64,000 nt of DNA from assembly GCA_016792585.1 (NCBI GenBank), contig JAEULB010000092.1, positions 26,204 to 90,203 of the forward strand, written 5' to 3'. Position 1 is the first letter of the stretch. Each line of letters begins with the position of its first letter. The notes below the pieces were generated by a model. The model was given only the letters and a program-made list of their open reading frames with translations. It was not told the DNA's origin and did no database searches. Below, piece by piece: positions 1 to 64,000 of this stretch. Source of the stretch: Rhodospirillaceae bacterium (GTDB lineage: Bacteria; Pseudomonadota; Alphaproteobacteria; SHVZ01). The position numbers and the translations under genes are program-made.

Positions 1-657
1 ACTGCTGCTCTGCTCTTGCCGACCGCACTCATGGCATTCGACTTCCGCGCCATCCAGGACAATATCCTCGCGACTGAGGAGGTCCGTAACAAGGAAATCA
101 TCGGAATCGGTGATGAAGTCTTCCTGATTGGCCTTTTTGCCAGTCATTACGGACGGCAGCGTAACGTCCCGGTGCTTCGGATGGGCACCATCGCCTGCAT
201 GCCTGAGGAACAAGTCGACACCGTCGCCTATGGACCAATGGATGCCTACATCGTAGAGACGCGCTCGATCGGCGGTCTTTCCGGCTCGCCGGTCTTCGTG
301 TTCCTCGATGGGGAACGCGTCCATCGCACTGAGGACGGCACACCTGCGCGCGACATGATGCGATCGGACCGCATTATCCTTCTCGGCATGATGCACGGGC
401 ATTGGGACGCTCCACTCAACCTCGCGCCCGAGATCGTGGCTGACGCGCTCGGCACCGAGGAAGGTCGCATCAACATGGGTATGGCGATCGTGATCCCATC
501 CGAGAAGATCCGAGAGACCCTCGACCAGCCGGCTCTTGCCGACTTTCGGCGCGTCACGGACAACGCGATCGCAGCCAGCCGACGTAGCGACGGCGGCAGC
601 GCCACTAATGCCAATAGTGGTTCCCCAGCGAGTTCAGGACCAGCTTCGACTTCGTGA
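1..657 (+). CDS. Trypsin-like serine peptidase domain protein, 5' end outside the window
   Basis: The reading frame is open from base 1, so the true start and the N-terminus lie upstream of the window. The visible part, about 218 codons, carries GGLSGSPVFV around codon 94, which resembles the nucleophile loop GxSGxP of chymotrypsin-fold peptidases. A GDEVFLIG segment before it fits a beta strand of the second barrel. The catalytic His and Asp would lie in the missing part, so activity cannot be judged. The C-terminal 40 residues are Ser, Asn and Ala rich and look disordered. It could equally be an inactive trypsin-like sensor domain. The neighbouring DUF1194 gene is convergent, so context gives little help. 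Confidence 0.6.
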   Translation, partial: TAALLLPTALMAFDFRAIQDNILATEEVRNKEIIGIGDEVFLIGLFASHYGRQRNVPVLRMGTIACMPEEQVDTVAYGPMDAYIVETRSIGGLSGSPVFVFLDGERVHRTEDGTPARDMMRSDRIILLGMMHGHWDAPLNLAPEIVADALGTEEGRINMGMAIVIPSEKIRETLDQPALADFRRVTDNAIAASRRSDGGSATNANSGSPASSGPASTS

Positions 658-661
658 TCCC

Positions 662-690
662 ACGACCTAGTCGATCGACCGCGAGGTCGT
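662..690 (+). terminator. Weak hairpin after the peptidase gene
   Basis: ACGACCT at 662-668 pairs perfectly with AGGTCGT at 684-690 across a 15-nt loop. A short T-rich stretch (accttttgg) follows. It lies just after the peptidase stop codon and before the convergent DUF1194 gene, so a weak terminator is plausible. The loop is large and the T run short. Confidence 0.3.
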
Positions 691-808
691 ACCTTTTGGT
701 CCTTGGCGGCGCGGATGCCGCGGGAGGGCGCCCTTTCGGCAACGCTAGCGCCAGACGACGACGAGAACCGGCGAGATCAGCAGGAGCTGTTTCCAAAGGG
801 AGCGCACG

Positions 809-1498
809 CTACGGCCTGGGCACCTCCGCGATCTCGCGGACCAGCTTGGCCGCGACCGCGCGGGCGAAGTCGTCGAAGCCCCTGGCGACGATGAGGAAGG
901 ATCCCGGCCCGCCGATCACGTGCTGCTCGTAGTAGTCGGCGAGGCCCGGTTCGTAATAGGTCTGGATCGGCAGCCCGTTGATCGTGATGTCGGCGATCAA
1001 GGCCCGGTCGCGTGCCTCGTCGACCGACCCGCCGACATTGCTTTCGCCGTCGCCCGAGATGTCGAGCACCTTGCGGTCGGTCTCGTAGGGCAGCTCCTTG
1101 AAATAGGTCATCGCCTCGTCGATCGCGCACGGGATGCAGGTATCGCCGACCAGCTGGCGGCGATGCTCGCGGATGATCTTCGACACCGCCTGGGCCGAGG
1201 TTTCGCTGTCGATCAGGGTCCAGGGCACCAGGCGGGCCATCCGCCTTCCATCGCTCCACTCGAAATAGGTCACGGCGATCCGCTTGTTCTCGCCGCCGAG
1301 GATCGCCTGCAGTACCTGCTTCGAGATCAGCGCGTCGGCATAGCCTTTCCGCTGCTGCTCGAAGCGCTGCTGGTTGACGCTGCCTGAGGAATCGACCGCG
1401 AGCACCAGCGCCAAGTCGATCCGTTCCGCCGCACGCAACGCGGCCGGCAGGAATCCGACGGCGGCAATCGCCAGGAGCAGGACCAGACGCCGATACAT
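809..1498 (-). CDS. DUF1194 domain protein, secreted VWA-like
   Basis: The protein has 229 residues. It starts with a Sec-type signal peptide: basic MYRR, a hydrophobic stretch, then cleavage near ALRAAE. A metal-ion-dependent adhesion site follows as DSSGS at residues 36-40, the DxSxS pattern of von Willebrand A folds. The family is common in Alphaproteobacteria and its role is not established; a periplasmic binding or scaffold function is inferred. Start choice: the ATG at 1498 directly precedes the signal peptide, whereas the longer frame upstream runs antisense through the DMT gene. It is transcribed divergently from the DMT array, with 66 bp between them. Confidence 0.85.
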   Translation of the reverse strand: MYRRLVLLLAIAAVGFLPAALRAAERIDLALVLAVDSSGSVNQQRFEQQRKGYADALISKQVLQAILGGENKRIAVTYFEWSDGRRMARLVPWTLIDSETSAQAVSKIIREHRRQLVGDTCIPCAIDEAMTYFKELPYETDRKVLDISGDGESNVGGSVDEARDRALIADITINGLPIQTYYEPGLADYYEQHVIGGPGSFLIVARGFDDFARAVAAKLVREIAEVPRP

Positions 1499-1564
1499 GG
1501 GGAAAACGATAACACGCCGCTCGCACTCGCATGGAGTCGGTGTCACAGTGGCTCCTCCCGGCCG

Positions 1565-2458
1565 ATGCCCACCTTTTCCGCCCCTGTCCGCGCGACCCTG
1601 CTGATGCTGGCCGCGACCTTCGTGTCCGGTCTGCAGAACTGCCTGATGCGGCTGATCGCCGACCACGGCATCGACGCCTTCCAGATCACTTTGTTCAGGA
1701 ATCTCTTCGGGCTGATCTCGGTCACCGCGATCATCCTGTGGGTGGACCGCCGGATACCCAGGACCCACTGGTTCTGGCCGATCACGCTCTCGTGTTTCCT
1801 TCATGTCGCCTCGATGCTGGCCTTCATCTACGGGCTCAGCCTGCTGCCGCTCAACGAATCGGCGGCCTTGAGCTTCGCCGCGCCGCTGTTCGTCACCATC
1901 GGCGCCGCCCTCTTCCTCGGCGAGACCGTACGCGCGCGGCGCTGGAGCGCGGTCGCCGCCGGGTTCGTCGGCGTCCTGATCATCCTCAGGCCCGGTTTCA
2001 TACCGATCAGCTTCGGCGCGATGATGATCCTGTTCTCCTGCATGATGGGTGCGGCGGTCACGCTGATGTTCAAGACCTTCGCCGGCAACGAGCGGCCCCT
2101 CACCTTGATCTTCTACCAATGCCTCGTCGCCTCGGTGCTGTCGGTGCCGGGCGGTGCCTGGGTGTGGGTCACGCCGAGCCTGCCGATCTTCTTCGCGCTG
2201 GCCTCGATCGGGCTGATCGGCACCTTCGGCTGGCTCTGCTTCCTGCGCGCCTGCAAGCTGATGGACGCCAGCGCGATCCAGCCGATCGAGTTCGTCAAGC
2301 TGCCCTCGGTCGCGTTCTTCGCCTATCTGATGTTCGGCGAGACGCCTGACCGCTGGGTGTGGCTCGGCGCCGCGGTGATTTTCTCGTCCACCCTCTACAT
2401 CGCCCACCGCGAGGCGGTGGTCGCCCGCCGGCGCGCGCTTTCCGGCGCCGACCGATGA
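1565..2458 (+). CDS. EamA/DMT-family transporter, array copy 1
   Basis: The protein has 297 residues and about ten hydrophobic segments in two EamA repeats, the usual size for drug/metabolite transporters of the inner membrane. Family-typical pieces shared by all five neighbours are PLNESAALSF near residue 95, FLGETVRARRW, and a C-terminal WVWLGAAVIFSSTLYI. The substrate cannot be read from sequence; this superfamily exports or imports amino acids, purines, sugars and other metabolites. It is the first of five tandem paralogues. Its TGA stop overlaps the next ATG as ATGA, which suggests translational coupling. I see no strong Shine-Dalgarno sequence before its ATG. Confidence 0.9.
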   Translation: MPTFSAPVRATLLMLAATFVSGLQNCLMRLIADHGIDAFQITLFRNLFGLISVTAIILWVDRRIPRTHWFWPITLSCFLHVASMLAFIYGLSLLPLNESAALSFAAPLFVTIGAALFLGETVRARRWSAVAAGFVGVLIILRPGFIPISFGAMMILFSCMMGAAVTLMFKTFAGNERPLTLIFYQCLVASVLSVPGGAWVWVTPSLPIFFALASIGLIGTFGWLCFLRACKLMDASAIQPIEFVKLPSVAFFAYLMFGETPDRWVWLGAAVIFSSTLYIAHREAVVARRRALSGADR

Positions 2459-3348
2459 ACCCATCCGTCGTCGCCACCGTCTACGCGCTGCTGACGGTCC
2501 TGATCACCGGCCTCCAGAACATCACGATCCGGCTCGCCGCCGATGACGGCGCGCACTCGTTCCAGATCGTGCTGTTCCGGAACCTGTTCGGCCTGGTCTC
2601 GGTCGTGGCGATCATCCTCTGGACCGAACGTACGCTGCCTCGGAGCCGCTATGCCGGCCTTATCGCCATCGCCTGCATCGCGCACGTAGGCTCGATGTTC
2701 TCCGGGTATTTCGGGATCGCGGTCCTGCCGCTGAACGAGTCGGCAGCGCTCGCCTTCGCGATGCCGCTGTTCGCCACGATGGGCGCCGCCCTCTTCCTCG
2801 GTGAGACCGTACGCGCGCGGCGCTGGAGCGCGGTGGTCGCCGGGTTCGTCGGCGTCCTGATCATTCTCCGGCCGGGCGTCATTCCCTTCGAGCTCGGTGC
2901 GGCGATGGTCCTGATCTCGGCGATGCTGGGAGCGGCGATCACGCTGGTCTTCAAGCACTTCATCGGCGGCGAGAGGGCAACGACGCTGATCCTCTACCAG
3001 TCGCTGTTCTCGGCACTGTTCTCGGTGCCGCCGGCGGCCTTCGTCTGGGAGGTGCCGGCGAACCTCGCGCTCTGGATGATGATCGCCAACGGCATCCTCG
3101 GCACCGTCGGCTGGATCACCTTCCTCCGTGCCTGTGCGCTCGCCGACGCCAGCGCGCTGATGCCGTTCGAGTTCCTGCGCCTGCCGGTGGTCGCGATCTT
3201 CGCCTACCTGCTGTTCGGCGAGGTGCCGGACCAGTGGGTGTGGCTCGGCGCCGCGGTAATCTTTTCCTCGACCCTCTACATCGCCCACCGCGAGGCCGTG
3301 GTCGCGCGCCAGGCCCGGGCGCGCCCGGCAGCCGGGGACCAGCCGTGA
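2455..3348 (+). CDS. EamA/DMT-family transporter, array copy 2
   Basis: This 297-residue integral membrane protein has the same two-repeat EamA layout as copy 1 and is its closest relative in the array. The two genes share long, nearly unchanged DNA stretches over the GETVRARRWSAV segment and over the last 70 bp. The start is set by the ATGA overlap with copy 1; a longer upstream frame only reads through the end of copy 1 out of frame. Its own stop overlaps the next GTG start as GTGA. A diagnostic central stretch is KHFIGGERATTLILYQ. The substrate is unknown. Confidence 0.9.
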   Translation: MNPSVVATVYALLTVLITGLQNITIRLAADDGAHSFQIVLFRNLFGLVSVVAIILWTERTLPRSRYAGLIAIACIAHVGSMFSGYFGIAVLPLNESAALAFAMPLFATMGAALFLGETVRARRWSAVVAGFVGVLIILRPGVIPFELGAAMVLISAMLGAAITLVFKHFIGGERATTLILYQSLFSALFSVPPAAFVWEVPANLALWMMIANGILGTVGWITFLRACALADASALMPFEFLRLPVVAIFAYLLFGEVPDQWVWLGAAVIFSSTLYIAHREAVVARQARARPAAGDQP

Positions 3349-4223
3349 GCCCGATGGTCCAGGCCATGAGCCTCATCCTCGCGGCGCAGCTCTCAACCGC
3401 CTTTCAGAACGTCGCCATCCGGCTTGCGGCCGACGACGGCATCCATCCCTTCCAGATCGCGTGGGTTCGCGGCGTCGTCGGCTTCGTCATGGTCGCGGCC
3501 TTCATCCTCTGGCGCGAGCGCGCAATCCCAAGGCCGAAGGCGATCGGGCAGCTGGTCGCGGTCGGATTCGCCCATGTCGCGGCAATGGTCAGCTTCTTCT
3601 ACGGCGTGGCGCTGATCCCGCTGAACGAGTCGACCGCGCTCAGCTTCGCGGCGCCGCTGTTCGGGACCATCGGGGCCGCCCTCTTCCTCGGCGAGACGGT
3701 CCGCCTCAGGCGCTGGATCGCCGTCGCGATCGGCTTCGTCGGCGTGCTGATCGTGCTTCGCCCGGGCGTGGTGACGATCGGCCTCGGCACCGCCCTCGTC
3801 CTCGTCTCGACCGTCGCCTTCGCCGTGGTGACGCTGCTGTTCCGGACGCTCTCGAGGACCGACCCGCCGACGACGATCGTCTTCTACCAGAGCCTGTTCT
3901 TCTCGGTCGTCACCCTCGCCCCGGCCGCACCGGTGCTCGCCATGCCGTCCGCCTACGCCTTCCTGATGATGGTGATGGTGGCCGTGCTCGGCACCTTCGG
4001 CATGGTTGCCTATACCCGCGCCTTCGCGATCGCCGAGGCCTCCGCGATCCTGCCGTTCGAGTTCTCCCGCCTCCCCTTCATCGCCATCGTCGCCTTCCTG
4101 GTGTTCGGCGAGCGGCCGGACCAATGGGTCTGGCTGGGAGCGGCGGTGATCTTCGGCTCGACTCTTTATATCGCCCATCGCGAGGCCGCCGCCGCCCGCC
4201 GTACCGTCGGGAAGACGGCGTGA
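3345..4223 (+). CDS. EamA/DMT-family transporter, array copy 3
   Basis: This 292-residue transporter is read from a GTG start that overlaps the TGA of copy 2 (GTGA). An internal ATG at 3354 is an alternative start only three codons in. It is the most divergent member in the middle of the array: the motif reads PLNESTALSFAAPLF, and the central loop is RTLSRTDPPTTIVFYQ. About ten membrane segments are visible. The downstream overlap is again GTGA. The substrate is unknown; retention of all hydrophobic segments and the conserved C-terminal LGAAVIFGSTLYIAHRE suggests a working gene. Confidence 0.88.
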   Translation: MSPMVQAMSLILAAQLSTAFQNVAIRLAADDGIHPFQIAWVRGVVGFVMVAAFILWRERAIPRPKAIGQLVAVGFAHVAAMVSFFYGVALIPLNESTALSFAAPLFGTIGAALFLGETVRLRRWIAVAIGFVGVLIVLRPGVVTIGLGTALVLVSTVAFAVVTLLFRTLSRTDPPTTIVFYQSLFFSVVTLAPAAPVLAMPSAYAFLMMVMVAVLGTFGMVAYTRAFAIAEASAILPFEFSRLPFIAIVAFLVFGERPDQWVWLGAAVIFGSTLYIAHREAAAARRTVGKTA

Positions 4224-5104
4224 TCCGTTTAAGCCCGCTGATCGCCGCCGTGCTCCTGATGGGAACGGCGGCAGCCCTGACCGCGGCGCAGAACACGCTG
4301 ATCCGCTTCCTCGGCGACAGCGGCATCCATCCGTTCGAGATCGCCTTCTTCCGCTGCGTCTTCGGTTTCCTGACCGTGGCACCGCTGGTCGTCTGGTCCG
4401 AGCGCGCCTGGCCTCGCACCCATGCGGCCCGGCCGCTGGCGGCCTCCGGCATGTTCCATTTCACGGCGATGATCTGCTTCTTCACCGGCGTGACGCTGAT
4501 CCCGCTGAACGAGTCGGCGGCGCTGACCTTCGCCGGTCCGCTCTTCGCCACGGTCGGCGCCGCGCTGTTCCTTGGCGAAAAGGTGCGGGCGCGACGCTGG
4601 GCGGCGATCGTCGTCGGCTTCATCGGCGTGCTGATCGTGCTCCGGCCCGGTGCCGTGCCGGTCAGCCTCGGTGCCGCGCTGGTGCTTTTTGCGAACATCT
4701 CCTTCGCCGGCGTCTCGCTGCTGGTGAAGAAGATGTCGGGCACGGAGAAGACGACAACCGTGGTCTTCTACCAGACGCTGATCGTGATGGTCCTGACCTT
4801 CCCGCTGGCGCTCTGGCACTGGAAGACGCCGACGTCGCACGAGCTTCTGCTGGTCGCCACCCTGGGCGCGCTCTGCACCGCCGGCTGGCTCTGCTTCACC
4901 CGCGCCTTCGCGCTGGCCGATGCGTCGGCGATCCTGCCGCTCGAGTTCACGCGGCTGCCCTTCGTCGCGATCCTGGCCTACGTCGTGTTCGGCGAGGTGC
5001 CGGACCAGTGGGTGTGGCTCGGCGCTGCGGTGATCTTCGGCTCGACCCTCTACATCGCCCATCGCGAGCACTTGGCCCATCGCCGGGCGCGCGACAAGGC
5101 ATGA
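4220..5104 (+). CDS. EamA/DMT-family transporter, array copy 4
   Basis: The protein has 294 residues and starts at a GTG that overlaps the stop of copy 3. Copies 4 and 5 form a sister pair: both open with N-terminal NTLIR-LGD-GIHPFEIAFFRC and share SGTEKTTTVVFYQ (TATVV in copy 5) at the middle. About ten membrane helices form two EamA halves. The ATGA junction with copy 5 again implies coupled translation. The antisense frames across this region are byproducts of GC-rich codon usage. The substrate is unknown. Confidence 0.88.
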   Translation: MIRLSPLIAAVLLMGTAAALTAAQNTLIRFLGDSGIHPFEIAFFRCVFGFLTVAPLVVWSERAWPRTHAARPLAASGMFHFTAMICFFTGVTLIPLNESAALTFAGPLFATVGAALFLGEKVRARRWAAIVVGFIGVLIVLRPGAVPVSLGAALVLFANISFAGVSLLVKKMSGTEKTTTVVFYQTLIVMVLTFPLALWHWKTPTSHELLLVATLGALCTAGWLCFTRAFALADASAILPLEFTRLPFVAILAYVVFGEVPDQWVWLGAAVIFGSTLYIAHREHLAHRRARDKA

Positions 5105-6000
5105 CCGCCTTCAGCCCTCTGCTGGTCGCGGCATCGCTGATGACGCTGTCGGCGACGACGATCGCGGTCGGTAACACGCTGATCCGGTCGCTCGGCGACA
5201 TCGGCATCCATCCTTTCGAGATCGCCTTCTTCCGCTGCGCCTTCGGCTTCGCCACCGCGGCGCCGATCGTGCTGTGGCAGACGGGCGGCTGGCCCCGGAC
5301 CACGGCGGTCAGGCCGCTGATCGCCTCGGGTCTCTGCCACTACGCCTCGATGCTGTGCTTCTTCACCGGCGTCACGCTGATGCCGCTGAACGAGTCGGCG
5401 GCGCTCAGCTTCGCCACGCCGCTCTTCGCCACCGTCGGCGTCGCCCTCTTCCTCGGCGAGACGGTGCGGGCGCGCCGCTGGATCGCGATCGTCGTCGGCT
5501 TCATCGGCGTGCTGATCGTGCTCAGGCCGGGCGCGGTGCCGCTCGGCCTGGGGCCTGTCCTGGTGATCCTCTCGACCGTGACCTTCGCCGGCGTCACCGT
5601 GCTGGTGAAGATGATGTCGGGCACCGAGAAGACCGCGACGGTGGTGTTCTACCAGAGCCTGACCGTCATGGTGCTGACCTTCCCGCTTGCGGTCTGGCAC
5701 TGGACGACTCCGTCGCTGCCGGCCTTCGTGGCACTGGCGGCCCTGGGCGCGCTCAGCACGCTCGGATGGCTCTGCTTCACCCGCGCCTTCGCGCTGGCGG
5801 ACGCGTCGGCGATCCTGCCGTTCGAGTTCACGCGCATGCCGTTCATCGCGATCCTCGCCTATCTCGTCCTGGGCGAGGTTCCCGACAAGTGGACATGGGT
5901 CGGGGCTGCGGTGATCTTCGGCTCGACCCTCTACATCGCGCACCGCGAGCACGCGGCCCACAAGCGCGATCAGATCCAGCGCCGGACCGAAGAGCAGTAG
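5101..6000 (+). CDS. EamA/DMT-family transporter, array copy 5
   Basis: This is the last gene of the array, 299 residues, with start ATG overlapping the previous TGA. It carries the family pieces PLNESAALSFATPLF, FLGETVRARRW and GAAVIFGSTLYIAHRE. Its C-terminal tail is hydrophilic and ends in a run of charged residues. The last 31 bp overlap the end of the convergent methyltransferase-like gene on the other strand. Being a sister of copy 4 suggests the array grew by stepwise duplication. The substrate is unknown. Confidence 0.88.
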   Translation: MTAFSPLLVAASLMTLSATTIAVGNTLIRSLGDIGIHPFEIAFFRCAFGFATAAPIVLWQTGGWPRTTAVRPLIASGLCHYASMLCFFTGVTLMPLNESAALSFATPLFATVGVALFLGETVRARRWIAIVVGFIGVLIVLRPGAVPLGLGPVLVILSTVTFAGVTVLVKMMSGTEKTATVVFYQSLTVMVLTFPLAVWHWTTPSLPAFVALAALGALSTLGWLCFTRAFALADASAILPFEFTRMPFIAILAYLVLGEVPDKWTWVGAAVIFGSTLYIAHREHAAHKRDQIQRRTEEQ

Positions 6001-6437
6001 GCGCGGTAGGCGTCGCCGAACCTGGCTTCGAGGTAGCGTTCCTCGCGGCCGATCACGCCGTAGCGCATCACGATCAACACCGGCGCCAGCAGCACGATCG
6101 GCCACAGGCTGCCATATCCCAGCGCAAGCGCGAGATAGACCAGCGTCAGGCCCAGATAGATCGGGTTGCGCGAAAAGCCATACGGCCCCGAGGTCACCAG
6201 CGCCGTCGTCGGCATCCAGGTCGGCACGTTGGTCCCGGCGGCGCTGAAGCGGCGGAAGCAGGCGACGAGCAATCCGACGCCGAGGACCAGCACCGCGCCG
6301 GCCACGTACAGCCTGAACGCGAATTCCGGTATCGGCGCTGGGAACACGAGATCGAGCAGGCCGCCGGCCACCAGCGTGCCGAGATAGAGCACGGGCGGCC
6401 TGACCGCGACGCCCGCCGTATCCTGGGCGCCGCTCAC
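5970..6437 (-). CDS. Isoprenylcysteine carboxyl methyltransferase-like membrane protein
   Basis: About 155 residues form a small multi-helix membrane protein with the family C-terminus: TSGPYGFSRNPIYLG followed by EERYLEARFGDAYRAY. These features mark the ICMT/PEMT-like group, SAM-dependent methyltransferases of membrane substrates; the bacterial substrate is usually unknown. I favour the GTG at 6437 because the family normally begins just before DTAGVAVRPP. A longer in-frame reading from a GTG at 6482 exists, but the Shine-Dalgarno AAGGAGG there touches that codon directly. A 13-codon leader frame ends exactly at the favoured start (see separate entry). The gene lies just downstream of the MarR regulator gene and probably belongs to its regulon. 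Confidence 0.75.
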   Translation of the reverse strand: MSGAQDTAGVAVRPPVLYLGTLVAGGLLDLVFPAPIPEFAFRLYVAGAVLVLGVGLLVACFRRFSAAGTNVPTWMPTTALVTSGPYGFSRNPIYLGLTLVYLALALGYGSLWPIVLLAPVLIVMRYGVIGREERYLEARFGDAYRAYCSSVRRWI

Positions 6438-6475
6438 AGGCGGCTTCTCAGCCGGTTTCTGCGTGTCCGGAACAT
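6434..6475 (-). CDS. Possible 13-codon Arg-rich leader peptide before the ICMT-like gene
   Basis: On the minus strand AAGGAGG stands 5 nt before an ATG at 6475. That ATG opens a frame of 13 codons, MFRTRRNRLRSRL, six of them Arg. The stop TGA overlaps the GTG start of the ICMT-like gene as GTGA. The strong Shine-Dalgarno fits this ATG and not the longer GTG start of the main gene. A translated leader with termination-reinitiation coupling would explain the layout. It is an inference from spacing alone and may be chance. Confidence 0.3.
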   Translation of the reverse strand: MFRTRRNRLRSRL

Positions 6476-6509
6476 GGCGCACCTCCTTGCAGGGAGGAGA
6501 ATGAAGAAC

Positions 6510-6524
6510 GACAACCTAGTTGTC
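6510..6524. promoter_or_regulatory. Palindrome in the ICMT-like gene promoter, candidate MarR operator
   Basis: GACAAC and GTTGTC at 6510-6524 form a perfect 6-bp inverted repeat around CTA. Read on the minus strand, a TTGACA -35-like hexamer overlaps it, and a weak CATTCT lies 17 bp further on. The wording cctagttgNca is shared with the palindrome in front of the marR-family gene at 7059-7079. That makes a common repressor binding site likely; the adjacent MarR protein is the natural candidate. Confidence 0.45.
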
Positions 6525-6531
6525 AATATAG

Positions 6532-7053
6532 CTAGGGAAGCCTGTCCGCCCGCGCCTTCACGTCCGCGCTCAGCCGCCGCAGGACCGCGGCGGCTGAGCG
6601 GACATCCGTCTCGCCGAGTCCCTCGCCGAGAGTGGAGGCGATCTTCCGGAAACGGGCGCTCATGTCGTCGTAGTGCGCCTCGCCCTTGGGTGTGAGCTGT
6701 ACGAGCTTCGAGCGCAGGTGCTTCGGGTTGTCGACGAACTTGACGAGCCCTTCCTCGGCGAGCTCATCCGCCAGCTTCTGCATGCGCTGCCGGCTGGTCG
6801 GCCGCATCTCGGCGATCTGCGGCACGGTGAGCGGACCGAGCAGCGCCAGGCTCCGCATGAAGCCGAAGGCGCCACCGCCCCAGCTGGTGATCAGGCCGGT
6901 CTTCTGTCCCATCGCCCGCATCCGGAAGAAGCACTGGGCCACTTCGAGGATCAGTTCGGCGACCGCCTCGGTCTTGCCGTCAGCGCTGGGGGCCGCCCCG
7001 GTCTTCCGTCGTGCCAATGCCGCCGCCTCCGCTGGTTTCAGCGGCGGCAGCAT
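6532..7053 (-). CDS. MarR-family transcriptional regulator
   Basis: The 173-residue protein has the winged-helix core of MarR repressors: LTVPQIAEMRPTSRQRMQKL as the recognition region, then EEGLVKFVDNPKHLRSKLVQLT as the wing, with dimerisation helices on both sides. Such proteins are usually dimeric repressors relieved by small aromatic ligands. Start is uncertain: the ATG at 7053 has no spaced Shine-Dalgarno sequence, whereas a TTG at 7017 has GGAGG 8 nt upstream and would still keep the whole domain. The gene precedes the ICMT-like gene on the same strand, and both promoters carry related palindromes, so autoregulation and control of the neighbour are likely. Confidence 0.85.
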   Translation of the reverse strand: MLPPLKPAEAAALARRKTGAAPSADGKTEAVAELILEVAQCFFRMRAMGQKTGLITSWGGGAFGFMRSLALLGPLTVPQIAEMRPTSRQRMQKLADELAEEGLVKFVDNPKHLRSKLVQLTPKGEAHYDDMSARFRKIASTLGEGLGETDVRSAAAVLRRLSADVKARADRLP

Positions 7054-7058
7054 CCCTA

Positions 7059-7079
7059 GTTGACACCATGATTGTCAAC
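7059..7079. promoter_or_regulatory. Perfect 7-bp inverted repeat in the marR promoter
   Basis: GTTGACA at 7059-7065 and TGTCAAC at 7073-7079 are exact inverted repeats with a 7-bp spacer, a size typical for MarR-dimer operators. On the minus strand the distal arm contains TTGACA, a perfect -35 hexamer pointing into the regulator gene. The expected -10 would then lie over the ATG at 7053. That favours the downstream TTG start at 7017. Confidence 0.55.
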
Positions 7080-7094
7080 GCGACGGAGAGACCT

Positions 7095-7889
7095 TCAGGC
7101 CCCGGCCTCGTCCAGCGCCTTTGCCACCTGGGCCGAGGTCAGGCGCTTGTCGTAGCCGAGGCTCGCCTCGAACAGCTGGCGCGTATAGGCCTCGCGGTAG
7201 CGCCGCTCGACCAGGTCGCCGACGGTCAGCTCCTCGTAGATCTTGCCGTGGTTCATCACCGCCAGCCGGTCGCACATGTGGCTGACGACGGAGAGGTCGT
7301 GGCTGACCAGCAGGAAGGTGAGGCCGGTCGAGTCGCGGATGTCGGTCAGCAGGTTAAGGATCTCCGCCTGCACCGAGACGTCGAGCGCCGAGGTGGGCTC
7401 GTCGAGCAGCATCAGCTTGGGCTCGAGGATCAGCGCCCGCGCGATCGCAACACGCTGGCGCTGGCCGCCGGAAAGCTGGTGCGGGTAGCGGAAGCGGAAG
7501 GCGGGACCGAGGCCCACCTGCTTCAGCACCCGGTCAATGCGCTCGTCGGCGCGGTCGAGCCCGTGGATCTTGATCGGCTCCATCAGCGTGCCGTTGACGG
7601 TGAAGCGCGGATGCAGCGAGCCGTAGGGATCCTGGAAGACGATCTGGGCCAGCTTGTAGAAGGCGCGTTCGCGCTTCGGCGTCAGCTGCTTGCCGTCGAT
7701 GCGGATCGTGCCTTCCCAGTTCGAGTTGAGGCCGGCGAGAGCGCGCAGGATCGTGGTCTTGCCGCAGCCGGACTCGCCGACCAGGCCGAAGGCCTCGCCG
7801 GTCTTCACGGTGAAGCTGACATTGTCGACCGCGGTCATCGCCGCCTTGCCGATGCCGAAACGGACGGTGAGGTTCTGGACTTCGATCAT
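7095..7889 (-). CDS. Peptide/nickel ABC transporter ATPase (DppF/OppF type)
   Basis: The protein has 264 residues. Walker A is GESGCGKTT, the ABC signature is LSGGQRQR, and Walker B continues as LMLLDEPTSALDV; HDLSVVSH is the switch histidine region. It is the second nucleotide-binding subunit of the operon, energising uptake of peptides or similar solutes at the inner membrane. The start ATG at 7889 lies 2 bp after the stop of the other ATPase gene. The longer upstream frame reads through that gene and is discarded. The usual C-terminal oligopeptide-specific extension is short. Confidence 0.93.
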   Translation of the reverse strand: MIEVQNLTVRFGIGKAAMTAVDNVSFTVKTGEAFGLVGESGCGKTTILRALAGLNSNWEGTIRIDGKQLTPKRERAFYKLAQIVFQDPYGSLHPRFTVNGTLMEPIKIHGLDRADERIDRVLKQVGLGPAFRFRYPHQLSGGQRQRVAIARALILEPKLMLLDEPTSALDVSVQAEILNLLTDIRDSTGLTFLLVSHDLSVVSHMCDRLAVMNHGKIYEELTVGDLVERRYREAYTRQLFEASLGYDKRLTSAQVAKALDEAGA

Positions 7890-7891
7890 GG

Positions 7892-8722
7892 TCAGAGTGC
7901 CCAGGCCGGATCGCGAACCAGCGTCGAGAGGTGCTTCCTTCGCTCGCCGATGCGCGGCAGCGAGGCGAGAAGCCCCTGGGTGTAGGGATGCTTCGCGTCG
8001 CGAAGCTCGGAGGCCTTGCACTCCTCGACGATGCGGCCGGCATACATGATCAGCACGCGGTCGCAGAACGTGGCGACCAAGTTGAGGTCGTGGCTGATGA
8101 ACATCAGGCCGAGACCGCGCCGCGACACGAGATCGTCGAGGATCGCCAGAACCTGCATGCGAACGGTGACGTCGAGAGCCGAGGTCGGCTCGTCGGCGAT
8201 CAGCAGCTTCGGCTCCGGCACCAGCATCATCGCGATCATGACGCGCTGGCCCATGCCGCCCGAGCACTCGTGCGGGTAGAGATTGTAGACGCGCTCCGGA
8301 TTGCGGATCTTCACCGCCTCCAGCATCGCCAGCACGCGTTCGCGCGCTTCCGACCTGCTAAGTCCGGGCGGCAGCGCCTCGGCGACCTGGTCGCCGACGC
8401 GCATCACCGGATCGAGGGAGAACTTCGGGTCCTGCAGGATCATGCCGATGCGGCTTCCGCGCACCTTCAGCATGTCCGTCTCGGTGGCGCCGGCGAGGTC
8501 GAGCTCCTCGAAGCGCATCTTCTTCGCGCTGACCGTGCCGTTGCCGGGGGTCAGCTTCAGGATGGCGCGCCCGGTCGCGGACTTGCCGGAACCGGACTCG
8601 CCGACGATGCCCACCTTCTCCTTGCCGACGGTGAAAGAGATGTCGCGCACCGCCCGGACCAGGCGGTGCGGGGTCTTGAAGGTGACATTGAGGTCTTCGA
8701 CCTCGAGCAGAGGCTGGGTCAT
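7892..8722 (-). CDS. Peptide/nickel ABC transporter ATPase (DppD/OppD type)
   Basis: The 276-residue ATPase has Walker A GESGSGKSA, a slightly unusual signature ECSGGMGQRVMIAMM (M in place of Q-R-Q), and Walker B LLIADEPTSALDV followed by ISHDLNLV. The C-terminal HPYTQGLLASLPR is typical of the oligopeptide subgroup. The start ATG overlaps the TGA of the upstream permease gene as ATGA. It should pair with the next ATPase as a heterodimer. GGMGQR signatures are common in DppD proteins, so the variation does not argue against function. Confidence 0.93.
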   Translation of the reverse strand: MTQPLLEVEDLNVTFKTPHRLVRAVRDISFTVGKEKVGIVGESGSGKSATGRAILKLTPGNGTVSAKKMRFEELDLAGATETDMLKVRGSRIGMILQDPKFSLDPVMRVGDQVAEALPPGLSRSEARERVLAMLEAVKIRNPERVYNLYPHECSGGMGQRVMIAMMLVPEPKLLIADEPTSALDVTVRMQVLAILDDLVSRRGLGLMFISHDLNLVATFCDRVLIMYAGRIVEECKASELRDAKHPYTQGLLASLPRIGERRKHLSTLVRDPAWAL

Positions 8723-9639
8723 TCGTCGCGCGGGTCCAGAACGTCGCGAAGGCCGTCGCCGACCAGGTTGAAGCCGAGGCTGACCACCAGGATGGCGAGG
8801 CCGGGAGCGGCGGCGAGGAACCAGCTGCCGAGCAGGTACTGACGGCCGGTCGACAGCATCGCACCCCATTCCGGCATCGGCGGCTGCGCGCCGAGGCCGA
8901 GGAAGCCCAGCGCCGCCGCGGTCAGGATGATGCCGGCCATGTTCAGGGTGACGCGGATGATCACCGAGGAGAGGCACATCGGCACCACGTGCTTGACCAC
9001 GATGCGCCAGGCCGGCGCTCCCTGGGCGCGGATCGCGGCGATGTAGTCGGACGATCGCACGGTCAGCGTCTCGGCGCGCGCCAGCCTCGCCATCGGCGGC
9101 CAGATCGTGAGCGCGATCGCGATCACGGCGTTGCGGATGCCCGGTCCGAGTGCTGCAACGAAGGCGAGTGCCAGGATCAGGCCGGGGAACGACAGGAAGA
9201 TGTCGGTGATCCGCATCAGGATCGTGTCGGTCCAGCCGCCGAAATAGCCGGAGACGGTGCCGACCAGAAGGCCGACCGGGGCTGCGATGATCACGACCAG
9301 GCAGGTGATCTGCAGCGTGATGCGCGAGCCGTAGACGACACGGCTGAAGATGTCGCGGCCGAGCTCGTCGGTGCCGAACCAGTGTGCGCCGGACGGCGGC
9401 TGCAGGCGGCGCGCGAGGTTCTGCTCGTTCATCGGGAACGGCGCGATCAGCGGTGCAAAGATCGCGACCAGCAGCAGCACCACGAGGATGGCGAGCCCGA
9501 CCATGGCGAGCGGGTTCTGCGAGAAGCGGACGCAGCCGAAGTAGAGGCGCTGCAGGCTCGCCTGGGTCGGCGACTGGCTGACCTCGGCGGTCAGGTAGGC
9601 GCGGAGCCCACCCTTTCCGGGTTCGATGACGGTGGTCAT
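8719..9639 (-). CDS. Peptide/nickel ABC transporter permease (DppC type)
   Basis: The 306-residue inner-membrane permease carries the N-terminal OppC-type extension with HWFGTDELGRDIFSR, the hallmark of this subunit. The inner-membrane transport signature is the EAA-loop-like AIRAQGAPAWRIVVKHVVP. About six membrane segments are visible. The start ATG overlaps the stop of dppB as ATGA. A much longer frame upstream is a shadow of dppB. Confidence 0.92.
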   Translation of the reverse strand: MTTVIEPGKGGLRAYLTAEVSQSPTQASLQRLYFGCVRFSQNPLAMVGLAILVVLLLVAIFAPLIAPFPMNEQNLARRLQPPSGAHWFGTDELGRDIFSRVVYGSRITLQITCLVVIIAAPVGLLVGTVSGYFGGWTDTILMRITDIFLSFPGLILALAFVAALGPGIRNAVIAIALTIWPPMARLARAETLTVRSSDYIAAIRAQGAPAWRIVVKHVVPMCLSSVIIRVTLNMAGIILTAAALGFLGLGAQPPMPEWGAMLSTGRQYLLGSWFLAAAPGLAILVVSLGFNLVGDGLRDVLDPRDE

Positions 9640-10694
9640 TTCGTGCGCGGATCCAGGATCCTGTAGAGGAGGTCGCAGATGAGGTTGATCGTGACGAAGA
9701 TGATGCCGACGATCAGCACACAGGCGAGGACCGCGTTCATGTCGCCGGCGAGAAGGCCCGCGACCAGATAGCGGCCGAAGCCGGGCCAGGCGAACACGGT
9801 CTCGGTGACGACGGCACCTTCGAGCAGGATCGCGTAGGCGAGCGCCACGATGGTCAGCAGCTGCACCGCGATGTTGCGGAAGGCGTGCTTGCGGATGACC
9901 TTCCACTTGGACAGGCCCTTCACCCGCGCCGCCAGGATGTATTCCTGCGAGAGCTGGGCCAGCATGAAGCTGCGCGTCAGCCGGCTGATGAAGGCGATGG
10001 CGTTGAAGCTGAGGATGCTGGCCGGCAGCACGATGTGCGAGAAGGCGTTCTGAAAAACCTCCCATTCGCCGGCGATCAGCGCGTCGACCAGCATGAGGCC
10101 GGTCACGCGGTCGACGATGTCGATATAGAAGACGTCGAGGCGCCCGGGCCCGCCGACCCAGCCGAGCATGGCGTAGAACAGCACAAGGCCCATCAGCCCG
10201 CTCCAGAAGGTCGGGACCGAGTAGCCCAGGAGGCCGATGACGCGGGCGAAGTGGTCGATCGGGCTGCCGCGATAGACCGCGGCGAGGACGCCGATCGGCA
10301 CGCCGAGACAGACGCCGATCGTGATCGCGATGGTCGCGAGCTCGATCGTCGCCGGGAACACCCGCATCAGGTCGGCGGAGACCTTGTTGCCGGTGAAAAG
10401 CGCGTTGCCGAACTCGCCGCGCAGCATGTCGGAGATGAAGAACCAGAACTGGACGTAGAGCGGCTTGTCCAGGCCCAGCTGCTTGTAGACCATGTCGTAG
10501 GTCGAGGCGTCGGCCTGCTCGCCGACGATGGCGATGACCGGGTCGATCGGCAGCATGCGCCCGATGAAGAAGGTGAGCGCGAGCAGGCCCAGCAAGGTCG
10601 CCGCCACCGACGACCCGATGCGCCAGGCGTCCCATACCCATAGCGGCAGCTTCGGCTTCGCCACGGGCTGCCGGTTGACGTCGGTCACGGCCAT
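9636..10694 (-). CDS. Peptide/nickel ABC transporter permease (DppB type)
   Basis: The 352-residue permease has the DppB layout: one N-terminal membrane helix, a periplasmic segment with QLGLDKPLYVQFW, then five more helices with the EAA-loop region VKGLSKWKVIRKHAFRN. It forms the channel with the DppC-type partner. It follows the solute-binding protein gene by about 20 bp, so the five genes at 7095-12318 read as one operon. Confidence 0.92.
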   Translation of the reverse strand: MAVTDVNRQPVAKPKLPLWVWDAWRIGSSVAATLLGLLALTFFIGRMLPIDPVIAIVGEQADASTYDMVYKQLGLDKPLYVQFWFFISDMLRGEFGNALFTGNKVSADLMRVFPATIELATIAITIGVCLGVPIGVLAAVYRGSPIDHFARVIGLLGYSVPTFWSGLMGLVLFYAMLGWVGGPGRLDVFYIDIVDRVTGLMLVDALIAGEWEVFQNAFSHIVLPASILSFNAIAFISRLTRSFMLAQLSQEYILAARVKGLSKWKVIRKHAFRNIAVQLLTIVALAYAILLEGAVVTETVFAWPGFGRYLVAGLLAGDMNAVLACVLIVGIIFVTINLICDLLYRILDPRTK

Positions 10695-10713
10695 GAAACC
10701 TATCCCCCGACTG

Positions 10714-12318
10714 CTACTTGCGCGCCGACGCGTAGTCGACCTTGAACGGGCCGATCGCGAAGTCCTTCACTTCCTTGCGGATCGCGATCGGGCGCACGGT
10801 CTGGAACATGTACGCCATCGGCCCGTTGTGGAGCATGTGCTCCTGGATCTTCTTGTATGTCGCGATCCGCTTGGCCGGATCCTTTTCCATCATCGCTTCG
10901 TCGGTCATCTTGTTGATGTTCTCGTCGAACCAGGCCGAGCGCCACGACGGGTACTGCGCCAGCTTGGACTCCAGACGGTTGTCCGGGTTGTAGGCATGGC
11001 GCGAGATCATGCTGTGCGCGTCGGGATATCCCGCGCCCCAGCCGATCTGGCCGATCTGGAACTCGCGCGCCCGCATCTTGGTGAAGAGGTTGGCGTCCGC
11101 CATCTGCTCGAGATCGAGCTTGATGCCGGCCTTGGCGGCGTTGGCCTGGATGTGCTGAGCGACCGCCGGATTGAACTGGTTCGCCGACAGGATGTATTTC
11201 ATCGAGAAGCCGTTCGGATATCCCGCTTCCGCCAGCAGCTTCTTGGCCATGTCGATGTCGAGCTTGAAGGGCAGCCCCTCCTTCTCGTCCAGCGCACCGA
11301 AGGCGCCGATCGGGACGAGGCTGTTACGCGCCTTGCCCAGATAGGCCATCACCGACTTCTCCAGCCCCGTGTAGTCGACGAGGTAGCGGAAGGCCTCGCG
11401 CACCTTGGGATTGGCGAGGATCGGGTCGCCCATGTTGAAGGCGAAATAGCTGAAGCCGTGCATCACAGTCTGCTCGATATGCACGTCCTTGTTCGTCGCC
11501 AGCGCCTTCAGGTCGTCGGCGCTGAGCAGCCGGCCGACGTCGATGTCGCTCTTCTCGAGCTGGAGGCGCTGCGCGCCCGACTCCGGCACGTGGCGGATCA
11601 GGACCCGCTTCAGGCCAGGCTTCTTGCCGAAGTAGTTGTCGTTGGCTTCGAGGATCACCACGTCGTTGGCGTTCCAGGTGCGCACCCGGTACGGGCCGAC
11701 GCAGTCGGACTGGGTCTTGAACCAGCCGTTGCCGTAGTCGCTCTTGCTGTCGGTGGTCTTGGCGTTCTTCTCGCCGGTCTCCTTGCTGAGCACCGAGGCG
11801 ACGTTGCTGGAGAACGCCGCCGACATCACCAGGCCGACCGGATAGGGCTTGTCCATCTTGACCACGAGCGTGTGGTCGTCGGTGGCGACGAACTGCTGGT
11901 CGGCCTTCTCGGAGCTGAAGCCCCACTCCTTGAGGTTGGCGGCGTTGCCGAAGTTGAGGTGGATGGCGCGCTTCAGGGACCAGGCGGCGTCATGCGCGGT
12001 CGCGGCCTTGCCGGACGGGAACTTGAGGTCCTTGCGCATCTTGAAGGTCAGCGTCATGCCGTCGGCCGAGGTCGACCAGCTCTCGGCGAGCTGCGGCTCG
12101 ATCTTGGCGACATCCTTGATGTTCGGCTGTACCAGGCGGTTGCAGACGTTGATCATGATATCGTTGCCGTTGACCTCGCCGATCTGCGCCGGGTCGAGTG
12201 TGATCAGCGCATCCAGGTTCCATGCCATGACCAAGGCGTCCTTGGGCGTCGCGGCATGCGCGGACGCGGCGGCGAGGGTAGCGGCAAGGATCAAGCTCGG
12301 GGCGAGCAGGCGACGCAT
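10714..12318 (-). CDS. Peptide-type ABC transporter solute-binding protein (SBP family 5)
   Basis: The protein has 534 residues and begins with a Sec signal peptide that ends near ASAHA-AT. The mature part is a family 5 extracellular solute-binding protein: ITLDPAQIGEVNGNDI at the start, then AESWSTSADGMTLTFKMRKD, the usual early strand of DppA/OppA relatives. It captures the ligand in the periplasm for the permease that follows. Peptides are the default guess, but this family also binds opines, nickel and sugars. A 9-bp dyad lies 25 bp upstream of the start and may control the operon. Confidence 0.92.
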   Translation of the reverse strand: MRRLLAPSLILAATLAAASAHAATPKDALVMAWNLDALITLDPAQIGEVNGNDIMINVCNRLVQPNIKDVAKIEPQLAESWSTSADGMTLTFKMRKDLKFPSGKAATAHDAAWSLKRAIHLNFGNAANLKEWGFSSEKADQQFVATDDHTLVVKMDKPYPVGLVMSAAFSSNVASVLSKETGEKNAKTTDSKSDYGNGWFKTQSDCVGPYRVRTWNANDVVILEANDNYFGKKPGLKRVLIRHVPESGAQRLQLEKSDIDVGRLLSADDLKALATNKDVHIEQTVMHGFSYFAFNMGDPILANPKVREAFRYLVDYTGLEKSVMAYLGKARNSLVPIGAFGALDEKEGLPFKLDIDMAKKLLAEAGYPNGFSMKYILSANQFNPAVAQHIQANAAKAGIKLDLEQMADANLFTKMRAREFQIGQIGWGAGYPDAHSMISRHAYNPDNRLESKLAQYPSWRSAWFDENINKMTDEAMMEKDPAKRIATYKKIQEHMLHNGPMAYMFQTVRPIAIRKEVKDFAIGPFKVDYASARK

Positions 12319-12342
12319 CGAAGCCTCCAGTGCTTATGGATG

Positions 12343-12363
12343 GAACTTCCCTTTGGGAAGTTC
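12343..12363. promoter_or_regulatory. Perfect 9-bp dyad in the leader of the peptide ABC operon
   Basis: GAACTTCCC and GGGAAGTTC at 12343-12363 are exact inverted repeats separated by TTT. On the minus strand this lies 25-45 nt before the solute-binding protein ATG. It could be a repressor operator overlapping the promoter, or a 5'-UTR hairpin. No regulator gene is adjacent to the operon. Confidence 0.5.
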
Positions 12364-12450
12364 GCCTTAGGACCGGTCGTTGCCGGCGTGCACTGGATAG
12401 CGTGGCCGAACGCGAGCGTCCACTCAAGGCTTGTTTAAGGGCGCTCGCCC

Positions 12451-15400
12451 CTAGCGGTTGGCCGGTTCCGGGCGCTCGTCCTCGCCTTCGAACCCGCCGA
12501 GAAACCTGACAATTCGCCGAAGGATGCCCGGCGCCAGCGCCGACAGCGGGTTGACGCTGACCTCGGGTTGCTCGAGCGGCCCGGTGATGCGGAAGTCGGC
12601 GGCGACAATGCCCTCGTTCTGACCGCCGGTGATAATCGTTCCGATGAGCGGGATGGCGCCGATCACGCGGTTCAGCGTGTAGGCCGGCACCGCCGTGCCC
12701 TCGATCTCGGCGATGTCCGTCTTGCGCTCGACCCAGCCATTGGACGTGACGCCGATCGAGCTGCCGGCGGCGAGCGCGTCCTTGAACGTGATCCGCTTCT
12801 CGGTCTGCACCAGCTTGGCGGTGAGCCGCTGGAAGCCGATGCCCGAGCCGGACAGCGTCTCGACGATGCCCGAGAACGAAGCCAGCGAGGCCAGCCGGGC
12901 TAGTGCCGGCGCCTGCACCACCTTGAAGTCGGTAATGGTCAGGTCGCCTTCGAAGGGCAGGCCCTTGCCGTCGATGTCGGCAGTGCCGTCGAGCACCAGC
13001 CGGCCGCCGACCATGTGGTTGTAGAATCCCAGCGACTTCAGCATCGCACCCGCATCAAGCGAGGTCAGATGGAAGCGGTGGCCCTTGTCGGCCGCCGACA
13101 TGTCGAGCGCGAAGCGGCCTTCCGATCCGACCCGGCCTTCGGCACCGATCCGCTGCCACACGAGGCCGTCGGATTCGAGCGAGGCCCGCACCTGGGAGAA
13201 CGCGCGGTCGTCGCTGACGCGAAGCTCGGCCACCTGGATCTCGACGCCCAGCGCCGGCCCCCGCTTCTTCGGCTGCGGATCGTCGTCTTCGGCGAACAGC
13301 GGCCGGAGATCGAGCCGGTCGCCGGCGACGCCGACGGCATAGCCTCCCTGCGGCCGGCGGCCGACGCCGACCCGGACGTCGCTGGACCCGACCTTGAGCC
13401 GGGTCAGCTCCAGGGTCTGGATGTCCGTGTCCTTGTTGAAGGTGATGCGGCCCGTGAGGTCGAGGTCGTCGGCGTTCGCCTTGAGGCCTTCGAGCGAGGT
13501 CAGGTTGGCGCGATCGAGCTTGAGGACGAAGCTCGACTTCGCCGGCTTGCCGGCGGGCTTGCGCCACGAGATCTCGTCGAAGCGGACCTTGGCCTGGGCC
13601 AGGTCCAGGCTGACGTCGATGTCGCTGGTTCCGTTCGGCCGCTGCTCGGCGATCACATGCGCGTCGATCGGCCCGCTCGCCTTCTCCAGCAGCGGCAGGT
13701 CGAGCGCCTTCCGGCCGGCGTCGTCGGCTCGGCCGGTCACCTCGAAGCGACGACGCACCTGCGGCGCATCGTCGAAGTTCTCCCGCCACTCGAAGACCAC
13801 CGGCACGCCCTGAAGGCGGCCGTCGCCCTTGACCGTCATGCCGCGGCCGTCGAGCGACAGGTTGCCCTTGGCCTCGCTGACGTTCCAGCCGCGCACGACC
13901 TTGGGAACCGCCACGCCGCGCAGGTTCGCCGCCGCCGACAGCGCCACCTGCTCGAGCTTCAGGTTCGAGATCAGCGGGAAGGCGAAGCGGAGCCGGATTG
14001 CCGCGTCGCCGGCGACGCCATCCATCTGGATGCCGATCTTCGAGGTGTACCCGAGCGGCTTCGAGTCGATCAGCTTGAGCGCATCCTTGACCGGACCCGA
14101 CGCCACGACCTCGATCTCGGCGCGCTCGCGATCGTTGTCGAGGCCGGAGAGCGCCACGGCCGACGGCCCGACGCGGAGGCCGTCGAGCGAGCCCCCGGCG
14201 ATCGCAAGATCGAAGCGCGCATCGGTGAAGGTCGCGGTGCCGCGGACCTGGCGCACCGGCGGCATCGGGTTGAGGTAGCGGACGGTCAGGTTCTCGTAGG
14301 CGATGCCGCCGGACACCGACCGGACCGAAAGATCCTTCAGGTCATTGAGCTCGCCGGTGAGCTTGATCCGCGCCTCGCGGGCGATGCCGTGGCTGATGTT
14401 CTCGGTCACCCAGCGCCGCGCGTTGAGCGCCAGCTTCGCCGGCCAGTAGTGCTGGAGCCGATCGACCTCCATGCCCTCGACCACCGCATCGGCCTCGAGC
14501 AGCCCGCGGCCGACGAGGCCGGAGACGCGTGCCGAGGCCCGCAGCACCGGTCCGCCGAGATCGACGATGGCGCGCTCGATCTCGATCGTCTCGCCGGCGC
14601 GCTCGAAGCGGGCGCGGACCTGCGCGCCCGCAATCTGCAGGTCCTCGCGATAGAATTCCGGCAGCTCGATCGCGCCCGGGCCGGCGGCGGCTTCGATCCG
14701 CGCCGACAGCACGCGGCCCTGGCGGTCGAGGACCGCCTGGAGGCTGCCGTCGATCGCGAGCTTGATGCGCTTCAAGTCGGGAAAGCGCGCGGCCAGGCTC
14801 GCCGGCTCGAAGCGGCTCAGCTGGAACTGGGTCTCGATCGTGCCGGCGGAGGCGAGATAGCGCCCGGCGCCGTCGATCCGGGTCTTGGATCCGCCGATCT
14901 CGGCATTGCCTTCGACCCGGATCCTGAGCCCGTCGGCGTTACGCTCGAAGCGCAAGTCGACATCGGTCGCCCGCCACAGCATGCCCTCGGCGAGGTCGCT
15001 GACCGATAGGTCGGCGCCGGTGATGATCACGCGATCGAGGATGCCGACCCAGGCGCCCGAGCGTTTCGGCCCGGAGAGATCGTCGAGCAGCGCCGCGAGC
15101 AGCAGGCCGGAATCCCCCGTGTCGCCGCTCTCGCCGAGGCCGAGATCGATGCGGCCGTCGGCGGCGCGGTTGAGCCGGAGCCTCGGGCGCACCAGCTCGA
15201 CCTCGGTCGGGCGGATCTGGCCGCGCGCGAGCTCGGTCAGGCTGAGCCGGATCGCGATGTCGGGAAGGGCGGCGACGACGCCGCCGTCGGGGGCGATCGC
15301 CTGGACGTCGCTGGCGCGCAGGTCGACGGCGCGCTCCCACCCGGCCCAGACCAGCCGGGTCGAGCCGATCCGGGCCCTCAGCCCCTTGTCGTCGACCCTG

Positions 15401-15543
15401 AGCGCCTGCTCGAGGTGGGGGGTGAGCACATCGAGCGGGATCGGTCCCTGATTCAGCCGCCAGAACAGCAGCGCGGCCGCGATCATCAGGCCGGCGACAA
15501 GGCCGCCCACGATCTCGATCGCCTTGATCACGACCTTGGACAT
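12451..15543 (-). CDS. AsmA/YhdP-like protein with DUF3971 and AsmA C-terminal regions
   Basis: The 1030-residue protein has one membrane helix at about residues 10-28 and a very long, beta-rich periplasmic part. The pattern fits the AsmA/TamB/YhdP superfamily, bridge-like proteins thought to move phospholipid between inner and outer membranes. The central DUF3971 region and the C-terminal AsmA-like stretch, with GSGIGFQRLTAKLVQTEKR, are the recognisable pieces. The start ATG at 15543 directly precedes the membrane anchor. It is divergent from glnE with a gap of about 75 bp. Confidence 0.85.
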   Translation of the reverse strand: MSKVVIKAIEIVGGLVAGLMIAAALLFWRLNQGPIPLDVLTPHLEQALRVDDKGLRARIGSTRLVWAGWERAVDLRASDVQAIAPDGGVVAALPDIAIRLSLTELARGQIRPTEVELVRPRLRLNRAADGRIDLGLGESGDTGDSGLLLAALLDDLSGPKRSGAWVGILDRVIITGADLSVSDLAEGMLWRATDVDLRFERNADGLRIRVEGNAEIGGSKTRIDGAGRYLASAGTIETQFQLSRFEPASLAARFPDLKRIKLAIDGSLQAVLDRQGRVLSARIEAAAGPGAIELPEFYREDLQIAGAQVRARFERAGETIEIERAIVDLGGPVLRASARVSGLVGRGLLEADAVVEGMEVDRLQHYWPAKLALNARRWVTENISHGIAREARIKLTGELNDLKDLSVRSVSGGIAYENLTVRYLNPMPPVRQVRGTATFTDARFDLAIAGGSLDGLRVGPSAVALSGLDNDRERAEIEVVASGPVKDALKLIDSKPLGYTSKIGIQMDGVAGDAAIRLRFAFPLISNLKLEQVALSAAANLRGVAVPKVVRGWNVSEAKGNLSLDGRGMTVKGDGRLQGVPVVFEWRENFDDAPQVRRRFEVTGRADDAGRKALDLPLLEKASGPIDAHVIAEQRPNGTSDIDVSLDLAQAKVRFDEISWRKPAGKPAKSSFVLKLDRANLTSLEGLKANADDLDLTGRITFNKDTDIQTLELTRLKVGSSDVRVGVGRRPQGGYAVGVAGDRLDLRPLFAEDDDPQPKKRGPALGVEIQVAELRVSDDRAFSQVRASLESDGLVWQRIGAEGRVGSEGRFALDMSAADKGHRFHLTSLDAGAMLKSLGFYNHMVGGRLVLDGTADIDGKGLPFEGDLTITDFKVVQAPALARLASLASFSGIVETLSGSGIGFQRLTAKLVQTEKRITFKDALAAGSSIGVTSNGWVERKTDIAEIEGTAVPAYTLNRVIGAIPLIGTIITGGQNEGIVAADFRITGPLEQPEVSVNPLSALAPGILRRIVRFLGGFEGEDERPEPANR

Positions 15544-15617
15544 TCTAGGACGGCACTCGCGGCTTGACGGTCACCCGACGGCTCCCGCACCTTCGCCCGC
15601 GCGGAACGCCTCCTTCG

Positions 15618-18590
15618 ATGACAAGCTTACTCCGATTCGCACCTTCCGACCTAACCCCGAGGCCGGCCGATCCGGCCCTGGCCAAGGTCGCCCGCGACCG
15701 CTGGCTGGAGCGGGCCTCCGACCTCGACGACGAGGACCAGAGGGCCGCCGCGCTGGCATTGATCGAGGATCCCGACGCTGGTTCGCTGCTGACAACGGTC
15801 TTCGGGTCGAGCCCGTTCCTCACCGAATGTCTTCTGGCCGAGATCCCCTTCACCCTCGGCCTCGCCGAAAGCGGACCCGAGGCCGGCCTCGCCGAGGCGC
15901 TGGCATCGATTCCGCCGCTTGGGACCGAGGAAGACCAGGCGGCGCTGATGGCCGGGCTCCGCCGGGCCCGGCGGAAGGCGGCGCTGGCGATCGCGCTCGC
16001 CGACCTCGCCGGGCTCTGGCCGGTCGAGAAGGTCACGAGGGGGCTGAGCGACCTCGCCGAGGCGGCGCTGCAGGCGACCGTCGACCACCTGCTCAGGAAA
16101 TTGCGCGCCAGCGGCAAGGTGCCGCTGCCGCAGACCGAGCCGCCCTCGGAGGGCGCCGGGCTGTTCGTGCTGGCGATGGGGAAGCTCGGATCGCGCGAGC
16201 TCAACTATTCGAGCGACATCGACCTGATGGTCTTCTACGACGAGACCATGCCCGGCTTCGCCGAGGTCGACGACCTGCAGCAGCGCTTCGTGCGCCTGGT
16301 GCGCGACATGGTGAAGATCCTGTCGGAGCGGACATCCGAGGGTTACGTCTTCCGCACCGACCTTCGCCTCCGCCCCGATCCGGGTGCCACCCCGGTCGCG
16401 ATCTCGGTCGGCGCCGCCGAGGTCTACTACGAGAGCCTCGGCCAGAACTGGGAACGGGCGGCGATGATCAAGGGCCGCCCGGTCGCCGGCGACCTCGCCG
16501 CCGGCAAGCGCTTCCTCAAGCACCTGAAACCGTTTGTCTGGCGCAAGCATCTCGACTTCGCCGCGATCCGCGACATCCACTCGATCAAGCGCCAGATCCA
16601 TGCCGCCAAGGGCGGCGCCGACATCGCAGTCGCCGGCCACAACCTCAAGCTCGGCCGCGGCGGCATCAGAGAGATCGAGTTCTTCGCCCAGACCCAGCAG
16701 CTGATCTGGGGCGGCCGCGACCCGTCCTTGCGCGTGCGTCCGACGATCGAGGCGCTGAACGCGCTGGTGGCCTCCGATCACGTCACCCGCGAGGCCGCCG
16801 ACGATCTCGCCGACGCTTATCTCACGCTCAGGACCGCCGAGCACCGTCTGCAGATGATCGCCGACGAGCAGACGCAGACGCTGCCGGCGGACGCGGCCGG
16901 GCTGGAACGGCTCGCAGCGTTCCTTGGCCATGCGAATGCCGATGCCTTCGGGACCGCGATCACCAAGGTGCTGAAGCGGGTCGAGCGCCGCTACGCGCGG
17001 CTGTTCGAGGAGGCTCCCAGCCTTTCGGGCCCCGGCAACCTGGTCTTCACCGGCACCGAGGACGATCCGGGCACGATCGAGACGCTGACCAAGCTCGGAT
17101 ATCGCGATGCCTCGATGGTGTGCGCCACCGTGCGCGGGTGGCACCACGGCCGCTACCGCGCGACGCGGAGCGAGCGGGCGCGCCAGATCCTGACCGAGCT
17201 GATGCCGGCCCTGCTGGGCTCACTGGCCAAGACCTCGGATGCCGACGGCGCCTTCCTTCGCTTCGATGCGTTCCTGAAGGCGCTGCCCGCCGGCGTGCAG
17301 GTCTTTTCGCTTCTGCATCAGAATCCGCGCCTGCTGGAACTCCTCTCGGAGGTGATGGGGTCGGCGCCGCATCTCGCCGAGGCGCTCGGCAATCGTCCGA
17401 CCCGGCTCGAGGCGGTCCTGACCCCGGGCACGATGGCGGCACCGCCCGGCGTCGAGGCGCTGAAGGCCGAGCTCGACCGCGCGCTCGAGGACGCCGACGG
17501 CTACGAGGCGGTGCTCGACCTCACCCGACGCTGGGCCGAGGACCGCAAGTTCGCGCTGGGCCTCCACGTGCTGTCGGGCGACAGCGACGCCGATCAGCTG
17601 GCGCCGGCGATCACCGACATCGCCGAGGCGGTCGTCGACCGGCTGACCGAGCGGACCGGACGCCTTCTCACCGAGGCGCACGGCCGCGTGCCGGATGCCG
17701 GCATGGCCGTGCTCGCCCTCGGCAAGCTCGGCAGCGGCGAGATGAACATCGGCTCCGACCTCGACATGATCTTCGTCTACGACGCGCCGGTCGATCTCGA
17801 GTCCGATGGGGCCAAGCCGCTGCAGGCGGGCCTCTACTTCGGGCGCTGGAGCCAGCGGCTGATCTCGGGCCTGACGGTGCGCACCGCCGAAGGCTCGCTC
17901 TACGAAGTCGACATGCGGCTCCGCCCGTCGGGCAACAAGGGGCCGATCGCCTCCAACCTCGACGGCTTCGTCCGCTACCAGATGACCGAGGCCTGGACCT
18001 GGGAGCACATGGCGCTGACGAGGGCGCGTCCGATCGCGGGGCCAGCGCCGTTGAGGGAGGCCGCCGCCGCGGCTGTGAGGAGCATCCTCACCAGCCCGCG
18101 CGATTCCGACAAGCTCCTCGCCGACGTCGCCGACATGCGCCAGCGCATGGCGAAGGAGCATCCCGAGACGTCTCCCTGGAAAGTGAAGCACCGCCCCGGC
18201 GGGATGGTGGACATCGAGTTCATCGCCCAGTACCTCCAGCTTCTCCACGCCCCGAGGAATCCCGAAGTGCTCGCCGCCAACACCACCGACGCCATCGGCC
18301 GACTCGCGGATGCCGGCGCGCTGGATCGCACCGACGCCGACCGCCTGATCGAGGCGATGCGGCTCTGGCGCCGGCTACAGGGATTTCTTCGCGTCACCAC
18401 CGGCGGCGACTTCGATCCCTCGACTGCCTCGGAGGGCGTACGTCGCGCGTTGATCAAGGCGGGCGGCGCCGTCGACTTCGATGCCCTCGCGACCAAGGTC
18501 GAGACGACGGCCGCCTGGGTTCGTGGTTTCTATCGGCGGATCGTCGACGAGCCGTCCGAAGCGCTCAAGAAGAAGGAAATGACCTCATGA
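15618..18590 (+). CDS. glnE: Bifunctional glutamine synthetase adenylyltransferase / adenylyl-removing enzyme
   Basis: The 990-residue protein has two nucleotidyltransferase domains. The first motif, GSRELNYSSDIDLMVF, is near residue 190 and belongs to the adenylyl-removing half. The second, GSGEMNIGSDLDMIF, is near residue 704 in the adenylylating half. The GlnE-specific GRGGIREIEFFAQ and PGGMVDIEFIAQ repeats follow each domain. It modifies glutamine synthetase in response to PII and glutamine. The start ATG at 15618 gives the normal N-terminus; a TTG at 15564 would add 18 unlikely residues. The stop overlaps the peroxiredoxin start as ATGA, a pairing seen in other Alphaproteobacteria. Confidence 0.96.
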   Translation: MTSLLRFAPSDLTPRPADPALAKVARDRWLERASDLDDEDQRAAALALIEDPDAGSLLTTVFGSSPFLTECLLAEIPFTLGLAESGPEAGLAEALASIPPLGTEEDQAALMAGLRRARRKAALAIALADLAGLWPVEKVTRGLSDLAEAALQATVDHLLRKLRASGKVPLPQTEPPSEGAGLFVLAMGKLGSRELNYSSDIDLMVFYDETMPGFAEVDDLQQRFVRLVRDMVKILSERTSEGYVFRTDLRLRPDPGATPVAISVGAAEVYYESLGQNWERAAMIKGRPVAGDLAAGKRFLKHLKPFVWRKHLDFAAIRDIHSIKRQIHAAKGGADIAVAGHNLKLGRGGIREIEFFAQTQQLIWGGRDPSLRVRPTIEALNALVASDHVTREAADDLADAYLTLRTAEHRLQMIADEQTQTLPADAAGLERLAAFLGHANADAFGTAITKVLKRVERRYARLFEEAPSLSGPGNLVFTGTEDDPGTIETLTKLGYRDASMVCATVRGWHHGRYRATRSERARQILTELMPALLGSLAKTSDADGAFLRFDAFLKALPAGVQVFSLLHQNPRLLELLSEVMGSAPHLAEALGNRPTRLEAVLTPGTMAAPPGVEALKAELDRALEDADGYEAVLDLTRRWAEDRKFALGLHVLSGDSDADQLAPAITDIAEAVVDRLTERTGRLLTEAHGRVPDAGMAVLALGKLGSGEMNIGSDLDMIFVYDAPVDLESDGAKPLQAGLYFGRWSQRLISGLTVRTAEGSLYEVDMRLRPSGNKGPIASNLDGFVRYQMTEAWTWEHMALTRARPIAGPAPLREAAAAAVRSILTSPRDSDKLLADVADMRQRMAKEHPETSPWKVKHRPGGMVDIEFIAQYLQLLHAPRNPEVLAANTTDAIGRLADAGALDRTDADRLIEAMRLWRRLQGFLRVTTGGDFDPSTASEGVRRALIKAGGAVDFDALATKVETTAAWVRGFYRRIVDEPSEALKKKEMTS

Positions 18591-19051
18591 CCCTCGATGC
18601 CGGCAACAAGGCTCCCGCCGTCACTCTTCCGGTCTCAGGCGGCGGCGAGCTGGCGCTCTCCAAGCTCAAGGGAAAGCCGGTGGTGGTCTATTTCTATCCG
18701 AAGGACAACACCTCGGGCTGCACCAAGGAGGCTCAGGACTTCCAGGCGGCGATGGCGAAGTTCAGGAAGGCCGGCGCCGAGGTGATCGGCATCTCCAAGG
18801 ATACGGTCGCAAGCCACGACAAGTTCGCCGCCAAGTACGACCTTTCCTTCCCGCTGATGTCCGACACCGAAGGCAAGGCCTGCGAAGCCTTCGGCACCTG
18901 GGTCGAGAAAAGTCTCTATGGCCGGAAGTACATGGGCATCGAGCGCGCGACCTTCCTGATCGATGCGAAGGGCGTGGTCCGCAACGTCTGGCGCAAGGTC
19001 AAGGTGCCGGGCCATGTCGATGACGTGCTTGCTGCTGTGAAGGCGCTCTAG
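18587..19051 (+). CDS. bcp: Thioredoxin-dependent thiol peroxidase, BCP/PrxQ type
   Basis: The 154-residue peroxiredoxin has the active-site segment FYPKDNTSGCTKEAQDF with the peroxidatic Cys near residue 46. The classical partner Cys five residues later is replaced by Gln. A second Cys lies at GKACEAFG near residue 99. The C-terminal YGRKYMGIERATFLID is family typical. It reduces hydroperoxides in the cytoplasm. It is translationally coupled to glnE through ATGA. Confidence 0.93.
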   Translation: MTLDAGNKAPAVTLPVSGGGELALSKLKGKPVVVYFYPKDNTSGCTKEAQDFQAAMAKFRKAGAEVIGISKDTVASHDKFAAKYDLSFPLMSDTEGKACEAFGTWVEKSLYGRKYMGIERATFLIDAKGVVRNVWRKVKVPGHVDDVLAAVKAL

Positions 19052-19061
19052 GGCTCGCCCG

Positions 19062-19532
19062 GTGCCTGAGCCGGTCTTCGAGGAGATCGAGCCGCAGGGA
19101 CGGCTTGCCCAGCTGCTCGCATACTGGCAGCGGCTCGCCGGCGGCGAGGTGCCTCGCCGCACCCAGATCGACCTGATGGAGATCAGCCCGGCGGTGCTGC
19201 CGCATGTCTTCCTGGTCGACGTCCTCGATGACGGCCGCAGGTTCCGCTGGCGGCTGATCGGCCAGCACATCGTCCGCCAGGCCGGCACCGACGATACCGG
19301 CCTCGACCTTGGAATCAGCATCGCGCCGGCGATGCGCGACACCATCATCGGCCAGTACAAGCAGGTGATCCGGGAGCGCCGGCCGCTCAGCCATCGCGGC
19401 GGCTTCATCGGGCGCGATCAGCGCACCTACCGCTACGAACGCCTGCTGCTTCCGGTGCTTTCCGCCGACGGCACCTGGATCGACACGGTGCTGGGCGCGG
19501 CGGTCTTCAGCCCGCAGCCTCACACGACGTGA
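19062..19532 (+). CDS. PAS-like protein (PAS_5/DUF1457 type), copy 1
   Basis: The 156-residue protein has no other domain. Conserved stretches are LLAYWQRLAGGEVPRR, LPHVFLVDVLDDGRRFRWRL and YRYERLLLPVLSADG, the pattern of the short PAS_5 family common in Rhodospirillales. It presumably binds a small ligand, but with no output domain its partner is unknown. The GTG start lies 10 bp after bcp, so it may be co-transcribed with glnE-bcp. A clear paralogue follows at 19644. Confidence 0.75.
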   Translation: MPEPVFEEIEPQGRLAQLLAYWQRLAGGEVPRRTQIDLMEISPAVLPHVFLVDVLDDGRRFRWRLIGQHIVRQAGTDDTGLDLGISIAPAMRDTIIGQYKQVIRERRPLSHRGGFIGRDQRTYRYERLLLPVLSADGTWIDTVLGAAVFSPQPHTT

Positions 19533-19581
19533 TCCCCGTCACCTCCCCCTGCTTAACCTATAACTAAGCTCATAAGCTCGT

Positions 19582-19627
19582 TTGCTGCCACCCTTCGGCG
19601 TCCCGCGCGCCGAAGGCTGGCAAGCAA
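19582..19627 (+). repeat. Extended hairpin between the two PAS-like genes
   Basis: CCTTCGGCG at 19592-19600 pairs perfectly with CGCCGAAGG at 19608-19616 over a 7-nt loop. The stem extends outward through GCCA/TGGC and TTGCT/AGCAA with one mismatch and one bulge. There is no T run, so an intrinsic terminator is unlikely on the plus strand. An mRNA-processing or stabilising hairpin between paralogues is possible. Confidence 0.5.
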
Positions 19628-19643
19628 GGGTCGGAGATGGTGT

Positions 19644-20126
19644 TTGGCGTCGCCTGATCTTCAGGATTCGGTCTTCGAGACGATCGAGCCGTCAGGTCTT
19701 TTGGCCCGGCTGGTCGCCTATTGGCGCCGTCTGGTTCCGGCCGGGCTTCCGGGACGCCAGCATGTCGATCCGGTCGAGATCGGCGCGACGCTGCTGCCGC
19801 ACATCTTCCTTGCCGACGTGCTCGACGACGGCCGCCGGTTCCGCTGGCGGCTGATCGGGACCCACATCGTCAATCACGCCGCCAGCGACGACACCGGCCG
19901 CGATCTCGATGCCACCATCGCGCCAGCGATGCGCGAGACGATCATCGGCCATTATCGCGAGACGATGCGGACGCGCCACCCGCTCTGCCACCGCAGCAAA
20001 TTCGTCGGCCGCGACCGCCGCGTCTATCGCTACGAGCGGGTGCTGATGCCGCTCGCAGCCGACGGCAGCGCCATCGACATGATTCTCGGCGGCGCGGTGT
20101 TCGGCCGCCTTTCCGACGGCGCCTAG
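19644..20126 (+). CDS. PAS-like protein (PAS_5/DUF1457 type), copy 2
   Basis: This 160-residue protein is a paralogue of the preceding gene: LPHIFLADVLDDGRRFRWRLIG, IAPAMRETIIGHY and YRYERVLMPLAADG match copy 1 almost residue for residue. The start is a TTG with GGAG 7 nt upstream; no ATG or GTG is in frame nearby. Its TAG stop shares the palindrome CTAG with the stop of the convergent TRAP permease gene. It is a single PAS fold without output domain; the function is unknown. Confidence 0.75.
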   Translation: MASPDLQDSVFETIEPSGLLARLVAYWRRLVPAGLPGRQHVDPVEIGATLLPHIFLADVLDDGRRFRWRLIGTHIVNHAASDDTGRDLDATIAPAMRETIIGHYRETMRTRHPLCHRSKFVGRDRRVYRYERVLMPLAADGSAIDMILGGAVFGRLSDGA

Positions 20127-22303
20127 CCTGCCGTCGACGGCTTGGCCGCGCGATTCTTGATCACCTGGCGGATCAGGATCGGGCTTGCGACGGCGAGGCC
20201 GGCGAGCGTGCTCGGAAGGCCCGGCGCGATCGTCGGCAGCGCCGCGACTCCCAGCACGATTCGCTCCCATCCGGCCAGCGGCGCGATGCCGTAGCCGCCA
20301 AAGGCCATCGACAGCAGCACGATGCCGGCGGCGCAGCCGAGCGTCGTGAGGATGAAGGCCGGCCAGGTGAACTCCGGCGTCACGATCAGCATCGCCGGAC
20401 CGTAGACGAAGACGAACGGCACCAACACCTTGCCGAGGCCGAGGCGGAAGGCGGTGTTGCCGGTCTTGAACGGGTCGGCACCGGCCATGCTGGCCCCGGC
20501 ATAGGCCGCGAGCGCCACCGGCGGGGTGATGTCGGCGAGCACGCCGTAATAGAAGACGAAGAAGTGCGCGACGATCGGCTGCACGCCAAGCATGCCGAGC
20601 GCCGGTGCGGCGACCGTCACCATGATGATGTAGTTGGCCGTGGTCGGCACGCCGCATCCGAGCAGGATGCAGACGAAGCCGGTCATGATCAGCGTGAAGA
20701 ACAGCGTCGCGCCGTTCTCGGTGAACCAGCCGACCGGCAGCAGCGACAGGGTCAGCCCGCCGAGTTCGCTCGCGAAGCTCGTGACGATGAACGAGATCTT
20801 GAAGCCGACGCCGGTCAGCGTGACGATGCCGACGATGATGCCGACGGTCGCCGCCGCGGCACCGACCGAGATCGCGTACTTGGCGCCGACGACGAAGGAA
20901 TCGACCATGTCGATCACCCGCGCCTTGCCTTCGTCGGTCGAGAGCCAGGCATGGACCGCGAGCACCGCGACGACGCCGATCATCGGCAGCGAGAACCACA
21001 GGTTGGTGGTGACCCCGAAGACGACCGACAGCACCAGTGCCGCGAAATAGCCGACGGTGACGGCCGGCATCCGGCCGAGCCCGACGACGAGGCAGCAGGT
21101 GATGCCCCAGAAGGCCGCGAGGTACGGCGTGAAGCCCGAGAACAGGATCAGCAGCAGGGCCGCCAGCGGCATTACCGTCTGCCAGCCCTTTCGCAGCACC
21201 TCGGCCGCATTCGGCAGTTCGTCGGCGCGGAGGCCACGCATGCCGGTGCGCTTCGCCTCGAAATGCACCTGGCAGAAGACGCCGAAGAAATGCATGAAGG
21301 CCGGCACGATCGCCGCCAGGATCACGCTGGTGTAGGAGACGTTCAGGAACTCGACCATCAGGAACGCGGCCGCACCCATGATCGGCGGCGTGATCTGGCC
21401 GCCGGTCGAGGCGGTCGATTCCACTGCAGCGGCGAAGTGGCGCGGATAGCCCAGCCGGATCATCGCCGGAATGGTCAACGAACCGACGGTAACGGTGTTG
21501 GCGATCGACGAGCCCGAGATCATGCCGAACATCGCCGAGCCGAAGATCGAGACCTTGGCCGGGCCGCCGGCATAGCGGCCGGCGACGATCGAGGCGAGGT
21601 CGATGAAAAGCTGACCCAAGCCGATCCGCGTCGCCAGCACGCCAAACAGCACGTAGTGGAAGACGTATGTGGCGACCACGCCGAGCGCGATGCCGTAGAT
21701 GCCCTGGCTGGTGAGATACAGGTGGTTGACGATGTTACCCCACGTCGCGCCGGGGTGCTGCAGGATGCCGGGCATCGAGGGGCCGAAATAGGCGTAGAGC
21801 ATCATCAGGATGGCGATCACCGGCAGCGGCCAGCCAACGCCCCGGCGCGTCGCCTCCAGCAGCACGACAATCAGGATCGTTCCCATCGCCACGTCGACGA
21901 ACAGCGGGTTGCCGACGCGGAAGGCGAGATCGGCGAAGATCCACGGCACGTAGAGGCTGGCGACCGCGGCGGCGATCGCCAGCGCCCAGTCGACGATCGA
22001 GATGCCGAAGGGCCGCCACCACGCCACCGTCGGCTCGCGGTTCTCGTGCGCCTTCAGGAACGGGAAGACCAGGAAGATCATCCCGATCACGAAGGCCATG
22101 TGGATGCCGCGATGCGTGGTCTCGCGCAGCAGCCCGAAGCCGGCCGTGTAGTAGTGGAAGCCCGAGAGCGTCAGCAGCAGGATCCCGACGATCCAGCCCG
22201 CCGTCGGCGTCAGCGGCCGAAAGCGCATCTCGGGATCGAACTTCTCCTCGAGCGCGCGGGCTTCGGTGATCGCGGCGGCGGTGGTCGACATGGGAACGCT
22301 CAT
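20123..22303 (-). CDS. TRAP transporter permease, fused 4TM/12TM
   Basis: The 726-residue inner-membrane protein fuses the small (DctQ-like) and large (DctM-like) TRAP subunits. An N-terminal block of four helices is followed by about twelve more. The large subunit shows GMISGSSIANTVTVGSLTIP and GGQITPPIMGAAAFLM, the conserved substrate-path motifs. Such fused permeases work with TAXI-type binding proteins, and one lies immediately upstream. Together they import a carboxylate or similar solute with a sodium or proton gradient. An alternative ATG four codons in is possible. Confidence 0.94.
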   Translation of the reverse strand: MSVPMSTTAAAITEARALEEKFDPEMRFRPLTPTAGWIVGILLLTLSGFHYYTAGFGLLRETTHRGIHMAFVIGMIFLVFPFLKAHENREPTVAWWRPFGISIVDWALAIAAAVASLYVPWIFADLAFRVGNPLFVDVAMGTILIVVLLEATRRGVGWPLPVIAILMMLYAYFGPSMPGILQHPGATWGNIVNHLYLTSQGIYGIALGVVATYVFHYVLFGVLATRIGLGQLFIDLASIVAGRYAGGPAKVSIFGSAMFGMISGSSIANTVTVGSLTIPAMIRLGYPRHFAAAVESTASTGGQITPPIMGAAAFLMVEFLNVSYTSVILAAIVPAFMHFFGVFCQVHFEAKRTGMRGLRADELPNAAEVLRKGWQTVMPLAALLLILFSGFTPYLAAFWGITCCLVVGLGRMPAVTVGYFAALVLSVVFGVTTNLWFSLPMIGVVAVLAVHAWLSTDEGKARVIDMVDSFVVGAKYAISVGAAAATVGIIVGIVTLTGVGFKISFIVTSFASELGGLTLSLLPVGWFTENGATLFFTLIMTGFVCILLGCGVPTTANYIIMVTVAAPALGMLGVQPIVAHFFVFYYGVLADITPPVALAAYAGASMAGADPFKTGNTAFRLGLGKVLVPFVFVYGPAMLIVTPEFTWPAFILTTLGCAAGIVLLSMAFGGYGIAPLAGWERIVLGVAALPTIAPGLPSTLAGLAVASPILIRQVIKNRAAKPSTAG

Positions 22304-22323
22304 CGAAATCGGGACGGATAAGG

Positions 22324-22359
22324 AAGGCCCCTCTCCAGCCTGCGCCGGAGAGGGGCCTT
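22324..22359 (-). terminator. Strong 13-bp hairpin between TAXI and permease genes
   Basis: AAGGCCCCTCTCC at 22324-22336 pairs perfectly with GGAGAGGGGCCTT at 22347-22359 over a 10-nt loop. It lies between the binding-protein stop and the permease start. No long T run follows. Such intercistronic hairpins usually protect the upstream mRNA or cause partial termination, so that the binding protein is made in excess of the permease. Confidence 0.6.
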
Positions 22360-22381
22360 GAGAACGGCTATGCGGCGAGGC

Positions 22382-23347
22382 CTACTTCAGAAGGCCGGCT
22401 TCCTTGTAGAACTTCGCAGCACCCGGGTGCCACGGCACGCTCGGGCCGGCGGTCGCGGTCGCCTTGACGATCGACTTGCCCTTGGCGTGGCCGGCATCGA
22501 GCGCGGCGCGGGTCTTGTCGCTCCACAGCGCCTTGGTGATGTCGTAGACCAGCGCCTCCGGCACTTTGGCCGAGGTAACCCACTGCGCGCCGACCGCAAG
22601 GGTCTTCGCCGCGGCCGCACCCTTGTAGGTGTTGGCCGGGATCTCGTCGGCGGCGAAGAACGAGTACTTCTTGCGGATGGCCTCCGCCTGCGGGCCGTCG
22701 ATCGGCACGATGTCGATGCCGGGGCCCGCGGCCGCGAGCTCGGTGATCGCGCTGGTCGGGTAGCCGCCGACGAAGATGAAGGCGTCCATGCCGCCGTCGC
22801 GCATCTTCTCGGCTGCCTGGTTCGGCTTCAGGTAATCGGCCTTCACGTCCTTCTCCGAGAGGCCATAGCCCTCGAGGATGATCTTGGCGTCGACCAGCGT
22901 GCCCGATCCCGGCTCGTCGAGCGAGACGCGCTTGCCCTTGAGGTCGGCCGGGGTCTTGATGTTGGCGCTCTTCGCCGCGACCAGGTGGATACTCTCGGGA
23001 TAGAGGTTCGCGATCAGGCGGAGGTCGGCCGCCTTCTCCTTGCCCTCGAACAGGCCGGTGCCGGTATGCGCCCAATGGGCGACGTCGGCCTGGGCGAAGC
23101 CGGACTCGAGCGCGCCCGAGAGGATGCCGTTGACGTTGGCGACCGAGCCGTTCGAGGCCTGGGCCGTCAGCACGAGACGCGGCGGGGCCGAGATCGCGTT
23201 CGCGATGATGCCGCCGATCGGATAGTAGGTGCCGGCGGTGCCGCCGGTGCCGATGCGGAAGAAGGCCGGGGCCTGGGCGAAGGCATCGCGGCCGATCAGC
23301 GCCGCGGCGGCGGCCGTCAGCGCGAATTCACGTCGGGTAATGCGCAT
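22382..23347 (-). CDS. TAXI-family TRAP transporter solute-binding protein
   Basis: The 321-residue protein starts with a twin-arginine-like signal, RITRREFALTAAAAAL, cleaved near DAFA-QAP. The mature part opens with FRIGTGGTAGTYYPIGG, the hallmark of TAXI binding proteins, and continues with TAQASNGSVANVNGI. It captures the solute in the periplasm for the fused permease downstream. The start ATG at 23347 has AGGAGA at good distance, whereas a longer reading adds nine residues without a better site. The ligand of TAXI systems is mostly unknown; glutamate or C4-acids are examples. Confidence 0.93.
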   Translation of the reverse strand: MRITRREFALTAAAAALIGRDAFAQAPAFFRIGTGGTAGTYYPIGGIIANAISAPPRLVLTAQASNGSVANVNGILSGALESGFAQADVAHWAHTGTGLFEGKEKAADLRLIANLYPESIHLVAAKSANIKTPADLKGKRVSLDEPGSGTLVDAKIILEGYGLSEKDVKADYLKPNQAAEKMRDGGMDAFIFVGGYPTSAITELAAAGPGIDIVPIDGPQAEAIRKKYSFFAADEIPANTYKGAAAAKTLAVGAQWVTSAKVPEALVYDITKALWSDKTRAALDAGHAKGKSIVKATATAGPSVPWHPGAAKFYKEAGLLK

Positions 23348-23433
23348 CTTTCTCTCCTGGGAGGGGATGACCAACTGGAGCCAGTTTGGGCCGCCGGGAT
23401 ACTCGATTTCAAGCGGCCCAGGCGAGGACTATT

Positions 23434-24594
23434 TCACTCGCCGTTTTCCTTTCGGAATGGCGAGAACTCCATCAGCCGCTCGATCTCGAGCGCCATGTGC
23501 TGGCGCTCGCGCTTGAGCGCGTCCTCGACCGGCTTCGCCAGCCGTTGGTCGAAGATATGGTGAAGGCTGTAGGTCCGGGTCGGCAGGTACCCTCGCTGGA
23601 TCTTGTGGGGGCCCTGCGCACCTGCCTCGACCCGCTTCAGGCCGCGCTCGATCGCGACGTCGATGGCCTTGTAGTAGCAGGCCTCGAAATGCAGGAATTT
23701 GTAGTCGCCATCGGCGCCCCAGTTGCGGCCGTAGAGCGCCTCGGTGCCGAGCAGGTTCAGCGCGCCGGCGATCATCCTGCCGCCCGCCTCCCCGATCACC
23801 AGCACGATCTTGTCGGCCATGGTCTCGCCGAGGCGGAGGAAAAAGGCCTCGTTGAGATACGCGTGCGCCCATTTGCGGTCGACCGTGTCGAGGTAGTAGC
23901 GGAAGAAGGTCCGCCAGTGCTCCTCGCGGATTTCCGATCCGGTAATCGCGCGCACCCTGATGCCGCTGTCGGCGACCTCCTTCCGCTCCTTGCGGAGCGT
24001 CTTGCGCTTGCGCGACGCCAGCGCGTTCAGGAAATCCTCGAAGCTCCGATAACCCTGATTGGTCCAGTGGTATTGCATGCCGATGCGCCGGATCCATCCG
24101 GCGGCACCGAGCCGCGTCCACTCGTCCTCGGTCGGGAAGGTGATATGCACCGAGGAGGCGCGGCGCTGCTGGGCCAGCGTCAGCGAGGCGCCGGCAAGCT
24201 GGACTGCGAGGCCGGGATCGACGCCGGGCTTCAGGAGGATGCGCCGGCCGGTCGCCGGCGTGAAAGGCACCGCGATCTGGAGCTTGGGATAGTAGCGGCC
24301 ACCCGCCTTCATGTAGGCGTCGGCCCAGCCGTGGTCGAAGACGTATTCGCCCTGGCTGTGGTTCTTGAGATAAGCGGGGACGACGCCGAGGACCGTGCCG
24401 CCGTCGCCCTCGGCGATCAGGTGCTGAGGCAGCCAGCCGGTATCCGGCGAGACGCTGCCCGACGCCTCGAGCGCCGAGAGGAAGGCATGGCAGAGGAACG
24501 GATTCTCCGGCCCGGCGCAGGCATCCCACTCGGCCGCATCGATATCATCGATGCGCTCGGCGACGCGGACCGTGACCTGCCCGTCGCCGTCCAT
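23434..24594 (-). CDS. FemAB/GNAT-like protein of the DUF482 (PF04339) family
   Basis: The 386-residue protein shows the family landmarks NPFLCHAFLSALEASGS near the N-terminus, GEYVFDHGWADAY in the middle, and LLGTEALYGRNWGA with KIQRGYLPTRTYSLHHI at the end. These define the peptidogalycan-biosynthesis / FemAB-like acetyltransferase group, in which an aminoacyl or acyl transfer is suspected but not proven. No signal peptide is seen, so it should be cytoplasmic. It follows the RidA gene by 5 bp on the same strand and is probably co-transcribed. Confidence 0.85.
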   Translation of the reverse strand: MDGDGQVTVRVAERIDDIDAAEWDACAGPENPFLCHAFLSALEASGSVSPDTGWLPQHLIAEGDGGTVLGVVPAYLKNHSQGEYVFDHGWADAYMKAGGRYYPKLQIAVPFTPATGRRILLKPGVDPGLAVQLAGASLTLAQQRRASSVHITFPTEDEWTRLGAAGWIRRIGMQYHWTNQGYRSFEDFLNALASRKRKTLRKERKEVADSGIRVRAITGSEIREEHWRTFFRYYLDTVDRKWAHAYLNEAFFLRLGETMADKIVLVIGEAGGRMIAGALNLLGTEALYGRNWGADGDYKFLHFEACYYKAIDVAIERGLKRVEAGAQGPHKIQRGYLPTRTYSLHHIFDQRLAKPVEDALKRERQHMALEIERLMEFSPFRKENGE

Positions 24595-24599
24595 CGCCT

Positions 24600-25073
24600 T
24601 TACAGAAGCTCGAAGGTGCCTTCGACCTCGACGGCGACGCCCAGGGGCAGCGCGTTGGTTCCGACAGCGACGCGCGCATGGCGGCCGAGATCGCCGAATA
24701 CCTGCACCATCAGGTCGGACGCACCGTTGATCACCTTCGGCTGATCCTTGAAGCCGGTCGTGCACTGGACGAAGCCCACGAGCTTCAGAACCCGGCCGAC
24801 CTTGTCGAGGTTGCCGCCGCAGGCGGCCTTGGCCTGGGCGATCAGGTTCAGCGCGCAGATCCGGGCCGCCAGGACCCCCTGCTCGAGCGAGAGATCCTGG
24901 CCGACGGTGCCAACACAGTCCTTCTTGAGCTCGCCGTTCCAGAACGGAACCTGCCCGGCGACGAACAGCAGCCGCCCCGAGATCGTGTAGGGAACGTAGT
25001 TCGCCGCGGGCGCCGCCGCCTTCGGCAGCTCGATCTTCAGTTCCTTCAGCCTCTCCTCGATGCGCCCGGACAT
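24600..25073 (-). CDS. RidA-family protein (YjgF/UK114)
   Basis: The 157-residue protein has the RidA core: TISGRLLFVAGQVPF, ALNLIAQAKAACGGNLDKV and VGFVQCTTGFKDQPKVI. The catalytic Arg of imine-hydrolysing RidA proteins, normally in a C-x-R-V context, appears here as a shifted HARVAVGTNALPLG. That places it with the longer YjgH/YoaB-like subgroup rather than true RidA, so the deaminase role is uncertain. It heads a two-gene unit with the FemAB-like gene and is divergent from the HerA-like gene. Confidence 0.88.
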   Translation of the reverse strand: MSGRIEERLKELKIELPKAAAPAANYVPYTISGRLLFVAGQVPFWNGELKKDCVGTVGQDLSLEQGVLAARICALNLIAQAKAACGGNLDKVGRVLKLVGFVQCTTGFKDQPKVINGASDLMVQVFGDLGRHARVAVGTNALPLGVAVEVEGTFELL

Positions 25074-25148
25074 ACGCGATGCTCCTCTTGAAACGGGGGA
25101 GCGCGCACGATATCCGCTTTGGGATGGCGGGGAAATGAGGTGGCGTCG

Positions 25149-26696
25149 ATGGCGGAACCCATTCTGATCGGCAAGGCGAAGGACCCGGTGCATCTGCTGC
25201 CGGCGATGGCCAATCGCCACGGCCTGATCGCCGGGGCAACCGGCACCGGCAAGACCGCGACCCTGCAGGGCCTGGCCGAGGGCCTGTCGGCAGCCGGCGT
25301 GCCGGTCTTCGTCGCCGATGTGAAGGGCGACCTCGCCGGCATGAGCCAGCCCGGCCGCGGCGACGCGAAATTCGTCGAGCGCGCGAAGACGACCGGCCCC
25401 GCCGGCTACCGGCCCCAGGCCTATCCGGTGCTGTTCTGGGATCTGCTCGGCCAGCAGGGGCATCCGCTGCGCGCCACGATCTCGGAGCTGGGCCCGCTGC
25501 TGCTGGCGCGCCTCCTCGGGTTGAACGAGGTGCAGGAGGGCGTGCTTGCGCTCGCCTTCAAGCTCGCCGACGACGACGGGCTCCTGCTGCTCGACCTCAA
25601 GGATCTCCGCGCGCTGCTCCAGCACGTCGCCGAGAACGCGGAGGAGCTCCGCGCCAGCTACGGCATGGTCTCATCGCAATCGGTCGGTGCGATCCAGCGG
25701 GCGCTGCTGCAGGTCGAGGAGCAGGGCGGCGACCTGTTCTTCGGCGAGCCGGCGCTCGACCTCAACGACCTTCTGATGTGCGACGCGCAGGGACGCGGCG
25801 CGATCAACGTGCTGGCCTCCGACCAGCTGATCCAGCGGCCCCGCCTCTACGCGACCTTCCTGCTCTGGCTGCTCTCCGAGCTGTTCGAGGCGCTGCCCGA
25901 GGCCGGCGACCTCGACAAGCCGAAGCTCGTCTTCTTCTTCGACGAGGCGCATCTCCTGTTCAAGGACGCGCCGCCGGCGCTGGTCGAGAAGGTCGAGCAG
26001 GTGGTGCGGCTGATCCGCTCCAAGGGCGTCGGCATCTTCTTCGTGACCCAAAGCCCGCTCGACCTGCCGGAGAGCGTGCTGGGCCAGCTCGGCAACCGTG
26101 TCCAGCACGCGCTCCGCGCCTTCACGCCGCGAGACCAAAAAGCGGTGCGTGCCGTCGCCGAGACCTTCCGCGCCAGCCCCGGCCTCGATACCGAAAAGAC
26201 CATCGGTGAGCTCGCGATCGGCGAGGCGCTGGTCTCGCTGCTGGATGCGCGGGGCACGCCGATGCCGGTCGCGCGCACGATGATCCGGCCGCCGGCCTCG
26301 CGCCTCGGCGCCATCACGATCGACGAGCGGCGCGCTACCCTGGGCATGAGCCCGATCGGCACCCGCTACGACCAGGCGGTCGACCGCGAGTCGGCATTCG
26401 AACAGCTCTCCAGATCGTCCGAGCCGGCGCCGTCGAGCAACCCGTGGGGCAAGTCGCCGGCACCGTCGGGGAGTTCGAATCCCTGGGGGGCGCCGCGCGA
26501 GGCACCGGCCCCTGCGCCGACGCCGACACGGATCCCCACGGGCCGCCTGCCGCGTCAGGCGCCGGCCGGCCGGCAGCGCCAGACCGTCACCGAAACCGCC
26601 ATCAAGAGCGTCGTACGCTCGGTCAGCTCCTCGATCGGCTCGGCCATCGGCCGGCAGATCGTGCGTGGCGTGCTCGGATCGATCCTCAAGGGCTGA
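25149..26696 (+). CDS. HerA-like ATPase, DUF853 family
   Basis: The 515-residue protein has Walker A GATGTGKT near residue 34 and Walker [11 protein letters not shown] near residue 258, followed by [20 protein letters not shown] with the sensor and arginine-finger regions of HerA/FtsK-type motors. DUF853 proteins are single-domain HerA relatives; their substrate is not established and they are not coupled to NurA here. The C-terminal 100 residues are Pro/Ser rich and end in a basic helix. The start ATG at 25149 has GAGG upstream. It leads a tight three-gene unit with the hydrolase and GH3 genes. Confidence 0.9.
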
Positions 26697-26702
26697 CGGC
26701 AA

Positions 26703-27719
26703 GTGCGTTTTCTGCTGGTCCTGGCGATCCTCGCGCTCTCGGCCGCCTCGGCCAGGGCCGGGTGGCAGGTCCGCGATCCCTGGCCGGCCGACACCTCGAG
26801 CGTTCGCGCACTGGACGTCACCTTCCCGTCATCGAGCCCCTTCAGCCCGGCCGATCTCGGCAATGCCGAGCCCACCACCGCGCAAGCGCGCCTCTATCTT
26901 CCGGCCGATGCCAAGGGTGCCGCGCCGCGCTCGGTGCCGGCGGTGATCATGCTGCACGGCTCAGGCGGCGTGCTTTACGCACGCGAGCTGACCTATGGCC
27001 CGCAGCTGGCTTCGATGGGGATCGCGGCGCTGGTCATCGACAGCTTCGCCGCGCGCCGCGACCGCGCCACCAGCTTCATAGCGCGCCTGCTCGAGATCAC
27101 CGAATCGATGGTGCTGGCCGACGCCTATGCGGGCCTGGCCTTCCTGACCGAGAGGCCGGAGATCGACCCGAAGCGCGTGGCGCTCGTGGGCTTCTCCTAT
27201 GGCGGCATGTCGACGATGTATGCACTGAACGCCGCGGTCGCCGACAAGCTGTCGCCCTCGGGGCTGCGCTTCGCCGGCCACGTCGCCTTCTACGGCCCCT
27301 GCATCGCGCGCTTCGAGGACCGGCGCACCACCGGCGCGCCGCTGCTGATGCTGTGGGGCGGCGGCGACGAGCTGATCGACGCCGAGCGCTGCAACGCCGC
27401 CGCCGATGACTTCCGTGCCGGCGGCAGCCCGGTCGAGACCGTGGTCTACCCGACCGCCGTGCATCAATGGGACGGCAGCGGCCCGCTCCGTCCGATCGGC
27501 CGGCTGCTGAACCCGTGCCGCTTCGTCGTCGCGCCCGACGGCACCGTCCGCGACGAGCGTACCAGCCTGACCATGACCGGTCCCTTCTTCCGCAAGGTGC
27601 TGCTGTTCCTCTGCGTCGAGAACCGTCCCTACATGATCGGCGCCGACGCCGAGGTGCGCGCCCAGTCGAACCGCGAGCTCGGCAGGTTCCTGACCCGCAT
27701 CTTCTCGCGCAGCAGCTAG
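26703..27719 (+). CDS. Dienelactone-hydrolase-like alpha/beta hydrolase, secreted
   Basis: The 338-residue protein has a signal peptide, VRFLLVLAILALSAASARA, and an alpha/beta hydrolase core. The oxyanion region is MLHGSGGV, the nucleophile elbow is GFSYGG with Ser instead of the Cys of true dienelactone hydrolases, the acid is in LWGGGDELID, and the base is in YPTAVHQWDG. A periplasmic esterase or amidase role is inferred. The GTG start lies 6 bp after the HerA-like gene, and GH3 follows after 3 bp. Confidence 0.85.
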   Translation: MRFLLVLAILALSAASARAGWQVRDPWPADTSSVRALDVTFPSSSPFSPADLGNAEPTTAQARLYLPADAKGAAPRSVPAVIMLHGSGGVLYARELTYGPQLASMGIAALVIDSFAARRDRATSFIARLLEITESMVLADAYAGLAFLTERPEIDPKRVALVGFSYGGMSTMYALNAAVADKLSPSGLRFAGHVAFYGPCIARFEDRRTTGAPLLMLWGGGDELIDAERCNAAADDFRAGGSPVETVVYPTAVHQWDGSGPLRPIGRLLNPCRFVVAPDGTVRDERTSLTMTGPFFRKVLLFLCVENRPYMIGADAEVRAQSNRELGRFLTRIFSRSS

Positions 27720-27722
27720 CCG

Positions 27723-29234
27723 ATGCGGGACGCGACGCCGCTCGTTCGCCTCTACGGATGGAATCGTCGGCGGCGGCTCGTGAAGCAAGACGCCGCGGCA
27801 ACTCAAGAGCGGCAGCTTCACCGATTGTCGCATCGCGCTCGCGATACGCGTTTCGGCCGCGCCCATGACTTCCGGTCGATCGACTCCGTCGCCGCCTACC
27901 AGTCGGCGGTGCCGCTCCGGCGCTACGAGGATCTCTGGCGCGAGTGGTTCAGGCCGGTGTTCCCGGCGATCGACAACGTGACCTGGCCCGGGTCGATCGG
28001 CCATCTCGCGGTCAGCTCCGGCACCTCCTCGGGCACGACCAAGTGGATCCCGGTGACCTCCGAGATGATGCGCTCCAACACCAGGGCCGCGCTCGACGGG
28101 CTCACCTGGCATCTCGCGGCCAATCCCCAGAGCCGGATCTTCGGCGGGCCGAGCCTCGTGCTCGGCGGCTCGACCGGCCTGGTCGAGCGCGCACCCGGCG
28201 TGCGCTCGGGCGATCTCAGCGGCATTGCCGCGAGCCAGGTGCCGTTCTGGGCGCAGAGCCGCTACTTCCCGCCGCCGGACCTGGCGCTGCTCGAGAACTG
28301 GGACGAGAAGCTCGATCGCATCGCCCGCGCCGCGCCTAACGACATCCGCTCGATCGGCGGCACGCCGAGCTGGCTTCTGATCCTGTTCGACCGCCTGGCG
28401 CAGCTCCACCCCGACCGGCCGCGGCGCCTCGCCTCGTACTTCCCGAAGCTCGAGATGATCGTGCATGGCGGCGTCGGCTTCGCCCCCTATCGCAGCGCCT
28501 TCGAGCGCTGGCTCGACGGCAGCCGCGCCGAGACCCGCGAGGTCTATGCGGCGAGCGAAGGCTTCATCGCCGTCGCCGATCGCGGGCCCGGCGAGGGCAT
28601 GCGGCTCATCCTCGACAACGGCCTCTTCTTCGAGTTCGTGCCGGTCGAGGAGCTGGGATCGGCGAGTCCGATACGTCACTGGATCGGCAATGCCGAGACC
28701 GGCGTCGACTACGCGATCGTGCTCACGACCAATGCCGGGCTGTTCGGCTACGTCATCGGCGACACGGTGCGCCTGGTCGACCGCGACCCGCCGCGGCTGC
28801 TGGTCACCGGACGCACCAGCTACTCGCTCTCCGCCTTCGGCGAGCACCTGATCGGCGAGGAGCTGGAGGGCGGCGTCGCCGCGGCGGCGCAGGCCATCGG
28901 CGCCATAGTCGCCGATTTCAGCGTCGGCGCGCTCTATCCCGACGACCGCCACCCGCTCGGTCGGCATCTGTTCATCGTCGAGCTCGATCCGCCGCCATCG
29001 CCGGAAGCGCTGGCGCGTTTCGCGCGCACGCTCGACGCGGACCTCGCGGCGCGCAACGAGGACTACGCCGCGCATCGCGCCGGCGGTCACGGCATGGATG
29101 CGCCTGAGGTCGCCGCGGTCCCCCGCGGCTTCTTCGCCGACTGGATGCGCGAGCGCGGCAAGCTCGGCGGCCAGAACAAGGTGCCGCGCGTCGTCTCCGG
29201 CGAGCTTCTCGACGATCTCCGCCGGCGGCTCTAG
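27723..29234 (+). CDS. GH3-family acyl-acid amido synthetase
   Basis: The 503-residue protein belongs to the GH3 branch of adenylate-forming enzymes, best known in plants for joining auxin or jasmonate to amino acids. The phosphate-binding loop is SSGTSSGTTKWIPVT near residue 98; VYAASEGFIAVADRG marks the nucleotide site, and LFGYVIGDTVRLVD with TGRTSYSLSAFGEH forms the hinge before the C-terminal lid. It should activate a carboxylate with ATP and condense it with an amine. The substrate is unknown in bacteria. It is the last gene of the HerA-hydrolase-GH3 unit, and its TAG stop shares CTAG with the convergent dipeptidase-like gene. Confidence 0.9.
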   Translation: MRDATPLVRLYGWNRRRRLVKQDAAATQERQLHRLSHRARDTRFGRAHDFRSIDSVAAYQSAVPLRRYEDLWREWFRPVFPAIDNVTWPGSIGHLAVSSGTSSGTTKWIPVTSEMMRSNTRAALDGLTWHLAANPQSRIFGGPSLVLGGSTGLVERAPGVRSGDLSGIAASQVPFWAQSRYFPPPDLALLENWDEKLDRIARAAPNDIRSIGGTPSWLLILFDRLAQLHPDRPRRLASYFPKLEMIVHGGVGFAPYRSAFERWLDGSRAETREVYAASEGFIAVADRGPGEGMRLILDNGLFFEFVPVEELGSASPIRHWIGNAETGVDYAIVLTTNAGLFGYVIGDTVRLVDRDPPRLLVTGRTSYSLSAFGEHLIGEELEGGVAAAAQAIGAIVADFSVGALYPDDRHPLGRHLFIVELDPPPSPEALARFARTLDADLAARNEDYAAHRAGGHGMDAPEVAAVPRGFFADWMRERGKLGGQNKVPRVVSGELLDDLRRRL

Positions 29235-30211
29235 CGCCAGAAGGTGCGGGCGAGCCGGAGATAGTTGCCGCCGAGGAACTTCCTCACATCCTCGTCGCCA
29301 TAGCCGCGCTCCAGCATGAGCGCCACCAGGTCGACGAGCTGCGCCGGTTGCGCGTAGCGGAAGCCAGGCCAGTTCGGATCCCTCGCCTGCGGCCATTCGT
29401 CGGCACGGGACCGGGCGAAATTGGTCACCGCCTCGGCGTCGAAGACGAGGTCGAGGCCGAGCCCCACATGGTCGATGCCGACGAGCCGGACGACGTGGTC
29501 GACATGCCGGAACAGCGCCTCCGTCGAGGCGTTCAGGTCGCCGAGATAGTCGCTCGATCCCGAGATCCCGACGAGCCCGCCGGTCGCGGCGCAGGCTTTG
29601 ATCTGCAGGTCCGTCAGATTGCGGTAGTGCGGCTGCACCGACGCCGCGTTCGAATGCGTGAACAGCACCGGCCGCGTCGCCGCTTCCATCGCCTCCAGGC
29701 TGGTGCGCAGGCCGACATGGCTCAGGTCCAGCATCATGCCGACCCGCTCCATCTCGGCGATCAGGCTGCGGCCCCACTTGGTGAGGCCGCCATCGGACGC
29801 CTCGGCGCAGCCGCCCCCGGCCGAGTTCGAGACGTTGAAGGCGAGCAGCGTGTGGCGGACGCCGAGACGGAAGAACGGCTCGATCACGCTCAAGTCGCGC
29901 TCGAAGCAGTTGGTGCCTTCGAAGTGCAGCGTGACCGCGAGCTTGCCGGCGGCCTTGGCGGCAAGCACGTCGTCGGCCTTCTCGACCAGAACCAGGGATG
30001 GATCGGAGAGGATGCGCTTGTGCGCGGCGGCGACACGGGCGAAGGCCTGGCCCAGGTTCTGGTCGTCGCCGGCGATGGTCAGAGAGATCAGGTTCCATCC
30101 GGCCGCGGCCAAGACCGGAAGCTTGTCCCAGTCGTTGCCGGCCCAGGGCTCGAGCGGCCAGACATTGTCCCAGACGAGTGCGTCCTTCGCGAGACCCGCG
30201 GCGCGATCCAT
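29231..30211 (-). CDS. Membrane-dipeptidase-family protein with altered metal site
   Basis: The 326-residue protein keeps most of the renal-dipeptidase fold motifs: HFEGTN for the bridging Glu, MMLDLSHVG for one metal His, and LFTHSNAASVQPHYRN for the other. The N-terminal HxD pair, usually in a DGHND context, reads WDNVWPLEPW here, so two of the expected zinc ligands are missing. It may have a different metal site or substrate. The start ATG at 30211 is preferred over one ten codons upstream. It is convergent with GH3 and divergent from the dehydrogenase gene. Confidence 0.85.
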   Translation of the reverse strand: MDRAAGLAKDALVWDNVWPLEPWAGNDWDKLPVLAAAGWNLISLTIAGDDQNLGQAFARVAAAHKRILSDPSLVLVEKADDVLAAKAAGKLAVTLHFEGTNCFERDLSVIEPFFRLGVRHTLLAFNVSNSAGGGCAEASDGGLTKWGRSLIAEMERVGMMLDLSHVGLRTSLEAMEAATRPVLFTHSNAASVQPHYRNLTDLQIKACAATGGLVGISGSSDYLGDLNASTEALFRHVDHVVRLVGIDHVGLGLDLVFDAEAVTNFARSRADEWPQARDPNWPGFRYAQPAQLVDLVALMLERGYGDEDVRKFLGGNYLRLARTFWR

Positions 30212-30276
30212 TTTCTTTGCCCCTCGGTCGAATGGCGGCACACTCGCACCGAAGTCAGAGCGAGGTCACGCCTACC

Positions 30277-31164
30277 ATGGTCTTCCCGAAATTCGATCCG
30301 ACGCGGCCGATCGCGATCGTCGGCTGCGGCGTCATGGGCGCCAAGGTCGCCTGGGCCTGCGCGCGCATCGGCATCAAGACCCGCGCCTTCGACACCTCAG
30401 GCCCGGTGCTGGAGGTGGCGCTCGGAACCGTTCACGGCTGGAGCGAGGGCGAGGAGCGCCGGCTCCTGACCGAGAGCCTGTCGTTCACGACCGATCTCGA
30501 TCTTGCGCTCGACGGCGCGCAGCTCGCCTTCGAGAACGTGCCGGAGGATCTCGCGCTCAAGCAGCGGGTCCATGCCGATATCGGACAGCGCCTCGGCGCC
30601 GATGCCTATATGGGCTCCAACACCTCGTCGCTGCTGTGCACGCCGCTCGCCGACGCGTCCGGACGGCCGGAGCGCTTCTTCAACATGAACTTCACCGATC
30701 CGCGCTCCCAGGGGCTGGTCGAGATCATGGGCGGATCGAAGACCGCGCCCGAGACCATCGCCTTCGCACTCGACTGGGCGAAGGCGATCGACATGATCCC
30801 GATCCTCACCCGCGCCGAGCAGATGGGCTATTCCTTCAATCGCCTCTGGCGGGCGATCAAGAAGGAGGTGCTGCAGCAATGGGGGCGCGGCGCCGGCCTG
30901 CCCGAGGACATCGACCGCGCCTGGATGCTCACCTTCGGTATGCCGTACGGCCCATTCGGGCTGATGGACCAGGTGGGCCTGGCGACCATCCTCAAGATCG
31001 AGGAGCGCTACTTCGCGGCGTCGGGCGACGAGAGCGACCGGCCGCCGAAGAAACTCTACGAGATGGTTGCGCGTGGCGAACTCGGCGTCGCCACGAACAG
31101 GGGCTTCTATACCTATCCTGACCCGGCCTATGAGCGGCCGGAGTGGCTGAAAGGCGGGAGCTGA
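30277..31164 (+). CDS. 3-hydroxyacyl-CoA dehydrogenase-family protein
   Basis: The 295-residue protein has an N-terminal Rossmann fold, IAIVGCGVMGAKVAWACA, followed by the family FENVPEDLALKQRVHADI and SNTSSLLCTPLADA catalytic stretch, and a C-terminal helical domain with NRLWRAIKKEV. It resembles 3-hydroxybutyryl-CoA and L-gulonate-type dehydrogenases, which oxidise a 3-hydroxy group with NAD. The catalytic His usually found in the SH motif is replaced in FNMNFTDP, so the substrate class is uncertain. Confidence 0.87.
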   Translation: MVFPKFDPTRPIAIVGCGVMGAKVAWACARIGIKTRAFDTSGPVLEVALGTVHGWSEGEERRLLTESLSFTTDLDLALDGAQLAFENVPEDLALKQRVHADIGQRLGADAYMGSNTSSLLCTPLADASGRPERFFNMNFTDPRSQGLVEIMGGSKTAPETIAFALDWAKAIDMIPILTRAEQMGYSFNRLWRAIKKEVLQQWGRGAGLPEDIDRAWMLTFGMPYGPFGLMDQVGLATILKIEERYFAASGDESDRPPKKLYEMVARGELGVATNRGFYTYPDPAYERPEWLKGGS

Positions 31165-31189
31165 TTCGCTCCCGCCTCAGCGGTCCCGC

Positions 31190-31312
31190 CTACTTCTTCC
31201 CGGCGGGCTTGCCCTTCGAGGCCGGGAATGTCGGCGTAGCGGCTGCGGCCTTGACCTTGTTCTGCTTCGGCTTCTTCGCTTCGCGATTGCTGCGCTGCTG
31301 ACCTTTGGCCAT
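31190..31312 (-). CDS. Small basic conserved protein, 40 residues
   Basis: A 41-codon frame reads MAKGQQRSNREAKKPKQN at its N-terminus and ends in SKGKPAGKK, with a GGAGA Shine-Dalgarno 8 nt before the ATG. I recall proteins beginning MAKGQxRxNREAKKPK as widespread small proteins of Alphaproteobacteria with no known role; no search was run. It is strongly basic, with Lys, Arg and Ala dominating, and probably disordered. It sits between the dehydrogenase gene and the YkgJ-type gene. Confidence 0.7.
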   Translation of the reverse strand: MAKGQQRSNREAKKPKQNKVKAAAATPTFPASKGKPAGKK

Positions 31313-31400
31313 GTCGATCTCTCCCCGGTGAGCCCCGCAAGCGTGCGAGGCGGTTGCTTCCCTCAGGGGTTATAGGCGCTTGCCGCAGCGGAGTCCGATT

Positions 31401-31712
31401 TTACCCGAGGCCGAAATGCGCGCGCGCCATGGTGCAGGCATCGTCGCCCGGCTCGCAGGCCCTGCACACCTCCGGCCTGGCCTCATAGATGCTGCACGAG
31501 GTAGCGACGCCGACCTCGCCGGCCAACGCCAAGCAGCGGTCGCCCTCGCAGCGCATCCGACCGGCTGCGTCGTCGAGCAGCCTGGGCGGAATGCGCGCGA
31601 TGGCCTCGTCGTCCTCGAGGGTCAGCCGCGGCCACTCGCGCGAATAGGCGCAACAGGCGCCGCAGATCCGGCAATCCGGAACCGCGGGATCGCCTGTCGC
31701 CGCGGCGGCCAC
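31401..31712 (-). CDS. YkgJ-family cysteine-cluster protein
   Basis: The 103-residue protein has Cys motifs CRICGACC, CEGDRC, SCSIYEARPEVCRACEPG and a final DDAC. This is the Fe/Zn-chelating cluster of the YkgJ family, whose function is unknown. The start is a GTG at 31712 that overlaps the last base of the upstream TAG stop (TAGTG), so it is coupled to the DUF6481 gene. A longer frame merely reads through that gene. Confidence 0.85.
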   Translation of the reverse strand: MAAAATGDPAVPDCRICGACCAYSREWPRLTLEDDEAIARIPPRLLDDAAGRMRCEGDRCLALAGEVGVATSCSIYEARPEVCRACEPGDDACTMARAHFGLG

Positions 31713-32062
31713 TACTTCTTCTTCTGGGCCTTGGCGGCCTTGCGCGCGGCGTAGCGCGCGTCGCGGGCGGCCTTCTGGCGCGCCTCCTCGGCTTCCTTCT
31801 CGGCCGCTTCCCTGGCCCATCGCGCCTCTTCCTCGGCCTTGGCCTCGGCGGCCTTGCGGGCGGCTTCTGCCTCCTTGGCCGCACGACGCTCGGCCTCACG
31901 CACCTCGCGCGCCGCGTGGATGGCCTCGCGCTCTGCCCGGCGCGCGGCGACTTCAGGATCGTCCGCCTTCGGCTGCGCCTTGAACTTCTCCAAGGCCTTC
32001 TTCCGTGCTTCGTTCGCCGTCTTCAGCCTCTCGCTGAAGGTGTCCTGTCTGTATCCGCTCAT
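31712..32062 (-). CDS. DUF6481 family protein, Ala/Lys/Glu-rich helix
   Basis: The 116-residue protein opens MSGYRQDTFSERLKTAN and then is one long charged helix of Ala, Lys, Glu and Arg with AARDARYAARKAAKAQKKK at the end. DUF6481 proteins are small alphaproteobacterial proteins of unknown role; the helix could be coiled coil. It heads a two-gene unit with the YkgJ gene. The start ATG at 32062 follows a gap of about 190 bp to the divergent aminotransferase gene. Confidence 0.8.
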   Translation of the reverse strand: MSGYRQDTFSERLKTANEARKKALEKFKAQPKADDPEVAARRAEREAIHAAREVREAERRAAKEAEAARKAAEAKAEEEARWAREAAEKEAEEARQKAARDARYAARKAAKAQKKK

Positions 32063-32256
32063 GTTTCCTTGATCTCGTGCGCCACCGCCGACCACCGGTC
32101 GGGCGGGCCTGATTTTGGGGGAATGGTCGGCCGTCTCGGCCGTCGCGGCCACATATAGGGTCGGAATGTTGCCTTGGCCACCCGATAGCACTAGCCTCGG
32201 ACCCGACTTCGCGATATTTCCGATACGAAACTTCCCCGACTTGAATGGAGTGGGCG

Positions 32257-33651
32257 ATGCCCGACCAGGCCCCGGCACAGTGGCTCAGCAATTCCCTGAT
32301 CGTCTCGAAGTACCGGGAAAAGACCCCGGGCTCGGAGAAGCTGGCCCGGCAGGCGGCCGACCTCTTCCCCTCCGGCCTCACCCATGATTCGCGCTATCTC
32401 GAGCCCTATTCGCTCTATGTCGACCGGGCCCAGGGCTCGCACAAGTGGGACGTCGACGGGAACGAGTACATCGACTACTTCGGCGGCCACGGCGCTCTGA
32501 TCCTCGGCCACAATCATCCCGAGGTGACCAAGGCGGTCCAGGAGCAGACGGCGAAGGGCAGCCATTTCGGCGCCAGCCACCCGCTCGAGGTCCGCTGGGC
32601 CGAGCTGATCCGCGAGATGGTGCCGTCGGCCGAGCGCGTGCGCTTCACCTCCTCGGGCACCGAGGCGACGCTGATGGGGCTCCGTCTCGCCCGCGCCTTT
32701 ACCGGCCGCTCGAAGATGCTGCGCTTCAAGATGCATTTCCACGGCTGGCACGACCACATGACCTCGGGCATGGCCAACCACTTCGACGGGTCGCCGACCG
32801 CCGGCGTGATCAAGGGCGTCACCGACTCCGTGGTGCTCGCCGACACCAACGACGAGGCCGGCACCCGGAAGGCGATCGAGGCCAATCCGGACATCGCCGC
32901 CGTGATCATCGAGCCGACCGGCGCCAGCTTCGGGCGCGTGCCGGTGAAGCCCTCCTTCCTGAACTTCCTCCGCAAGATCACCAAGGAGAAGGGCATCGTC
33001 CTGATCTTCGACGAGGTGGTGACCGGTTTCCGCGTCTCGCGCGGCGGCGCCCAGGCCGAGCTCGGCGTGATCCCCGACATGACCTCGCTCGCCAAGATCG
33101 TCGCCGGCGGCCTTCCCGGCGGCGCCATCGTCGGACGCAAGGACATCATGGGGCTGCTCGACTTCGCCGAGACGAAGGCGAAGGGCGTTGAGAAGATCCA
33201 GCATCCCGGCACCTACAACGCCAACCCGATCTCGGCTGCGGCCGGCATCGCGGCGCTGACCATCCTCAAGACCACCGATGCCAACAAGCGCGCCAACGCG
33301 TCCGCCGAGAAGCTGCGCGGCCTGCTCAACGACGCGATCACGGCAGAGAACGTGCCGTGGGCGGCTTACGGCACCTATGCCGCCTTCCACATCTTCACCA
33401 ACCCGAAGCGCCGCGACATCTCGCCCAAGACCTTCGACGCGCTCGCGACGGATCCCGAAGAGCTGAAGGGAGCGTGGTCCGCCAACATCGCGCACAAGGT
33501 CCGGCTCGGCATGTTCGTGAACGGCGTCGACATCAACGCCGGCCCCGGCGGCATCATGTCGGCGGTCCATACCGACGCCGATCTGGAGAAGACCGCCGCC
33601 GCCTTCCGCGCGACCTTGAAGCTGCTGAAGGACGAGGGCGACCTCCGTTGA
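32257..33651 (+). CDS. Class III aminotransferase, glutamate-1-semialdehyde-mutase-like
   Basis: The 464-residue PLP enzyme has SSGTEATLMGLRLARA for the phosphate pocket, FDEVVTGFRVSRGG for the Asp that holds the pyridine nitrogen, and SLAKIVAGGLPGGAIVG with the Schiff-base Lys. These place it near glutamate-1-semialdehyde aminomutase and beta-amino-acid transaminases. It is longer than HemL, which is near 430 residues, and the stop is coupled to an ATC-hydrolase-family gene, so a catabolic role is more likely than haem synthesis. The start ATG at 32257 has GGAG 8 nt upstream. Confidence 0.92.
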   Translation: MPDQAPAQWLSNSLIVSKYREKTPGSEKLARQAADLFPSGLTHDSRYLEPYSLYVDRAQGSHKWDVDGNEYIDYFGGHGALILGHNHPEVTKAVQEQTAKGSHFGASHPLEVRWAELIREMVPSAERVRFTSSGTEATLMGLRLARAFTGRSKMLRFKMHFHGWHDHMTSGMANHFDGSPTAGVIKGVTDSVVLADTNDEAGTRKAIEANPDIAAVIIEPTGASFGRVPVKPSFLNFLRKITKEKGIVLIFDEVVTGFRVSRGGAQAELGVIPDMTSLAKIVAGGLPGGAIVGRKDIMGLLDFAETKAKGVEKIQHPGTYNANPISAAAGIAALTILKTTDANKRANASAEKLRGLLNDAITAENVPWAAYGTYAAFHIFTNPKRRDISPKTFDALATDPEELKGAWSANIAHKVRLGMFVNGVDINAGPGGIMSAVHTDADLEKTAAAFRATLKLLKDEGDLR

Positions 33652-34136
33652 CCCTGCGAAACGCCGAGCAGCTCGAACGCGAGCTCAAGGACGCGTTCAA
33701 GAATCGCGCCCTGATCTACTGGGCGATCTACGACGAGCTCCGCACCGAGTTGGGTGCGGAGCAGGCGAAGACGCTTCTCTCGCGCGCGATCCGCCGGCGG
33801 GGCGAAGCGGCGGGCGATGCCCTCTTCCGCGGCACGCCGGCCGATCCGGTGGCGATCGGCCAGCGCTTCCTTGACGTCTCGCCGGCCGACGGCCGGCTCT
33901 TCCCGACCAAGGTCACGCGCGACGAAAAGGGCGGCATGCACATCCATGTGCAGGTCTGCCCGCTCAAGGAGGCCTGGGAGGAAGCGGGGCTTCCGGCCGC
34001 CGACATGGCGACGATCTGCAAGATCGCCGGCCATTTCGACAACGGCGTCTTCGAGAATCGCGGCGTGAAGTTCTCGGCCGACACCTGGACCGAGGGCAAG
34101 CCAGGCTGCTGCCATCTGCATCTCGAGCGGGCCTAG
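33648..34136 (+). CDS. L-2-amino-thiazoline-4-carboxylic acid hydrolase-family protein
   Basis: The 162-residue protein has the family C-terminus: MHIHVQVCPLKEAWEEAGLP, DMATICKIAGHFDNG and EGKPGCCHLHLE, with Cys and His residues typical of this fold. The named activity is known for one branch only, so the substrate here is open. The start is a TTG at 33648 that overlaps the aminotransferase TGA as TTGA; no better start is in frame. Its stop shares CTAG with the convergent PAS gene. Pairing with an aminotransferase suggests one degradation route. Confidence 0.8.
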   Translation: MTLRNAEQLERELKDAFKNRALIYWAIYDELRTELGAEQAKTLLSRAIRRRGEAAGDALFRGTPADPVAIGQRFLDVSPADGRLFPTKVTRDEKGGMHIHVQVCPLKEAWEEAGLPAADMATICKIAGHFDNGVFENRGVKFSADTWTEGKPGCCHLHLERA

Positions 34137-34603
34137 CCCCTCCGCCGCCGCCTCGTCACCTCGTTGACCGGCTCGATGAACGACAGCGCGTAGTCGTCGT
34201 TGTCGAATCCGCGGAAGCGATATGACGTCACGTTGGTGAGGAAACGCCGGCGGTCGTTCGTATAGGTCGAGATGCGGCCGACGCTGCGTCCGTCGGCGAA
34301 GAGCCTGTCGAGGAACCGGCGGACGAACTCGACCACCGCGGTGCGCCGGCAGACGAAATCGAGCACCGTCGAGAGCAGGAGCTGCGGCCGGCGGCCGGTG
34401 TAGTGCTTGGTGAAGGCCAAGTTCGCGAACAGGATCGCGTTGTCCTTGGGCTCGCGGCGAAGCACCGTGATCGCGTTCGGCATCTCGAACTGGTCGAGGA
34501 ATTCGATGATCGCGTCCCGATTGATGGCGTTGGCGGCGACGACGTTGGTGAGGGCGGCCTGTTCGAGCGAGCGGCGCTTACCGTCAAGATAGTCACTGGC
34601 CAT
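34133..34603 (-). CDS. Short PAS-domain protein
   Basis: The 156-residue protein starts with a helix, then a PAS fold: FEMPNAITVLRREPKDNAIL, FANLAFTKHYTGRRP and SYRFRGFDNDDYALSFIEPV. There is no effector domain. It differs from the PAS_5 pair at 19062-20126 and looks more like the LOV/PAS core, but the Cys of LOV photocycles is absent. The role is unknown. The long 5' gap to nrdJ holds a terminator, so it is separate from nrdJ. Confidence 0.7.
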   Translation of the reverse strand: MASDYLDGKRRSLEQAALTNVVAANAINRDAIIEFLDQFEMPNAITVLRREPKDNAILFANLAFTKHYTGRRPQLLLSTVLDFVCRRTAVVEFVRRFLDRLFADGRSVGRISTYTNDRRRFLTNVTSYRFRGFDNDDYALSFIEPVNEVTRRRRRG

Positions 34604-34730
34604 GGTGGTGTCGCGGCATCTCCCCCGAGGACGCGCGGAGATAGCCTGAGCTTCCCGCGTCCACGCCTAGACGGTGTGTCGCGCCGACCCTAACTCATCT
34701 CGCGCATCAGGCAAAGATCACGAGCGAGGG

Positions 34731-34759
34731 AAACAAAAAGCGCGGCCTTTCGGCCGCGC
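34731..34759 (-). terminator. Intrinsic terminator of nrdJ
   Basis: On the minus strand GCGCGGCC and GGCCGCGC form an 8-bp GC stem with a GAAA tetraloop (plus-strand bases 34740-34759). The adjacent plus-strand aaacaaaaa gives a T-rich tail. It lies 27 bp after the nrdJ stop codon. This is the clearest intrinsic terminator in the window. Confidence 0.9.
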
Positions 34760-34785
34760 CTTGTTAACTAAACCGATGTTTTCGG

Positions 34786-37700
34786 TCAGCTGCAGCCGGT
34801 GGTCGACCCGCAGCTGTCGCACTTCAGGCAGGTGCCGTTGCGGACCAGCGTGAAGTTGCCGCATTCGCCGCAGGAGTCGCCCTCGTAGCCTTTGAGCTTG
34901 GCCTCGCGGCGCCGGGCCTGCTTGGCATCGGCCGCGGCCATCACCTCGGGCTCGACCGAAAGCGAGGTCGTGGTGGTCGAGGCGAAGCTGATCGCCATGC
35001 CGTCCGTGCCGGTCGCCTGCGCCGTCGCCGCGTGCCCGTGCAGGATCGGCGGGGTTTCCACCACGGCCTGGCGGCCGCGGAAGACCACGAGGTTGGTGCG
35101 GACGAAGCCGCGGCTCAGCTTGTCGACCGGCAGCGCCGCCGGCTTCGGCAGGGCGCTCTCGTGCTCGCCCGAGCCCATGGCGCCGGGCAGAAGGTCGTCG
35201 GGCTGCACATGGGCCAGGTCGGTGCGGTCGAGGTAGCTGATCGCGAGCTCGCGGAAGACGTAGTCGAGGATCGAGGTCGACATCTTGATCGCCTCGTTGC
35301 CCTCGACCGGGCCTGACGGCTCGAAGCGGGTGAAGGTGAAGGCTTCGACGAACTCCTCGAGCGGCACGCCGTACTGGAGGCCGATCGAGATCGCGATCGC
35401 GAAGTTGTTGACCCAGGAGCGGAGCGCCGCCCCTTCCTTGTGCATGTCGATGAAGATCTCGCCGACCTTGCCGTCGTCGTATTCGCCGGTGCGGAGGTAG
35501 ACCTTGTGGCCGCCGACCGAGGCCTTCTGGGTGTAGCCCTTCCGGCGCTGCGGCAGGCGCTGGCGGGATGCCACCCGCTCGACGATCCGCTCGACGATCT
35601 TCTCGGCGATGATCGGCGCCTTCGCCATCGGCGCCGCATCGGCGATCTCCTCGATCGCGTCCTCGTCGTCGATCAGCGCGGCCGACAGCGGCTGCGAGAG
35701 CTTGGAGCCGTCGCGGTAGAGCGCATTGGCCTTGAGGCCGAGGCGCCACGACAGCATGTAGGCGTTCTTGCAGTCCTCGACCGTCGCCAGGTTCGGCATG
35801 TTGATGGTCTTGGAAATCGCGCCCGAGATGAACGGCTGCGAGGCCGCCATCATCCGGATGTGGCTCTCGACCGAGAGCGCCCGCGTGCCGATGCGGCCGC
35901 ACGGGTTGGCGCAGTCGAATACCGCCAGGTGCTCGGACTTGAGGTAGGGCGCGCCCTCGACCGTCATCGCGCCGCAGCAATAGGTGTTGGCGGCGTCGAT
36001 CTCGGACCGCTTGAATCCCAGATGGGCCAGCAGGTCGAAGCCCGCCTCGTCCAGCTTCTCGGCCGGGATCTTCAGGTTCACCCGGCAGAACTCCTCGCCG
36101 AGCGTCCACTTGTTGAAGGCGAACTTGATGTCGAAGGCGGAGCCGAGCGAGTTCTCGATCGCGGTCAGTGCATCGGCGGTGAAGCCCTTGGCGCGGAGTG
36201 CCGCGTGGTCGACGCCGGGGGCGTCCTTCAGAGTACCGTGGCCGACCGCGTAGGCGACGATCTCCTCGATCTGCTCCTCGGGATAACCCAGCGTGCGGAG
36301 CGCGTCGGGTACCAGGCGGTTGATGATCTTGAAATAGCCGCCGCCGGCGAGCTTCTTGAACTTCACCAGCGCGAAGTCGGGCTCGATGCCGGTAGTGTCG
36401 CAGTCCATGACCAGGCCAATGGTGCCGGTCGGCGCGACCACGCTGGCCTGCGCGTTGCGGTAGCCGTGGATCTCGCCGAGGCGGAGCGCCTCGTCCCAGG
36501 CGCGGCGGGAGGCGGCGACCAGCGCGTCGTCAGGGCAGCTCTCGGCGTCGAGCGGCACCGGCTTGATCGCCAGGCCTTCGTAGCCGTCGGCCTCGCCATA
36601 GGCGGCGCGGCGGTGGTTGCGCATGACGCGCAGCATGTGATCGCGGTTCTGGGCATATCGGGGGAAGGTGCCGAGCTCGCCCGCCATCTCGGCCGAGGTC
36701 GCGTAGGCGACGCCGGTCATGATCGCGGTCAGCGCGGCGCAGTAGGCGCGGCCTTCATCGGAGTCGTACGGGATGCCCGAGGCCATCAGCAGGCCGCCGA
36801 TGTTGGCGTATCCAAGGCCCAGCGTGCGGAACTCGTAGGAGAGCTCGGCGATCGCCTTCGAAGGGAACTGCGCCATCATCACCGAGATCTCGAGGACCAC
36901 GGTCCAAAGCCGCGTCACGTGCTCGTAGGCGCCGATGTCGAAGCTGCCGTCGTCCTTGCGGAAGGTCAGCAGGTTCATCGAGGCGAGGTTGCACGCCGTA
37001 TCGTCGAGGAACATGTACTCGGAGCACGGGTTGGACGCGTTGATGCGCCCCGAGGCCGGGCAGGTATGCCACTGGTTGATCGTGGTGTCGTACTGGACGC
37101 CCGGATCGGCGCAGGCCCAGGCGGCTTCGCCGATCAGGTCCCAGAGTTCGCGTGCCTTCGGCTCCTTGGCGACCTTGCCGTCGGTGCGGCGGATCAGCTT
37201 CCACTTCGAGTCGGAGAGCACCGCGTCGAAGAACTCGTTGGTGAGCCGGACCGAGTTGTTTGAGTTCTGGCCGGAGACGGTCAGGTAGGCGTCCGAATCC
37301 CAGTCGGTGTCGTAGGTCGGGAACTCGATCTTCGCGAAGCCCTGCTTGGCGAAGTGGATCACCCGCTGGACGTAGTTCTCGGGGATCATCGACTTGCGGG
37401 CAGCGAGAACGGCCTTCTTGAGATCCTTGTTCTTCTTCGGATCGAAGCGGTCGTCGCTGTCGGTGCCGTCGGCGCAGGCCTGCATCACCTCGTTCAGGTG
37501 CTTGGCGGCGAGACGCGAGCCGGAGACGAGGGCAGCGACCTTCTGCTCCTCGATCATCTTCCACTTGATGTAGGTCTCGATGTCGGGATGGTCGATGTCG
37601 ACGGTGACCATCTTCGCCGCGCGTCGCGTGGTGCCGCCCGACTTGATCGCGCCGGCGGCGCGGTCGCCGATCTTGAGGAAGCTCATCAGGCCGGAGGAGC

Positions 37701-38448
37701 GGCCGCCGCCCGACAGCTTCTCGCCGTCGCCACGGAGCTTCGAGAAGTTGGAGCCGGTGCCGGAGCCGTACTTGAACAGGCGCGCCTCGCGGACCCAGAG
37801 GTCCATGATGCCGCCCTCGTTCACCAGGTCGTCGGAGACCGACTGGATGAAGCAGGCGTGCGGCTGCGGGTGCTCGTAGGCCGACTCGGACTGGACCAGC
37901 TTGCCGGTCTGGAAATCGACGTAGTAGTGGCCCTGGGCCGGACCGTCGATGCCGTAGGCCCAATGCAGCCCGGTGTTGAACCATTGCGGGCTGTTCGGCG
38001 CGACCATCTGGGCCGCGAGCATGTAGCAGTGCTCGTCGTAGAAGGCGCGGGCGTCGGCCTCGGTGTCGAAGTAGCCGCCCTTCCAGCCCCAATAGGTCCA
38101 GGTGCCGGCGAGCCGTGCGAAGACCTGCTTCGCCGAACTCTCGTGAGTCGTGCGCTTGTCCTTGTCGAGCTTGGCGAGCGCTGCCTCGTCCGGAACCTTG
38201 CGCCACAGCCACGAGGGAACGGTGTTCTCCTCGACCGACTTCAGCACGGAGGGGATGCCGGCCTTGCGGAAATACTTCTGCGCGAGGATGTCGGCGGCGA
38301 CCTGAGAGAACTGCTCAGGGACCTCGATGTCGGCCAGGCGAAAGACGATGGAGCCGTCTGGGTTTCGGATCTCGCTGGTCGCGTTCCGGAACGCGATGGT
38401 GGCGAAAGGATCCTGTCCCTCGGTCGTGAATCGCCTAGTGACGCGCAT
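34786..38448 (-). CDS. nrdJ: Adenosylcobalamin-dependent ribonucleotide reductase, class II
   Basis: The 1220-residue enzyme reduces ribonucleotides with adenosylcobalamin. Recognisable pieces are [11 protein letters not shown] and [17 protein letters not shown] near the N-terminal third, [18 protein letters not shown] at the catalytic site, [20 protein letters not shown], and a C-terminal CGECG...CLKCDSCG cluster that carries the redox-active Cys pair seen in this long alphaproteobacterial form. It needs no oxygen, which suits varied oxygen supply. The start ATG at 38448 has GGGGGAG about 9 nt upstream. Two NrdR-type boxes lie 22-68 bp before the start, and a strong terminator follows. Confidence 0.97.
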
Positions 38449-38469
38449 ACGCTCGGCTCCCCCGATTAA

Positions 38470-38516
38470 CCACTATATCTTGCGTTAGGAGGAGAAGCCT
38501 ACACTAGGTCTTGAGA
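38470..38516 (-). promoter_or_regulatory. Tandem NrdR boxes upstream of nrdJ
   Basis: The proximal box CCACTATATCTTGCGT at 38470-38485 closely fits the NrdR consensus (14 of 16 to ACACTATATATTGTGT-like sites, by eye). The distal box ACACTAGGTCTTGAGA at 38501-38516 is weaker (about 11 of 16). The offset is 31 bp, three DNA turns, the usual NrdR pair geometry. NrdR represses ribonucleotide reductase genes when dATP is high. Confidence 0.8.
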
Positions 38517-38839
38517 GACCGGCAAGGGGTAAAATGGTGTTCAGCAAGCGATAACAGAAAACTAACAGACAAACTTAAAATAAAAGATCAAATAGCGCCG
38601 CTAGCGCTTTGAAAACGCGTGATTTCCGAGAGATTTTGAGGTCGCAGACAGCAGTCGGGCCCTCGTCCGTCCGGCCTGAACCGGCGGCGGTGACGACTTC
38701 GACTTCGGTGACGGCGCACGCCCAAGCCGGCCTCCCCGACGACAGCGCCCGCGACAGGGACGAAGTCTGCCACAATTGGTTTTCGAGGCAACAAGATTTT
38801 GTATGAGCGCCATCACACTGTCATAGATATGCCCGTAAA
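38517..38839. other. Intergenic region between nrdJ and the Nudix gene
   Basis: About 320 bp without a supported gene. Bases 38526-38593 are strikingly A-rich for this genome, followed by GC-rich DNA at 38635-38760. Small minus-strand frames of 66-91 codons cross it in all phases, none with a convincing ribosome site or recognisable product. A cobalamin riboswitch was looked for because nrdJ uses B12; its conserved B12-box sequence was not found. The stretch may hold the nrdJ promoter and an untranslated leader or small RNA. Confidence 0.5.
38575..38608 (-). terminator. Possible terminator downstream of the Nudix gene
   Basis: AGCGC at 38594-38598 and GCGCT at 38604-38608 form a 5-bp stem with a 5-nt loop. 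Read on the minus strand, a T-rich tail follows (complement of aaaataaaagatcaaat). It could end transcripts from the Nudix gene or from a small RNA in the gap, about 230 bp beyond the Nudix stop. The stem is short. Confidence 0.35.
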
Positions 38840-39238
38840 TTAGGGATTCTTGAAAGATATCCACATTTCGGCCCACAGGGCGATCGCGCGCCTGTAGACC
38901 CCTGGAAGCGGCAAATCACCCAGGCCGTCGACCGGGGCCCAGAGCAGATCCCGGTGCTCTTCCGAGATCCGAAGGCCGCCCTCCGCCTGAATCGCGCAGC
39001 CGTAGCTGACGATCCGCACGTGGCGTCCGGGAATCACCTCGAACAGGTCGTCGGCCAGACGCGGCCCGAGGCGGGCGACGACGCCGAGCTCCTCCTCGAT
39101 CTCGCGGAGCAGTGCCGCCGACTCGGATTCGCCCGGATCGATGCGTCCGCCCGGCAACTCCCATTCACCGCGGTCGTTGGCGAGCAGCAGGACCCGCCCG
39201 TCCTCGATGATGACCGCCTTGACCGAGATCGCCGTCAT
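38840..39238 (-). CDS. Nudix hydrolase
   Basis: The 132-residue protein contains a perfect Nudix box, GGRIDPGESESAALLREIEEELGV (residues about 31-54; the last part is REIEEELG), whose Glu residues bind the metal. Nudix enzymes cleave nucleoside diphosphates linked to another moiety; MutT-like cleaning of oxidised nucleotides is one option, with substrate not readable here. The start ATG at 39238 is immediately before the first strand. It is divergent from the NDUFA12 gene. Confidence 0.92.
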   Translation of the reverse strand: MTAISVKAVIIEDGRVLLLANDRGEWELPGGRIDPGESESAALLREIEEELGVVARLGPRLADDLFEVIPGRHVRIVSYGCAIQAEGGLRISEEHRDLLWAPVDGLGDLPLPGVYRRAIALWAEMWISFKNP

Positions 39239-39309
39239 GAGCCGCCCTTTACCTCCGACCGTCCCCGGTCCATAGTCCGCGCGCTCAACGCCAACAGGCT
39301 TTTCGACGC

Positions 39310-39672
39310 ATGAGTCTCGGCACCCGTCTGTTCACATGGCTCCACGGCGAGTCGGTCGGCACCGACGCCTACGGCAATCGGTACTACCGCGCCAAGGGCG
39401 GTGCCAAGCGCACCGACGGCAGGGAGCGCCGCTGGGTCATGTACCAGGGCGAGGCCGAGGGCTCGAAAGTGCCGCCGGAGTGGCATGCCTGGCTCCATCA
39501 CACCGTGAAGGAGCCGCCCAAGGCGGGCGGCTCGGCGCAGAGGAGCTGGCAGAAGGAGCATGTGCCGAACCTGACCGGCACGGCCCAGGCCTACCGCCCG
39601 CCGGGCCATGTCGCGATGGGCGGCAAGCGCGCTGCGGCGACCGGCGACTACGAGCCGTGGCGCCCGAGCTGA
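39310..39672 (+). CDS. NADH:ubiquinone oxidoreductase subunit NDUFA12 family
   Basis: The 120-residue protein shows GTDAYGNRYYRAKGG, RRWVMYQGEAEGSKVPPEWH and WLHHTVKEPP, the NDUFA12 (B17.2) signature. This accessory complex I subunit occurs in Alphaproteobacteria and mitochondria, so it is a strong marker of the lineage. It lies upstream of mlaD and DUF2155, an order often seen in this class. Confidence 0.95.
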   Translation: MSLGTRLFTWLHGESVGTDAYGNRYYRAKGGAKRTDGRERRWVMYQGEAEGSKVPPEWHAWLHHTVKEPPKAGGSAQRSWQKEHVPNLTGTAQAYRPPGHVAMGGKRAAATGDYEPWRPS

Positions 39673-39688
39673 GCACGAGGTTCCGGGC

Positions 39689-40162
39689 ATGACCGGCCGC
39701 AACATGATCGAGACGGTGATGGGCGCGGTCGTCCTCGCCGTCGCCGGGATCTTCCTGGCATTCGCCTACAACCATTCGAGCCTGCGCACGGTCTCGGGCT
39801 ACGAGGTCTCGGCGCGCTTCGACCGCGTCGACGGCGTCTCGGCCGGCACCGACGTCCGCATCAGCGGCATCAAGATCGGCACCGTGATCGACCAGCGCCT
39901 CGACACCGACCGCTACCTCGCGATCGTGCGCATGAGCATCGATCCGCGCGTGAAGCTGCCGACCGACACGGTCGCCGAGGTCGCGAGCGAAGGCCTGCTC
40001 GGCGGCCGATACCTCGCGCTGATCCCGGGCGGCGATACCGACATGATCAAGCCGGGCGGCGAGATCAAGTTCACCCAGTCGCCGGTCGACCTGGTCCAGA
40101 TGCTCGGCAAGTTCATGTTCTCCGGCCCGGACCAGAGCAAGGATGCCGCGAAGAAGCCTTAA
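39689..40162 (+). CDS. mlaD: Outer-membrane lipid asymmetry protein MlaD
   Basis: The 157-residue protein has one N-terminal membrane helix, GAVVLAVAGIFLAFAYN, and an MCE domain with VSARFDRVDGVSAGTDVRIS and EGLLGGRYLALIPG. MlaD forms a hexamer that passes phospholipids between the inner-membrane MlaFEDB complex and the outer membrane. The other mla genes are not in the window. The start ATG at 39689 is chosen because the longer frame has a nonsense N-terminus reading through the previous gene. It overlaps the DUF2155 gene by 20 bp. Confidence 0.9.
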   Translation: MTGRNMIETVMGAVVLAVAGIFLAFAYNHSSLRTVSGYEVSARFDRVDGVSAGTDVRISGIKIGTVIDQRLDTDRYLAIVRMSIDPRVKLPTDTVAEVASEGLLGGRYLALIPGGDTDMIKPGGEIKFTQSPVDLVQMLGKFMFSGPDQSKDAAKKP

Positions 40163-40538
40163 GGTCTCGGCGCTCTCGATCTGGGCGCTCGCGCTTCTCT
40201 GCCTGACCATCGCCGGCCCGGCCGCCGCTCAGCAGCTCTCGCAGCGCGCAGCGATGATGCAGGGCCTCGACAAGGTGACGGCGCGCGTCTCCACATTCCC
40301 GCTCGAGGTCGACCGGCCGGCGCGCTTCGGCACGCTCGAGATCACGCTCCGAGCTTGTCACAAGCGCCCGCCCGAGGAGCCGCCGGAGAGCGCCGCCTTC
40401 CTCGAGATCCGCGAGCTTCGCCTCGGCGAGCAGCCGCGCCCGCTGTTCTCCGGCTGGATGTTCGCCTCCAGCCCCGCCCTCAACCCGCTGCAGCACCCGG
40501 TCTACGACGTCTGGGTGCTGGAGTGCCGGCAGGGATAA
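40143..40538 (+). CDS. DUF2155 domain protein
   Basis: The 131-residue protein has an N-terminal signal peptide ending near AAA-QQLSQ and the DUF2155 core VSTFPLEVDRPARFGTLEI, RACHKRPPEEPPESAAFLE and LFSGWMFASSPALNPLQHPVYDVWV. The family is alphaproteobacterial, periplasmic and of unknown role; it often sits between mlaD/NDUFA12 and aat. The start overlaps the end of mlaD by 20 bp in another frame. Confidence 0.92.
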   Translation: MPRRSLKVSALSIWALALLCLTIAGPAAAQQLSQRAAMMQGLDKVTARVSTFPLEVDRPARFGTLEITLRACHKRPPEEPPESAAFLEIRELRLGEQPRPLFSGWMFASSPALNPLQHPVYDVWVLECRQG

Positions 40539-40609
40539 GACGCAACCTCGCTGTCGGCGACGCTGTTCTCTTCCTGCGGGGTCCTCTCCCGCAGATCGAC
40601 GAGGACAGC

Positions 40610-40945
40610 ATGAAGGCGTCCTTTCTCTCCGCTGTCGCAGCGGTCCTGATCCTTGCCGGCGTCGGCGTGTCGGCGCAGCAGTCGGACACCGCCTCCGTGC
40701 CTCCCTGGACCAAGGAGCAGGGCGTCGCGATCCGGGCGTATTCGGAAACCCAGAAGGACGTGCCGTTCTTCGACCCGAACCTGAAGCTCGAGGAAGGCGT
40801 CGAGCTTCCGCAGAACGCGACGCTCCACCTGATTCCGGAGACGCTCAAGGTCGGATCGCCCGAACTCCACGCCTACTCGATCGTGAACGACCGCGCCGTG
40901 CTGGTGGACCGCAGCACCCGCAAGGTCATTCACATCTGGGAATGA
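40610..40945 (+). CDS. DUF1236 domain protein, secreted
   Basis: The 111-residue protein opens with a signal peptide, MKASFLSAVAAVLILAGVGVSA-QQ, then a DUF1236 pattern ending in HAYSIVNDRAVLVDRSTRKVI. It should be periplasmic, with unknown function. The start ATG at 40610 has GAGGA 4-8 nt upstream. It is convergent with aat, 4 bp apart. Confidence 0.85.
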   Translation: MKASFLSAVAAVLILAGVGVSAQQSDTASVPPWTKEQGVAIRAYSETQKDVPFFDPNLKLEEGVELPQNATLHLIPETLKVGSPELHAYSIVNDRAVLVDRSTRKVIHIWE

Positions 40946-40949
40946 AGCT

Positions 40950-41552
40950 CTAGGTCTTCGGGAACGCCGCGTCGCGGACGATCGCGTCTTCCAGCATCGT
41001 CCGGTACAGCTCGCGCGGAATCTCGCGGGCGCCGAAGCGCGCCAGGTGCTCGGTCAGGAACTGGGTGTCGAGCAGCGTGAAGCTGCCGCGCTTGAGCCGC
41101 TCGACCAGGGAAGCCAACGCCACCTTGCTGGCGTCCGTCTCTCGGCTGAACATGCTCTCGCCGAAGAACGCCGCCCCCAGCGCCACGCCGTAGAGGCCGC
41201 CTACCAGCTGGCCGTCGCGCCAGGTCTCGACCGAATGCGCGAAGCCCAGGCGATAAAGCTGGTTGTAGAGCCGCTCGATCTCCGGGTTGATCCAGGTGTC
41301 CTTCCGCTTCGGCGTGGATTGGGCGCAGCCGGCCAGGACCTCGGAGAAGGCCGTGTCGCAGCGGACGTCGAAGATGCCGCGCTTGATCGTCTTCCTGAGA
41401 CTGCGAGGCATGTGGAATTCGTCGAGCGGCAGCACGCCGCGGCGGTCCGGGTCGACGAAGACGATGCGCGGGTCGGCACGCCCCTCGGCCATCGGGAAAA
41501 CGCCGATGGCATAGGCCTTGAGCAGCAGGTCCGGCGAGAGAGGCGTGCTCAC
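40950..41552 (-). CDS. aat: Leucyl/phenylalanyl-tRNA-protein transferase
   Basis: The 200-residue enzyme transfers Leu or Phe from tRNA to N-terminal Arg or Lys of proteins, marking them for ClpAP (N-end rule). Landmarks are YAIGVFPMAEG, SRETDASKVAL, LLDTQFLTEHLARFGA and HSVETWRDGQLVGGLYGVALG. In many Alphaproteobacteria aat lies next to accC; here the phosphoramidate operon stands between them, ending 7 bp before aat. Confidence 0.95.
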   Translation of the reverse strand: MSTPLSPDLLLKAYAIGVFPMAEGRADPRIVFVDPDRRGVLPLDEFHMPRSLRKTIKRGIFDVRCDTAFSEVLAGCAQSTPKRKDTWINPEIERLYNQLYRLGFAHSVETWRDGQLVGGLYGVALGAAFFGESMFSRETDASKVALASLVERLKRGSFTLLDTQFLTEHLARFGAREIPRELYRTMLEDAIVRDAAFPKT

Positions 41553-41559
41553 GCCCCTA

Positions 41560-42324
41560 CTATGCCCGAGGCCCGGTTCCCTGGACCAGGGTCAACTCGC
41601 CCCGGTCGATCAGGCGCTCGTAGAGCTCGAGATCCTCACCGCTGTCGACCTCGACCCAGCGGCCGGCCGCGGCGACGCCCTTGACCGCCGTTCCCGCTTC
41701 GATGAGCCGGCGGAGAAGCGAGGTCATGTCGAGGCGATCGACCTCGGCGGCGGACATGCCCCCCAGCAGCGCCCGCACGGCCCGCCATCCGGCAGGCTCG
41801 AACCTGAGAAGGCCCATGTACTGGCCTTCGATCTCGCGGACGTCGCCGACGCGGCGTCCGATGTCCACGATCCGGTCGCCGTCGAGGCGGAAGCTCTCCG
41901 CATCGGCGAGGGGATCGGCGAACCGCCGGCTCCAGAGCCAGAGCCAGTCGGGATCGTAGGAGACGGCGATCGGCGCCGACGGTGCCGACCGAAGCGCTGC
42001 GACCGTCGCGGCGCCGTAGACGATGTCGGCGTAGCTGACGACGACCGGGCCGACGGCGAGCCATTCGTCGGCGGCGAGAAGAGATCCCACCATGTTCGTC
42101 TCGCTCCAGCGCGGATTGTCGAAGCGGCGATTGCCGTAGCCGGCGAGCCGCTCGCCGCGATAGCCGCGCACGACGCCGATCTCGTCGATGCCGGCAGCGG
42201 CCAGCGCCGAGATCTGCCAGTCGATCAGCGGGCGGCGGCGGAGCTCGACCAGGCATTTCGGGCGGTCGTCGGTACGGCCGGCCATGCGGCTGCCGCGGCC
42301 GGCGGCGAGGATCACCGCTTTCAT
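41560..42324 (-). CDS. Nucleotidyltransferase, predicted CTP:phosphoglutamine cytidylyltransferase (Cj1416-like)
   Basis: The 254-residue protein has the N-terminal sugar-nucleotidyltransferase loop LAAGRGSRMAGRTDDRPK with the CLVEL continuation, then NMVGSLLAADEWLAVGP and VVSYADIVYG, which mark the phosphocholine-cytidylyltransferase-like branch. In Campylobacter jejuni the relative Cj1416 makes CDP-L-glutamine from CTP and L-glutamine phosphate (established there). The assignment here is inferred from the matching gene set and order. The ATGA overlap with the hydrolase gene upstream shows coupled translation. Without the neighbours it would be called a generic NTP transferase. Confidence 0.75.
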   Translation of the reverse strand: MKAVILAAGRGSRMAGRTDDRPKCLVELRRRPLIDWQISALAAAGIDEIGVVRGYRGERLAGYGNRRFDNPRWSETNMVGSLLAADEWLAVGPVVVSYADIVYGAATVAALRSAPSAPIAVSYDPDWLWLWSRRFADPLADAESFRLDGDRIVDIGRRVGDVREIEGQYMGLLRFEPAGWRAVRALLGGMSAAEVDRLDMTSLLRRLIEAGTAVKGVAAAGRWVEVDSGEDLELYERLIDRGELTLVQGTGPRA

Positions 42325-42917
42325 GCGAAGTGGCGCCGGATGCGCGCGATATCCTCGTCGCGATACGGCGACTCGCGCTCGGGATGCCACATCTGTCCCA
42401 GGATCGGCTCGCGGCGGTGGCGCAGGAACTCGACGACGCCGTCCGGCGCGCGCGCCAGGACCTCGAGATCGGGCGCGGTTTCCCTGGCACCGAAGCCGTG
42501 GAAGCTGTTGACCTCGGCGTCGAACGCCTCGCCTTTCACCCGATGACGGACCGCGACATGCCCCGACAGCTTCTCCAGCGTCACGCCGAAGCTGTCCTGG
42601 ATCACCTGCATGCCGCGGCAGACGCCGAGCACCGGCAAGCCGCGCTCGCGCGCCAGCCGCAACAGCCCGCGCTCGGTCTCGTCGCGCTCGGGCGCGTCGC
42701 CGCCGTAGCGGGCGAGGTCGTTGCCGCCGGTCAGCAGCAGGCCGGCGACGCCCGCCGTACCGAACATCGCAGCCGCCGTCTCCGGATGGTTCGGCATCGG
42801 CATCGCCGCGAAGCCGCAGGCGGCGAGAAGCCTGGTCCAGCTCTGGTCGAGCGCATCGCGCCGTTCGCCACGGCGAGGAACGATATCGACCCGCTGGCTG
42901 ACGGCAAGCAGGCGCAT
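42321..42917 (-). CDS. Class I glutamine-amidotransferase-like hydrolase, predicted gamma-glutamyl-CDP-amidate hydrolase (Cj1417-like)
   Basis: The 198-residue protein has the catalytic Cys at position 100 in VLGVCRGMQVI and the His and Glu of WHPERES near residues 178-180. LLTGGNDLARYGG is the peptidase C26 entry loop. It is normally annotated as gamma-glutamyl-GABA hydrolase, but the neighbours fit Cj1417, which splits CDP-L-glutamine to cytidine diphosphoramidate and glutamate (established in C. jejuni). The start follows the kinase stop by 2 bp, and the stop overlaps the nucleotidyltransferase ATG. Confidence 0.75.
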   Translation of the reverse strand: MRLLAVSQRVDIVPRRGERRDALDQSWTRLLAACGFAAMPMPNHPETAAAMFGTAGVAGLLLTGGNDLARYGGDAPERDETERGLLRLARERGLPVLGVCRGMQVIQDSFGVTLEKLSGHVAVRHRVKGEAFDAEVNSFHGFGARETAPDLEVLARAPDGVVEFLRHRREPILGQMWHPERESPYRDEDIARIRRHFA

Positions 42918-42919
42918 GG

Positions 42920-45265
42920 TCAGCTCAGGATCTCGACCTGCTGGCTTGCGCAGTCGACGAACAGCATCCGCGCCGCGGCCCAGCGCTGGAACAGCACCTC
43001 GCCGGCGCCGATGACCGCGGGCAGGCCGAGCTCATTGGCACGGATCGCCATGTGCGAGTTGACGCCGCCATAGGCGGTGACGAAGCCGGCGATCCCGCGG
43101 GTGAAGATCCAGTCGAATCCCGGATCGGCGCTGGGGATGGCGACGATGGCGCCGCACATCGCTTCGGGATCGCTGCTGTCCCTGACCGGGGCCCGGATCG
43201 CCTTCTGGCCGATGAAGTTCGGCTGCGTCGCCGGCAGGTGGAAGGCGAAGACGTCGTCGGTCGTGGCGATCAGCGGCGGCAGGCAGATGCTGCGGGTCAT
43301 CGCATGGCGCTCGCGACCCCGCTCGATCGACGCGCCGATCAGCTCGGCAGGATCGGCGCTCGATGCCATCAGCTCATGCAGCACGCCGATATTCGCGTAG
43401 GACATCTCGTCGGCGGAATAGCCATGCGTCTCGCCGAGCTGGCGCAGCAGCACCAGCGCGTCGCTGAGGCTGCGCGAGAACACGAACTTGGCGTATTCGC
43501 GCTCCTCGATTGCGCTTTCGAGGAAGTCGAACAGGCTGGTGACGCTGGTGTCGATGCCGAGCTCCGCCAGATGGCGCTCGATGCCGCGCATCTGGCTCAG
43601 GGAGAGCGCGAAGCGATCCTTCTCGGCCGCCTCGGGCGGCCGCGGCGCCGACCAGTCGAAGTAGAGATCGGGCGCCTCGTCGTAGCGCGGCGACAGGATG
43701 TCGTAGGTGCCGGGGCGCAGATGGCCGTACTCGGCAAGGAAGGCGGAACGGTCGAGGCGGCGGAAGTCCCCCGCCATCCGGCTGCCGACGGTCTTGAGTC
43801 CGAGCATGAACCGGTCGCGGTCGCTCGGCGCGATGAGACCGACGGCGGCCATGGAGTTGAGGAGCTGGACCGCAATGAAGCCGGCGCGTGCCAGCCCGGC
43901 GAAAGGCAGCGTGCCGTAGCGCTTGCAGTCCTCGAGCAGCCAGTAGATCCGCGAGACGGTATCGAGCTCGGCTTCCAGGATGCGCGGACGGCGTTCGTCG
44001 AGCAGACGCACCTTGCGGCTGTCCTGCACCCAGAGGCCCTGGTCGCGGTGGATGATCCGCTCGGTCAGCCGCTTGAGGCTGGCGGCGATCGCCTCGCGGT
44101 CGCCGGCGGAGAAGCCATGATCGGCGAGCCGCTCGAGCCTGGCCGGCAGGTCGAAGGTGTAGCAGGAGAAGACGATCTCGAACTCGACCTTGTCGTGCAG
44201 CGCCGGCACCGCGGCCAAGCGGTCGAGATAGTAGTTCACCAAGCGTCCGGCGATCCCGTCGTCGAGGTCCCTGGGCACGAAGGAGTTCATGCTGACGCGG
44301 ACGTCGATGTAGGGCAGCCCCTCGAAATGCACCATCAAGGGAAAGCTGCGGAGATTGCGGTAGCCGTAGTTGTCGCGCTGATAGGCCCAGATCGAATCCG
44401 TCACGAGGTCGCGATAGAGCGCCAGCGCCAGCGGCCGTGGCCGGAGGCCGATGATCTCGGCCGGATTCCAGTCGGGCATGACGCCATAGAGGCTGCGCTC
44501 GCCCGAGAGATAGGGATGCGGGCGCATGCCTTTCGCGACCCGGTCGGCGATCGCCTGGAGGGCGCGCTTCTGCGTGTCGAGCTTGATCGCCGGGCGCTGA
44601 CCGGCGATCAGGGGCCGGACCTGGAGGAGAGCCAGGCCGGTAGCGTCGACGGCGAACTCGACGTCGAGGGAATCATGGAGGAGATGACCTTCGAGCTCGC
44701 TCAGCAGATCGAGGATCGGCTGCAGCTCGGCCGGGCACCGGCCGCCGCCATGCTTCCAGCAGATGAAGGTCTTCAGCTGATCGGCGCGGCCGCCGGTGAC
44801 CGCGGTCGGATCGCCACGGTCGTCGTAGTTGATGACAACGTAGGGACTGCCGGTATTCGGATCGCGGGTGAAGGCGACGCCGCTGACGCTGATGCCGGAC
44901 AGCATCGGCTGGACCAGGACCTGATCGTCGTCGGCGGCCGCACCGTAGGAGGCGATCACGCGCCCGATCGCATCCGCGAGCGCTTCCCGGCCGACGTTCG
45001 CGACCGAGAGATAGCGGCCGGCCCCGGAGGCATGCGCCGAGTCTTCGCTTCTCGCGCTGCTGCGGACGATCAGCGGCGTCGCGGACCAGGATTGCGCCGC
45101 CACCCTCGCCGCCACGGCAGACGGGTCGGCGCGCCAATCGGCGACCGAGAAAAGGACTAAGGGCAGGATCCGCGCCGAGCGGACATGCGGCGTCAGCCGG
45201 GCAAGCGTCTCTGCCTTGGTGCCGAAGGCGACTCTCGCTTCCGCAGTGGGCCGCGCCCGCGCCAT
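42920..45265 (-). CDS. PEP-synthase-like protein, predicted L-glutamine kinase (Cj1418-like)
   Basis: The 781-residue protein has a PEP-synthase-type ATP-grasp domain at the N-terminus (RSSARSEDSAHASGAG near residue 68, GVAFTRDPNTGSPYVVINYD), a long middle region without database-like motif, and a C-terminal swivelling phosphohistidine domain, GGVNSHMAIRANELGLPAVIG, with His at residue 738. There is no PEP-binding barrel, so it is not a PEP synthase. Cj1418 has the same domain order and nearly the same length, phosphorylates the amide of L-glutamine with ATP, and uses a His at about the same place (from memory, 737). The start ATG at 45265 is preferred over one nine codons upstream. Confidence 0.8.
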   Translation of the reverse strand: MARARPTAEARVAFGTKAETLARLTPHVRSARILPLVLFSVADWRADPSAVAARVAAQSWSATPLIVRSSARSEDSAHASGAGRYLSVANVGREALADAIGRVIASYGAAADDDQVLVQPMLSGISVSGVAFTRDPNTGSPYVVINYDDRGDPTAVTGGRADQLKTFICWKHGGGRCPAELQPILDLLSELEGHLLHDSLDVEFAVDATGLALLQVRPLIAGQRPAIKLDTQKRALQAIADRVAKGMRPHPYLSGERSLYGVMPDWNPAEIIGLRPRPLALALYRDLVTDSIWAYQRDNYGYRNLRSFPLMVHFEGLPYIDVRVSMNSFVPRDLDDGIAGRLVNYYLDRLAAVPALHDKVEFEIVFSCYTFDLPARLERLADHGFSAGDREAIAASLKRLTERIIHRDQGLWVQDSRKVRLLDERRPRILEAELDTVSRIYWLLEDCKRYGTLPFAGLARAGFIAVQLLNSMAAVGLIAPSDRDRFMLGLKTVGSRMAGDFRRLDRSAFLAEYGHLRPGTYDILSPRYDEAPDLYFDWSAPRPPEAAEKDRFALSLSQMRGIERHLAELGIDTSVTSLFDFLESAIEEREYAKFVFSRSLSDALVLLRQLGETHGYSADEMSYANIGVLHELMASSADPAELIGASIERGRERHAMTRSICLPPLIATTDDVFAFHLPATQPNFIGQKAIRAPVRDSSDPEAMCGAIVAIPSADPGFDWIFTRGIAGFVTAYGGVNSHMAIRANELGLPAVIGAGEVLFQRWAAARMLFVDCASQQVEILS

Positions 45266-45266
45266 C

Positions 45267-46049
45267 TCAGCTCCGTCTCGCCGACCAGGCACGCGTCAGG
45301 TTGACGGTCTCGATCGTCTCGCGGCCCTTCAGGCGATCGCGGATGTAGTCGAGAAACCGCTCGAACTTCTGCTGGCCCAGCTGGACCTGCAGGTCGTTCA
45401 CCGACCGCCAGACGCCGAGGTACTGGTCGATCGTCATCGACCGCGACTGCCGGCCTTCGAGATAGACGACGTCCTCGAAGAACGGGCAGGCCCAGAGAAG
45501 CTCGGTCATCCGGTCGGCGATGCCCGAGCGACCCGACGACACCCGCTTTATCTCCGGATTGAGGGTCTTCAGGTGCGCCTCGATGTCCAGGAGCTCCGGG
45601 CTGCCGTCGAGGTAGCGCGGGTTCCAGAGCGCGACGAACCGGCCGCCCGGACGCAGCACGCGATGGAACTCGCGCACACCCCGATCGAAGTCGACCCAGT
45701 GGAAGGACGAGGCCATCGACAGGAAATCGGCGCTCCCGGCAGGCCGCCCGGTTTCCTCGCCATTGCCTTTCGCCCACTCGATGCCGAGCCCATTGCTGTC
45801 GGCGACACCGTGGGCGCGCATATCGTCGTTCGGCTCCACCGCGACGACCGAGTGCAGACCGCGGCCGGCGAGCATGCGCGTCCAGATGCCGGTGCCGGCA
45901 CCGACGTCGACCGCAGCGATCTCGGAAGGCGGCTTGCCGACGAGCGCCAGGAGGCCGGTCAGCACGCTCTCGGAGTATCCCGGGCGATACTTAGAATAGT
46001 CGGAGGCGAGGCCGGTGAAGTCGCCATGGGTCAACGTCGGTTTCGACAT
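45267..46049 (-). CDS. Class I SAM-dependent methyltransferase of the phosphoramidate operon
   Basis: The 260-residue protein has SAM motif I VDVGAGTGIWTRMLAG near residue 47, motif II-like SMASSFHWVDFDRG, and HRVLRPGGRFVALWN. The N-terminus THGDFTGLASDYSKYRPGYS is characteristic. In C. jejuni two methyltransferases (Cj1419, Cj1420) finish the O-methyl phosphoramidate group, so a methyl transfer on the donor or product is the likely job here. Its start overlaps the kinase stop by one base (TGATG), and the glutamine-kinase gene follows after 1 bp. Confidence 0.8.
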   Translation of the reverse strand: MSKPTLTHGDFTGLASDYSKYRPGYSESVLTGLLALVGKPPSEIAAVDVGAGTGIWTRMLAGRGLHSVVAVEPNDDMRAHGVADSNGLGIEWAKGNGEETGRPAGSADFLSMASSFHWVDFDRGVREFHRVLRPGGRFVALWNPRYLDGSPELLDIEAHLKTLNPEIKRVSSGRSGIADRMTELLWACPFFEDVVYLEGRQSRSMTIDQYLGVWRSVNDLQVQLGQQKFERFLDYIRDRLKGRETIETVNLTRAWSARRS

Positions 46050-46618
46050 CAGGCCCTCTCCGATCCGACATGGCGCATCACGCGGGCGGCGATCTCGTCG
46101 GGCGAGAGTCCCTCCGCGCGATCGAACACGAGATCGGCGCGGCGAGGCTCCTCGGCCTCGATGTCGACGCCGACGACGTCCTTGATTTCGCCTGCCAGCG
46201 CACGCCTGTAGAGACCCTTGTCGTCCTGGGCGACGAGTTCGTCCATGCTCATCCGCAGATAGACTTCCGTGTAGTACGGGATATTCGCACGGTTCCACGC
46301 GCGGACCGCTTCGAACATCGAGATGGTGGCGCAGACCACGGTGGCGCCCTGCCTCGACAGCTCGCGGCAGAGGCGCCCGTAGCTGAAGGCCAGGCGCCGG
46401 CGCTCGTCGATCCCGTGACCGGATCCTCCGCCGAAGACCTCGCGCAGCACGTCGCCGTCGAGCAGCAGCGGCCTTAAGCCGGCGGCACCGAGCCGAACGA
46501 CGAGACGCCTCGCGACCGTCGTCTTGCCGGCACCGGAAAGCCCGGTGACCCAGAAGACCCGGCCCTCGCCGGCGACCGGCCCGTCCTCAGTCATCCCCTG
46601 TCCCGCCGCCTCGGTCAT
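46049..46618 (-). CDS. APS-kinase-family protein, predicted cytidine diphosphoramidate kinase (Cj1415-like)
   Basis: The 189-residue P-loop kinase has Walker A GLSGAGKTT at residues 26-34 and LLLDGDVLREVFGG. It departs from true adenylylsulfate kinases where they bind APS: the SPY segment reads ATISMFEAVRAWNR, RDxKGLY reads QDDKGLY, and the FTG loop reads IKDVVGVD. No sulfate-assimilation gene is nearby. The C. jejuni relative Cj1415 adds a 3'-phosphate to cytidine diphosphoramidate (established). A second ATG at 46594 is possible. It is the first gene of the five-gene unit, 32 bp after accC. Confidence 0.78.
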   Translation of the reverse strand: MTEAAGQGMTEDGPVAGEGRVFWVTGLSGAGKTTVARRLVVRLGAAGLRPLLLDGDVLREVFGGGSGHGIDERRRLAFSYGRLCRELSRQGATVVCATISMFEAVRAWNRANIPYYTEVYLRMSMDELVAQDDKGLYRRALAGEIKDVVGVDIEAEEPRRADLVFDRAEGLSPDEIAARVMRHVGSERA

Positions 46619-46650
46619 GCGCCGGCCAGATTAGCCGATTCGCAGGCTCG

Positions 46651-48015
46651 TCACGCGGCGGGCTTCGTTCCCTGCACCAGCCCTTCGAGCCAGTGGATGT
46701 CGTAGCGGCCGTCCAGGAAGGCCGGCTCGGTCATCAGCCGCTGGTGCAGCGGGATCGTGGTGTCGATGCCGCCGATCACGTATTCGCCGAGTGCGCGCTT
46801 CAGCCGCATCAGGCACTCGTTACGGCTGGAGCCGTGGACGATCAGCTTGGCGACCAGGCTGTCGTAGTGCGGCGGCACGGTGTAGCCGGCGAAGACGCCC
46901 GAATCGACGCGCACGCCGGCACCGCCGGGCGTGTGGTAGTCGGAGATCTTGCCCGGCGAGGGACGGAAGGTCCGGGGATCCTCGGCGTTGATCCGGCACT
47001 CGATCGAGTGTCCCTGGAAGCGGACGTCGTCCTGGGTGAAGGAGAGCCTGGAGCCCGAGGCGACCTTGATCTGCTCGCGCACCAGGTCGATGCCGGTGAT
47101 CGCTTCCGTGATCGGATGCTCGACCTGCAGGCGGGTGTTCATCTCGATGAAATAGAAGCGCCCGTCCTCGTAGAGGAATTCGATCGTGCCGAGGCCGCGG
47201 TAGCCCAGCTTGGTCATCGCCTCGGTCGCGATCTTGCCGATCTCCTCGCGTGCCGCGGCGTTGAGGGCCGGCGACGGCGCCTCCTCGAGCAGCTTCTGGT
47301 GACGGCGCTGGATCGAGCAGTCGCGCTCGCCCAGGTGCACGACGTTGCCGAAGGAGTCGCCGAGGATCTGGATCTCGATGTGGCGCGGCTTCGCCAGGTA
47401 CTTCTCGATATAGACCGCGTCATTGCCGAAGCCGGCCTTGGCCTCGCGCCGCGCGAGACGCAGGGCCTCGTCGAGTTCGGACTCGGCCAATGCCACCTTC
47501 ATGCCGCGGCCGCCGCCACCCGCCGCCGCCTTGACGATGACCGGGAAGCCCATCTGGGCGGCGAGGCGCTTGGCCTCGGCGTCGCCCTCGGGTCCGGCCT
47601 CGATCGCGCCGTCGGAACCGGGCACGCAGGGTACGCCCGCCTCGATCATCGCCTTCTTCGCCAGGATCTTGTCGCCCATCAGGCGGATGTGGTCCGGCGT
47701 CGGGCCGATGAAGGTGAAGCCGTGCTCCTCGACCATCTCGCAGAAGCCGGCATTTTCGGCGAGGAAGCCCACGCCCGGATGGATCGCGTCCGCGTTGGTG
47801 ATCGTCGCGGCGGTCAGGATCGCCGGGATGTTGAGGTAGCTCTCGCGCGCCGGGGGCGGGCCGATGCAGACCGCTTCGTCGGCAAGGCGCACATGCATCG
47901 CGTCCGCGTCGGCGGTCGAGTGCACGGCAACGGTCTGGATGCCCATCTCGCGGCAGGCGCGGTGGATGCGGAGCGCGATCTCGCCGCGGTTGGCGATGAG
48001 CACCTTCTCGAACAT
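46651..48015 (-). CDS. accC: Acetyl-CoA carboxylase, biotin carboxylase subunit
   Basis: The 454-residue ATP-grasp enzyme carboxylates biotin on AccB for fatty-acid synthesis. It begins [17 protein letters not shown] and has the glycine-rich [12 protein letters not shown], the ATP-lid region [20 protein letters not shown] and the catalytic [17 protein letters not shown]. It lies 17 bp after accB, as usual. Downstream it would normally be followed by aat or by nothing; here it is followed by the phosphoramidate operon on the same strand. Confidence 0.97.
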
Positions 48016-48032
48016 GCGGGCGGTGCCGGCCC

Positions 48033-48488
48033 TTACTCGACGACGGCGAGAAGCTGGCCGTACTCGACCGGCTCGCCGTTGGCGACCGCGATCTCGACCA
48101 CGGTGCCGCCCTTGGGCGCCGGGATCGGGTTCATCACCTTCATCGCCTCGATGATCATGATGGTCTGGCCCTCGCGCACCTTGTCGCCGGGCTTGGCGAA
48201 GTTGGCAGCGCCGGGCTCGGGCGCCAGATAGCAGGTGCCGACCATCGGCGCCTTGATCGCGCCCGGATGATCGGCGCGCTTCACCTCGACCGAAGCCGCC
48301 GGTGCGACGGACACGGTGACCGGCGCGGCCGAGGGTGCCGCCATCGCTACCGGCGCCTGGGTGCGGGCGACGCGGAGATGCCAGTCCTTGCCGCCGTACT
48401 CGATCTCGGTGAGGCCGGTCTCGGTCAGGAGCTGCGCCATCTGGCGCACCAGCGCCTCGTCGATCTCCTTCGGTTCCTTGCGGATCAT
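48033..48488 (-). CDS. accB: Acetyl-CoA carboxylase biotin carboxyl carrier protein
   Basis: The 151-residue carrier has a helical N-terminus, a Pro/Ala-rich linker around residues 44-75, and a biotinyl domain with EAMKVMNP, the biotinylated Lys near residue 117. Its start overlaps the stop of aroQ by 4 bp and accC follows closely, so aroQ-accB-accC is one transcript. Confidence 0.97.
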
Positions 48489-48943
48489 GCCTTCACCATC
48501 TTGGCCAGGCCCTCCAGGGCGAGCGCGTATCCATGCGCGCCGAAGCCGCAGAGGACGGCGCGCGCCACCGGCGAGATGTAGGACTTATGCCGGAAGGGCT
48601 CGCGCTTGTAGACGTTCGAGAGATGAACCTCGATCACCGGCAGTTCGCTCAAAGACAGCGCGTCGAGGATCGCGACCGAGGTGTGCGTGTAGGCGCCGGC
48701 GTTGATGACGATGCCCGCCATCTTGCCCCGCGCCTCCTGGATCCAGGTGACCAGTTCGCCCTCGTGGTTGGACTGGCGGAAGTCGACCGCGACGCCCAGG
48801 CCCTTGGCGGTCTTCCGGCACAGCGCCTCGACATCGGCGAGCGTGTCCTTGCCGTAGATAGTCGGCTCCCGGACACCCAGCATGTTGAGGTTGGGGCCGT
48901 TCAGAACCAAGATCTTGGGGGTAGCGGGCACGGACCGGACCAT
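48485..48943 (-). CDS. aroQ: Type II 3-dehydroquinate dehydratase
   Basis: The 152-residue shikimate-pathway enzyme has [17 protein letters not shown] with the active-site Arg and Tyr, [26 protein letters not shown], and [17 protein letters not shown]. It converts 3-dehydroquinate to 3-dehydroshikimate as a dodecamer. It heads the aroQ-accB-accC block and is divergent from kynU. Confidence 0.97.
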
Positions 48944-49059
48944 CCCTGGCGGTTAACGGGGTGAAGGGCGGGTTATAGCACGCAAGCCTGGGCGCGCAAC
49001 GCGAACGGGCTTTCCGGCGCAGCGCCCATGATAAGGTTCGCCACCCTTCCGGAGACCCT

Positions 49060-50316
49060 ATGACCGCCCAGACCTCCTCCGCGACCACCCGAGCCACCTG
49101 TGAAGCCTTCGACCGCGCCGATCCGATCCGCGCCTACCGCGACCGCTTCCGCCTGCCGGAGGGCGTGATCTACCTCGACGGCAACTCGCTGGGCGCGCTG
49201 CCCAAGGCGACCGCCGATCGCGTCAAGAAGGTTCTCGACGTCGAATGGGGCGAGCACCTGGTCGATGGCTGGCTCAAGGACAACTGGATGGGCCTGTCCG
49301 AGGTTCTGGGCGACAAGATCGCCAAGCTGATCGGCGCCGATGCGGGCGAGGTGATCGTCGTCGACACCACCTCGATCAACGTCCACAAGGTGATCGCAGC
49401 CGCGATGCTGATGCGGCCCGACCGACGCACGCTGCTGACCGACAAGGGCAACTTCCCGACCGACGTCTACATGGCCCAGGGGCTGGTCGAATTCCTCGGC
49501 CGCCAGCACCGGATCAAGATGGTGGAGGAGGACGAGGTCGCGGAGTCGATCGACGAGGACACCGCCGCCGTCTTCTGCACGCAGATCAACTACAAGACCG
49601 GCCGGCTCCATGACATGGCGAAGATCACCAAGGCCGCCCATGCCAAAGGCGCGCTGGCGATCTGGGACCTGGCGCACACCGCCGGCTGCGTGCCGATCGA
49701 GCTCAACAAGATCGAAGCCGATTTCGCCGTCGGCTGCGGCTACAAGTACCTGAACGGCGGCCCCGGCGCGCCCGCCTTCGTCTTCGCGCCGAAGCGCCAC
49801 CACGACAAGGTGCGCCAGCCGCTGACCGGCTGGCTCGGCCACACCAATCCCTTCGAGTTCGGCCTCGACTACAAGCCGGCCCAGGGCATCCGCCAGTTCC
49901 GCGCCTCCTCGCCGCCGATACTCGGCATCGTCGCGATGGAGGCCGGCATCGACGACATGATCGAGTTCGGCATCGGCAACGTGCGCGCCAAGTCGCTGGC
50001 ACTGACCAGCCTGTTCATGAAGCTGGTCGAGGAGCGCCTCCTGAAGCACGGCTTCGGAATCGCGACACCGAAGGAGACCGAGCGCCGCGGCAGCCAGGTG
50101 GCGCTGACCCACAAGGACGGCTGGGCGATCATGCAGGCGCTCAAGGCCCGCAAGGTGATCGGCGACTTCCGCGAGCCCAATATCGTCCGCTTCGGCTTCG
50201 CCGCCCCCTATGTCCGCTTCGCCGACGTCTGGGACGCGGTCGAGAACCTCGTCCAGGTCATGGAAAAGGAAGAGTGGAAGAAGCCCGAGTTCCAGAACAA
50301 GAAGTGGGTGACTTGA
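49060..50316 (+). CDS. kynU: Kynureninase
   Basis: The 418-residue PLP enzyme has VIYLDGNSLGALPKAT at the N-terminus, LTDKGNFPTDVYMAQGL, WDLAHTAGCVPIELNK and the Schiff-base segment VGCGYKYLNGGPGAPAF. It splits kynurenine or 3-hydroxykynurenine to anthranilates and alanine in tryptophan breakdown. No tryptophan dioxygenase or formamidase is in view. The promoter lies in the 116-bp divergent gap with aroQ. Confidence 0.95.
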   Translation: MTAQTSSATTRATCEAFDRADPIRAYRDRFRLPEGVIYLDGNSLGALPKATADRVKKVLDVEWGEHLVDGWLKDNWMGLSEVLGDKIAKLIGADAGEVIVVDTTSINVHKVIAAAMLMRPDRRTLLTDKGNFPTDVYMAQGLVEFLGRQHRIKMVEEDEVAESIDEDTAAVFCTQINYKTGRLHDMAKITKAAHAKGALAIWDLAHTAGCVPIELNKIEADFAVGCGYKYLNGGPGAPAFVFAPKRHHDKVRQPLTGWLGHTNPFEFGLDYKPAQGIRQFRASSPPILGIVAMEAGIDDMIEFGIGNVRAKSLALTSLFMKLVEERLLKHGFGIATPKETERRGSQVALTHKDGWAIMQALKARKVIGDFREPNIVRFGFAAPYVRFADVWDAVENLVQVMEKEEWKKPEFQNKKWVT

Positions 50317-50323
50317 CCCGCTT

Positions 50324-51463
50324 CTAGCCGTGCCAGCGCGGGATCTCGACGTCGCGGTGCACCGAGACCGAGATCAATAGTCCAGCGCCGGCCAGGAGCG
50401 TCAGCATCGCGGTACCGCCGTATGACACGAGCGGCAAGGGGATGCCCACCACGGGCACGAGCCCCATCACCATCGCCATGTTGATGAAGACGTAGAGGAA
50501 CATCTGCGTGGTGACGCCGATCGCGACCAGGCGGCCGAACTGGCTGCGGGCGCGGAGCGCGATCGCGAAGCCGTATGTCAGCACCAGCACGTAGAGGCCG
50601 AGCAGCACCAGGCATCCGACCATGCCGAACTCCTCGGCGAGCACGGTGAAGATGAAGTCGGTCTGCATCTCCGGCAGGAAGCGCAACTGCCCCTGCGTGC
50701 CGTTGAGGAATCCCTTGCCGAAGATGCCGCCGGATCCGAGCGCGATCTTCGACTGCAGGATGTTGTAGCCGGCGCCGAGCGGATCCTGAGAGGGATCGAG
50801 GAACGTGTAGACGCGGCGCTTCTGGTAGTCCTTGAGGAAGGACCAGGCGACCGGGATCGCCGCCGCCGCGGCGCCGCCGACCAGCAGGAATTTCCATATT
50901 CGAACGCCCGCCGCCAGCATCAGCGCGGCCGAGCCGATCGCCAGCAGCATCGCGGTGCCGAGGTTCGGCTGGCGCAGCACCAGCACGACCGGAAGCCCGA
51001 TCAGCAGCAGCGGCGGGATCAGCATCAAAGGCTTCCCCACCTGCTCCAGCGTGAGGCCATGGAAATAGCGGGCGAGCGCCAGCACGAGGGCCAGCTTCAT
51101 CAGCTCGGAGGGCTGCAGCTGCAGCACGCCGAAGTCGATCCAGCGCTGAGCGCCGCCGCCGACCCGGCCCATCACGTCGACGATGATCAGGAGCCCCAGC
51201 GCCAGCCCGAAGATCAGATAGGCGTAGCGGAGCCAGAGCCGCACATCGACCAGGGCCACCGCCACCATCACGACCAGGCCGACGCCGAGGCGAGCGACCT
51301 GACGCGAGGCCCAGGGGTTCCACTGCCCGCCGGCCGCCGAATAGAGGATCGCGACGCCGATGGCCGCGATCGCCAACACGATCGCGATCAAGCCCCAGTT
51401 CATCAGCAGGAGCTTGCGGAAAAGGCTCAGATCCGGTGCCGGACGGCCGATCTCCTGGACCAT
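50324..51463 (-). CDS. rodA: Rod shape-determining glycosyltransferase RodA
   Basis: The 379-residue SEDS protein has about ten membrane helices, FGVLQLQPSELMKLALVLALARYFH after the first half, and PVVGIPLPLVSYGGTAML at the C-terminus, both family motifs. RodA polymerises peptidoglycan glycan strands in the elongasome with PBP2. Its usual mre/mrd neighbours are absent; here it stands between kynU (convergent) and cinA (divergent). Confidence 0.95.
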   Translation of the reverse strand: MVQEIGRPAPDLSLFRKLLLMNWGLIAIVLAIAAIGVAILYSAAGGQWNPWASRQVARLGVGLVVMVAVALVDVRLWLRYAYLIFGLALGLLIIVDVMGRVGGGAQRWIDFGVLQLQPSELMKLALVLALARYFHGLTLEQVGKPLMLIPPLLLIGLPVVLVLRQPNLGTAMLLAIGSAALMLAAGVRIWKFLLVGGAAAAAIPVAWSFLKDYQKRRVYTFLDPSQDPLGAGYNILQSKIALGSGGIFGKGFLNGTQGQLRFLPEMQTDFIFTVLAEEFGMVGCLVLLGLYVLVLTYGFAIALRARSQFGRLVAIGVTTQMFLYVFINMAMVMGLVPVVGIPLPLVSYGGTAMLTLLAGAGLLISVSVHRDVEIPRWHG

Positions 51464-51555
51464 GGGGGTGGTTTAGCCGATTCGTGCCCCGTGTTACAGA
51501 TCGGACGGGCTTCGCACGCCCTCCGATACCGCCCTCCCCGCCTGGAACCCTGCTC

Positions 51556-52821
51556 ATGCGCATCGAGATCCTCTGCACCGGCGACGAGGTGCTGACCGGA
51601 AAGATCGTCAACTCGAACTTCAGCTACATGAGCCAGAAGCTGGAGGATGTCGGGCTCACGGTCGTCTGGGGCACCACGGTCGGCGACGACCGGGAAAGGC
51701 TGCTGGAAGCCTTCAGGCTCGCCGCGGGACGCGCCGACGCGGTGATCGTCAATGGGGGCTTGGGCCCCACGGTCGACGACCTCTCGCAGGAGATCGCGGC
51801 CAAGGCGGCGGGCGTCGAGCTGGTCCTGAACCAGGAATGGCTCACCAGGATGGAGGACTTCTTCACCCGCCGCTCGCGCGTCATGCCGCCGAACAACAGG
51901 AAACAGGCAATGCTGCCGGCGACGGCCGAGATCCTCGATAACCCGATCGGCACCGCCTGCGGCTTCGCCGTCGACATCGGCAAGGCGCGCTTCTTCTTCA
52001 CGCCCGGCGTGCCGCGCGAGCTTCGCCGGATGCTGGAGGAGCAGATCGTGCCCAGGCTTCTCGCCAAGGCGGGCCGCGCGGTCACGATCCACTTGAAGCG
52101 CTTCCACTCCTACGGCCTCGGCGAATCCCATGTCGACACGCTCTTGACCGGCATCGAGGAGATGTCGCCGGACGGCAGCATCAAGCTGGGCTTCCGCGCG
52201 CACTACCCGCAGCTCGAGACCAAGCTGCTGGTACGCGGATCCGACATGGATGACGTGCGGAGGAAGCTCGCACCCGTGGAGGCCGAGGTGCGCAAGCGCG
52301 TCGGCAACTTCATCCTCGCCGAGGACGACCAGACGCTCGAAGGCGTGGTGCTGAAGACCCTGGCCGACCGCCGCCACACGCTGGCGATCGCCGAGACCTT
52401 CACCGGCGGCCAGGTCGCCGCCCGGATCTCGCACCTCGCCGGCGGCGAGCACGTGTTCAAGCGCGGCATCGTCTCGCGCGACCTCGCCCAGGTGCGCGCC
52501 AGCGCCGGACTGGAGGCATCGGCGGGTCCGGCGACGGTCGATGCCGCCGCCGAGATCGCCAACGCCTTCCGCGAGAAGTCGGGCGCCAGCCACGCGCTCG
52601 CGGTGCTGGTCGACCTCGACGAGGGCGCCGACCGGATCGAGCTCGGCGGCACCATCGCGATCGCGATCTCGACTCAAGCCGAGACCGTCACCCGAAATGC
52701 CCGCCTGCTCGGCGGCCGCGAATGGGTGCGCCTCGGCGCCGTCGAGATGGGCCTCGACTGCCTCAGGCGCTTCCTTCAGGGCCTGCCGGTCGACGAGAAG
52801 ATCGACTTCGAGAAGAAGTAG
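51556..52821 (+). CDS. cinA: CinA-family protein with degenerate C-terminal deamidase domain
   Basis: The 421-residue protein joins an N-terminal molybdopterin-binding-like domain (CTGDEVLTGKIVNSN, NGGLGPTVDDLSQEI, FFFTPGVPRELRRMLEE) to a C-terminal CinA/PncC domain. In the latter the active-site AESCTGG reads AETFTGG and the VTYSN Tyr reads VSRDL, so two of the catalytic residues of NMN deamidase are changed. The N-terminal COG1058 half may hydrolyse ADP-ribose or CoA. The C-terminal half is probably structural. The role in competence implied by the name is not demonstrated here. Confidence 0.88.
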   Translation: MRIEILCTGDEVLTGKIVNSNFSYMSQKLEDVGLTVVWGTTVGDDRERLLEAFRLAAGRADAVIVNGGLGPTVDDLSQEIAAKAAGVELVLNQEWLTRMEDFFTRRSRVMPPNNRKQAMLPATAEILDNPIGTACGFAVDIGKARFFFTPGVPRELRRMLEEQIVPRLLAKAGRAVTIHLKRFHSYGLGESHVDTLLTGIEEMSPDGSIKLGFRAHYPQLETKLLVRGSDMDDVRRKLAPVEAEVRKRVGNFILAEDDQTLEGVVLKTLADRRHTLAIAETFTGGQVAARISHLAGGEHVFKRGIVSRDLAQVRASAGLEASAGPATVDAAAEIANAFREKSGASHALAVLVDLDEGADRIELGGTIAIAISTQAETVTRNARLLGGREWVRLGAVEMGLDCLRRFLQGLPVDEKIDFEKK

Positions 52822-52824
52822 CGG

Positions 52825-53907
52825 CTAGATCCCAGCCTGCTGGATCCGCCGCTCGTCGAGTCCCAGCTCGCGGGCGGTGGTCACCAGCGACTGCCAGATC
52901 TCGTCGGGGAGCGGGATTCCCTTGGCGAGGCGTTCCGCGCGCATGCGGGCCTCGGGCTCGCCCGGCACCAGCACTTCCTCGCCCGGCACCGGCTTCGCGG
53001 TCTTCACCCAGTCGACGAAGCGCGTGAGGTCGGGGGTGAGGAAGTTCGCCGGATCGACGATCTTCGGATCGACGTAGAACGACAGCATGCCGTTGGCGAA
53101 GCGGCGGCCCGGCGTCGCCGCCCCCGTACCAGTGAGCGCGCCGCCCAGCACTTCGCACATGAAGGCGAGGCCCGAGCCCTTGTGGTCGCCGAAGGCGCGG
53201 ATCGCGCCGGGGCCGCTCTTGTAGTCGCGGCCGCCGTTCGGATCGTAGTCGCCGTAGAGGAGATGCGGGTCGCCGCTCATCCGCCCGTCGGGGCCGATCA
53301 GCGCGTGGTCGGGGATCTTCTTGCCGCCCTTGCTCGCGACCAGCACCTTGCCTTCGGCGACGACCGAGGTGGCGAAGTCGAGGATCAACGGCGACTGGCC
53401 CGGACGCGGCACGCCGACGCAGTAGGGCGCGGTCGAGAAACGCCGCTCGGTCGCATTATACGGGGCCACCAGGATCGAGCCGGCGGCGTTGACGAAGTGG
53501 ACCGAGACGAGGCCGGCGGCCGCCGCCATCTCGGCCCAGTCGCCTACGCGGCCGATGTGGCCCGAGTTCCGGAGCGCCACGGCCGAAAGCCCCATCGCCT
53601 TGCACTTGTCGATCCCGATCTGCACGGCCTGGGGTGCGGCGGTCTGGCCGAAGCCGTAGCGCGCGTCGACGACGGCGAGGACCGGGGTCTCGACCGCGAT
53701 CTCGACCTTCTGGTCGGCGACGATCTGGCCGTCGTTCTTCATCTGCACATAGCGCGGCACGCGGACGACGCCGTGGCTGTCGTGCCCGGTCAGGTTCGCC
53801 TGCACCAGGTACTTGCCGACGCGCGTGCCTTCGGCGGCCGAGCAGCCGGCCTTGACGAAGATGTCGCGCACGAACTCCTCGAGCGCGCTCGCCTTCAGCG
53901 TCACCAT
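52825..53907 (-). CDS. Ldh-family (malate/ureidoglycolate-type) NAD(P)-dependent dehydrogenase
   Basis: The 360-residue protein belongs to the YlbC/ComC/MDH2 type, with an unusual NAD-binding fold: NLTGHDSHGVVRVPRYVQ with the catalytic His, VDARYGFGQTAAPQAVQ, LRNSGHIGRVGDWAEMAA and PLILDFATSVVAEGKVLVASKGG. Substrates in the family include malate, sulfolactate and ureidoglycolate; none can be chosen. It is 14 bp upstream of the convergent-side neighbour kup on the same strand and may be co-transcribed with it. Confidence 0.9.
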   Translation of the reverse strand: MVTLKASALEEFVRDIFVKAGCSAAEGTRVGKYLVQANLTGHDSHGVVRVPRYVQMKNDGQIVADQKVEIAVETPVLAVVDARYGFGQTAAPQAVQIGIDKCKAMGLSAVALRNSGHIGRVGDWAEMAAAAGLVSVHFVNAAGSILVAPYNATERRFSTAPYCVGVPRPGQSPLILDFATSVVAEGKVLVASKGGKKIPDHALIGPDGRMSGDPHLLYGDYDPNGGRDYKSGPGAIRAFGDHKGSGLAFMCEVLGGALTGTGAATPGRRFANGMLSFYVDPKIVDPANFLTPDLTRFVDWVKTAKPVPGEEVLVPGEPEARMRAERLAKGIPLPDEIWQSLVTTARELGLDERRIQQAGI

Positions 53908-53921
53908 TTCAGGATCCCCCG

Positions 53922-55880
53922 CTAGATCTCGACGGTGGTGCCGACCTCGACCACGCGGTCGGGCGGAAGCTTGAAGAAGTCCATGGCACTGGTCGCGTTG
54001 CGCGACATCCAGGCGAACAGCGTCTCGCGCCAGAGCGGCATGCCCGGGCGGATCGACGGCCGGATCGCCTCGCGGCTGAGGAAGAACGAGGTGTCGAACA
54101 GCTCGACCGGAAGCCCCTTGGATGCGCCAAGCTTCAGCGCGTTCGGCACGTCGGCGATGTCCATGAAGCCGAAGCGGACGACGACGCGCCAGAAGCCGGA
54201 GCCCATGTCGCGGATCTCCAGCCGGTCGGTCTCGGGCCAGCTCGGCACGTCGGAGGTCATCACCGTCAGCATGATATTGCGCTCGTGCAGGACCTTGTTG
54301 TGCTTCAGGTTATGCAGCAGCGCATGCGGCACCGTGTCCACCGACCCGGTCATGTAGATCGCGGTGCCGGTCACGCGATGGACCGACTTCTTGCTCGAGC
54401 GCAGGAACACGTCCATCGGGATCGTGTCGTCGCGCAGCCGTTCGAACAGCAGCTGGCGGCCCCGCTTCCACGTCGTCAGCAGGACGAAGAAGGCGAGCCC
54501 GATGCCGAGAGGGAACCAGCCACCGTCCGGGATCTTCACGAGATTGGCGCCGAGATAGGCGAGGTCGATGACCAGGAAGACGCCGAACAGGCTGACCGAC
54601 GACAGCAGCGTCCAGTTCGCGACCCGGCGCGCATAGAGATATGCCAGCAGCGTATCGATCGTCATCGTGCCGGTGACGGCGACGCCGTAGGCGGCGGCGA
54701 GGTTGGTGGTCGATCCGAAGCCGAGCACGAGCGCCACGACGAAGGTCCCCAGCGTCCAGTTGACGAACGGGATGTAGATCTGGCCGATCTCGGAGGAGGA
54801 CGTGTGCGCGATCTTCATGCGCGGCAGGAGGCCGAGCTGGATCGCCTGTTGGGTCACCGAGAAGGCGCCGGAGATGACGGCCTGCGAGGCGATGACCGCC
54901 GCCATCGTCGAGAGCACGACCATCGGCACCAGCGCCCATTCCGGCGCCAGGCTGTAGAACGGGTTGACGACGGCCTCGGGATTGTCGAGCAGCAGCGCGC
55001 CCTGGCCGAGATAGTTGAGCATCAGCGCCGGCAGGACGAAGAAGAACCATGCGCGACGGATCGGCTCCCGGCCGAAATGGCCCATGTCGGCGTAGAGGGC
55101 TTCGGCGCCGGTGACGGCCAGGACCACGGTGCCGAGCGTCAGGAACGCCTTCAGCCGGTCGGTGATGAAGAAGTCGATCGCGTAGGTCGGGCTCAGCGCG
55201 AACAGGATCGTCGGGTGCTTGGCGATGGCGACGATGCCGAGGACCGCGAGGGTCACGAACCACAGCACCATGATCGGGCCGAACAGCCGGCCGACATTGG
55301 CGGTGCCGCGTCGCTGGAGGACGAAGAGGCCGACCAGGATCGTGACGGTCATCGGCACGACGTAGTCGCTGAGCTTAGGTGCCGCCAGCGCCAGACCTTC
55401 GAGCGCGCCCAGGACCGACATCGCCGGCGTGATCATGCTGTCGCCGTAGAACAGCGCGGCAGCGAAGACTCCGAGAACCAGCACGAAGAACGACGTCCGC
55501 GTTCCCTGCACCGAGCGGCTGACCAGCGCCAGCAGCGCCAGGCTGCCGCCCTCGCCCTTGTTGTCGGCGCGCATGATGATCATCACGTACTTGATCGACA
55601 CCAGCACGGTGACCGACCAGAAGATCAGGGACAGCACGCCGTAGACGTGAGCGGCGGTCAGCTCGACCGAATGCGCGCCGAGGAAGCTCTCCTTCATCGC
55701 GTAGAGCGGGCTGGTGCCGATGTCGCCGTAAACGACGCCGATGGCGCCGAGCATGAGCCGGAGAGCGGGATTGGAGTGCGACGACGGACTGGACGCGTGC
55801 GACACGAAGGTCTCGCGGGAAGTTGCACCGGGCGTCGGGTCCGGCAGGCGGGTCGGCCCGGCCGGATCGAAGCGGGGCAT
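53922..55880 (-). CDS. kup: Kup-type low-affinity potassium transporter
   Basis: The 652-residue protein has about twelve membrane helices, starting at GAIGVVYGDIGTSPLYAMKE, the Kup signature, and a cytoplasmic tail. It takes up potassium with protons. The frame begins with about 40 polar residues before the first helix, a length seen in other members; a start nearer the helix is possible. It is followed by the Ldh-family gene. Confidence 0.96.
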   Translation of the reverse strand: MPRFDPAGPTRLPDPTPGATSRETFVSHASSPSSHSNPALRLMLGAIGVVYGDIGTSPLYAMKESFLGAHSVELTAAHVYGVLSLIFWSVTVLVSIKYVMIIMRADNKGEGGSLALLALVSRSVQGTRTSFFVLVLGVFAAALFYGDSMITPAMSVLGALEGLALAAPKLSDYVVPMTVTILVGLFVLQRRGTANVGRLFGPIMVLWFVTLAVLGIVAIAKHPTILFALSPTYAIDFFITDRLKAFLTLGTVVLAVTGAEALYADMGHFGREPIRRAWFFFVLPALMLNYLGQGALLLDNPEAVVNPFYSLAPEWALVPMVVLSTMAAVIASQAVISGAFSVTQQAIQLGLLPRMKIAHTSSSEIGQIYIPFVNWTLGTFVVALVLGFGSTTNLAAAYGVAVTGTMTIDTLLAYLYARRVANWTLLSSVSLFGVFLVIDLAYLGANLVKIPDGGWFPLGIGLAFFVLLTTWKRGRQLLFERLRDDTIPMDVFLRSSKKSVHRVTGTAIYMTGSVDTVPHALLHNLKHNKVLHERNIMLTVMTSDVPSWPETDRLEIRDMGSGFWRVVVRFGFMDIADVPNALKLGASKGLPVELFDTSFFLSREAIRPSIRPGMPLWRETLFAWMSRNATSAMDFFKLPPDRVVEVGTTVEI

Positions 55881-55981
55881 CCTTACCCTAAGTCGCGGCG
55901 CGCCGCATGATCTGCATCAACCCGGGCGTTGGCCATCTGTTCCCGTAGCCGGGCGTCATGGTTAACGCTGCGGCTGGTGTT

Positions 55982-57685
55982 TCACGGATGTTCCGGGCGG
56001 GCCCGAAGGAAATCGAAGTCGCAGCCGTGGTCGGCCTGGGTGATCTCCCTCGCATAGAGCCGATCGTAGCCACGGACGGGGGCGGAGGGCGACGGCAGCG
56101 GCCGGCGGGCCAGTTCCTCGTCCGGGACCATGAGATCGATTCGCCGGCCCTTGACCGAGAGCCGGATGCGGTCGCCCGACCGAACCTTCGCCAGCGGACC
56201 GCCGGACGCTGCATCCGGGGTCACATGCAGGACCACGGTGCCGAAGGCGGTGCCGCTCATCCGCGCGTCCGAGATCCGGACCATGTCCTTGACGCCCGCC
56301 TTCGCCAGCTTGGACGGGATCGGCAGGTAGCCCGCCTCCGGCATGCAGGAGACGGATGTCGGGCCTGCGTTCTTCATCACCAGGAAGTCGTCGGGCGTCA
56401 CGTCGAGCGCGGGATCGTCGATCCGACGCGCCAGATCCTCGAGCCCGTCGAAGACCACCGCCCTTCCCTCGCGCTCGAACAGGCGTGTATCGGCGGCCGA
56501 GCGCTTCAGGATCGCGCCGCGCGGCGCCAGCGATCCGAACAGTGCGACGAGACCGCCGTAAGGCAGATATGGATCGCTCAAGGGCCTGACGACCTTGCGG
56601 TCGACCCAGGCATCGGACTGGTGGAGGCGCTGGCCAAGCGTCTCGCCGGTGACGGTGAGGCAGTCGAGATGCAGCAGCGGCTTGAGCTCGCGCAGGACCG
56701 CGCCGACGCCGCCGGCCTCGAACAGGTTCTCCATGTAGTGCTGGCCGGTCGGCTTGAGGTCGACGATCACCGGCGTGCGGTCGGAAAGCTCGTTCAGCCG
56801 CTTGAGGTCGAGCTGGATGCCGACGCGCCCGGCGACCGCGGCAAGATGCAGCACCGCGTTGGTCGATCCGCCGACCGCGAGCAGCACGGTCAGAGCGTTC
56901 TCGACCGACTTCGGCGTGATCAGCTTGTCGGGCGTGAGCCCGCGCCGTGCCGCCTCCAGCGCTGCCATTCCAGACGCCTCTCCGGCGCGGAGCCGGTCGG
57001 CATGCACCGCCGGGATCGCCGCGGTGCCCGGCAACGCCAGGCCCAGGGTCTCGGCGATCGTCGCCATCGTGGAGGCGGTTCCCATCACCGCGCAGGTGCC
57101 GGCGGTGGTGGCGAGCTGGCTCTCGACCTTCTGGATTTCCTCCTTGCCGATCTCGCCGGCACGATAGCGGCCCCAGAAGCGGCGGCAGTCGGTGCAGGCG
57201 CCGAGCCGCTCGCCGCGATAGCCGGACGTCAGCATCGGCCCGGCGAGGAGCTGGATCGCGGGCTTGCCGGCGGACGCCAGCGCCATCAGCTGCGCCGGCA
57301 CCGTCTTGTCGCAGCCGCCGACCGCGACCACCGCGTCCATCGGCTGCGCCTTGATCATCTCCTCGGTGTCGAGGGCCATCAGGTTCCGGTACTTGAGGCT
57401 GGTCGGGGTCAGGAACACCTCGCCCAGCGAGATGGTCGGGAACACGACCGGCAAGCCGCCGGCCGCGAGCACGCCCCGCTTCACCGCCTCGATCAGCTCC
57501 GGCAGGTTCCTGTGGCAGTTGTTGTAGCCGCTGGACGTGTCCACGATCCCGACCACCGGGCGCGCCAGCATCGCTTCCGAATAGCCCATCGAGCGGGCGA
57601 AGGAGCGGCGGAGATAGAGGGCGAAATCCATGTCGCCGTAGTTGGTGAGGCCGCGGCCCAGGCCCTTGATCGTGTCGTCCGTCAT
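55982..57685 (-). CDS. IlvD/Edd-family dehydratase, sugar-acid type
   Basis: The 567-residue enzyme has VDTSSGYNNCHRNLPELIE, AVGGCDKTVPAQLMALASAG and TTAGTCAVMGTASTMATIAE, the three Cys sites that hold the iron-sulfur cluster in this family. The wording GGCDKT-PAQLM and FPTISLGEVF matches the pentonate/arabonate dehydratase branch better than IlvD of branched-chain synthesis. The start ATG at 57685 has GAGG 6 nt upstream and is preferred over one nine codons earlier. Without sugar-pathway neighbours the substrate is open. Confidence 0.88.
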   Translation of the reverse strand: MTDDTIKGLGRGLTNYGDMDFALYLRRSFARSMGYSEAMLARPVVGIVDTSSGYNNCHRNLPELIEAVKRGVLAAGGLPVVFPTISLGEVFLTPTSLKYRNLMALDTEEMIKAQPMDAVVAVGGCDKTVPAQLMALASAGKPAIQLLAGPMLTSGYRGERLGACTDCRRFWGRYRAGEIGKEEIQKVESQLATTAGTCAVMGTASTMATIAETLGLALPGTAAIPAVHADRLRAGEASGMAALEAARRGLTPDKLITPKSVENALTVLLAVGGSTNAVLHLAAVAGRVGIQLDLKRLNELSDRTPVIVDLKPTGQHYMENLFEAGGVGAVLRELKPLLHLDCLTVTGETLGQRLHQSDAWVDRKVVRPLSDPYLPYGGLVALFGSLAPRGAILKRSAADTRLFEREGRAVVFDGLEDLARRIDDPALDVTPDDFLVMKNAGPTSVSCMPEAGYLPIPSKLAKAGVKDMVRISDARMSGTAFGTVVLHVTPDAASGGPLAKVRSGDRIRLSVKGRRIDLMVPDEELARRPLPSPSAPVRGYDRLYAREITQADHGCDFDFLRARPEHP

Positions 57686-57780
57686 GTCGCCCTCGGGTTT
57701 CCCGTTAACCATTACCTTACTATTTCGCCGCTAGCTTCCAGCGCCTCGCGCGAGTTTGCGCGAAAAGGGAGTGAGCCCGC

Positions 57781-58491
57781 ATGAGCCGTTCGACCCGTCC
57801 GTTCACCGCCGAGCTCCAGCTCGCGCGCCGCGAGGGCCGTCCGCTCGAGCCCGAGGCGCGGCTCCATCAGGCGCCGGCCACCGTCACCGCCGATCTCGGC
57901 CCGATCATGGCCGCGATCCACGGCCTCGACGGCAAGCTCGAGAAGATGATCGGCATCGATCACCAGGAGATCGAGCGGATCCGCACCGAGATCAGCGACA
58001 TCGCCGGCCGCATCCGCACCACCAAGGCCGAGATCGCCCAGCTCCGCCACCCGCTCGCCACCGACGACAAGATCAACCAGGCCTCGAGCCAGCTCGGCCA
58101 GGTGGTGTCGGCGACCGAAGTCGCGACCAACAACATCATGTCGGCCGCAGAGCAGATCGACGAGGCGGTCGCCGAGCTGAAGACGCTCGTCACCGACGGC
58201 TACCAGATGGCGAAGGTCAACGACGTCGCCGACCAGGTCGTCCGCATCTACGAAGCCTGCAACTTCCAGGACCTGACCGGCCAGCGCATCACCAAGGTCG
58301 TGAAGACGCTCGCCTTCATCGAGGAGCGCGTCGCCAACATGATGGCGATCTGGGGCGAGGACGAGCTCAAGACCATGCCGCTGCCGCCATCGATCGAGAA
58401 GCAGGACGGCGACGTGGCCCTTCACGGCCCCGCCGGCGGCGACTCGACCGGCAACGCCAGCCAGGCCGACATCGACAAGCTGTTCGGCTAG
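57781..58491 (+). CDS. cheZ: Protein phosphatase CheZ
   Basis: The 236-residue protein has the CheZ active-site helix YEACNFQDLTGQRITKVVKT, whose Gln assists hydrolysis of CheY-phosphate, and a C-terminal QADIDKLFG resembling the CheY-binding tail of CheZ. The long helical hairpin between residues 45 and 190 fits the dimer fold. It ends motility signals by dephosphorylating CheY. No other chemotaxis gene is in view, so it is an orphan here. Its TAG stop shares CTAG with the convergent phosphatase gene. Confidence 0.92.
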   Translation: MSRSTRPFTAELQLARREGRPLEPEARLHQAPATVTADLGPIMAAIHGLDGKLEKMIGIDHQEIERIRTEISDIAGRIRTTKAEIAQLRHPLATDDKINQASSQLGQVVSATEVATNNIMSAAEQIDEAVAELKTLVTDGYQMAKVNDVADQVVRIYEACNFQDLTGQRITKVVKTLAFIEERVANMMAIWGEDELKTMPLPPSIEKQDGDVALHGPAGGDSTGNASQADIDKLFG

Positions 58492-59279
58492 CCGCGCCCG
58501 GCGTCCACCAGCTTCGCGATCACGTCCTTCAGGGCGGCGTTGGTGCCGAGCACCGGGCCGCCTTTGGTGAGTCCGTCGCCGACCAGGAAGTCGTTCGCCC
58601 AGCCGCCGGCCTCGTTGACCATCAGGATGCCGGCCAGGCAGTCCCACGAGTTGATGTGCCGCTCGAAGTAGGCGTCGGTCCGTCCGGCGGCGACGAAGGC
58701 GAGGCCGAGCGCGCCCGAGGCACAGCGACGGAAGCTGCTGCCGGCTTCCAGGATGCGGAGCCCGGTATCGGTGTAGTCCTTGTTCGGCCGCCGCTTCGAC
58801 CAGCCGAGCTCGATGGTCGAGTCCTCGATGCGGGACGTCGTCGTCACCTTCATCGGTGCGCCGTCGAGGGTGGCACCCTTGCCGAGGCGGGCCGCGAACA
58901 TCTCGCGGCTCATCGGCTGGTAGATCGCGCCGAGCTTGATCTTGCCGTCCTCGACGAAGGCGATCGAAACGCAGAAATGCGCGATGCCGCGGGCGAAGTT
59001 GGCGGTGCCGTCGATCGGATCGATCACCCAGACGCGCCGGCCGGGCGTGCCACCGGTCTCCTCGCCGAGGAACGTGTCGTCCGGGAAGGCCGCGCCGAGC
59101 TTGCCGGTGATCAGCCGCTCGACCTCGCCGTCGGCCTCGGTGATGAAGTCCTGAGGGCCCTTGAACTTCACGGTGAAGCTGGAGCGGTCGAGGAAGCGGC
59201 GGCGGGCGAGCTCGCCGGCTTCGCGCGCGATCGCCAGGAGAGCCAGTTCACGTTGGTCGAGGTCGCTCATCGCGGTCAT
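58488..59279 (-). CDS. Inositol-monophosphatase-family protein
   Basis: The 263-residue protein has the metal-binding EADGEVERLITG, GEETGG, and WVIDPIDGTANFARG, then NSWDCLAGILMVNEAGG, the complete IMPase signature. Bacterial members (SuhB-like) hydrolyse inositol phosphate or related sugar phosphates, or work in rRNA antitermination. The start ATG at 59279 overlaps the TGA of the upstream transporter gene as ATGA; an ATG at 59270 is the alternative. Confidence 0.92.
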   Translation of the reverse strand: MTAMSDLDQRELALLAIAREAGELARRRFLDRSSFTVKFKGPQDFITEADGEVERLITGKLGAAFPDDTFLGEETGGTPGRRVWVIDPIDGTANFARGIAHFCVSIAFVEDGKIKLGAIYQPMSREMFAARLGKGATLDGAPMKVTTTSRIEDSTIELGWSKRRPNKDYTDTGLRILEAGSSFRRCASGALGLAFVAAGRTDAYFERHINSWDCLAGILMVNEAGGWANDFLVGDGLTKGGPVLGTNAALKDVIAKLVDAGRG

Positions 59280-60142
59280 CCGAATCTGAGGTTCATGGTG
59301 AGAAGTCCGATCACGACGACAGCCGCGGCGACGATGCGCCGGCGGCCGAAGCTCTCGCGCAGAATGAAGGCGCCCATCAGGGTCGCGAACAGCACCGAGG
59401 TCTCGCGGATCGCGGCGACATGCGCCATCGCGCCGAGGCTCAAGGCCCAGATCGCGATGCCGTAGCCGCCGGTGGCGAGCATGCCGCCGACGGCACCGCG
59501 CCACCAGTGCACGCGGAGATGCCGGACCACGCCCCAGCCCCGGCGCTGCAGCGCCACGATCATCAGCCCCGGCCCCTCCAGGATGTTGAGCCAGACGATG
59601 TAGGCCAGCGGATCGCCTGAGACGCGCGCGCCGGTGCCGTCGGTCACCGTGTAGCCGGCGATCGTGACACCGGTGAGAGCGGCGAAGACGGCAGCGCGGA
59701 TGTCGACCCCACGCGGCAGACCGCGGCCGAAGGCGACGCCGGCGAGGCCGACCGAGACCAGCACGACGCCGATCGCCTCGCGAAACGAGAGATGCTCGGA
59801 GAGGAGCGCGCCGGAGAAGATCGCGACCAGGAGGGGACCCAAGCCGCGGGCGATCGGATAGACGAAGCTGAGGTCGCCATGCGCATAGGCCTGGAGCAGG
59901 AAGTAGTAGTAGAAGCAGTGGATGATCACCGAGGAGATCAGCCACGGCCAGGCCTCGGCCCTCGGGATCTCGACGAACGGCGCGAACAGGAGGCCGATCA
60001 CGGTCCCCGCGCCCATCACCACCGCCATGGTGACGAGGCGGTCGCTGTCGGATTTGACCAGCGCGTTCCAGGTTGCGTGGATCAGCGCCGCGGTCAGGAC
60101 CGCGCCGATGATCAGCGGATCGAGCTTGGTCTCGATGTTCAT
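59276..60142 (-). CDS. EamA/DMT-family transporter, outside the array
   Basis: The 288-residue membrane protein has about ten helices in two EamA repeats with HATWNALVKSDSDRLVTMAV and YPIARGLGPLLVAIFSGALLSE. It lacks the PLNESAALSF wording of the five-gene array, so it is a more distant family member, of the type with HATWN near the N-terminus. It is translationally coupled to the inositol-phosphatase-like gene downstream. Confidence 0.9.
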   Translation of the reverse strand: MNIETKLDPLIIGAVLTAALIHATWNALVKSDSDRLVTMAVVMGAGTVIGLLFAPFVEIPRAEAWPWLISSVIIHCFYYYFLLQAYAHGDLSFVYPIARGLGPLLVAIFSGALLSEHLSFREAIGVVLVSVGLAGVAFGRGLPRGVDIRAAVFAALTGVTIAGYTVTDGTGARVSGDPLAYIVWLNILEGPGLMIVALQRRGWGVVRHLRVHWWRGAVGGMLATGGYGIAIWALSLGAMAHVAAIRETSVLFATLMGAFILRESFGRRRIVAAAVVVIGLLTMNLRFG

Positions 60143-60174
60143 TCAGGCCCCTCGGACGGAGCCCGCGGCGGAAC

Positions 60175-60624
60175 CTACTTGGTTCCCTTCCAGAACCCGA
60201 TCTTCGAGCCCCGCGCCGCCATCTCGGCGGTCTGATAGTCGCCGCCGGTTTTCGGATCGGCGTTGGCCCAGCCGTTCCGCACCTGGACGTAGCCCAGGTC
60301 CTTGCCCTCCGCCTTGCAGAAGGCGGTCGGCTTCTTGTCGTCGGTGATTCCCTTGTCGACGCATGTCACCAGCTTGCCGTCGACCTGCTCGCGGAGATGA
60401 TTGAAGGCGGCATTGCCGCAGAGCCAGGGAAGCGCGCCGGCTATGCACTTCTGGTCCTTCGCCGGGCCGATGATGCCGAACAGGCGGTAGCGCCTGCCCG
60501 AGACTTCCAGGGTGTCGGCCGAAATGACGGTGGCGCGGCCACGGATCTCCTCTTGCGCGCGGGCCGGGGACACCGCGACAAAGGCGAAGCCCATTGCCAG
60601 GACGATGCGGAAGCCGATACGCAT
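60175..60624 (-). CDS. Staphylococcal-nuclease-fold protein, probably secreted
   Basis: The 149-residue protein starts with a signal peptide (MRIGFRIVLAMGFAFVAVSPARA-QEE), then an SNase-like OB fold: GRATVISADTLEVSGRRYRLFGI and LCGNAAFNHLREQVDGK. The usual GIDAPE stretch reads GIIGPAKDQ, so one catalytic acid is missing, and Cys pairs suggest disulfides in the periplasm. Nuclease activity is doubtful. An ATG six codons upstream is also possible. Confidence 0.78.
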   Translation of the reverse strand: MRIGFRIVLAMGFAFVAVSPARAQEEIRGRATVISADTLEVSGRRYRLFGIIGPAKDQKCIAGALPWLCGNAAFNHLREQVDGKLVTCVDKGITDDKKPTAFCKAEGKDLGYVQVRNGWANADPKTGGDYQTAEMAARGSKIGFWKGTK

Positions 60625-60706
60625 GACACAAATCCGTAACATGCAGGATGGCGACGGTCGAGCGCCGACGCGCCTGTAGGATAGCTCCGGGGGGAGACGA
60701 CAATCC

Positions 60707-61021
60707 ATGGACAAGCTGGTGGTCGAGGCGATCGGGCTGGTGGCGGTGATGATCGGGCTCGCCTCGCTGGTCCCGCAGCTCCTCAAGACCTGGCGCACAC
60801 GAAGCGCCGGCGATCTGTCGCTGGCCTGGCTGGTGCTGCAGGTGGTGGCCTACGGATTCGGCTTCGCCTATGTGCTGATGCTGGACGCCTGGGCCTCGAT
60901 CTTCGGCCACATCGTCGGCGGCAGCCTGACGGTCGGGCTGCTGCTGCTCAAGCTCCGCTTCGATTCGCGGGATTCCGGAAGACCACTCGCAGAAGCATCG
61001 AATCCGCCGGGTGCTGCCTGA
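60707..61021 (+). CDS. SemiSWEET-type PQ-loop transporter
   Basis: The 104-residue protein has three membrane helices and the PQ-loop LASLVPQLLKTWRTRSAGDL in the first, with FGFAYVLMLDAWASIFGH in the second. SemiSWEETs form dimers that let sugars or similar small solutes pass. The sugar is unknown. The 3' end overlaps the antisense GNAT remnant. GGGGGAG lies about 15 nt before the ATG. Confidence 0.85.
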   Translation: MDKLVVEAIGLVAVMIGLASLVPQLLKTWRTRSAGDLSLAWLVLQVVAYGFGFAYVLMLDAWASIFGHIVGGSLTVGLLLLKLRFDSRDSGRPLAEASNPPGAA

Positions 61022-61468
61022 CCTCGCCGCCGAGCGATCGGCAGAGATCAAGCATTCGCGCATTCTCGGCGAGCACGTCACCGAACACCTCGTCGATTCC
61101 CTTGTTCCAGGCGTGATCGAGGATGCGCGTCATCAGGACGTGGCCGAGCCCGAGCCCCTGGCGGTCGGTACGCACCGTCAGCGCGAACTCCGCCGAGGTG
61201 CCGGAGGCGGAGATCCGGCCAACGCCGAGGATGTCCTCGGGTCCGTCATGGGCCACCAGCGCCATCTCGCGCTCAGGATCGAGATGGCTGAGCCGATGCC
61301 CAGGGGCTCGGGCAGCCGCTTCAGCGGCTGCAGGAAGCGCATGCGCACATCCTCGGGCGAAAGCTTCGCGAAGAACGCATGCAGGTTCGGTTCGTCCTCG
61401 GGCCGGATCGGGCGGATGCGGACCTTGCGCCCGCCTGCCTCGATCTCCTCTTCCCGATCAGGCGGCAT
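60948..61468 (-). pseudogene. GNAT acetyltransferase gene broken by a frameshift
   Basis: The first frame (from an ATG at 61468) codes for a GNAT N-terminus, VRIRPIRPEDEPNLHAFFAK and VRMRFLQPLKRLPEPL. It then loses homology. The second frame continues the fold with RLSHLDPEREMALVAH, ILGVGRISASG, DRQGLGLGHVLMTRIL and FGDVLAENARMLDLCRSLGG. A single base lost in a G run near 61299-61310 joins the two into one domain of about 173 residues, like the acetyltransferase part of protein acetyltransferases. It may be a true lesion or a sequencing error in the homopolymer. Confidence 0.75.
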
Positions 61469-61470
61469 CG

Positions 61471-62400
61471 TCAGTAGCGGCGGTCGCGGTCGACCGGATG
61501 CAGGAGCGGCCGTCCGCCAAGAGCGCGGCGATAGTTCTCGACGATCTGCGGCGCCGCGGTGGCGGCCAGCGTCGGCGCCGAGACATGCGGCGTCACCACC
61601 ACCTTCGGGTGGCGCCAGAACGCATGGGATGCCGGCAGCGGCTCCTCGCGGAAGACGTCGAGCGCGGCACCGCCGAGATGGCCGGAATCCAGTTGCGCGA
61701 CCAGGTCCTCGTCGACGATCAGCTTGCCGCGGCCGGCATTGATCACGTAGGCGCCCTTCGGCAGCCAGGCGAGGCGCTTGCGGTTCAGCAGGTCCTCGGT
61801 TGCCGGCGTATGCGGCAACAGCACGATCAGGATGTCGGTGCGATTGAGGAACGGCTTCAGCCCGTCGTCGCCGAAGAAGGTCTCGACGCCATCTATCTTC
61901 TTCTTGGTGCGGCTCCAGCCGGCGAGCGGGAAGCCGAACAGCTTGAGGCGTGCGAGCGCGTGTCCCCCGAGCTCACCAAGACCCATCATGCCGATCCGCC
62001 GCTTCTGCCACATCGGCGCCGGCAGCTCGTGCCAGCGGCCGTCGGCCTGCAGCTTCCGGTACTCGGGGTCCTGCTTGTGGAAGCGGAGCACGTTGAGGAC
62101 GATCCAGTGGGTCATGTCCTCGGTCATCGACGGATCGACGATGCGCGAGATCGGCAGGTTCGGCGGCAGCGCTGAGTCGCGGAACACATGATCGACGCCG
62201 GCGCCCAGCGACTGTAGCCCCCTCAGGTTCGGAAGCTTCGCGAGAGAGCCTTGAGGGAAAGCCCAGCCGACGCAGAAGTCGATGTCATTGGGATTGCCGA
62301 TCTCCGGCCACACCCGGATCTCGACCTCGGGCAGCAGCGCCTCGAGCGCGCGCGTCCAGGCGGCGATGTCGTCGGGATCGGCCTTGAAGAGGATCGCCAT
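61471..62400 (-). CDS. D-2-hydroxyacid dehydrogenase, glyoxylate/hydroxypyruvate reductase-like
   Basis: The 309-residue protein has the NAD-binding GMMGLGELGGHALARLKLFG near residue 150, VINAGRGKLIVDEDLV with the catalytic Arg, and HPKVVVTPHVSAPT with the His. The wording resembles GhrA, which reduces glyoxylate and hydroxypyruvate. The start ATG at 62400 is preferred, because the longer frame reads into the inverted repeat upstream. It precedes the GNAT remnant by 2 bp. Confidence 0.9.
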   Translation of the reverse strand: MAILFKADPDDIAAWTRALEALLPEVEIRVWPEIGNPNDIDFCVGWAFPQGSLAKLPNLRGLQSLGAGVDHVFRDSALPPNLPISRIVDPSMTEDMTHWIVLNVLRFHKQDPEYRKLQADGRWHELPAPMWQKRRIGMMGLGELGGHALARLKLFGFPLAGWSRTKKKIDGVETFFGDDGLKPFLNRTDILIVLLPHTPATEDLLNRKRLAWLPKGAYVINAGRGKLIVDEDLVAQLDSGHLGGAALDVFREEPLPASHAFWRHPKVVVTPHVSAPTLAATAAPQIVENYRRALGGRPLLHPVDRDRRY

Positions 62401-62423
62401 CAGTCGTGCGCTCGCCTTTCGTG

Positions 62424-62559
62424 CCCCCTCTCCCGCGAAGCGGGGGAGGGTTGGGGTGGGGGTCGAGCGTAGCGAGGAACCGTTTCGACTGGAACTCCGC
62501 ACGACCTCGCTTCGCTCGGCCCCCACCCTGCCCTCCCCCGCGTATGACGCGAGAGAGGG
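62424..62559. repeat. Long imperfect inverted repeat upstream of the dehydrogenase gene
   Basis: The left half has CCCCTCTCCCGCGAAGCGGG, then GGAGGGTTGGGGTGGGGG and GAGCGTAGCGAGG. The right half mirrors it with CCTCGCTTCGCTC, CCCCCACCCTGCCCTCCCCC and GCG(TATGAC)GCGAGAGAGGG. The whole element of about 135 bp would fold into one long stem. It resembles the abundant intergenic palindromes of Alphaproteobacteria (from memory) and may be a non-coding mobile element. Confidence 0.7.
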
Positions 62560-62583
62560 TTCCGGAAGGTGGCTACACTTAAC

Positions 62584-63969
62584 TCAGCTCGCCCGCTTCC
62601 AGGTCGTGCCGCCGGCGGTGTCCTCGAGAACGACGCCCTGCGACTTGAGCTCGTCGCGGATGCGGTCGGCTTCGGCGAAGTTCTTCGCCTTCCGCGCCTG
62701 CAGGCGACGCTGGATCATGCCGGCGATCTCGGTCTCGTCCAGGCTCGCGACACCCGCCGGCTGCCAGCGGAACCACGCGACCGCATCGCCCTGCAGCAGG
62801 CCCATGATCGCTCCGGCCGCCCGCAGCTCGCCGGCGAGCCGGCGCTTCTCCGCCGGATCGGCCGCCTTGTTGAGCTGGCTCGCGATCTCATGCAGGTGCG
62901 AGAGCGCCAGCGGCGTGTTGAGGTCGTCCTCGAGCGCGGCCATCACCGACAAAGGCACCTCGTTCGCCGGCGGCGCATCGCCGGCGGCCTGGAGCGCCTG
63001 GTAAAGGCGATCGAGCGCGTTCTTCTGCTCCTTGAGGCCCTCGTTGGTCCACTCCAGCGGCTGGCGGTAGTGGCCCGTCAGCATGTAGTAGCGGAGCGCC
63101 TCGCCCGGAGCATCGCGCAGCAGCTCGTTCACGGTCCGGAAGTTGCCGAGCGACTTCGACATCTTCTCCGAGCCGAAATTGAGCATGCCGTTGTGCAGCC
63201 AGTAGCGCGCCATCGGCCACGAGCCCGTGGCGCAGCAGCTCTGCGCGTTCTCGTTCTCGTGGTGCGGGAAGATCAGGTCGAGCCCGCCGCCGTGGATGTC
63301 GAAGCTCTCGCCCAAAAGCTCCATCGCCATCGCCGAGCACTCGATGTGCCAGCCCGGCCGGCCGCGGCCCCAGGGGCTGTCCCAGCCCGGCTGGTCGTCG
63401 CGCGACGGCTTCCACAGCACGAAGTCGGCCGGATCGCGCTTGTAAGGGGCGACGTCGACGCGGGCGCCGGCGACCATCTCGTCGCGGTTGCGGCCCGAGA
63501 GCTTGCCGTAGTCCGGCATCGAGGGGACGTTGAACAGCACATGCCCCTCGGCCGCATAGGCGTGCCCCTTGTCGATCAGCTTCTGCGCGATCCTGATGAT
63601 CGGCTCGATGAACTCGGTCGCGCGCGGCTCGTGGTCCGGCGGGAAGGTCAGCAGCGCCAGCATGTCCTCGCGGTACTGCTTGAGGGTCCGGTCGGTCAGG
63701 TTCCGGATCGTCTCCGAGTTCGCGGCGGCACGGTCGTTGATCTTGTCGTCGATGTCGGTGACGTTGCGGACATAAGTCACCTTCGCCTTCGGATAGAGGC
63801 GCTTCAGCAGCCGGTAGAGCACGTCGAAGACGATGACCGGCCTGGCGTTGCCGATATGGGCGAAGTCGTAGACGGTGGGGCCACACACATACATGCGCAC
63901 ATGGTTCGGATCGAGGGGCTGGAACTCCTCTTTCTTCCTCCAGAGCGTGTTGTGCAGCTTGAGACCCAT
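62584..63969 (-). CDS. cysS: Cysteinyl-tRNA synthetase
   Basis: The 461-residue class I synthetase has YVCGPTVYDFAHIGNARP with zinc-binding Cys and HIGN near residue 38, WHIECSAMAMELLGESFDIHG for the editing-free metal site, and EKMSKSLGNF near residue 270. It charges tRNA-Cys. AAAGGAGG lies about 14 nt before the ATG. The upstream region leaves the window. Confidence 0.97.
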   Translation of the reverse strand: MGLKLHNTLWRKKEEFQPLDPNHVRMYVCGPTVYDFAHIGNARPVIVFDVLYRLLKRLYPKAKVTYVRNVTDIDDKINDRAAANSETIRNLTDRTLKQYREDMLALLTFPPDHEPRATEFIEPIIRIAQKLIDKGHAYAAEGHVLFNVPSMPDYGKLSGRNRDEMVAGARVDVAPYKRDPADFVLWKPSRDDQPGWDSPWGRGRPGWHIECSAMAMELLGESFDIHGGGLDLIFPHHENENAQSCCATGSWPMARYWLHNGMLNFGSEKMSKSLGNFRTVNELLRDAPGEALRYYMLTGHYRQPLEWTNEGLKEQKNALDRLYQALQAAGDAPPANEVPLSVMAALEDDLNTPLALSHLHEIASQLNKAADPAEKRRLAGELRAAGAIMGLLQGDAVAWFRWQPAGVASLDETEIAGMIQRRLQARKAKNFAEADRIRDELKSQGVVLEDTAGGTTWKRAS

Positions 63970-64000
63970 GGTACCGGCTACGCCTCCTTTCGATTGAGTC

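What the first reader, a model, noticed from the sequence alone, without database searches (positions are those of the whole stretch)
41560..46618. A cytidine-diphosphoramidate (P-N bond) biosynthesis operon outside a capsule locus
Five overlapping genes match the C. jejuni capsule phosphoramidate pathway one for one: APS-kinase-like (Cj1415), nucleotidyltransferase (Cj1416), class I amidotransferase-like hydrolase (Cj1417), PEP-synthase-like glutamine kinase (Cj1418) and a SAM methyltransferase. Domain order of the kinase (ATP-grasp, middle, His domain without PEP barrel) and a His near residue 738 fit the Cj1418 mechanism. Seen: the gene set, the motifs and the coupling. Known: the C. jejuni reactions. 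Inferred: that the same donor, 3'-phospho-CDP-phosphoramidate, is made here. There is no phosphoramidate transferase or sugar gene in the window, so the acceptor is new or encoded elsewhere.
Basis: partly seen in the sequence, partly recalled or inferred. Interest (0 to 1): 0.95.

Follow-up and report, generated by a model that had tools for sequence, protein, structure and literature searches.

The report
Mobile phosphorus-nitrogen bond gene cassette
Five intact genes that sit between accC and aat in a core bacterial operon match the enzyme types of the Campylobacter capsule pathway and are predicted to make an activated phosphorus-nitrogen (phosphoramidate) group, which a sulfotransferase-like enzyme encoded elsewhere in the genome likely attaches to an unknown target; the whole gene set recurs in bacteria labelled with eight phyla, so this rare chemistry may be far more common than thought.

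Summary
Five intact genes on the minus strand (46618-41560) encode an APS-kinase-like kinase, a methyltransferase, a glutamine-kinase-family protein (NF004508, 947 bits, cut-off 501), a GATase whose best family is gamma-glutamyl-CDP-amidate hydrolase (108 bits, under its cut-off of 250), and a nucleotidyltransferase. They most likely make 3'-phospho-CDP-phosphoramidate as in Campylobacter jejuni; the chemistry is inferred. (1) Of 80 related loci fetched, all five functions lie together in 63, under eight phylum labels, with APS-kinase/kinase and kinase/hydrolase fusions. (2) The cassette is an insertion that splits aroQ-accB-accC | aat: four of five congeners keep accC-aat joined, and the displaced accC 3' end survives beyond the cassette. 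(3) A transferase is suggested: proteins beside cassettes are enriched in sulfotransferase families (21 against at most 3 of 122). The window's genome carries one on another contig, 53-56% identical to two such proteins flanking the cassette in a sister genus; it keeps the 3'-phosphate-binding motif but lacks the phosphosulfate-loop lysine. CysQ-like phosphatases abut cassettes in 12 loci. Acceptor unknown. New variant of a known kind.

The parts
46049..46618 (-). APSK: APS-kinase-like protein, predicted CDP-phosphoramidate 3'-kinase (Cj1415-type)
   Evidence: PF01583 101 bits; NF004041 170 bits, over cut-off 127, but under the cut-off of apsK TIGR00455 (104 against 138.7); in the APSK tree it falls with cassette kinases, apart from the APS-kinase domains (in 671-773-aa frames) of six genomes of its family, 100/100
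45267..46049 (-). MT: SAM methyltransferase, predicted O-methylation of the phosphoramidate (role inferred)
   Evidence: PF08241 61 bits; a homologue lies in 69 of 80 loci, 29 of them window-like by score
42920..45265 (-). KIN: predicted L-glutamine kinase (Cj1418-type), 781 aa from ATG (790 from GTG 45292): ATP-grasp, helical middle and phosphohistidine domains
   Evidence: NF004508 947 bits; 7180 homologues among 7998 scored, several of the 120 listed named glutamine kinase; AF2 pLDDT 80; tree
43052..43054 (-). Codon of the predicted phosphorylated histidine (H738 from ATG, H747 from GTG) in GGVNSHMAIR
   Evidence: invariant in the 19-row alignment
42321..42917 (-). GAT: class I amidotransferase-like hydrolase, predicted gamma-glutamyl-CDP-amidate hydrolase (Cj1417-type)
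   Evidence: NF045546 best, 108 bits, under cut-off 250; PF07722 and PF00117
41560..42324 (-). NT: nucleotidyltransferase, predicted CTP:phosphoglutamine cytidylyltransferase (Cj1416-type)
   Evidence: PF12804 70 bits; PDB sequence matches include phosphocholine cytidylyltransferase 1jyk
46651..48015 (-). accC, biotin carboxylase: upstream host-operon neighbour
   Evidence: TIGR00514 714 bits; joined directly to aat in four of five congeners
40950..41552 (-). aat, leucyl/phenylalanyl-tRNA-protein transferase: downstream host-operon neighbour
   Evidence: TIGR00667 188 bits
46651..46686 (-). Upstream copy of the accC 3' end (36 nt)
   Evidence: 28-31 of 36 identical to the accC ends of four cassette-free accC-aat junctions
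41560..41595 (-). Downstream, displaced copy of the accC 3' end, now forming the end of the NT reading frame
   Evidence: 24-27 of 36 identical to the same accC ends, the second-best place in the window (next 21-22); a double match also in congener G001

Best explanation
This is a likely horizontally gained, insertion-bounded cassette of five intact genes that is predicted to make the donor 3'-phospho-CDP-phosphoramidate from glutamine, ATP and CTP and to hand its phosphoramidate group to an unknown acceptor, likely through a sulfotransferase-fold transferase encoded elsewhere in the genome. Shown by sequence: the five gene families, their tight packing, the intact motifs named here, the insertion between accC and aat, and the recurrence of the set. 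[quoted passage not shown] NT adds CMP from CTP; GAT removes glutamate to leave CDP-phosphoramidate; APSK phosphorylates the 3'-OH of the ribose, giving a cytidine counterpart of PAPS; a PAPS-sulfotransferase-like enzyme that still holds the 3'-phosphate but has lost the phosphosulfate-loop lysine moves the P-N group to an OH acceptor; MT O-methylates it before or after transfer; in lineages that carry it, a CysQ-like phosphatase clears the by-product cytidine 3',5'-bisphosphate. In this genome the best transferase candidate is on contig C40 (L150:3767-2457). Placement behind accBC would give steady, housekeeping-level transcription.
Against: No enzyme was assayed. GAT is under the equivalog cut-off and NT matches only general families. 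No Campylobacter sequence could be aligned. The sulfotransferase link is by neighbourhood: this cassette has none beside it, and C40 is on an 11-kb contig next to an S15-peptidase gene. C40 relatives are in G000, G001 and G006 but were not found in G003, which has the cassette (82% complete), nor in G004, which has APSK, MT, GAT and NT. The Sulfotransfer_3 cluster c15 (17 proteins in 15 loci) keeps an Arg in 15 of 17 rows (GRSGS and the like) where C40-type proteins have lost the Lys, so the loss is not general. A second transferase class (Glyphos_transf-like clusters c20 and c28, 19 proteins) competes in other lineages, though 7 of the 11 c20 members lie about 2 kb off; it was not found in G000. 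The CysQ-like and Glyphos enrichments are not significant by the Pfam counts alone (p 0.07 and 0.11). A Vibrio plasmid cassette lies beside cysD/cysN, which fits sulfation. Congener G001 has the kinase split over two frames and no APSK at the site, so the cassette may be decaying in that lineage. Sulfotransferase/APS-kinase fusions exist (P0144, P0148), a link also expected for ordinary sulfation.
Confidence: 0.78

Rival explanations
1. The cassette makes the donor, but the transferase in this genome is not C40: it is an unrecognised enzyme, and sulfotransferases near other cassettes are only surface-sugar neighbours.
For: No transferase homologue in the window; C40 is unlinked, and no relative was found in the cassette-bearing G003; Glyphos_transf-like proteins are an alternative class in other lineages.
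Against: Sulfotransferase enrichment beside cassettes; two C40 relatives flank the G006 cassette; another sulfotransferase family lies beside the cassettes or cassette parts of G001, G003 and G004.
Confidence: 0.4
2. APSK is a true APS kinase and the neighbouring sulfotransferases use PAPS; the locus sulfates something and the kinase has another role.
For: APSK is in the APS-kinase superfamily; sulfotransferases recur nearby; the Vibrio cassette sits by cysD/cysN.
Against: The window cassette has no ATP sulfurylase; G000 has a separate APS-kinase domain in a long frame at C24, and cassette kinases form their own group (100/100); APSK is fused to the glutamine-kinase family in 13 loci and is linked to NT and GAT.
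Confidence: 0.07
3. The kinase phosphorylates an amide or amine other than glutamine, so a related but different P-N nucleotide or a small-molecule phosphoramidate natural product is made.
For: Kinase identity to the window runs down to 32-38% within the same NCBI family; the Cupriavidus taiwanensis member (L160) stands without GAT, NT or APSK homologues in 20 kb.
Against: The window set keeps the hydrolase-type and nucleotidyltransferase-type proteins that the glutamine route needs.
Confidence: 0.1

Closest known systems
C. jejuni O-methyl phosphoramidate (MeOPN) pathway Cj1415-Cj1418 with Cj1419/Cj1420 and transferases Cj1421/Cj1422
   Same: Same four enzyme kinds plus a methyltransferase gene in one cluster; predicted same donor.
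   Different: Inserted in the acc operon, not in a capsule locus; no transferase gene beside it; a sulfotransferase-family partner is inferred.
PAPS sulfation system (APS kinase, sulfotransferase, CysQ)
   Same: A 3'-phosphorylated nucleotide donor made by an APS-kinase-type enzyme (predicted); sulfotransferase fold; CysQ-like phosphatase in related loci.
   Different: No ATP sulfurylase in the cassette; predicted donor is a cytidine phosphoramidate; phosphosulfate-loop lysine lost in the C40-type proteins.
Rifampin phosphotransferase / PEP synthase / PPDK
   Same: ATP-grasp domain and swivelling phosphohistidine domain; top structural matches.
   Different: Separate sequence family (33.7 bits against a cut-off of 999 for Rph; 40.7 against 739.75 for PEP synthase); no PEP barrel matched.
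Unmethylated phosphoramidates in lipopolysaccharide of Xanthomonas campestris and Shewanella MR-4
   Same: Reported P-N decorations outside Campylobacter (cited in PMC3907429, passage; the cited papers were not read).
   Different: Genes not checked here; no link to this cassette was tested.

Membership tests
Glutamine kinase family (NF004508 / Cj1418-type) | Full-length match to the family model over its cut-off | tested here: met
   947 bits, cut-off 501, residues 18-789, positions 6-788 of 789. That the model includes Cj1418 itself is recalled, not tested.
Glutamine kinase family (NF004508 / Cj1418-type) | ATP-grasp, middle and His domains with a conserved His and no PEP barrel | tested here: met
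Glutamine kinase family (NF004508 / Cj1418-type) | Direct alignment with Cj1418 | not testable with these tools
   no Campylobacter sequence was among the fetched records
Glutamine kinase family (NF004508 / Cj1418-type) | ATP-dependent phosphorylation of L-glutamine | not testable with these tools
   needs an assay
Gamma-glutamyl-CDP-amidate hydrolase (NF045546) | Match over the equivalog cut-off | tested here: not met
   108 bits against 250, though best family and nearly full length; four other cassette-type hydrolases score 71-126. Filed as 'works like', not as a member.
CDP-phosphoramidate kinase (Cj1415-type, NF004041) | Subfamily model over cut-off and separate from assimilatory APS kinases | tested here: met
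   170 bits, cut-off 127; tree. The model is named adenylyl-sulfate kinase; that Cj1415 matches it is recalled.
Phosphoglutamine cytidylyltransferase (Cj1416-type) | Specific family match | tested here: inconclusive
   only general nucleotidyltransferase families match
C. jejuni capsule MeOPN locus | Lies in a capsule locus with Cj1421/Cj1422-type transferases | tested here: not met
   acc-operon neighbours; no hit of the neighbour-family transferase models in the window; Cj1421/Cj1422 sequences themselves were not available
PAPS-dependent sulfotransferase (PF00685), for the unlinked candidate C40 | Sulfotransferase fold and 3'-phosphate-binding motifs | tested here: met
   68.8 bits; fold; motifs. 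Motif roles are recalled.
PAPS-dependent sulfotransferase (PF00685), for the unlinked candidate C40 | 5'-phosphosulfate loop lysine (PKSGTW) | tested here: not met
   TPNCGTG in C40, against YPKSGNTW in the unlinked C158 protein
Rifampin phosphotransferase | NF041857 over cut-off | tested here: not met
   33.7 bits against 999

The most novel reading that the evidence does not exclude
Bacteria of many phyla run a phosphoramidation system that parallels sulfation: an APS-kinase-derived enzyme makes a 3'-phosphorylated cytidine P-N donor, re-purposed sulfotransferases move the group onto surface glycans, flagellar glycans or other acceptors, and a CysQ-type phosphatase recycles the by-product; here the donor cassette has been captured by the core fatty-acid operon.
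Probability: 0.5. Interest if true: 0.9.

Novelty: new variant of a known kind. Interest (0 to 1): 0.76.

Why it matters
A 2022 review calls the glutamine kinase C. jejuni-specific (PMC9561416, passage), and a 2019 review argues that biological P-N bonds are underestimated (PMC6429109, passages). If the reading is right, a dedicated P-N donor pathway is spread over at least eight phylum labels and about 4% of sampled Pseudomonadota genomes (15 of 398, own included), some of them cultured. It supplies named candidates for the transferase step, and it would explain why an APS-kinase relative ends the pathway: to build a handle that a sulfotransferase fold can grip.

Tried and rejected
Search for a transferase in the window with HMMs of the neighbour classes: nothing. 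Profile of 17 cassette-linked Sulfotransfer_3 proteins against the own genome: nothing, without a positive control. PF13469 in the own genome: two matches, both under the cut-off, one of them to a Stf0-type sulfotransferase on C185. PF04464 in the own genome: nothing. Orthologue of the G003-type sulfotransferase in G000: none found in an 88.8% complete genome. The two accC-end copies in the window are not similar to each other beyond chance (score 26, 2000 shuffles reach 44); only the comparison with the cassette-free junctions shows the displaced copy. The repeat finder did not list it. A tRNA-like ARAGORN hit at 46478-46574 lies inside APSK on the coding strand and has no normal anticodon: taken as false. 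Inositol_P (9 against at most 3 of 122) and Glyphos_transf (8 against at most 3) are not significant by that test alone (p 0.07 and 0.11). Structural matches of the kinase beyond the Rph/PPDK/PEPS class (D-Ala ligases and the like) are taken as shared ATP-grasp domains only.
Full report
What is there. Five complete genes run on the minus strand from 46618 to 41560: APSK, MT, KIN, GAT, NT, with junctions from a 4-nt overlap to a 2-nt gap. Family models place them as APS-kinase-like, SAM methyltransferase, PEP-synthase-like kinase, class I amidotransferase and MobA-like nucleotidyltransferase. NCBIfam is more pointed: the kinase matches NF004508 over nearly its full length at 947 bits (cut-off 501); the amidotransferase's best model is gamma-glutamyl-CDP-amidate hydrolase (108 bits, cut-off 250, next best 49); the APSK is over the cut-off of NF004041 but under that of ApsK TIGR00455. 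Among 7998 candidates scored, 7180 are homologues of the kinase; of the 120 listed, many bear the JGI name glutamine kinase. NF004508 is itself named 'hypothetical protein'; that Cj1418 belongs to it is recalled, not tested.

How widespread. Around them, within 7.5 kb: APSK 73, MT 69, GAT 78, NT 78, all five 63 of 80; of the 17 incomplete loci about half end close to the kinase, and five are one Pseudomonas group without the methyltransferase; of 56 loci with room on both sides 47 have all five. Thirteen loci fuse APSK to the kinase, and L157, filed as a phage from human faeces, fuses kinase to hydrolase. Taxon labels of the 80 records cover 12 phylum names; the 63 complete ones cover eight. 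Many are metagenome bins, so single odd placements may be contamination; records titled with cultured genera include Pseudomonas, Chitinibacter, Azospirillum, Zoogloea and Azonexus. In 398 Pseudomonadota genomes 15 carry the kinase, own included, in 12 of 213 genera; 0 of 14 control genomes do. In the window's genus the kinase itself was found in three of six genomes, own included (G000, G001, G003). It is also on 14 plasmid records over at least 80% of the query.

An insertion in a core operon. In the window the order is aroQ-accB-accC, cassette, aat. Congeners G002, G003, G004 and G005 have accC and aat joined; G001 has a cassette at the same place; G003 carries its cassette on another contig, and G004 has APSK-MT and GAT-NT ends on two small contigs with the kinase not found. 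The sister genus G006 has it elsewhere still. The last 36 nt of accC from cassette-free junctions match the window twice: at the present accC end (28-31 of 36) and exactly at the NT end before aat (24-27 of 36), next best 21-22; a double match is also seen in G001 (29-30 and 26-29, next best 21-22). So the old accC end was displaced downstream and now supplies the tail of the NT frame in the window. GC3 of the cassette genes is 0.65-0.89 against 0.92-0.93 for four neighbours, which fits horizontal gain. No integrase was looked for.

Toward the transferase. I compared Pfam content of 122 proteins flanking or inside cassettes with 122 proteins at least 3 kb away. Sulfotransfer_3 matched 21 and Sulfotransfer_1 11 (they may overlap), Inositol_P 9, Glyphos_transf 8; none of the four is in the first 25 distal families, so each has at most 3 there. 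With 3 assumed, p is 7e-5, 0.025, 0.07 and 0.11. Of the largest sulfotransferase cluster, 13 of 17 members lie within 70 nt of a cassette gene; all 12 of the CysQ-like cluster touch one. In Azospirillum lipoferum 4B two genes annotated as sulfotransferase lie downstream of the cassette, one on each strand. In the Vibrio plasmid a CDP-glycerol glycerophosphotransferase-family gene does, and cysD/cysN lie upstream. In a Pseudomonas group of seven loci the kinase or cassette follows flgK and flagellin-type genes.

In this genus. A 249-aa sulfotransferase-family protein lies right behind the G003 cassette; a 60% identical one sits in G001 at the place where the window has APSK; an 83-84% identical one lies beside NT in G004, in a frame with one TGA in the search's longer read. 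G000 has no orthologue of it. Instead G000 holds C40 (L150:3767-2457, 436 aa), 53-56% identical to two proteins on either side of the G006 cassette; G001 also has one (52% over the part matched); none was found in G002-G005. Its model (pLDDT 82) matches PAPS sulfotransferases over residues 145-432; the first 145 residues are hardly tested. C40 and relatives keep RDP..S and RKGxxGDW, which bind the 3'-phosphate in known sulfotransferases (recalled), but the loop that holds the phosphosulfate, YPKSGNTW in the unlinked C158 protein, reads TPNCGTG, YPGCGSN or FQNAGAS. In that hand-picked set of 16 candidates the lysine is absent in all 14 with an alignable loop (one, L067, has an Arg); the RKGxxGxW motif is present in 8 of 16. 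The Sulfotransfer_3 cluster was not in that set and keeps an Arg there in 15 of 17 rows. I read the C40 type as built for a donor with a 3'-phosphate but without a sulfate. This is inference.

What is known. Cj1415-Cj1418 make CDP-phosphoramidate 3'-phosphate from glutamine, ATP and CTP; deleting Cj1421 or Cj1422 loses MeOPN from one sugar each; Cj1419 and Cj1420 have no assigned function (PMC11800397, passages). A 2022 review calls the kinase C. jejuni-specific (PMC9561416, passage). A 2014 paper found orthologues in several Campylobacter species and cites unmethylated phosphoramidates in Xanthomonas and Shewanella LPS (PMC3907429, passages). In the searches, judged from listings and the passages named, I saw no paper on a wide distribution or on sulfotransferase-type phosphoramidate transferases; most subscription papers are not held, so this is no proof of absence.

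Verdict. The gene set is real and very likely a P-N donor pathway. What is new is the spread, the capture by the acc operon, and a testable transferase logic parallel to sulfation. The acceptor in this organism stays unknown.

Noticed in passing
L160 (Cupriavidus taiwanensis plasmid), 8947-11310: A 35% identical kinase (NF004508 911 bits) without hydrolase, nucleotidyltransferase or APS-kinase homologue in the 20 kb fetched, near a TPP enzyme, a histidinol-phosphate transaminase and nifK: perhaps another P-N pathway.
   Followed up: partly
L157:652-3687: A record filed as a phage from human faeces encodes a 1011-aa kinase-hydrolase fusion among genes that look bacterial; the phage label looks doubtful.
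   Followed up: partly
L007-L010, L020, L025, L065: Pseudomonas cassettes next to flgK and flagellin-type genes, suggesting a flagellar-glycan phosphoramidate.
   Followed up: partly
L125:8291-10661 (G001): The kinase of the congener with the same insertion site is read in two frames and no APSK homologue is there; one is on another contig (C53), followed by a second methyltransferase homologue. Decay or an assembly error.
   Followed up: partly
window 46478-46574: ARAGORN reports a tRNA of unknown type inside the APSK gene; probably false.
   Followed up: no
L125:12662-14722: A TPR plus family-41 glycosyltransferase gene lies just past aat in G001; a stretch of similar size lies there in G005.
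   Followed up: no
L150:2457-3767, first 145 residues: The candidate transferase has an N-terminal alpha/beta region that the structural matches do not cover.
   Followed up: no
L005: The record titled Rhizobium sp. Q54 has a contig of the same length (60841) as the cassette contig of G003, which the genome tool puts in the window's genus; the title's name may be wrong.
   Followed up: no
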